DNA from: an uncultured Desulfobacterales bacterium
GTDB lineage: Bacteria; Desulfobacterota; Desulfobacteria; Desulfobacterales; JAFDCJ01
DNA: 25,731 bases
Direction of reading: 5' to 3'
Assembly: GCA_945787595.1 (NCBI GenBank)
Contig: CALZJV010000053.1
Location: 1-25,731 of the forward strand
Position numbers and translations under genes: made by a program. The notes beneath the pieces are model-generated. The model saw only the letters and a list, made by a program, of their open reading frames with translations. It was not told where the DNA came from and ran no database searches. How positions within the stretch are numbered: the stretch's first letter is position 1; every line of letters begins with the position of its first letter. Shown here piece by piece: positions 1 through 25,731 of this stretch.

Positions 1-1
1 C

Positions 2-499
2 GAAGAAAGGAAAAAGGACTTTAATTTCTCCGATGTTGTCTATACCGGAGAGACTGTTTTGTTCTACCATAAAGACCATCCAATAGTTTGGACAGGAAAC
101 CTCGAAGATTTGAAAGGGCTGAGAATAGGACTCAGTCTTGGGGCTGCAAAGTCAAACATTCTTAAAGAAGCAGAAAAGAAAGGATTTATCACATACGATA
201 TTGGAGGGGATAAAGTAATGACTTTTTTTAAACTCCTGGAAAAGAGATTTCATGCCATTGATAATAATAAAGCTGTTGGGCTACACCTAATTCAAACTCG
301 ATTATCGTCGGAGCAAAGAGCGAAAATTGGATACACAAAGCCTCATGAGTTATGGGATTATCATTTGATTTTGTCCAAAAAATTGAAAAAAAATGAAAAA
401 TTTTTGGAAATACTCAATAAGGGACTTCACAAGATGAAGAAAAGTGGAAGGTTCGATGAAATGTGGAAGGCATTTTATAGAGGAGAATATAATCCTTGA
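2..499 (+). CDS. Periplasmic solute-binding protein, family 3, C-terminal part (5' end outside window)
   Basis: The frame is open from base 2 and ends at TGA 497-499, so only the last 165 codons are visible. The protein has the SBP_bac_3 fold signature: a segment 'DLKGLRIGLSLGAA', then a second-lobe region 'KLLEKRFHAIDNN' where the chain returns to the first lobe, and a terminal helix ending 'KSGRFDEMWKAFY', which is typical of amino-acid or polar solute-binding proteins and of orphan binding proteins that feed sensor kinases. Its ligand cannot be told. A large Cache-domain kinase follows on the same strand, so a sensing role is possible but is inference. The DNA is clearly A+T-richer than the rest of the window, which may mean a different origin. 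An in-frame TTG at 59 should not be taken as the start, because homologous sequence continues upstream of it. Confidence 0.8.
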   Translation, partial: EERKKDFNFSDVVYTGETVLFYHKDHPIVWTGNLEDLKGLRIGLSLGAAKSNILKEAEKKGFITYDIGGDKVMTFFKLLEKRFHAIDNNKAVGLHLIQTRLSSEQRAKIGYTKPHELWDYHLILSKKLKKNEKFLEILNKGLHKMKKSGRFDEMWKAFYRGEYNP

Positions 500-636
500 T
501 AGAAAGGTTAAACAGTAAAGCTGTATTAGCAGGTTCGAATCTAAGCGATGGAGAGCATGAAATAATTAAAAATGTATCCGGTTTTAAATATCCAATAAAG
601 GTTGTTATCATCGATATTGGCAATTTTAGATCATAA
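496..636 (+). CDS. Tiny overlapping ORF, possibly a degenerate receiver fragment
   Basis: A 46-codon frame begins at a TTG that overlaps the stop of the solute-binding protein gene (TTGA) and ends at TAA 634-636. An AGGAG-like sequence sits at 481-485, ten bases upstream, so translational coupling is possible. The peptide, with segments such as 'LSDGEHEIIKNVSG' and 'PIKVVIIDIGNF', faintly resembles the middle of a CheY-type receiver (the helix after the phosphoacceptor and the next strand), but the expected Asp is replaced by Gly or Ser. I do not recognise a definite family. It may be a remnant of a response regulator or a chance frame. Confidence 0.25.
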   Translation: MIERLNSKAVLAGSNLSDGEHEIIKNVSGFKYPIKVVIIDIGNFRS

Positions 637-667
637 TCTCTCGCTCCGTTTAAGGAGAATTCAAAAA

Positions 668-3600
668 ATGTTTCTTGTCAAAAGCCTGAGAGCAAAAACG
701 ATAATATCCACCCTAATTCCGATTGTCCTGGTGCTGGCAGGCCTGACGTTCATCGTGTTTTATTCCTATGAGCGGGTGGCTCAAGAGGGTGTCAAGCAGC
801 GCGACGCCGAGTTGGCAAGAATATCTGCAAACCGGCTCTCCGAAGGCTTGCATCGGGCCTGCCGGATTCTTCAGGATATGGCGGTTGCCGACGACATTCA
901 ATCTATGGAACCGGCCCGGTTGCAGTCGGCTTTAGACAAAGCTCGGCCGCAACTTGCTGTTTTTGATGTCGGGGTTGCAGTTTATGACAGGGAGGGTGCA
1001 AATCTATCACAACGGCAGGGGATGGATTTTCCAATCAAATCCAAATTCAATGAAGCCTATGGTACGCTACGACCGGTATTTTCAGACGTTTTCAAATATC
1101 CAAGCTCAGGTGAAGACGTGATTTTGGTTGGAGTCTCGATTGTGGAAAGGGACGGGAGCTTCAAAGGTTTGCTGGCCGGAGTGAGTACGATCAAACTCTC
1201 TTTGCTCGGGGGACTGTATGCCAAGGTGCTCGATTTAAAAGCAGGTCGCAGTGGCTATGCATATTTGGTGGATAGAAGCGGACGGGTGATTTACCATCGT
1301 CACAGCTCAATGATCGGGAGGACTCTTAAATCCGTCCTACCGGTGATGCGGGTGACCATGGGGGAGACCGGCGCTGTTATCACCAAAGATGAGATCGGTG
1401 AGCCTATCGTCTCCGGATTTGCTCCGGTGCCGGGCACGGGGTGGGGGGTTGTCACCCAGGAGAACTGGGAAAATATTGTTGACCCCATTCGTAAACACAG
1501 TCAGATGGTTCTGATTCTATTGACAGTGGGCGGAATTTTTTCCTGCTTGCTGATATTTTTTTCTATTGGTCGAATTTTAAAACCTGTCAAGAATTTGGCC
1601 CTGGGTGCCCAAAGGATCGCCAACGGGGATTTCGGCTACAAAGTCGACGTAAAGACCGGTGATGAAATCGAAGTTTTGGCCAGGCAATTCAACGATATGT
1701 CCGCTGCCTTGAAAACATCCTTTACCGAGCTGGAAGAGCGCGTGGTTGAGTGCGGGCAAGGTGAAACGGCACTCAGGCAAAGCGAGGAAAAGTATCGTAA
1801 AATACTGGAGAGCATGGAGGAGGGGTATTATGAAGTTGACACTGCCGGGAACATGGTCTTCTTCAACGATTCGACGAGCCAAATATTGGGCTACCCTGCC
1901 GAGGAGCTGTTGGGAATGAACAACCGGGCCTATATGGACGAAGCGTTCAGCGAGAAGGTATACGAGACGTTCAACGAAGTGTATCGCACCGGCAAACCCG
2001 TAAAGGCTTTTGATTGGAAAATTGTCAGAAAAGATGGAACCGAACGCTGGGTAGAGGCCTCTGTTTCTCTGCGCAAAGACGCCGATGGACAGACAGTCGG
2101 GTTTCAGGGAGTCTGTCGGGATGTCACCGAGCGCAAACTGACTGAAAGGGAACTGGCCGGACATCGCGAGCATTTGGAACAAATGGTGGATGAGCGCACC
2201 CGTGCGCTCACTGAGTCCAATCGCAAGCTCTCGCAACAGATTGCCGAGCGCAAACAGGCCGAGTACGCTCTGCGGTTCACCCAATTTGCCGTCGATCACG
2301 CTGAGGTGGCCGCATTTTGGATGAATTCGGATGCGCGTTTTATTTACGCCAACGAAGCGGCCTGCGCTGCCTTGGGTTATGCGCCTGAGGAATTGCTGTC
2401 CATGACGGTGCACGACATCGACCCGGACTTTTCCGCGGAAGTCTGGCCGGCGCACTGGAACGAGGTCAGGCAGCGCGGCTCATTTATCATCGAATCCCGT
2501 CACCGCGCCAAAGATGGCAGGATTTATCCGGTCGAAATCAGCATCAATTACATGGAATTCGAGGGGAAAGAATTTTCCTGCGCTTTCGCCCGGGACATCA
2601 CGGAGCGCAAGCGGGCCCAGGAAGAATTGCACCGCCAAAATGAATATCTGTCGGCCCTGCACGACACCACCCTGGACCTGATCAGCCGCCTTGATCTGGA
2701 TGAGTTGCTTGCAGCCCTTGTCACCCGGGCCGGGCAGCTGCTGGACGCCCGGCACGGTTTTATCTACCTGGCCGAGCCCGGGGCAAAAGAACTGGAGCTC
2801 AAAGTCGGTATTGGACCTTTCGGCCGCAAATCCTCTAAATACATGGAACCGGGCGAAGGCCTGGCAGGCAGAGTCTGGCAGACCGGCAAACCCCTGGCGA
2901 TCAAGGATTACGACTCATGGACGGGCCGCTCGCCCAGTTTTGAGTATAATGTTATCAGCAGCACGGTTGGGGTGCCGCTTACCCGGACCCGGCGCACATC
3001 CGAATCCGGTCCTCAGGCTGCCGGTGTGATTGGCCTGGCCTATGATGCCACGTCGGACCGGATCTTTGGTGAGGCAGAGGTCGAACTGCTGAGCCGATTT
3101 GCGCAACTCGCGTCCATCGCCTTGGAGAACGCCCGGCTGTACCAGGAAACCCAGCGAAGGGCCATGGAGATGTCCGCCCTGTTTCGGATGGCTTCGGAAT
3201 TGGCTGCCACACTCGACGAAACCGAGGTTTGTCGACGCGTGGTGCACGGGCTGCACGATACCCTGGGTTACGATGTTCTGGCGCTCTACATGTTGGATGA
3301 GGCCACCGGTGACCGGGTGCATGCCGCCAGCATCGGTTATGATGAGCCCCACGACCGCCTCACGTGCGATCAGGGACTGGGCGGGCGTCCACTTTTGGAC
3401 GGCAAACTCCATTACGTGCCGGACGTTTCCAAAGACCCTTGCTATTTTTACGGCGCATGGGGTTCCGAAGTGGATGTGCCGGTTAGAATCGGGGAAAAGG
3501 TGCTCGGTGTGCTGATTGCTGAAAACAGGGAGCCGCACGCCTTCATTCAGAATGATTTTGAGGTGCTCACCGCAGCCGCCCAGCAGGCCGGTCTTGCCTT

Positions 3601-5125
3601 CGAGAACGCGAACTTGTTTGCGGAGGTTCAGGGCCAAAAACAGTATTCCGAGTCTTTGGTTCAGAACAGCCCGGTCGCAATTGTGGCTGTTGATATGGAC
3701 TGTAATGTGTCGCTATGGAATCCGGCCGCAGAGAAGTTGTTCGGTTATACCCAGTCGGAGGCAGTAGGGCGCGACCTGGATGCTTTGGTCACGACCACGC
3801 CGGAAATGCTAACGGGCGCCCGCAGTATCACGCAGAAAATGATGGACGGGATGAGTGTTTTTCATACCATTACCCGGCGCGGCCGCCGGGACGGAACGCT
3901 GGTGGATGTTGAAATATCGGCCGTGCTGGGAGATGGCCATGACATCGGCCATATTACCATCTATCACGACATCACCGAGCTAAAACGGGCTGAGCGAGCC
4001 CTCCAAGAAAGTCGTGTCAAGTATCGTGATCTGGTCGAAAACGCAAACTGCATCATCTTGGAAATCGATACCCGGGGTGATGTCACGTTCCTCAACCGAT
4101 TTGCCCGGGATTTCTTTGAGTACAGTGAGTCAGAGATTCTGGGCCGCAACGTGGTGGGCACCATTGTCCCGGCAGCAGACTCAAACGGAAGGGATCTTGA
4201 GCTCATGATTCAGGATCTGGTCAGTCATCCCGAGAGATACATCGACAATGAAAATGAGAATATGCGCCGCAACGGGGAACGAGTGTGGGTGGCCTGGACC
4301 AACAGGGCAATCTACGACCACGAAGATCGTCTGTCCGATATCCTCTGCATCGGCATTGACAGGACCGAGCAGAAGCGGACGGCAGAAGAATTGCGGGAAG
4401 CCAAAATAGCAGCCGAAGCTGCCAATCAGGCCAAAAGCGCCTTTCTAGCCAATATGAGCCACGAACTGAGAACCCCATTGAACGCCATCTTGGGATACAC
4501 AGAGCTGATTTCAGATAAAATTTACGGTGAGATACCCGAGAAGATTCAGGATGTATTAGCGCGTCTGGAGAAAAATGGTCGCCACCTCCTGAGTCTGATC
4601 AATGATGTTCTCGATCTTTCGAAAATCGAGGCAAAACAACTCCCGCTCTCCATCAACGAATATTCAATGAAGGAAGTTGTTCATACGGTTATGACCGGGG
4701 TCGAGTCCTTGGTGGCCGAAAAAAGCCTCGCAATACAGGCCACGGTTCCTCCAAACCTCCCGAAGGGCAAAGGTGATGAACAGCGCATTGTCCAGGTCTT
4801 TTTAAATCTAGTCGGCAATGCAATTAAATTTACTGAAAAAGGCGAAGTGAAGATAGAAGTCGATGAGTCCGACGGTGGCTTTTTGGTATCAATTTCCGAC
4901 ACCGGTTCCGGTCTGTCGGAAACCGATCAGCAAAAAATATTCGAAGAGTTTCATCAGGTTGACAGCTCCAGTACGCGGCAAAAGGGTGGCACGGGCCTCG
5001 GTCTTTCAATTGCCAAAAGAATCATAGAAATGCACGGCGGGCGTATTTGGGTGGAGTCCAGTCTCGGAAAAGGCTCTACCTTCCGGTTTACTTTGCCATT
5101 TCGCATAGGTCAGCAAAAGGAGTAA
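668..5125 (+). CDS. Large membrane sensor histidine kinase: Cache-HAMP-PAS-PAS-GAF-GAF-PAS-PAS-HisKA-HATPase
   Basis: The start at ATG 668 is chosen because AAGGAG lies at 652-657. The frame stays open upstream to a TTG at 602, but nothing supports initiation there. It gives 1485 residues. Order: TM1 about 12-32; periplasmic dCache domain about 35-275; TM2 about 279-303; HAMP about 300-353; PAS 373-490; PAS 535-648; GAF 672-825; GAF 835-985; PAS 993-1105; PAS 1118-1238; HisKA with phospho-acceptor His1265 in 'NMSHELRTPLN'; HATPase with the N box 'NLVGNAIKF' and G boxes 'DTGSGL' and 'GGTGLGLS'. There is no receiver on the chain; the response regulator is the next gene, three bases on. The central PAS/GAF stretch (about 2100-3950) is G+C-richer than either end, which suggests domain shuffling. 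The signal sensed is unknown. The last 230 residues closely match the second kinase in the window. Confidence 0.93.
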   Translation: MFLVKSLRAKTIISTLIPIVLVLAGLTFIVFYSYERVAQEGVKQRDAELARISANRLSEGLHRACRILQDMAVADDIQSMEPARLQSALDKARPQLAVFDVGVAVYDREGANLSQRQGMDFPIKSKFNEAYGTLRPVFSDVFKYPSSGEDVILVGVSIVERDGSFKGLLAGVSTIKLSLLGGLYAKVLDLKAGRSGYAYLVDRSGRVIYHRHSSMIGRTLKSVLPVMRVTMGETGAVITKDEIGEPIVSGFAPVPGTGWGVVTQENWENIVDPIRKHSQMVLILLTVGGIFSCLLIFFSIGRILKPVKNLALGAQRIANGDFGYKVDVKTGDEIEVLARQFNDMSAALKTSFTELEERVVECGQGETALRQSEEKYRKILESMEEGYYEVDTAGNMVFFNDSTSQILGYPAEELLGMNNRAYMDEAFSEKVYETFNEVYRTGKPVKAFDWKIVRKDGTERWVEASVSLRKDADGQTVGFQGVCRDVTERKLTERELAGHREHLEQMVDERTRALTESNRKLSQQIAERKQAEYALRFTQFAVDHAEVAAFWMNSDARFIYANEAACAALGYAPEELLSMTVHDIDPDFSAEVWPAHWNEVRQRGSFIIESRHRAKDGRIYPVEISINYMEFEGKEFSCAFARDITERKRAQEELHRQNEYLSALHDTTLDLISRLDLDELLAALVTRAGQLLDARHGFIYLAEPGAKELELKVGIGPFGRKSSKYMEPGEGLAGRVWQTGKPLAIKDYDSWTGRSPSFEYNVISSTVGVPLTRTRRTSESGPQAAGVIGLAYDATSDRIFGEAEVELLSRFAQLASIALENARLYQETQRRAMEMSALFRMASELAATLDETEVCRRVVHGLHDTLGYDVLALYMLDEATGDRVHAASIGYDEPHDRLTCDQGLGGRPLLDGKLHYVPDVSKDPCYFYGAWGSEVDVPVRIGEKVLGVLIAENREPHAFIQNDFEVLTAAAQQAGLAFENANLFAEVQGQKQYSESLVQNSPVAIVAVDMDCNVSLWNPAAEKLFGYTQSEAVGRDLDALVTTTPEMLTGARSITQKMMDGMSVFHTITRRGRRDGTLVDVEISAVLGDGHDIGHITIYHDITELKRAERALQESRVKYRDLVENANCIILEIDTRGDVTFLNRFARDFFEYSESEILGRNVVGTIVPAADSNGRDLELMIQDLVSHPERYIDNENENMRRNGERVWVAWTNRAIYDHEDRLSDILCIGIDRTEQKRTAEELREAKIAAEAANQAKSAFLANMSHELRTPLNAILGYTELISDKIYGEIPEKIQDVLARLEKNGRHLLSLINDVLDLSKIEAKQLPLSINEYSMKEVVHTVMTGVESLVAEKSLAIQATVPPNLPKGKGDEQRIVQVFLNLVGNAIKFTEKGEVKIEVDESDGGFLVSISDTGSGLSETDQQKIFEEFHQVDSSSTRQKGGTGLGLSIAKRIIEMHGGRIWVESSLGKGSTFRFTLPFRIGQQKE

Positions 5126-5127
5126 AC

Positions 5128-6261
5128 ATGAGAAAGAGGCCTCTGATTTTAATCGTAGATGATAATCCCGAGGCTTTGGACATTTTCGGGACTCGGCTTG
5201 CCACTCTCGATTACGAGATAATCACGGCGCCCGACGGTGAAACCGGGCTGGCGATGGCAAGACGGGAAAAGCCGGATTTAATCTTGTTGGACATTATGAT
5301 GCCCATAATGGATGGGCTGACCGTTTGCCGAGAGCTCAAATCAGACCCTGCATTTCCATTTATACCGATTATTCTGGTTACGGCCAAATCCGATACCAAA
5401 GACGTCGTCGCTGGTTTGGAAGCCGGTGGCGATGAATATCTGACGAAGCCGGTTGAGCACGCAGCGCTGGTTGCTAGGGTCGGGTCGATGCTCAGGATCA
5501 AAGGCTTGCACGACAAAGTTCTCGAGCAGTCGGCTCAGCTCAGGATTCAACTCGAAGCAGCCACCAAGGTTCAATGCCTTTTTTGGCCCGAGATCCCAAA
5601 GATGGAGGCCGGCAGCCATGTTTGGGCCATTTCAGTTCCGGCGGCATACGTCGGCGGGGATTTGTATGATGTCATCAAACTGCCGGACGGCAGTTGGTTG
5701 TTGTACGTTGCCGATGTTTCCGGCAAAGGCGTTCCGGCGGCGTTGATTATGGCGGCGTTGTCTACCAAGATTCGAAGTGAAGTCACATTGCGACCTAATC
5801 TCGAAGACCTGATTGAAACCGTAAATAATGTCATGTACTATCTTATGACCGGAGAAAGTTTTTTTGCCACAATCATTCTCGGCAGGTACTGGCCGTCCAC
5901 CGGGAGAATGCAACTTGTCCATTGCGGTCATCTTCAGCCCCTGTGGATCACTAATGAAGGTTTTAAAGAGTTACCCGAATTGAAAGGTATATCCTTAGGC
6001 CTCAAACCGGATACCCGGTACGAAACAAAAGAGATTTCAATAACTCCGGGAGAATCGCTTTTATTTTTTTCCGACGGAGTTGTTGAAGCCGAGAATGAAA
6101 GTCAGGAGCTTTATGGACCTGATCGGTTGACGGATTATATAAAAAACAGCAACGGTCCGCCATTGGGAGAAGGACTTTTGAAGGAAATAAAAAATTGGCG
6201 CGGAAAAGCCAAGGCAAACGATGATTTGACATTGCTTGAGATATGGCGGGATCCGCAATGA
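5128..6261 (+). CDS. Response regulator with SpoIIE/RsbU-type PP2C phosphatase output
   Basis: The start is ATG 5128, with AAGGAG at 5117-5122 inside the end of the kinase gene; the longer frame back to 5047 lies within that gene. It encodes 377 residues. The receiver (about 5-122) has the acidic pair Asp11/Asp12, phosphoacceptor Asp55 in 'LILLDIMMP', Thr85 and Lys107 in 'LTKP'. After a coiled linker comes a PP2C-like SpoIIE phosphatase (about 150-375) with metal-binding Asp178 ('VGGDLYD'), Asp196 ('VADVSGKG'), a 'FFSDGVVEAEN' motif and the closing 'NDDLTLLEI'. In this family phosphorylation of the receiver controls dephosphorylation of an anti-sigma-factor antagonist or similar STAS partner. 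No STAS or anti-sigma gene lies in the window, so the partner is elsewhere. Spacing and order make the preceding kinase the likely phosphodonor. Confidence 0.92.
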   Translation: MRKRPLILIVDDNPEALDIFGTRLATLDYEIITAPDGETGLAMARREKPDLILLDIMMPIMDGLTVCRELKSDPAFPFIPIILVTAKSDTKDVVAGLEAGGDEYLTKPVEHAALVARVGSMLRIKGLHDKVLEQSAQLRIQLEAATKVQCLFWPEIPKMEAGSHVWAISVPAAYVGGDLYDVIKLPDGSWLLYVADVSGKGVPAALIMAALSTKIRSEVTLRPNLEDLIETVNNVMYYLMTGESFFATIILGRYWPSTGRMQLVHCGHLQPLWITNEGFKELPELKGISLGLKPDTRYETKEISITPGESLLFFSDGVVEAENESQELYGPDRLTDYIKNSNGPPLGEGLLKEIKNWRGKAKANDDLTLLEIWRDPQ

Positions 6262-6292
6262 ATAGATTTGAAATTGGAAAAAGATTCAGGTG

Positions 6293-6450
6293 CAATATCA
6301 GGTCCGGCTGCTTTTCTCTGACCATCGCCAAGCCCGCTTCGCCGTCTGTCGCAGTAATGATCTCGTAGTTGTTGGCGGCAAGACGCGCTTGAAGAATGTC
6401 CAGGTTACGGGATTATCATCCACAATTAGTATCAGTGGCGGCGTTTTCAT
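6293..6450 (-). pseudogene. Response-regulator receiver relic, frameshifted and truncated
   Basis: Reading the minus strand from ATG 6450, the peptide begins 'MKTPPLILIVDDNP', a canonical receiver N-terminus, preceded by AAGGAGG at 6461-6455. After 'DDNP' the frame breaks: two bases (6408-6407) separate it from a continuation in the next frame reading 'NLDILQARLAANNYEII' and then 'GLAMVREKQPDLIL'. Homology stops at about 6293, exactly before the phosphoacceptor Asp would appear. It closely parallels the N-terminus of the neighbouring SpoIIE regulator ('LILIVDDNPEALDIF', 'EKPDLILL'). It lies 22 bases after the stop of the single-domain receiver gene and was probably the third gene of that operon. 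It is almost certainly non-functional; a one-base loss plus loss of the whole 3' part explains it. Confidence 0.8.
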
Positions 6451-6472
6451 GATGCCTCCTTAATAAAAGCAG

Positions 6473-6838
6473 CTATGCAAAAAACTTCCTGATCTTCGCC
6501 AGAAGTTTACGCGGACTATACGGTTTGGAAACATACGCATCACATCCGGCCTCATATGCCTTGGCTTCATCGCCGCTCAGCGCATAAGAGGTGACCGCAA
6601 TGACCGGGATTGAGCTCAGGGCGGGGTTGGCTTTGATCCGCCTCGTAGCCTCGTATCCGTCGAAATCGGGTAGTTGAATGTCCATCAGGATCAAGTCGGG
6701 ACAGTGGGCCTCGGCTGACATCACCCCCGCTTCTCCGGTGACAGCCTCAATCACCTTATAGCCGGCGCTTGTGAGAAGATCTCGCATGATACGCCGATTA
6801 TCCTCCTGGTCTTCAATAATTAAAATCAGCTCGCTCAT
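6473..6838 (-). CDS. Single-domain response regulator (CheY/DivK-like receiver)
   Basis: This is a 121-residue protein with nothing beyond a receiver. Key residues are the acidic pair Glu9/Asp10 ('IIEDQEDNRR'), phosphoacceptor Asp53 ('LILMDIQLP'), Thr83 and Lys105 ('VSKPY'). Its ATG overlaps the stop of the upstream kinase (ATGA) and an AGGAAG/AAGG sequence precedes it, so the two are translationally coupled and almost surely cognate. 'YEATRRIKANP' and 'AKAYEAGCDAYVSKP' are typical of stand-alone receivers that act by protein-protein contact or phosphorelay and not by binding DNA. The relic of a further receiver follows. With that partner lost, the output of the pathway is unclear. Confidence 0.92.
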   Translation of the reverse strand: MSELILIIEDQEDNRRIMRDLLTSAGYKVIEAVTGEAGVMSAEAHCPDLILMDIQLPDFDGYEATRRIKANPALSSIPVIAVTSYALSGDEAKAYEAGCDAYVSKPYSPRKLLAKIRKFFA

Positions 6839-8832
6839 CCTTGCTTCCTTTGCTTTTCGACCCAGATACGGCCCCCGTGCATTTCGACTATTTTTTTGGA
6901 AATAGAGAGTCCGAGACCGGTTCCGCCCTTTTTTCGGGTACTGGATCCGTCGACTTGGTGGAATCCTTCGAAAATTTTCTTTTGCTCAACTTCCGCAAGT
7001 CCGGGACCCGTATCGGACACAGAGACCAAAAACGTTTGGTTGGCAGCGGTCGCCTCGGCCTTGATTTCTCCCTCATTGGTAAATTTGATTGCGTTTCCGA
7101 CCAGATTCAGAATCACCTGAGCAATGCGTTGTTCGTCTCCTTTGCCTGTTGGTAGATCTTTGGAAACTTTGACCTTCAAATCCAGTTTCTTTTCCGCTGC
7201 CAATGCCTTCACCGTGGTAAAGACCGTTTGAATCACCTCTCCCATCGAATATTCATTGAGAGAAACGGTAATCTGGCCTGCTTCGATCTTGGAAAGATCA
7301 AGAACATCATTGATCAGGCTAAGCAGGTGACGCCCACTTTTTTCGAGGTGTTTCAGAACCTCCTGGATTTTTTCCGGTACCTTACCGTATATGTTATCAA
7401 GGATCAGCTCCGTATAGCCCAGGATGGCATTCAGGGGGGTTCTAAGTTCATGGCTCATGTTGGCAAGAAACTCGGACTTGTGCTTGTTGGCGATCTCCAG
7501 CTCGCACCCCTTTTCCTCGATCTCACGAAAAAGCCGCGCGTTGTGGATGGCGAGCACCGACTGTGCAGCAAAAGTCTGAAGCAGGTCCACGACCGGTGCG
7601 GGAAACTCGCCGGCCGCCTTGCGCCGGACGACCAGTCCACCAATGAGGCGGTCTTCGCTCAGCAGCGGTAATGCGAGCAGGGCTTGATAGCCCGCTTGCT
7701 GAACTAAAGGGAAGGGGTTGCCCGGTACGTCTGCAAGATCCGGAATCTGATGCGGAGCGCACTTAATAGCGGCCTGGCCGATAACCGTTCGGTCCCCCAC
7801 ACGCAGCCTCGACTCGTGCAGCGCTTCGATGAACTCTGCGCTCACACCGTAGTTTATCCGCGGTAGGAATACCCCCTCCGCTTCGTCGAACTCGTAAATC
7901 GTTCCGGCATCGGTCTTCGAGAGCTGCACCGCGTGGCGAACAATACTCGTCAGAACCGTTTCCGGATCGAGAGTGGAGCTGACTGCCTGGCTTACTTCTC
8001 CCAAGGCTTTCAGTTCTTCCACTGACCGGGCCAACTCCCGGGTACGCACTTCTACTCTTTGCTCTAAGGTTCGGTTGTACTCCTCTAATTTTTCTTTGCT
8101 CTCGCTAAGTTCCGAGAATAACTGCTTAATCGATCCCCGCATGATATCCAGATGCTGCGCGAGTACTCCAATCTCGTCACGACTGCTTTTATCAACAAAA
8201 GTGTCCAAATCACCCCGGGCGATCAATGAGGCTGATTCCTGTAATTTCAGTAATGGGGAAGAGATATACCGTATCGTGATGAAGATGGATGTGAGCCAGA
8301 TTGCTGCGATAATAAGGATTAACAAGGCAATCGTGCCGTAAATTTGAAAAACCATCTGTTTTTTCACGTTTTCGCGCGACATTACGATTAGAATCTTGCC
8401 GATTATTTTTTCTTCAAAGTAAATATCGGATGATTTGGCTATCAGTTCAGAGTCTTTTAACAATGCCGGGGACATCTCCGGCTCAATTTTTTGGAGCTGA
8501 AAACCAGGGCGTTTTTTCTCAGTGATAACCTGACCTTTCCACGATATCTTTGTATAAACAATTGATTCATCTAAAAATAAGGCCTCAACAAAATCAGCTA
8601 CAACTACGTGGTCCAGGTTCCATAAAGGGATTGCCAGACTGTTCCGTGCAAACTCGATGGCATTATCTAACCGCGTTTCCAGCTCGTTCTCGATTTTGTT
8701 GATGTCAAAAAAGATGACTACTGCAGCAAAAACGATTAATAATAGAGTAATTATACCGATTAAGGCGTAACTGAAACGATGGCTGATGCTACTGACTTTA
8801 GGAGAGGTCTTAGATGAAGAGGCTTTCTGCAT
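6835..8832 (-). CDS. Membrane sensor histidine kinase (HAMP-GAF-HisKA-HATPase) with damaged C-terminus
   Basis: The start is taken at ATG 8832 (665 residues), with AAAGG nine bases before it; a GTG at 8838 is also in frame but too close to that site. TM1 is about 22-42, the periplasmic sensor about 43-160, TM2 about 162-187, then HAMP, a coiled coil ('LEEYNRTLEQRVEVRTREL'), GAF about 275-440, HisKA with His461 in 'NMSHELRTPLN', and HATPase with 'NLVGNAIKF', 'DTGPGL' and 'GGTGLGLS'. It is highly similar to the end of the 1485-aa kinase, except that it stops at 'RIWVEKQRKQG', losing the last beta strand and the G-K-G-S-x-F motif. The bases coding G-K-G-S-K survive in another frame next to the receiver's start. 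Whether it still binds ATP is uncertain. It may be on the way to becoming a pseudogene. Confidence 0.87.
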   Translation of the reverse strand: MQKASSSKTSPKVSSISHRFSYALIGIITLLLIVFAAVVIFFDINKIENELETRLDNAIEFARNSLAIPLWNLDHVVVADFVEALFLDESIVYTKISWKGQVITEKKRPGFQLQKIEPEMSPALLKDSELIAKSSDIYFEEKIIGKILIVMSRENVKKQMVFQIYGTIALLILIIAAIWLTSIFITIRYISSPLLKLQESASLIARGDLDTFVDKSSRDEIGVLAQHLDIMRGSIKQLFSELSESKEKLEEYNRTLEQRVEVRTRELARSVEELKALGEVSQAVSSTLDPETVLTSIVRHAVQLSKTDAGTIYEFDEAEGVFLPRINYGVSAEFIEALHESRLRVGDRTVIGQAAIKCAPHQIPDLADVPGNPFPLVQQAGYQALLALPLLSEDRLIGGLVVRRKAAGEFPAPVVDLLQTFAAQSVLAIHNARLFREIEEKGCELEIANKHKSEFLANMSHELRTPLNAILGYTELILDNIYGKVPEKIQEVLKHLEKSGRHLLSLINDVLDLSKIEAGQITVSLNEYSMGEVIQTVFTTVKALAAEKKLDLKVKVSKDLPTGKGDEQRIAQVILNLVGNAIKFTNEGEIKAEATAANQTFLVSVSDTGPGLAEVEQKKIFEGFHQVDGSSTRKKGGTGLGLSISKKIVEMHGGRIWVEKQRKQG

Positions 8833-8838
8833 GAACAC

Positions 8839-9472
8839 AAACCTTTATGGCGTATTGGGTCAACCACACATTGGTAAGATCCCGGTTTGGTTACCCTCCT
8901 TTTAGGTCACTAATAGGCTAATAGAATAGATGCGATACGTACGAAAGCAAACAATTTGCGGAGCTGTTGCTATGAACGTCTCATAAAAGCCTTGTTTCAA
9001 ATATTTTGAAACCGCAAGGTAAAAATGTGTTTAGAAAACAATGGCATAGCTTTAAAGTAAATTAACAATTCCATTTTGTGCCTCGTTTCCCCTATTAAAA
9101 AAGCCAAGTCACCTCTCAATAGGCAACTCGGCTTTATGTGTTAAGACAGTGTGCATCTCCCCAACCTTCCCCCAAAATGGGTTCTGCTTTAGTCTTGAAC
9201 TTTCCGAATAAATTTATTTAGATTTTCTCATTCAGAGATCTGATGAGCCTTTTTGTAACAGAGCTTATTAGTTGCTGTCAACTTTTATAATATTTGCCGG
9301 GCATATCTTGCAAGATCCTGAAAATATCATCCACCCAAAATCACTGGGATACGCATCACATATCATAACAAGAAGCCCAATAAAAACAAAACTCTAAAAC
9401 ACAATGTTATAAAGTTGCCGTTATCCACAAAATTAGAAAGTTGTGAATGCCATTTACTAATCCAATCATAAA
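8839..9472. other. Non-coding gap between the kinase operon and the FadL gene
   Basis: I see no convincing gene here. Besides the terminator at 9097-9136 there is a small hairpin at 9227-9247 (CTCATTCAG against CTGATGAG, one bulge) followed by CCTTTTTG, which would work as a weak plus-strand terminator although no plus-strand gene lies upstream. One perfect DnaA-box match (TTATCCACA, 9421-9429) stands alone. The stretch is A+T-rich. The promoter of the minus-strand kinase operon should lie in 8840-9095, but I find no clear hexamer pair. Confidence 0.5.
9097..9136 (-). terminator. Rho-independent terminator for the Bat/phosphatase/FadL operon
   Basis: On the minus strand AAAGCCGAGT pairs with ACTTGGCTTT (one G-U), the loop side can extend the stem, and six T residues follow. 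It lies about 340 bases after the FadL stop and ahead of the kinase operon, so it separates the two same-strand units. In the plus direction there is no comparable T run. Confidence 0.65.
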
Positions 9473-10756
9473 TTAAAACTTCCAGATCAGGTTAAAAGCA
9501 AAAAAGTGAATTGCGTTGGTGTCGTAGTCGCCCTTAAAGGGTCCCTGTAAAGGACCGCCTTCCTCCTGATCGATTTCAGCCTCTCCGGCGTCCAGATACT
9601 CGTAGGCAGCGCCCACGGTCACATCCTTGTTCCAGTCGTACTGAATTCCGGTACCAATGCGGATCTGCCGGTCCAAAGGCAAATCCGGGGTGCGTTGGTC
9701 GTCGCCGTCAACCGGCGAGGTGTCGTAGGCTGCGCCCACCGACCAAAGCCAGCGTTCGGCAAACCGGTATTGGGCACCCAAGGCGAAGTGCCAGGTGTCG
9801 TCGTACCCCAGATCTTTGGTTAACGTGGTGGCGGTGGTGGAACTAAGCGTCAAGTCCTGCTTGCCGAACTCGCTCCAGTCCTGCCAGCCGATATTTCCCA
9901 TGACGGCCCAGTTGTCCGACAACTGGTGGTAACCGCTGAGCATCACCGCCTGGGGGATGGTCATGTCGATGTCCACCTTGTTGCCGGCAAGCCCCGACAG
10001 GTTGAGCAGACCCTGCAGGACGGGACCAATGTTATTTAGAGATACCGTATCCTTGAATTCCAAATCCACTTCGGATCGATAGGTGAGGCCGAAACGGGTG
10101 CCGTCTCGCGGTGTCAGCATCAGGCCTAAATTGAAGCCATATGCCACGTCGTCGTCCTCGATTTTGAGCTTGCCGTCGGACTGCCCGGCCTGACCCGGAA
10201 CGGCGCTGTTGTTGACAGCTGCCTTCTGGTCGAGGGAGGCATACAGCAGGCTGAAACCCGCCCCGACAGCCAGCCAGTTGTTGACCCGGTAACCTGCCCC
10301 CGGGTTGATGCCGAAGACCAGCAACTCGGCTTCGGTGGTGTAGTAGCGGCCGGACCAGTCATCGCCGTAGTCGACGCCCAGACCGAAGTAGGAGCCTGTG
10401 CTGATCCCCAGCCTGATATCGTCCGTGACGCGCTGAACGTAATGCAGGCCGCCGCTGGGCACAAATCCCCCGGCATTGCCGCCGTCACCGCCGCCGAACC
10501 CGGACAACTCGGTATCAAATCGGGAATTGACGTAGAGTCCCTGCACGGCCGCCAGCATTTGGGAACGGTCCAGGCGCGTCATGCCGGCCGGATTGGCGCC
10601 GGCTGTTGAAGCGTCTTCAGCAAGGGCCGCCCGACCGGCGCCGGCCGTCCCCAGATCCGGCGTTCCGCCTTCGTAGAGCCAAACGCCGCCACCCCAGGCC
10701 GCCGGTACCAAAATCCCGCTGACAAGCAGGAAAATGAATAGCAAACTTCGTATCAT
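9473..10756 (-). CDS. FadL/OmpP1/TodX-family outer-membrane channel
   Basis: ATG 10756 is preferred over the TTG at 10810 because AAGGAAGG precedes it and a signal peptide follows at once ('MIRSLLFIFLLVSGIL', cleavage near residue 22). It encodes 427 residues, normal for the family. The mature N-terminus has the FadL hatch pattern: 'LYEGGTPDLGTAGAGRAA', then 'EDASTAGANPAGMTRL'. The rest is amphipathic beta strands, and the chain ends in 'FNLIWKF', with the terminal Phe typical of barrels inserted by the Bam machinery. Members carry hydrophobic compounds such as long-chain fatty acids or aromatics across the outer membrane. It is the last gene of the operon, 54 bases after the phosphatase. The substrate is not evident; a lipid or ester handled with the operon's phosphatase is a reasonable guess. 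Confidence 0.9.
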   Translation of the reverse strand: MIRSLLFIFLLVSGILVPAAWGGGVWLYEGGTPDLGTAGAGRAALAEDASTAGANPAGMTRLDRSQMLAAVQGLYVNSRFDTELSGFGGGDGGNAGGFVPSGGLHYVQRVTDDIRLGISTGSYFGLGVDYGDDWSGRYYTTEAELLVFGINPGAGYRVNNWLAVGAGFSLLYASLDQKAAVNNSAVPGQAGQSDGKLKIEDDDVAYGFNLGLMLTPRDGTRFGLTYRSEVDLEFKDTVSLNNIGPVLQGLLNLSGLAGNKVDIDMTIPQAVMLSGYHQLSDNWAVMGNIGWQDWSEFGKQDLTLSSTTATTLTKDLGYDDTWHFALGAQYRFAERWLWSVGAAYDTSPVDGDDQRTPDLPLDRQIRIGTGIQYDWNKDVTVGAAYEYLDAGEAEIDQEEGGPLQGPFKGDYDTNAIHFFAFNLIWKF

Positions 10757-10810
10757 TTCACACCTTCCTTTGTTGATGAGATTGGTTGATTGGAATGCGC
10801 AGGGGCGCAA

Positions 10811-12487
10811 TCATGGCAAAACTTCTGTTAGAACGGCCCCCACCGACCCCGAAGGAGGCTTGACGCCGAGATAAGCCGCGAGGGTCGCGGCGATGTCGGT
10901 CGGGGCCACCCGCCGTCCGATGATCCGGGCCGGCACGCCGCTGCCCGCGAAAAAGATCGGCACGTAGGTGTCATAAGCCCAGGGGGAACCATGGATCGCC
11001 GCAATCGATCCGATGCCCATCTTCTCGGCCTCCTCGGTTGAGTGCAAAAACCAGTATTGCTCCGGCACCATGTGAATGTTGCCTGAGCGCGTCGGATGAA
11101 AGCTTCGTCGTATCTGGTTCTGGACCGGCGACTCGGTGATACGGCCGGCTAAAAGATCGCCGCGGGTCAGAGCATAGGCGATGCCGGGGATCTTCATCAA
11201 TTCGTCCGCCACGAAGCGCTCCACTTTGGCCAGATCCAGTCCGCCGGATGAAATGGCGTCCAGGTTCAAATAGAGATATGGGTGGCTGTGACCAGAGATC
11301 AGGTCATCCCGGCCGAATTTTTTCTGCAGAGCTTCTGTCAGGGGCCCCTCGGTTTTGAACCAATCAAAAGCAAAGCGACCGGTAGAAAGCCCCAGGGCGC
11401 CCATGTATTCCGGTGCCTCAGGCGCTCCGTGGTCGGAGCTTAGCACAATCAGGGTCTTATCCAGGCCTACCTTCTCATCGATGAACTGAAACAGATCGGC
11501 CAGGGTACGGTCCAGGCGCAGGATATTGTCTTCGGTCTCCAAGCTGGATGGCCCGAACAGGTGCCCGATGTAGTCGGTGGAAGAAAAACTGATCTGGAGG
11601 TAATCTGGTGCGCCCTTATCGTTTTGGCCCAGCTTTTCGTTTTCCACCAGGGCCTTGGCGAAATCGAGCGTAAGCATGTCGCCAACAGGTGTCAGGGTCA
11701 GCAGCAGGTAGAAGTATTTGGTGTCCCCGCCCAACGGGTGGGGAAAAATGCGGCCCAGGGGCTTGAGGTCGGCTTCGTAGGGCCGGTCGTCCATCTGGCC
11801 ATGAACGTAGGTGGCGCGATCGTTCAGTAATTCCCAGGATTTTCTCTTGAACGCATCGGCCGGTTTGCCGGCGTTCCAGTGTTTCACCCATACCGGATAA
11901 TCATCGTAGTAGTAGGTGCTGGTCACGAAGTGTCCGCTGCTCTTGGAAAACCAAAAGGCTTTTCCGGCGTGGCCGCCCGGCAAAATCGCACCACGGTCCT
12001 TGACCGACACGCTGAAAACGCGGGAACGGCCTCCGTTATGGACCACCAGCTCATCTCCAAAGGTGGAAGCCGCCAGGTTGCGCGGGGAAACGCCCTCGTG
12101 TGCTTTGGGCTCTCGCCCGATGATGTGGTGGCGGTCGTCCTCTGTATTGTAGACGAACGCACCGGTTTTTTGATCAATCCAATCGTTGGCGACGATGCCG
12201 TGCCGGGAGGGATCTGCGCCGGTTGCCAGGGTCGCGTGACCCACGGCGGTTTCGGTGTTGGCGTGCTGGTAATGGGCATTGATGTACCAGGTGCCCTTTT
12301 CCATCAGATAGCGGAATCCCCCTTCGGTGAGACGATCGGTATAACGACCGGGCAGGTCACCACGCAGTTGATCGACGGTGATCTGCAGCACCAGACGGGG
12401 AGCGGAGGAAGCTGCAGGCGCCGGCACTGCTAATGCCAAAACCAGCAGAGCGGCGATGAACATAAGGGTGTTTTTTCGAATTTTCAT
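10811..12487 (-). CDS. Secreted PafA-like alkaline phosphatase (AP superfamily)
   Basis: ATG 12487 has AAAGGA nine bases upstream, whereas an earlier ATG at 12505 (ATGA overlap with the batD-like stop) has no ribosome site. The product is 558 residues with a signal peptide ending near 'APAAS'. Metal ligands are visible in 'TVDQLRGD' (Asp39), 'SSDHGAPEAPE' and 'SGHSHPYLYL'. The nucleophile should be Thr80 in 'HANTETAVGHAT'. With Asn101, Lys163 and Arg165 ('VKDRGAI') it reproduces, offset by one, the Thr79/Asn100/Lys162/Arg164 set that I recall for PafA and that marks phosphate monoesterases over diesterases. It therefore probably releases phosphate from organic monoesters in the periplasm. The family often acts independently of phosphate starvation, and no Pho box was identified. 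Being inside the Bat operon is notable. Confidence 0.88.
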   Translation of the reverse strand: MKIRKNTLMFIAALLVLALAVPAPAASSAPRLVLQITVDQLRGDLPGRYTDRLTEGGFRYLMEKGTWYINAHYQHANTETAVGHATLATGADPSRHGIVANDWIDQKTGAFVYNTEDDRHHIIGREPKAHEGVSPRNLAASTFGDELVVHNGGRSRVFSVSVKDRGAILPGGHAGKAFWFSKSSGHFVTSTYYYDDYPVWVKHWNAGKPADAFKRKSWELLNDRATYVHGQMDDRPYEADLKPLGRIFPHPLGGDTKYFYLLLTLTPVGDMLTLDFAKALVENEKLGQNDKGAPDYLQISFSSTDYIGHLFGPSSLETEDNILRLDRTLADLFQFIDEKVGLDKTLIVLSSDHGAPEAPEYMGALGLSTGRFAFDWFKTEGPLTEALQKKFGRDDLISGHSHPYLYLNLDAISSGGLDLAKVERFVADELMKIPGIAYALTRGDLLAGRITESPVQNQIRRSFHPTRSGNIHMVPEQYWFLHSTEEAEKMGIGSIAAIHGSPWAYDTYVPIFFAGSGVPARIIGRRVAPTDIAATLAAYLGVKPPSGSVGAVLTEVLP

Positions 12488-12501
12488 GACTGTGTTTCCT
12501 T

Positions 12502-13860
12502 TCATTGGGGATTCAGCGGCGCAAGTGTTGCCTCGCCGGGCAACGTCGTTTCCTTTGTTCGCATATCTTTATTCCTCCAGTACGCCAATTCACGATATAG
12601 CGCCTCTCCCTGCCAGGGTGTCTGAGCATCGCGTCCAGCTGTCTTTTGGTAAAGTCGTCTTTCGAGCTCACCCACTTCCTTCGAAAGTTTCTCACTGCCC
12701 ACCGCTTCCAGGAAGTTTTTGAGAGTTGCAGCGCCGGGATCGGATGCCGTTTTATTCAGCCAGGCCACCATGCGGTTGTATGCGGTCTTTGAATCATTAT
12801 TGCGGCAGGCCTCACGCAAGCGAGTGAAATATGCTTTTTCTGACTGACGGCGCTCACGCCGCCATGTTTGCCAGCGGGTCCGCATGGCATGCCTGAATCG
12901 CCATGCACTGCCTGCCAGCAGCAGCAACAGAAAAACGACGGGCAGCAGGCCTTCTGTTTTCCTTTGTCGGCCGTCTTCTAGTGTTTTTTCTGCGAATGTT
13001 TCGGGATCCGATCCGGGAACAGCGGTTATCTTGACCACAAGCGCCGGAAGGACCACTTCTTTCAGTTTTTTCTGGCTGATATCCCACCACGGAACAACGA
13101 TTTGCGGCAATTCAAAAGACCCCTCTTTCTCGAACACGTAGGTCACCGTCTCCGTCCGTTTCCCGGTGAGGCTTCCGCGGGAATAGCTGTCGGCAACATC
13201 GGATTCGCCGGGATAAATCCCCAGCCCGCTGATGGTAGGGAATTCAGACGGGGCAAACGCCATTCCCGATATATCCGGGGCGCTCAGCTCGATGATTCGC
13301 TTGACAGCATCGCCCACCTTGAATTCCTGTGACGGCGGCGTCCATTGCTGTTGGGCCTTCAACTCCGTGGTGCTGATGATGCCCTTCCGGTTCTCGGCCC
13401 CGGGAGGGATTTTGACCTCGAATTCAGCGGCAGGGGTTTTCATGTGTTGGGATGTGGTTTCCGCCTCGCTGCCCCATCGACGGACTTCCACATCGATGGG
13501 AATCGGTGGAACGGTAATCGTTCCGCCTTGCTGGGCGAACAACGACATCTCATAGCGCTGCCCCCCATAGTCGTGCCCGGAGATGGTCTCGTTCAAACGG
13601 GTACCCTGGCTCTCCAATCGGACCACATAGGCGCCCGGCACTTCGAAATCACGGGCCGTTTTTATCTGCGCCCAGCCGTCGCGGGCCAGAACATCCACCT
13701 GCAGGACGGCACGCTGGCCGACCCAGATGTCCGCTTTGGCATTGCCAATGGCAGAACGGACAATAATCGGCGCCGGCTCGGCGGCATGTCCCGGCGACAG
13801 AATAAATTGCCCGAAAAAGAGCATGGCTGAAATGACTGCTGTTCGAAGGTAATCGATCAT
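12502..13860 (-). CDS. batD: BatD-like membrane protein (aerotolerance operon)
   Basis: The product is 452 residues from ATG 13860, with only a weak AGGG upstream. It has a signal peptide about 1-27, then a periplasmic region of beta-rich Ig-like domains ('WVGQRAVLQVDVLARDGW' and 'GGTITVPPIPIDVEVRRW' are characteristic BatD segments), a transmembrane helix near 305-323 ('LLPVVFLLLLLAG') and a cytoplasmic helical tail. The start is 62 bases after the TPR gene and the stop overlaps a potential start of the phosphatase. In this family BatD is membrane-anchored and is thought to work with the BatA/BatB von Willebrand proteins and a MoxR ATPase; its exact biochemical role is not established. Identification rests on domain layout and its place after BatA, BatB and the TPR protein. 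Confidence 0.82.
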   Translation of the reverse strand: MIDYLRTAVISAMLFFGQFILSPGHAAEPAPIIVRSAIGNAKADIWVGQRAVLQVDVLARDGWAQIKTARDFEVPGAYVVRLESQGTRLNETISGHDYGGQRYEMSLFAQQGGTITVPPIPIDVEVRRWGSEAETTSQHMKTPAAEFEVKIPPGAENRKGIISTTELKAQQQWTPPSQEFKVGDAVKRIIELSAPDISGMAFAPSEFPTISGLGIYPGESDVADSYSRGSLTGKRTETVTYVFEKEGSFELPQIVVPWWDISQKKLKEVVLPALVVKITAVPGSDPETFAEKTLEDGRQRKTEGLLPVVFLLLLLAGSAWRFRHAMRTRWQTWRRERRQSEKAYFTRLREACRNNDSKTAYNRMVAWLNKTASDPGAATLKNFLEAVGSEKLSKEVGELERRLYQKTAGRDAQTPWQGEALYRELAYWRNKDMRTKETTLPGEATLAPLNPQ

Positions 13861-13922
13861 TATTGAGGTACCCTAAAACCGTATTGCATTGAGATCGCCT
13901 TTAGCCGCTCTGCGATAATCGC

Positions 13923-14612
13923 TTATTGCGGCGGTATTTTTTCCTTCACAGCATACTGATAGGTAAACTTGGCCTTCAGGAAATCGGCCGGTTTGGTCTG
14001 GACCTGGCGCAGCCAGATGGCCCGCATCTCAGCCGGGTTCGGTGCACCAGCTTCGTCTACCGTTTCTGTCTGCTCGGCACTGTTTTTAACATTGGTAAAG
14101 CGAATCTCGTCGGCCCCCAGCATCCCGCCGGTCATATCGCCGCCCTCTTGTTTTAATCGCTTTGCCCGTTCGGCCGCAATGCTGCGATTGGCGGCAGCAG
14201 CTTCCCAGTCCGGACGTAGGGACAGCGCGCGGTCGTATTGTTCAACAGCCTGCTCGTATTGGCCCAGCATGACCAGCGCATTTCCATGATTGAAGGCTGC
14301 TTGGGCCGTGGCCATTCCCGCATAGATTCCGGCGGCGGCTTTGAACTCGCCTGCCCGAAACAATGCTGCCGCCCGTCGGTCGGGGTCCATGAACCGTTGC
14401 GCAGCCGCCGTGTAGTCTCCCTGCTGATAGAGCCTCTGGCCATGTTGATCGGCCGTGAGCAGCAAGGCGGCCAGTGAACAGGAATCCGCTGCAATCAGAC
14501 AGCTCCAGGCGCCAATGGCCACGATCAGGGCGGAAAGCACCAGCGCAACCCGTATCACGATCCTGAGATTTGGCTGTTCCTTTCGCGTGTGCGCTTTCAT
14601 TTCAGATGCCAT
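13923..14612 (-). CDS. TPR protein of the Bat operon (BatC/BatE-like)
   Basis: The product is 229 residues from ATG 14612, with AAGGGAAGGG just upstream; ATG 14600 (MKAHTRKE) is a possible alternative. One membrane helix spans about 19-42, with the bulk in the periplasm. Tetratricopeptide-like helices run about 55-145 ('GQRLYQQGDYTAAAQRF', 'FRAGEFKAAAGIYA', 'GNALVMLGQYEQAVEQYDRA'). The tail, with 'EIRFTNVKNSAEQTE' and 'IWLRQVQTKPADFLKAKF', closely resembles the C-terminus of TPR proteins encoded between BatB and BatD in other proteobacteria; there it usually follows a longer disordered region, absent here. It probably is a scaffold for partner binding. Confidence 0.8.
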   Translation of the reverse strand: MASEMKAHTRKEQPNLRIVIRVALVLSALIVAIGAWSCLIAADSCSLAALLLTADQHGQRLYQQGDYTAAAQRFMDPDRRAAALFRAGEFKAAAGIYAGMATAQAAFNHGNALVMLGQYEQAVEQYDRALSLRPDWEAAAANRSIAAERAKRLKQEGGDMTGGMLGADEIRFTNVKNSAEQTETVDEAGAPNPAEMRAIWLRQVQTKPADFLKAKFTYQYAVKEKIPPQ

Positions 14613-14642
14613 CCCTTCCCTTATCCCCGCAATGAAACCACA

Positions 14643-15581
14643 TTATTCCCACCGCACACTCCATCCGCGACGCGCCCACAGCAATGCACTCAGCACAATT
14701 ACAGGAACCAGCAGGTAGCCGCTGTCTTTCCATTGCACCGTCTCCATTTTGGGTGTCGCTGCGATCACCTGGTTTTCGGCACGTTTAATGATTTGGCGAA
14801 GGTCTGCTTCATCTACGGTCATCAATGCCAGCGGGGCGCCCAGGGCTCGGGCGCCCGCTTCGATACCATTCTGAGCCGCCAGATCCCGATTGGCCAGTGC
14901 CGCCAGAATCTGAACGGGCGGGTCGGCGCCTTTTCCGTATTCGGTTAAGTCACGGATTTGGGCCGATTCGATACTGTCGGTGATAACCAGCACGGATCCG
15001 ATCGTATTTCTGCTCTCGAACTGTGCTGCCGACAGGGCCAGCGCCTCGGCCAGTGCATCACCTTGAGCCGGCATCAGCGAGGGGTCCAGGGCCCTGGCCA
15101 TCTGTTCGATGATGCTCGTATCCTGGGTTAACGGCATCACCAGATGGCTGCTGCCGCTGTATACAATCAGTCCCGCCGATCCGCCGGGCCGCAGTTCAAA
15201 TAGGTCGTGCAGTTTATGGCGGACCCGCTCCAGACGCGACGGCCGCAAGTCTTCGGACAACATACTGGGGTTCAACTTGAGAAGGATCATCAGCCCGGCC
15301 GAGTCTTCGGCAAACGGTGATGGCGCCATCTGCCAGCTTGGCCCCGCAACTGCGGTGCCCAGCAGTATCCACATCACCAAAAGAAGGTGTGCCGGTCGCA
15401 GCACATTCTGTTTCTCCGGCCGATGGAGCAAATGCTTCAACAGGTGCGAGGCGATCAATCCCCCGAAGTGGCGGGCCGGATCCTGGCTCCTGCGCAAGAC
15501 GAGCCAGATAATACCGGCCGGAATCAGCACTAGCAGCCATTGGGGGCGCAAAAAATGAAAATTGTCCAGAAAAAGCGTCAT
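14643..15581 (-). CDS. batB: BatB-like von Willebrand factor A protein with degenerate MIDAS
   Basis: It encodes 312 residues from ATG 15581. Transmembrane helices lie at about 13-30, 62-80 and 286-305, and the vWA domain is between the second and third. The usual metal-ion-dependent adhesion site D-x-S-x-S is replaced by Lys102-Leu-Asn104-Pro-Ser106 ('LLKLNPSMLSEDLRPSRLER'), although the flanking 'EDLRPSRLER' is the normal BatB continuation. Another expected loop survives as 'VLVITDSIESA'. Metal coordination is therefore probably lost, so this copy may be structural while BatA keeps the metal site. It is 103 bases downstream of batA, the widest gap among the Bat genes. Confidence 0.83.
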   Translation of the reverse strand: MTLFLDNFHFLRPQWLLVLIPAGIIWLVLRRSQDPARHFGGLIASHLLKHLLHRPEKQNVLRPAHLLLVMWILLGTAVAGPSWQMAPSPFAEDSAGLMILLKLNPSMLSEDLRPSRLERVRHKLHDLFELRPGGSAGLIVYSGSSHLVMPLTQDTSIIEQMARALDPSLMPAQGDALAEALALSAAQFESRNTIGSVLVITDSIESAQIRDLTEYGKGADPPVQILAALANRDLAAQNGIEAGARALGAPLALMTVDEADLRQIIKRAENQVIAATPKMETVQWKDSGYLLVPVIVLSALLWARRGWSVRWE

Positions 15582-15684
15582 GGGCCATCCACCATCAGAG
15601 ATAAGGGCGCGCGTAAAAAGTGTTGGGCTGTCAATTCATTTTTGCGCGTGCTCTGAGGGTTCTTGTTGACAGTCTTCATCGTAT

Positions 15685-16698
15685 TCACTGTTCCGATGAA
15701 AGGTTTCGAAAAACCAGCTTGCGGGTTCGACCTCGCTGCCGAACCGCCATGATAAAATGGTAACCGATGCTGACCACAAGGGCCAGGGCCAGCGGCCAAT
15801 AATAGAGATCCAGTCGCGGTCGATAGGAGGTGGTATCCACTTTACGGGTTTCGATACGATCCAGTTCCGCATAGATGGCCTCCAGTGCGTCCCTATCGGC
15901 AGCGTAGAAGTACCGGCCGTCGGTTGTTGCCGCCACAGACTTCAGGGTTTCTTCATCAAACTGCTCTTCACCGATGGATGCGGGGTCTCCAAAAGCCACC
16001 GTGTGGATGGTAATGCCATTGTCTTTGGCGATGCGGGCGGCTTCTGTGGGCGGCACGCGGCTGCCGGTGTCGTTTCCGTCGGTGAGCGCGATCATGACAC
16101 GCTCCTTGACCGTGCTGCGCTCGAACAGGGTAATGCCGAGACCGATGGCATCCCCCAGGGCGGTCTTGGGGCCGGCCATGCGGGGGGCGGTTTCTTTGAT
16201 CAGTTCCCGGCAAACGTCAAGATCTTGGGTGAACGGCACCTGAACAAAAGCGGCGGTTCCGAAAACCAGGATGCCGACCCGATCTCCGCTACGCCTGACG
16301 AGAAAATCATCCAGCACCTGTTTGACGGCCGTCAGGCGGTCTACGGGGCGTCCGTCCTTGCCCTTGACGTCTTCAGCCTCCATGGAGCCGGATAGATCGA
16401 TTGCCAGCAGAAGATCGCGGCTGGGCATCTCTCTGACGATGGGCGGCTCCAGCCACTGGGGTCTTGCCAGGGCGGTGACAACGGCGCACCAAACGACGGC
16501 ATAGAGAATCCCCTGCATGGCATTGCGCCGACGAACGGCGCTGCCGGTCTCCGGTTGTTGCCCCGTCAGGCGAGCCATCCGCTGAAAAAACGGAATTCGG
16601 ATGGCGGGCCGCATGGCTCGATAGGCCGGCAGCATCCATCTCACCACCAGCGGCAGCGGCAAGAGCGACAATACCCATATGTGAGCAAAAGTGAACAC
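15685..16698 (-). CDS. batA: BatA-like von Willebrand factor A protein
   Basis: Start GTG 16698 is supported by GAGG seven bases upstream. The 337-residue product has a hydrophobic N-terminus (about 5-25), a second helix near 62-78, the vWA domain, and a C-terminal helix ('WPLALALVVSIGYHFIMA'). The MIDAS is intact: Asp101-Leu-Ser103-Gly-Ser105 ('AIDLSGSMEAED'), the Thr of 'GPKTALGDAIG' and the Asp of 'IALTDGND'. The domain faces the periplasm in this family. It acts with MoxR and DUF58 proteins in poorly defined maturation or stress-tolerance functions. It lies between the DUF4381 protein (53-base gap) and the BatB paralogue. Confidence 0.88.
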   Translation of the reverse strand: MFTFAHIWVLSLLPLPLVVRWMLPAYRAMRPAIRIPFFQRMARLTGQQPETGSAVRRRNAMQGILYAVVWCAVVTALARPQWLEPPIVREMPSRDLLLAIDLSGSMEAEDVKGKDGRPVDRLTAVKQVLDDFLVRRSGDRVGILVFGTAAFVQVPFTQDLDVCRELIKETAPRMAGPKTALGDAIGLGITLFERSTVKERVMIALTDGNDTGSRVPPTEAARIAKDNGITIHTVAFGDPASIGEEQFDEETLKSVAATTDGRYFYAADRDALEAIYAELDRIETRKVDTTSYRPRLDLYYWPLALALVVSIGYHFIMAVRQRGRTRKLVFRNLSSEQ

Positions 16699-16751
16699 CG
16701 CTACGCCTCATGTGAATCATAGGCCGAATGTTCAAACATGCAAAAACCTCA

Positions 16752-17282
16752 TTATTCTACCTTGAAAGCCGGATGTTCAATCGGCATTGCCGAGCGGTGT
16801 TGTCTAATCCATCGGTCTGCCAGATTGAACAATTCATCGACCTGCCGGTCGGACCCATCCTGGGGAAAATCCGATGGCCTGTAAGTGATCGTTGTGAGCA
16901 GATTTCCCGGCGCGGAAGTAAACTTCCCGCCATCCATTGTCGCATCTAAAAAGGCAAGCCAGCTGTCCCCACTCAGCGCGGCGACCTTTTCACGGGGAAA
17001 CCCGGTCAGCGCCACCCGCTTTAGCAACACGGCCAGCTGCTGCACGGCGGGTATTTTTCCATCCTGCGTGTCCAGCCGCAGACGGATTTTGAGAAGCTCC
17101 TGCACTCCGGCCCGCCGATAGGCGTTTTGCCGGCGGCGAAACCACAACAAGACAAGGCCGACGCCGACCCAGAGCAACACCAGGGCCAGAACCAGCCACA
17201 CGCCTTGTGCCGGTGGCCAGAACCCGACCGTCGCCGGTTCAATGATGTCATGCAGGTTTTGCAGGCCGGCTGCATCGGCCAT
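16752..17282 (-). CDS. DUF4381 membrane protein of the Bat operon
   Basis: ATG 17282 (MADAAG, 176 residues) is preferred to ATG 17288 because GGAG is seven bases before the former and only one before the latter. A short N-terminal segment 'LHDIIEPATVGFWPPAQG' leads into a transmembrane helix (about 26-48), then Arg-rich 'RRRQNAYRRAG' on the cytoplasmic side and a helical domain with 'GDSWLAFLD' and 'YRPSDFP', all typical of DUF4381. The family is found nearly always between DUF58 and BatA genes, as here. Its function is unknown; it is presumably a membrane component of the MoxR/Bat assembly. Confidence 0.85.
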   Translation of the reverse strand: MADAAGLQNLHDIIEPATVGFWPPAQGVWLVLALVLLWVGVGLVLLWFRRRQNAYRRAGVQELLKIRLRLDTQDGKIPAVQQLAVLLKRVALTGFPREKVAALSGDSWLAFLDATMDGGKFTSAPGNLLTTITYRPSDFPQDGSDRQVDELFNLADRWIRQHRSAMPIEHPAFKVE

Positions 17283-17300
17283 CGTCATACTCCGTTCTGC

Positions 17301-18311
17301 TTATTGCACCCTGGGTGCGTATCCCAGTAAATGTCGTATCTGCTCAGCCACACCTTGTGCCGTGGTGATCGGCAGCATGGGCACCCGGATTTCCTGCTGC
17401 CAGGCCAGAAGCCGAGCGATGCGGCCTTTGACACTTTCCGCTATCTTGCGCCGGACTTTTTGCGTTCCCACCGCCAGCTCGATTTGAAGCTCCCCGTCGG
17501 TGATCACCAGGTCCTCGCTGGCCGGTAAATCGGTGGCACTGGGATCGTGAACCACAACACCGATCAAATCGTTGTGTTGAGACAGGCGCAGCATCAATCG
17601 GCGGGTGTGGTCATCGGCACCTTCGAAATCGCTGATCACCGCAATCAGGTAATCGTGTCCGGCCAGGCGCCCTACAGCTTCCAGGACCCTGTTCAGCATC
17701 TCCGGATGGGGGGACACGGCCTGATCCGCCCGCAGTGCGTTATTCATCTCCACCACGGTTTGAAGAATCCGCATCACGTTCTTTCGGCTGCGGTGTGGAC
17801 GGATCTCGACGATCTGACTGTCGCTGAAAACCAGCGCCCCGACACGGTCCCCCTGATCAAGGATCCTCCAGGCTCCCAGCGCGGCCGCCTCGGCCGCTGT
17901 AACGGATTTCATGTTGACCTGGGAACCGAAAAACATGTCGATGCGCTGGTCGACCACCAGCAGCGCGGGCCGCTCGCGCTCTTCGGTAAACACCCGGGTA
18001 TGCGGCTTTTGGGTGCGCGCGGTGACCTTCCAATCGATGGTGCGGATATCGTCGCCGGGATAATAGGCGCGGATCTCTTCGAAATTCAGACCCCGTCCGC
18101 GAACCTTGGATGCGTGACGCCCGGCCAGCAGACTATGCAAGGGCTGGCGGGGAAGAAAGGAAAAGCCCGAGGCCTTGTGCTGGAGCGCCAGCAGTTGGTG
18201 AATGCTTGCGTAGACCCGACCATCAACGGCGCCGTCCGCCTCACGCGCCATGGCGTGTGCGGTATCTCTTTGGGAGAGTCGGTTTTTTTTCATTCCAACG
18301 TCCATTTCCAC
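17301..18311 (-). CDS. DUF58 protein (MoxR-associated)
   Basis: It encodes up to 336 residues. GTG 18311, ATG 18305 and ATG 18293 are all possible starts and none has a clear ribosome site. The defining DUF58 motif is at 81-99: 'RAYYPGDDIRTIDWKVTAR', followed by a vWA-like fold opening with 'LLVVDQRIDMFFGS', where a full MIDAS is not kept. There is no membrane helix, so it is cytosolic. DUF58 genes adjoin MoxR ATPase genes across bacteria and are thought to be their partners or adaptors. It starts 10 bases after moxR, consistent with co-translation. Confidence 0.88.
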   Translation of the reverse strand: MEMDVGMKKNRLSQRDTAHAMAREADGAVDGRVYASIHQLLALQHKASGFSFLPRQPLHSLLAGRHASKVRGRGLNFEEIRAYYPGDDIRTIDWKVTARTQKPHTRVFTEERERPALLVVDQRIDMFFGSQVNMKSVTAAEAAALGAWRILDQGDRVGALVFSDSQIVEIRPHRSRKNVMRILQTVVEMNNALRADQAVSPHPEMLNRVLEAVGRLAGHDYLIAVISDFEGADDHTRRLMLRLSQHNDLIGVVVHDPSATDLPASEDLVITDGELQIELAVGTQKVRRKIAESVKGRIARLLAWQQEIRVPMLPITTAQGVAEQIRHLLGYAPRVQ

Positions 18312-18321
18312 AATTTCCGGA

Positions 18322-19290
18322 CTACGCCACGGCCACCAGTTTCACAATTTCGTCGATCACCTGATCTGCGGTGATGCCCTCGGCGTTGGCCTCGTACGAG
18401 AGGATGATGCGGTGACGGAGGCATTGGTGGATCACCGCCTGGATATCCTCGGGGGTGACATACGCACGTCCCTGGAGCCACGCATGCGCACGCGACACTT
18501 TGTCCAAAGCGATCGATCCCCGTGGGCTGGCCCCGATCAGAAGCCATCGTTTCAGATCCTCCCCGTAGCCGTCCGGACGCCGCGTTGCTGCAATCAAGCT
18601 GACAATATAGAATTCAACGGCCTCGGACACTTCCACGCTATCGATTTGTGCGCGGGCGTCAATAATCACCTGCTGGGGCATTTGTTCTGGCGGCGCGGCC
18701 GCCGCCCCTGCCTTTGACTCGCCTCGAACCAGCCGGATGATCTCAAGCTCGGCGGCATCGTCCGGATGGGTGATGGTGACGTGGATCAGGAAACGATCCA
18801 TCTGTGCTTCGGGCAGCGGATAGGTTCCTTCCTGCTCGATAGGATTCTGAGTCGCCAGCACCATAAAAAGGTCCGGGAGCCGGTGCGTCGTGCCGGCCAC
18901 CGTGACCTGCCGCTCTTCCATGGCCTCCAGCAGGGCGGCCTGGACCTTGGCCGGCGCGCGGTTGATTTCATCGGCCAGGATCAAGTTGCCGAAGATCGGC
19001 CCGGGTTGGAATTTAAATTCGCCCTTGCCGCCTTCGGAGTAGTATACCTCCGCACCGGTCACGTCCGACGGAAGCAAGTCCGGCGTGAACTGGATGCGCT
19101 GAAATTCGGATTCGAGCTGTGTCGACAGGGTCTTGATGGCGCGGGTCTTGGCCAGGCCTGGCAAGCCTTCCATCAGCACGTTGCCGTTGCACAGCAGTGC
19201 AATGATCAACTGTTCGATGACGGTTTCCTGGCCGATGATGGACTGGGCCATCTGGGCTTTAATCTGCAAAATTGACTCACGTGTGTTCAT
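18322..19290 (-). CDS. MoxR-type AAA+ ATPase
   Basis: The 322-residue product starts at ATG 19290, with GAGAGG five to six bases upstream. Walker A is at 42-49 ('GLPGLAKT'), Walker B has Asp107-Glu108 ('LILADEINRAP'), and sensor 1 is 'LATQNPIEQEGTYPLPEAQ', all standard for MoxR. The C-terminal lid contains 'GASPRGSIAL', the family's sensor-2 region. MoxR ATPases act as chaperones that mature or insert cofactors into partner proteins, the classic case being periplasmic methanol dehydrogenase. No dehydrogenase is nearby; the hydrolases of this locus are candidate clients (inference). Its start overlaps the stop of the small secreted protein by four bases. Confidence 0.95.
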   Translation of the reverse strand: MNTRESILQIKAQMAQSIIGQETVIEQLIIALLCNGNVLMEGLPGLAKTRAIKTLSTQLESEFQRIQFTPDLLPSDVTGAEVYYSEGGKGEFKFQPGPIFGNLILADEINRAPAKVQAALLEAMEERQVTVAGTTHRLPDLFMVLATQNPIEQEGTYPLPEAQMDRFLIHVTITHPDDAAELEIIRLVRGESKAGAAAAPPEQMPQQVIIDARAQIDSVEVSEAVEFYIVSLIAATRRPDGYGEDLKRWLLIGASPRGSIALDKVSRAHAWLQGRAYVTPEDIQAVIHQCLRHRIILSYEANAEGITADQVIDEIVKLVAVA

Positions 19291-19718
19291 GGGATCCTCT
19301 CAAATTCGACCTCGAATTGCTGCTTGATTGCGGCCTGGAAATAGATGCCCACCAGTCGATCTCTGACCGGATCGTATGCCAGCGTGTAGGTAGAGCCGGG
19401 ATAATTCGGCGCGCGCAGCTCGACAAAAGCGCCAAGGTGACCCTCCTGATGTTTCCAGGCAGCCCGCGATACATGGATCGGGTGCGGATTAAAATAGGCC
19501 GCTTTCAACCGGCCGTCCGGGCCGGGATCGCTCAGTTGCAGGATGTAGCCGCCGTCGGGCCGCAGCCAACGCCCCACCAGCTTGGCCGGGTCCGGGCCGG
19601 CCGCCGAGGTGGTTTCGGCATGGGACCAGAATGGATAGGCGCCGTATGCCTGAACAAACAGCCCTGCCGACAAGATAGCGGCAAAGCAAAAGGTTTTTGT
19701 TGCAGACCAAAGTTTCAT
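19287..19718 (-). CDS. Small secreted protein of unknown function, first gene of the MoxR/Bat operon
   Basis: ATG 19718 is chosen: GAGG lies five to six bases upstream and a signal peptide follows ('MKLWSATKTFCFAAIL', cleavage near residue 26), while the longer frame from 19808 adds a hydrophilic stretch in front of it. The mature part of about 117 residues is compact and beta-rich, with 'LVGRWLRPDGGYILQL', 'AYFNPHPIHVSRA', 'LRAPNYPGSTYTLAYDP' and 'GIYFQAA'. It reads like a small lipocalin-like barrel. I do not recognise a named family, though I have an impression of similar conserved proteins elsewhere. There is no lipobox. Its overlap with moxR (ATGA) makes it part of the operon and a likely periplasmic partner or client. 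Confidence 0.7.
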   Translation of the reverse strand: MKLWSATKTFCFAAILSAGLFVQAYGAYPFWSHAETTSAAGPDPAKLVGRWLRPDGGYILQLSDPGPDGRLKAAYFNPHPIHVSRAAWKHQEGHLGAFVELRAPNYPGSTYTLAYDPVRDRLVGIYFQAAIKQQFEVEFERIP

Positions 19719-19935
19719 TGTGTCCTCATCGCATGGAAAACGCTTTTTGGCCGGGGCACTGGATTCATTGGCGGGTTTGAATCGATTGGCTTGGCCGCGT
19801 CCATCCATTGCGGGCGCGTGGTCAAGCCTTCAATGCCAAGCCACCAATGTTTTGGAATGCCACGATTTTTCATCCGCTGCGGGAGCCAATCGGCCTCCCG
19901 GCCGGGAAGACCGAAAACCCGACGGATGTTTTAGG

Positions 19936-19963
19936 GCCGGCGGACGCCTGGCGTACCGCCGGC
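19936..19963. repeat. Strong G+C-rich inverted repeat after the sulfatase pseudogene
   Basis: GCCGGCGGACGCC pairs with GGCGT-CCGCCGGC around a one-base centre (19949), with a single bulged A (19955), giving 13 paired bases. No T run follows on either strand. It may halt or stabilise the sulfatase transcript, or be a REP-like element. Confidence 0.55.
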
Positions 19964-20093
19964 ATACTGATTGCACAAACCCTTCCCTGAGTTAGTCGGA
20001 ATTTGCATAAGCCCTTTTTTGCGAATCTGCTCCAGAATTTTCAGGGCCTTCAGCAAACGGCAGTTTATGTCCCCGGCATTTAACACCATCCCT

Positions 20094-20113
20094 TCCTGGA
20101 ATGTCCTGGAATG
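20094..20113. repeat. Perfect 10-bp tandem duplication inside the sulfatase pseudogene
   Basis: TCCTGGAATG occurs twice head to tail (20094-20103 and 20104-20113). Ten bases shift the frame, and excision of one unit rejoins the family's normal C-terminal sequence, so it is a recent slippage-type mutation. Confidence 0.9.
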
Positions 20114-21051
20114 GATAACCATCCAAGCTAGCGATAAATTTCTGTATCTCCACCTGAATCGGGACGAACAGCCACATGTTGTCCACCATCCATCGCACGT
20201 ACATCTCCGACTCTTCCCAGGCATGTTCGTAAGGGTCGGCCTTCAGATGGACAATTGCCGGCCATGCGGTTTCGTTGCGGATTGCGTCGTTGATTGCGCC
20301 ATCGAGTTGCGCGAAATGAACCTTCCAGTCATTCCAGCGTACTGCGTTCAACTCTCCGCCCTGGCCGAAGTAGAAGATCTGTTCGCGCGGCCCCTTGTCG
20401 GTCTCGCCTTTGAATCGAGGCAAGAAGTTGTAACCGTCGATATGCACCTTCCACTGCTTGCCATTGGCGGTGTGGCCTTTCTTGACCTTCTCGACGATGT
20501 CAGGTTCGCCCACCGCCGCCATCAGGGTCGGCATCCTGTCTTCCTGGCTGATGATGTCATTATTCTTGGTGCCGGGCTCGATTACCCCGGGCCATTTCAC
20601 CAACAGCGGCACACGGAAGCCGCCCTCCCATGTGGTGCCCTTCTCGCCCTTGAACGGGGTGATGCCGCCATCTGGCCAGGACACGGTTTCGGCCCCGTTG
20701 TCGGAGCTGTAGATGATGATGGTATTCTCGGCGATGCCAAGTTCATCGAGCTTGTCAAGCAAAGTCCCCACGTGATCGTCATGTTCGACCATGCCGTCCG
20801 GATAGAGGCCGATGCCGGTAAGGCCTTCGGCTTCTTTTTTCAGACGCGTCCAGACGTGCATGCGCGTGGTATTCATCCAAACGAAGAACGGCTTCTTCGC
20901 CGCGTGAGCGCGGTCGATGCAACAAAAACCGGCTTCTCGATGTCAATCGGCGGACGGCGAAAAACATCGACGTTTTTTGTTACGGTTAATATCGACGGCA
21001 AAGCAAGGCTGCCAAACGAAAAGATTGGCGCCCGGCGGGTGTAATCCCAAA

Positions 21052-22602
21052 CTACTGGGTTGGGTTGCTCTGCAAGGTCTGCAGTACCTGGTCGAGATTG
21101 AAGCTGCCGGGCTTTTGCCGCGGCGGAAACTCCTTATAGGTTGCCAGGTGCTGTGCCACATAACTGACGGCGGGGAGGATCAGATAGGCGCGCTCGAACC
21201 GCCACATATTGTACATTTCCGCCTCTTGATCGGCGCGCTCGAAGGGGTCGCCCCGCATGTCGATCAGCTTCGGCACGCGCAGGGTCACCAGGGGCTCCTG
21301 CCAGACCTCGAAACCATGCGCGCGCTGCTCCATGAACACCATCTTCCAGCGGCCGTAGCGCAAGCCGGTGAGGTTGCCGTCATCGGACCAGAAGAAGAAC
21401 TCCTTGCGGGGACCCTCCTCGACTTCGCCCTTGAAGTAGGGGAGCATATTATAGCCATCAAGATGAACCTTGAAATCCCTGCCGTTGGCCTGATGGCCCT
21501 TGAGCAGTTTCTCCTTGATGTCCGGCTCACCGACCGCGGCCATCAAAGTCGGCAGCATGTCTTCGTGTGAGAACACATCGTTGTATGTGCTGCCGGGTTT
21601 GATGACACCGGGCCATTTGATCAGGGTTGGCACCCGATAACCACCATCCCAGTTCGAGTTTTTCTCGTTGCGGAAAGGGGTGGTGCCGCCATCAGGCCAA
21701 CTGAAGGTCTCGGCTCCATTATCGGTGGAATACATGACGATAGTGTTCTCATCCAAACCAAGTTCCTTGAGCTTGTCGAGAAGTTGACCTATGTGGTTGT
21801 CATGCTCGGCCATCCCATCGGCGTATATGCCGAGGCCTGTCACCCCTTCAGACTCTTTCTTGAGGTGGGTAAACACGTGCATCCTTGAGGAGTTCCACCA
21901 TAACAGGAATGGTTTGCCCGCTTTTTTTGCGCGTTCCATGAAGTCGATTGCACCGGCGGTGACTTCCTCGTCGATCGTCTCCATGCGCTTTCGGGTCAGC
22001 GGACCGGTATCCTCGATCTTGCCATCCGCGGTGCTGTGGATGACGCCGCGTGGCCCGAACTTCTTCTTGAATTCGTCACCCTTCGGATAGTCGGCATGTT
22101 CCGGCTCTTCCTCGGCGTTGAGGTGGTAGAGGTTGCCCTGGAACTCGTCGAAGCCGTGATTGGTCGGCAGATGCTCGTCCAGATCGCCCAGATGGTTTTT
22201 GCCAAACTGGCCTGTCATATAGCCGTGGTTCTTGAGCAACTCGGCCAGAGTCGGATCTTTCTCGGAGAGGCCTTCCTTGGCCCCCGGCAAACCGACCTTG
22301 AGCAGCCCCGTGCGAAACGGGCTCTGCCCGGTAATGAACGCCGACCGACCGGCGGTGCAACTCTGCCCGCCATACCAATCGGTAAACATCGCACCCTCGT
22401 TGGCGATGCGGTCGATGTTCGGTGTCTTGTAACCCATCATGCCGTGATTGTAGGCGCTGATATTGAACCAGCCTATGTCATCTCCCCAGATGACCAAGAT
22501 GTTGGGTTTGTCCGCAGCTGCGGCCAAACCGCTGATCGCGACAATCGCTAGCAAGCATAAGGCCATGCAAAAATAGATAAATGGTCCTTTTCTCAGATTC
22601 AT
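21052..22602 (-). CDS. Secreted Cys-type arylsulfatase (AP superfamily)
   Basis: ATG 22602 is supported by AAAGGAGGG seven bases upstream; the frame extends to 22671 without such support. The product is 516 residues, with a signal peptide cleaved near residue 30 ('ISGLAAAADKPN'). Metal-binding Asp41/Asp42 ('VIWGDDIGW') and the sulfatase signature Cys82-Thr-Ala-Gly-Arg86 ('QSCTAGRSAFITGQ') are intact; the Cys is converted to formylglycine by a separate maturase (anSME or FGE), not present in the window. The second metal half-site is 'YSTDNGAE'. It hydrolyses a sulfate ester in the periplasm or outside the cell; the substrate is unknown. In a sulfate reducer, released sulfate could feed respiration, which is inference. 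A decayed paralogue follows it. Confidence 0.92.
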   Translation of the reverse strand: MNLRKGPFIYFCMALCLLAIVAISGLAAAADKPNILVIWGDDIGWFNISAYNHGMMGYKTPNIDRIANEGAMFTDWYGGQSCTAGRSAFITGQSPFRTGLLKVGLPGAKEGLSEKDPTLAELLKNHGYMTGQFGKNHLGDLDEHLPTNHGFDEFQGNLYHLNAEEEPEHADYPKGDEFKKKFGPRGVIHSTADGKIEDTGPLTRKRMETIDEEVTAGAIDFMERAKKAGKPFLLWWNSSRMHVFTHLKKESEGVTGLGIYADGMAEHDNHIGQLLDKLKELGLDENTIVMYSTDNGAETFSWPDGGTTPFRNEKNSNWDGGYRVPTLIKWPGVIKPGSTYNDVFSHEDMLPTLMAAVGEPDIKEKLLKGHQANGRDFKVHLDGYNMLPYFKGEVEEGPRKEFFFWSDDGNLTGLRYGRWKMVFMEQRAHGFEVWQEPLVTLRVPKLIDMRGDPFERADQEAEMYNMWRFERAYLILPAVSYVAQHLATYKEFPPRQKPGSFNLDQVLQTLQSNPTQ

Positions 22603-22704
22603 TGTACGCCCTCCTTTCGTTTGATTTATTGATTTTGAAGTTCTAATGTGGAGCATTGTCTTATCTGGCAAATATTATATCTATCTAGAATTATTTTAGA
22701 TTTG

Positions 22705-23073
22705 TCAAATCATTTTATAATTGAAGACACCATGGATTGCTGGTAATTTCATGGAGTATTGCAGTAGGTGAATTTTTGTGTGGGGTAAGATTTCTAATTC
22801 TTCAGGAAAAGTATTACCACTCGATAGCGGGTCAACAAATTTTTCTTGATAGTCCTCGAATTTAATCTTTGTACATTTGCTATGGCATTCTACAATATTT
22901 CGTAAGAGTGCGAATTGTGGATGCCTCAATATATCATCTGAGGCATGCCTGTAACTGCTTGGTTTGCGAATTAAAGAATCCGAGCCCAGCTTCCGGCCCG
23001 TAGGGCCTACAGCCCGGAGGGAGGACCAGAATTTCAATATTGAATTAAATCCATAAGTTTCCAAAATTGCCAT
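22705..23073 (-). CDS. Doubtful ORF, unrecognised
   Basis: A 122-codon frame starts at an ATG placed directly after the T run of the qmo terminator, with no ribosome site. The first part ('SSLRAVGPTGRKLGS') is simply the translation of the palindrome at 22993-23017, which argues against a conserved protein. The second part ('EELEILPHTKIHLLQYSMKL') looks more protein-like, but I recognise no family. If it is not a gene, 22603-23127 is non-coding. In front of the sulfatase it contains TTGACA (22708-22703, minus strand) and TATAAT (22678-22673), which are too far apart to make a normal promoter pair. Confidence 0.25.
   Translation of the reverse strand: MAILETYGFNSILKFWSSLRAVGPTGRKLGSDSLIRKPSSYRHASDDILRHPQFALLRNIVECHSKCTKIKFEDYQEKFVDPLSSGNTFPEELEILPHTKIHLLQYSMKLPAIHGVFNYKMI
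22993..23017. repeat. Imperfect G+C-rich palindrome (REP-like)
   Basis: Twelve-base arms CCGGCCCGTAGG and CCTACAGCCCGG pair around a single G with two mismatches, inside an otherwise A+T-rich stretch. The compositional contrast and symmetry suggest a small dispersed repeat, which cannot be confirmed from one copy. Confidence 0.45.
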
Positions 23074-23074
23074 T

Positions 23075-23105
23075 AAAAAGGGAAGCCGATAAAGCTTCCC
23101 TTTTT
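23075..23105 (-). terminator. Bidirectional rho-independent terminator after qmoC
   Basis: Perfect 12-base arms (AAAAAGGGAAGC and GCTTCCCTTTTT) enclose a seven-base loop. On the minus strand the stem is followed by the T run right after the qmoC stop at 23128, so it closes the qmo operon. The plus direction has six T residues and could work too. Confidence 0.85.
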
Positions 23106-23127
23106 TGCTTTTATTTTCGATAATTAC

Positions 23128-23571
23128 TTAAAAATTCCGCCCGGCATACTCATTGTAGGCCATGGCCACCGTACGATACACCAGATGAGATAGCTTCGAA
23201 AAGGGCAGATAGACGATCATGCTGAAAACCAGCATGAGATGAATGTAATATAACACGTAACAAATAAAGGCCCAGCCGGCAAGTCTGGTCAGCTCGGTCG
23301 CCATGCCGCTGACGCCCAATCCGAAAGCAAGATAAACGAGGTACCAATCCCAGTAACCGGATACCTGATCTTCCTTAGCCTTGCGGTTTTTGATCAAAAG
23401 GGTGGTTCCAACGATAATGGCAATACCACTCAGATTGGCCAGCCATTTGACGGGATTCAGTTGAGACCAGGGTCCATGTAAAGGACCGTCGGGAAGTAAA
23501 TAGGAGCCATAGAGCACTAGAAAAATAATACTGGTCACGATAAAGCAGCCGATAAAACCATACATCGTCAA
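23128..23571 (-). CDS. qmoC: QmoC C-terminal membrane part, separated from its N-terminus by a frameshift/deletion
   Basis: This frame codes for the cytochrome-b-like, menaquinone-interacting membrane half of QmoC: 'YGFIGCFIVTSIIFLVLYG', 'NPVKWLANLSGIAIIVG', 'VSGMATELTRLAGWAF', 'YLPFSKLSHLVYRTVAMAY', with His and Arg residues in the helices. The called start is a TTG at 23571 without a ribosome site. QmoC-like sequence continues upstream in the same frame ('GFYKFSDCTENNEREVAHLL') to about 23625, so this is not an independent gene but the 3' part of a broken one. It ends at 23128, just before the terminator. It could only be made by re-initiation or if the break is a sequence error. Confidence 0.75.
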   Translation of the reverse strand: MTMYGFIGCFIVTSIIFLVLYGSYLLPDGPLHGPWSQLNPVKWLANLSGIAIIVGTTLLIKNRKAKEDQVSGYWDWYLVYLAFGLGVSGMATELTRLAGWAFICYVLYYIHLMLVFSMIVYLPFSKLSHLVYRTVAMAYNEYAGRNF

Positions 23572-24128
23572 CAGGTGGGCAACTTCACGTTCGTTATTCT
23601 CCGTGCAATCCGAAAACTTATAGAACCCGGAACCATAACCATATCCACCAGCCAGGTGGATATAAATTTGTAATGTTTGATCCCTTCGCTGGTATCCGGA
23701 GTAAAATCGAGCAGACCGGTAATTAGTCCAATCACAAGAAACAAGACGGCCGGAATTGCCAGTAAAATCGGCAGTTTTTTAGGATCTTTCAAGGCTTTGG
23801 CCAAGGCTTTCGGCTGGGCGTACTCCGAAATCGTGTATGAACGCACGGCCGCCAGCACATCTCCCGGTTTGGCCTCCCGCGGGCAGAGGGTCGAGCAATC
23901 GCCACAGTTGTGGCACAGCCAGATGTCGGAATTACCCACAAGCTTGTCTTTCAAGCCCCAGGATGCCGCAATCATCTCCTTGCGAGGAAAGGGTTTGGTG
24001 TCCGGAGAAATCGGACAGGCCACCGAGCAGGTGGCGCACTGATAACACTTTTTCAAGTCCTCACCGCCCAGAGCCCCCACTTCCTTGATAAAATCTAAAT
24101 CAGGCTCGATAAGGTATGCTTCCGTCAT
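23568..24128 (-). CDS. qmoC: QmoC N-terminal part (iron-sulfur domain and first membrane helix), gene broken by internal deletion
   Basis: ATG 24128 has GGGAGG seven bases upstream and is preferred to ATG 24143. Two [4Fe-4S] motifs of the HdrC type are intact ('CYQCATCSVACP' and 'CHNCGDCSTLCP'), followed by a transmembrane helix ('LPILLAIPAVLFLVIGLI') and 'HYKFISTWLVDMVMVPG'. After that Pro-Gly the frame turns into a nonsense tail ending at TGA 23568, while real QmoC sequence resumes in the next frame at 'GFYKFSDC'. From what I recall of the family, some fifty residues including a second helix are missing between the two. QmoC passes electrons between menaquinone and QmoAB for APS reduction, so a break here should disable the complex, unless the gap is an assembly or sequencing fault. 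Confidence 0.8.
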   Translation of the reverse strand: MTEAYLIEPDLDFIKEVGALGGEDLKKCYQCATCSVACPISPDTKPFPRKEMIAASWGLKDKLVGNSDIWLCHNCGDCSTLCPREAKPGDVLAAVRSYTISEYAQPKALAKALKDPKKLPILLAIPAVLFLVIGLITGLLDFTPDTSEGIKHYKFISTWLVDMVMVPGSISFRIARRITNVKLPTC

Positions 24129-24157
24129 ATTTCTACCTCCCATTACAATTGAATAAT

Positions 24158-24223
24158 GAAGATTGAAGATTGAAGATTGAAGAAAACGATTTCTCTTAGA
24201 TTGTCATTCGTCATTCGTCATTC
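24158..24223. repeat. Two adjacent heptanucleotide microsatellites between qmoB and qmoC
   Basis: GAAGATT is repeated three times and partly a fourth (24158-24182), and GTCATTC three times (24203-24223). Both are 7-mer units in the 81-96 bases between qmoB and qmoC. Copy-number changes would alter the spacing inside the operon but not any reading frame. Confidence 0.85.
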
Positions 24224-24224
24224 C

Positions 24225-25730
24225 TTAGAATCCCTTGAACGGGTTCGGACCCATTTCCTCAACCTGGGCCGCAAAATCATCGATGATTTGTGGAATCTTG
24301 TCATACTCATCAATCGCCACCTGGAACTGGGCAACCCGCTCTTCTTCCAGCGCCAGACTCGACAGAGCTTCACCGATCTTTTTCATCCGGATCTCGGCAA
24401 GTTCGCTGCCTTTTACAAAGTGGCACTGGTAGTCATCGCCGTGCTTGCAGCCTAGCAGAAAAACACCGTCCATACCTTGGGCGAGGGCATCCTTGATCCA
24501 GATCACGTTGACAGATCCTAGACATCTGACCGGGATAAGGCGCACCTCCGCCGAATACGTCATCCGGTTCAGCCCGACAATATCCAAGGCCGGGTAGGCG
24601 TCGTTTTCACAAACCAGTCCCAGAATCCGCAAGGGCGGTTCGTCAAAATCGTCTTCGGAAGGCACACCGATGGCCTTGACCATGGACCCGATACTGTCAA
24701 TGCTGTAATCGACAAAGTTGATAATCCGCTCCGGGCAGCATCCCATGCAGGTGCCGCAGCGCCGACAGCGCGCCGGATTGGGTTTGGGCGTTCCCTTCTC
24801 ATCATCATCAATGGCCCCGAACGGGCATTCCTCGGTACAGCGCTTGCACTGGGTACAGCGCTGGAAGAAAAAGTCGGGAAACGTCATGTCACCGGATCTC
24901 GGATGGACTGAAATACCCCGGTTAACCGATTCAAGGCACTGGATGGCTTTTAGAGTTGCACCGGATGCATCTTCGATGGATTCTTCCACCGTCATGCTGC
25001 GCCGAATGCCGCCGGCCGCATAAATACCGGTTCGCTGGGTTTCATAGGGGAAGCAGATAAAGTTAGAGTCCGCATAGTCATCAAAAAGCGCATTGTCGCG
25101 GAATCCCGGTCCCTGACGGTAGGCCAGATTAACCACCGGGTCGTCTTTGGTGACCGGCACCATACCGGTGGCCAGCACCACCATGTCGGCTTTGACCTGA
25201 ACTTTTTCCCCCAGCAGGGTATTGTCGGCTTCGACAATCAGTCCGTCACCGTTCTGGGAAACACCGGTGACTTCACCTTTTGTTAGAAAGATTCCGGTAT
25301 CCTGCTGGATATTTTTGTAAAAATTTTCGGTAAGACCCAGTGTGCGCATATGTTGATAAAAAACATAGGCTTTACCGTCCGAGAAATCTTCGCGCACGTA
25401 CTTGGCCTGTTTGAGTGCAACCAGACTGGTCACGGCGCCTGCATAGGCAAAGTCTTTGTCGTCTCCCTGCCCGGGGCTCTGAATGAAAACCACCGATTTG
25501 GCTTCTCTGCCGTCGGAAGGCCGTGTGATTTTGCCGTTGGCGGCGATTTCTTCAAACTGGTGATTGGTGACAACATCAGCAACTTCACCAAAACCGAGAT
25601 GGGCAAATTCCCCCTCTTCGGGCTGATAGGGGCGCCATCCGGCAGCCAGGATAACGGCACCGAACTTTTCACCGTCCGGATCAAGGGTCAAAATATCCTT
25701 CTTGCCCTCGTTGTACTCCATGAACTTTTC
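24225..25730 (-). CDS. qmoB: QmoB, HdrA-like flavoprotein with fused MvhD domain (N-terminus outside window)
   Basis: The frame runs off the window at 25731, so the internal ATG 25721 is not the start. About 500 C-terminal residues are visible of a protein that is usually near 750. Order: Rossmann/FAD part of HdrA type ('GAVILAAGWRPYQP', 'VVLATGMVPVTKDDP', 'GIYAAGGIRRSMTVEESIEDA'); two [4Fe-4S] motifs ('CTQCKRCTEECP' and 'CRRCGTCMGCCPE'); then an MvhD/FlpD-like domain with cysteines in 'LVCENDAYPALD', 'VRCLGSVN' and 'GCKHGDDYQCH'. The HdrA-MvhD fusion next to a QmoC gene identifies QmoB. It is a cytoplasmic subunit of the quinone-interacting oxidoreductase that supplies electrons to APS reductase. 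qmoA and probably aprBA should lie upstream, beyond the window. Confidence 0.93.
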   Translation of the reverse strand, partial: EKFMEYNEGKKDILTLDPDGEKFGAVILAAGWRPYQPEEGEFAHLGFGEVADVVTNHQFEEIAANGKITRPSDGREAKSVVFIQSPGQGDDKDFAYAGAVTSLVALKQAKYVREDFSDGKAYVFYQHMRTLGLTENFYKNIQQDTGIFLTKGEVTGVSQNGDGLIVEADNTLLGEKVQVKADMVVLATGMVPVTKDDPVVNLAYRQGPGFRDNALFDDYADSNFICFPYETQRTGIYAAGGIRRSMTVEESIEDASGATLKAIQCLESVNRGISVHPRSGDMTFPDFFFQRCTQCKRCTEECPFGAIDDDEKGTPKPNPARCRRCGTCMGCCPERIINFVDYSIDSIGSMVKAIGVPSEDDFDEPPLRILGLVCENDAYPALDIVGLNRMTYSAEVRLIPVRCLGSVNVIWIKDALAQGMDGVFLLGCKHGDDYQCHFVKGSELAEIRMKKIGEALSSLALEEERVAQFQVAIDEYDKIPQIIDDFAAQVEEMGPNPFKGF

Positions 25731-25731
25731 A

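Follow-up and report, generated by a model that had tools for sequence, protein, structure and literature searches.

The window analysed here appears to be a complete contig of 25,731 nucleotides from an uncultured Desulfobacterales bacterium. Near its end it carries, on the reverse strand, qmoB and beside it a qmoC gene that is broken in the middle. The features of this locus are:

24225..25731, reverse strand: qmoB, truncated at the contig end; the visible 498 residues are intact
23568..24128, reverse strand: N-terminal qmoC open reading frame (ORF list, NCBIfam/Pfam, alignment)
23619/23620, give or take about 1-3 nt, reverse strand: deletion junction (alignment against intact homologues)
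23128..23619, reverse strand: C-terminal qmoC part in a different frame ('KFSDC...AGRNF', 163 residues of the family), covering helices 3-6 in a structural model
23066..23127, reverse strand: 3' flank of qmoC with a terminator-like hairpin (by eye)

Anatomy of the interrupted qmoC

Three-frame translation showed that the N-terminal piece follows the QmoC family for 170 residues, comprising the HdrC-like 4Fe-4S domain, transmembrane helix 1 and the first half of helix 2. Its last family-like stretch before the break reads '...STWLVDMVMVPGSI'; the family frame runs up to '...WLVDMVMVPGSI' and is followed by 16 out-of-frame residues and a TGA stop at 23570-23568. The family sequence picks up again in a different frame at 'KFSDCTENNEREVAHLL...' ('KFSDCTENN...'). 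In the ORF list the N-terminal piece begins at 24143 (24143..23568, 191 aa), and the start used by the family is the ATG at 24128, preceded by GGAGGT. The C-terminal piece is listed as 23571..23128 (147 aa), with TTG 23571 or ATG 23565 as possible starts, codons that are present in intact relatives too. The initial annotation, which had placed an internal deletion with frameshift at 23560-23640, thus described the gene correctly, and the junction falls inside that interval.

Both pieces belong to QmoC. On the NCBIfam qmoC model (NF038018, 360 positions) the N-terminal piece matches positions 1-164 and the C-terminal piece positions 227-360, and neither reaches the 300-bit cut-off (253.6 and 153.7 bits, respectively). 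The HdrC-like N-terminal domain with its two 4Fe-4S motifs is present, with Pfam 4Fe-4S dicluster matches and all alignment-invariant cysteines kept, and the gene lies beside qmoB. The membrane half is incomplete and not in one frame: residues 171-222 of the nearest intact homologue, P0121, are missing and the frame is shifted. The visible QmoB is unaffected, as had been claimed; its 498 residues contain no stop and align over their full length with five relatives (89-90%). Among the genomes, the closest C-terminal half of qmoC is that of G171 (85% at the DNA level), with a match of 84% over 556 columns from 23619 down to 23066.

Size and content of the missing segment

P0121 is a protein of 385 aa encoded on a 2,290-base contig. 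It is identical to the window at 168/170 residues on the N-terminal side and 158/163 on the C-terminal side, with 52 residues in between. Because the two halves are consecutive, lie on the same strand and are jointly identical to one intact protein at 326 of the 333 residues outside the gap, the break is not a chance juxtaposition. The 'about fifty residues' that the initial annotation gave as absent come to 52 when measured against the closest homologues, P0121 included. Taken together with the change of frame, this gap in the proteins suggests a deletion of 52 codons plus one base, or 157 nt. Judging from relatives' DNA, the ends of the junction would share a direct repeat no longer than about 3 nt; recombination between long repeats was rejected as its origin, since relatives' DNA appears to have no repeat at this site. 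Programmed frameshifting is ruled out because the 52 residues are physically absent.

To locate the missing segment in the protein we used an AlphaFold2 model of P0121 built from 67 diverse sequences (mean pLDDT 85.8, pTM 0.84); a model made earlier from nearly identical sequences had been of low quality (mean pLDDT 51.9). In the model, residues 171-222 form the second half of a long helix (158-193), a loop and a further helix (204-220), and hydropathy identifies helix 158-193 as transmembrane helix 2. The loss had been said to include a helix, and by the model it takes half a transmembrane helix together with the helix that follows. Among the best 120 of 5247 homologues, 25 of the 52 missing positions are at least 95% conserved, and the missing histidines are present in 120/120 (His188) and 99% (His221). 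QmoC carries two b hemes and has quinone activity, and one might guess that His188 is a heme ligand. A Foldseek search of the P0121 model against the PDB gave no credible match for the membrane half, for which we found no solved structure; the Fe-S part pointed to HdrC (best E 2.6e-3, none at or below 0.001). With half of helix 2, a loop, a helix and a strictly conserved histidine missing and the remainder out of frame, the gene as written would yield no working QmoC.

The segment is present in other QmoC sequences

To determine how private the lesion is, we compared the window with QmoC from other organisms. In the ranking of 5247 homologues found with the read-through query, which favours complete proteins, the segment is present in all of the best 120; it has 52 residues in 114 of them, 55 in five and 38 in one (P0206, 14 residues fewer). 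At 76 of 80 genome loci the qmoC frame is complete and of normal size (75 by script, L075 by eye). The other four comprise three cut at a contig end (L001, L059, L067) and one, L077, in which QmoC enters an N stretch and is not picked up again beyond it. A pattern-based measure of the segment worked in 60 of 79 sequences, every one of which gave the normal distance (66 or 69 residues). Within the order, 332 of 389 genomes matched the window's qmoC DNA and 57 did not, and among the matches listed none crosses the junction: each ends by query base 525 or starts at base 523 or later. Accordingly, relatives sharing the two-ORF form, which would have spoken against a simple break, were found neither among the best 120 homologues, nor at the 80 loci, nor among the listed matches from the 389 genomes.

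We also searched with the N-terminal piece for short QmoC proteins, by design of about 105-334 aa, and obtained 412 matches. Among the best 120 of these, 66 end with five or fewer foreign residues and the foreign tail is longer in 54, starting at points scattered from residue 91 to residue 324. The foreign tail of one, P0047, resembles the reverse strand of its own gene, by eye a fold-back chimera. Internal gaps of at least eight residues occur in three of the 120 (P0030, P0039 and P0067). P0030 lacks residues 131-227 and P0067 residues 198-302 (P0121 numbering); both losses are in frame and overlap the segment missing from the window, and neither protein has a junction of the window type or a frame break at it. 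Broken QmoC frames are therefore frequent among short ORFs and share no single site, a pattern easier to reconcile with errors or recent mutations than with a split gene that is conserved.

Both halves appear to be under selection

Values of dN/dS (Nei and Gojobori) for the N-terminal half were 0.05-0.08 against four relatives. For the C-terminal half they were 0.07-0.08 against three relatives, with no value for the fourth pair, and 0.125 against G171. The window halves (0.05-0.13) are thus similar to pairs of intact genes (0.035-0.165), bearing in mind that synonymous sites are near saturation in many pairs and that pairwise values average over a long time before the lesion. Among 18 close sequences, the window has five residues found in it alone, compared with 0-12 for the intact ones. 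Since decay is visible on neither side of the junction, the lesion is either real and very young, or not real.

Other genes of the contig

Eleven further genes are intact by comparison with relatives, with no lesion at that resolution: the visible qmoB, a second sulfatase and nine genes that align over most of their length (FadL-type porin, phosphodiesterase, BatD, TPR, two VWA, DUF4381, DUF58 and MoxR). No close relative of full length was available for the two large sensor/regulator genes (602-6261), for the truncated gene (2-499) or for the ORFs at 19287-19808 and 22705-23073. Besides qmoC, three genes are damaged:

6255..6450, reverse strand: response-regulator fragment with the start of a REC domain, a one-base frameshift and a cut-off end; ORF 6450..6272
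6835..8838, reverse strand: histidine kinase with an in-frame loss of 18 residues where its ATPase domain ends
19992..20919, reverse strand: sulfatase lacking about 244 residues, its N-terminal half; ORF 20876..19992

The residues missing from the kinase read 'VESTLGKGSTFRFTLPVR' in relatives and sit between two Val-Glu pairs. After the last GGRIWV-like motif the window kinase has 7 residues, compared with 20-25 in 114 of 119 relatives (the best listed of 7240); in the other five the motif was not found. The window's own kinase entry in the protein collection represents three member sequences. The response-regulator fragment is a paralogue of the intact regulator at 5047-6261. Homology of the truncated sulfatase to its nearest relative (71% identical) starts at 20919, the bases just upstream being unmatched, and the gene adjoins an intact paralogue that is 51% identical, with 126 bases (20925-21050) between the two. 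Elsewhere, sulfatase matches at E <= 1e-80 numbered 18 in 14 of 194 genomes, all in open frames of 453-585 aa.

Because the sulfatase and the response regulator both run into sequence unmatched by the relative or paralogue, they look more like true gene remnants than like dropped pieces, and the kinase deletion between Val-Glu pairs has the pattern expected of slippage in a living cell.

Error or recent mutation

Most likely, the qmoC lesion is ordinary and holds no new biology: it either is an error or arose by mutation very recently, a sequencing or assembly error being slightly the likelier. We put the probability that the break is an artefact in a canonical Desulfobacterales gene at about 0.52. 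The canonical gene would then carry, as written in the contig, what looks like a very recent 157-nt frame-shifting internal deletion; the junction may have come from a thinly covered stretch of assembly or from a read that was faulty or chimeric, and the source population would carry the whole qmoC. The intact near-copy, the preserved selection and the clustering of lesions speak for an error or a rare variant. One study traces many of the frameshifted genes in assembled bacterial genomes to assembly error (PMC11017572). Desulfovibrio vulgaris requires the Qmo complex for growth on sulfate (PMC6302107), so that a sulfate reducer is unlikely, a priori, to have a fixed loss of qmoC.

On the other side, a real change is favoured by the absence of N bases from the contig, by the apparently near-blunt junction and by the other lesions, which look natural. 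Short-read assemblers do not as a rule produce such a junction unless a read contained it. The eleven genes intact by comparison imply good base accuracy, and the in-frame losses in P0030, P0067 and P0206 make real losses in this segment conceivable; both count against an artefact. The deletion could accordingly be a very young one in living cells, a strain-level null that left QmoC from this locus unusable in bacteria that either make another livelihood or are dying out, and we rate this somewhat below even odds. As a corollary, the damaged neighbours would signal a genome in early decay. The short repeats flanking the kinase deletion, together with the sulfatase and response-regulator remnants continuing into unmatched DNA, speak for such a null. 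The nearest named relatives include an Olavius-associated Delta 1 bacterium (L003), whose bin, G003, has one fragmented sulfatase homologue, so decay is possible in the wider group. A search of six genomes of the family found no qmoC match at E <= 1e-100 in two, and these, like the 57 genomes of the order that gave no DNA match, may be incomplete or may truly lack the gene. Against a real null stand the 98% identical intact copy, the lack of any sign of relaxed selection in dN/dS or in window-only residues, and the intactness of the visible qmoB and of the eleven compared genes overall.

A related reading is that of a natural Desulfobacterales strain in which the Qmo membrane subunit has only just been lost while QmoB stays intact and under selection, and which feeds electrons to APS reductase through another partner or lives without sulfate respiration; this seems unlikely to us. 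It is very improbable that an intact qmoC elsewhere in the genome has made this copy a dispensable duplicate in decay. Duplication has some precedent, in that a single contig of G013, of the same order, gives two equal matches to qmoC, and on chromosome G004 two qmoA-like matches lie 5 kb from each other; however, the family search found one qmoC match each in four of the six genomes and none in the other two at the threshold given above, and the broken gene is the one that adjoins qmoB. A functional two-subunit QmoC, its halves made by coupled translation and then assembled, is suggested by the overlap of the N-terminal stop (TGA 23570-23568) with the C-terminal start (TTG 23571; ATG 23565) and can practically be dismissed, since the lesion removes, rather than splits off, part of the protein (half of helix 2, the helix after it and a conserved histidine), the arrangement is absent from the relatives surveyed above, and identical codons in intact relatives show that the stop and start did not arise for such a form.

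The initial annotation's reading of a broken gene stands. Of the alternatives it named, a function lost or duplicated in this organism or a piece dropped by the assembly, the evidence (98% identical intact copy, selection, two-ORF form absent from the relatives listed, damaged neighbours) leans away from an established loss.

Known systems and use of the contig

By sequence, by its place beside qmoB and by its combination of an HdrC-like Fe-S half with a membrane half, the gene is the QmoC of QmoABC (NF038018, Desulfobacterales), from which it differs in lacking 52 codons and one base mid-gene, with the frame broken. The Fe-S domain of QmoC resembles HdrC, subunit C of heterodisulfide reductase (solved as 8rvu_C and 5odc_C), by sequence and weakly by fold, but HdrC has no membrane half. 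PMC10504309 describes QmoA/B systems without QmoC, in which HdrBC or HdrD stand in; unlike those QmoAB-HdrBC complexes, the window has a canonical but broken QmoC. No separate hdrB or hdrC was found among the window proteins scanned. Terms for qmo occur in PMC10102598 in a single reference entry and in PMC10553843 not at all.

Given the intact copy, the selection on both halves, the lack of two-ORF relatives and the three other damaged genes, this contig alone should serve neither to affirm nor to deny sulfate respiration. The presence or absence of qmoC helps to score genomes as sulfate reducers, and caution is advisable where broken short ORFs are as common as here (54 of the best 120 of 412). 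If the deletion is real, it would represent a natural loss of the Qmo membrane arm next to an intact QmoB and would allow the function of QmoAB without QmoC to be tested in Desulfobacterales.

Several minor observations were made alongside. Scans for tRNA and Rfam families across the window were empty, and a plasmid search returned similarity to the arylsulfatase region only. On the chromosome of G004 (G004:C1, locus L004) the two qmoA-like matches lie at 4927295-4928020 and 4932288-4933013, with one close qmoB match adjoining. The G171 contig that carries locus L112 (G171:C620) ends near base 12597, within the segment absent from the window, which may be chance. Finally, the spacer 3' of qmoC contains a GC-rich, partly palindromic stretch at window 22978-23030 (ggcccgtagggcctacagcccggagggagg) that has, by eye, the look of a dispersed repeat.
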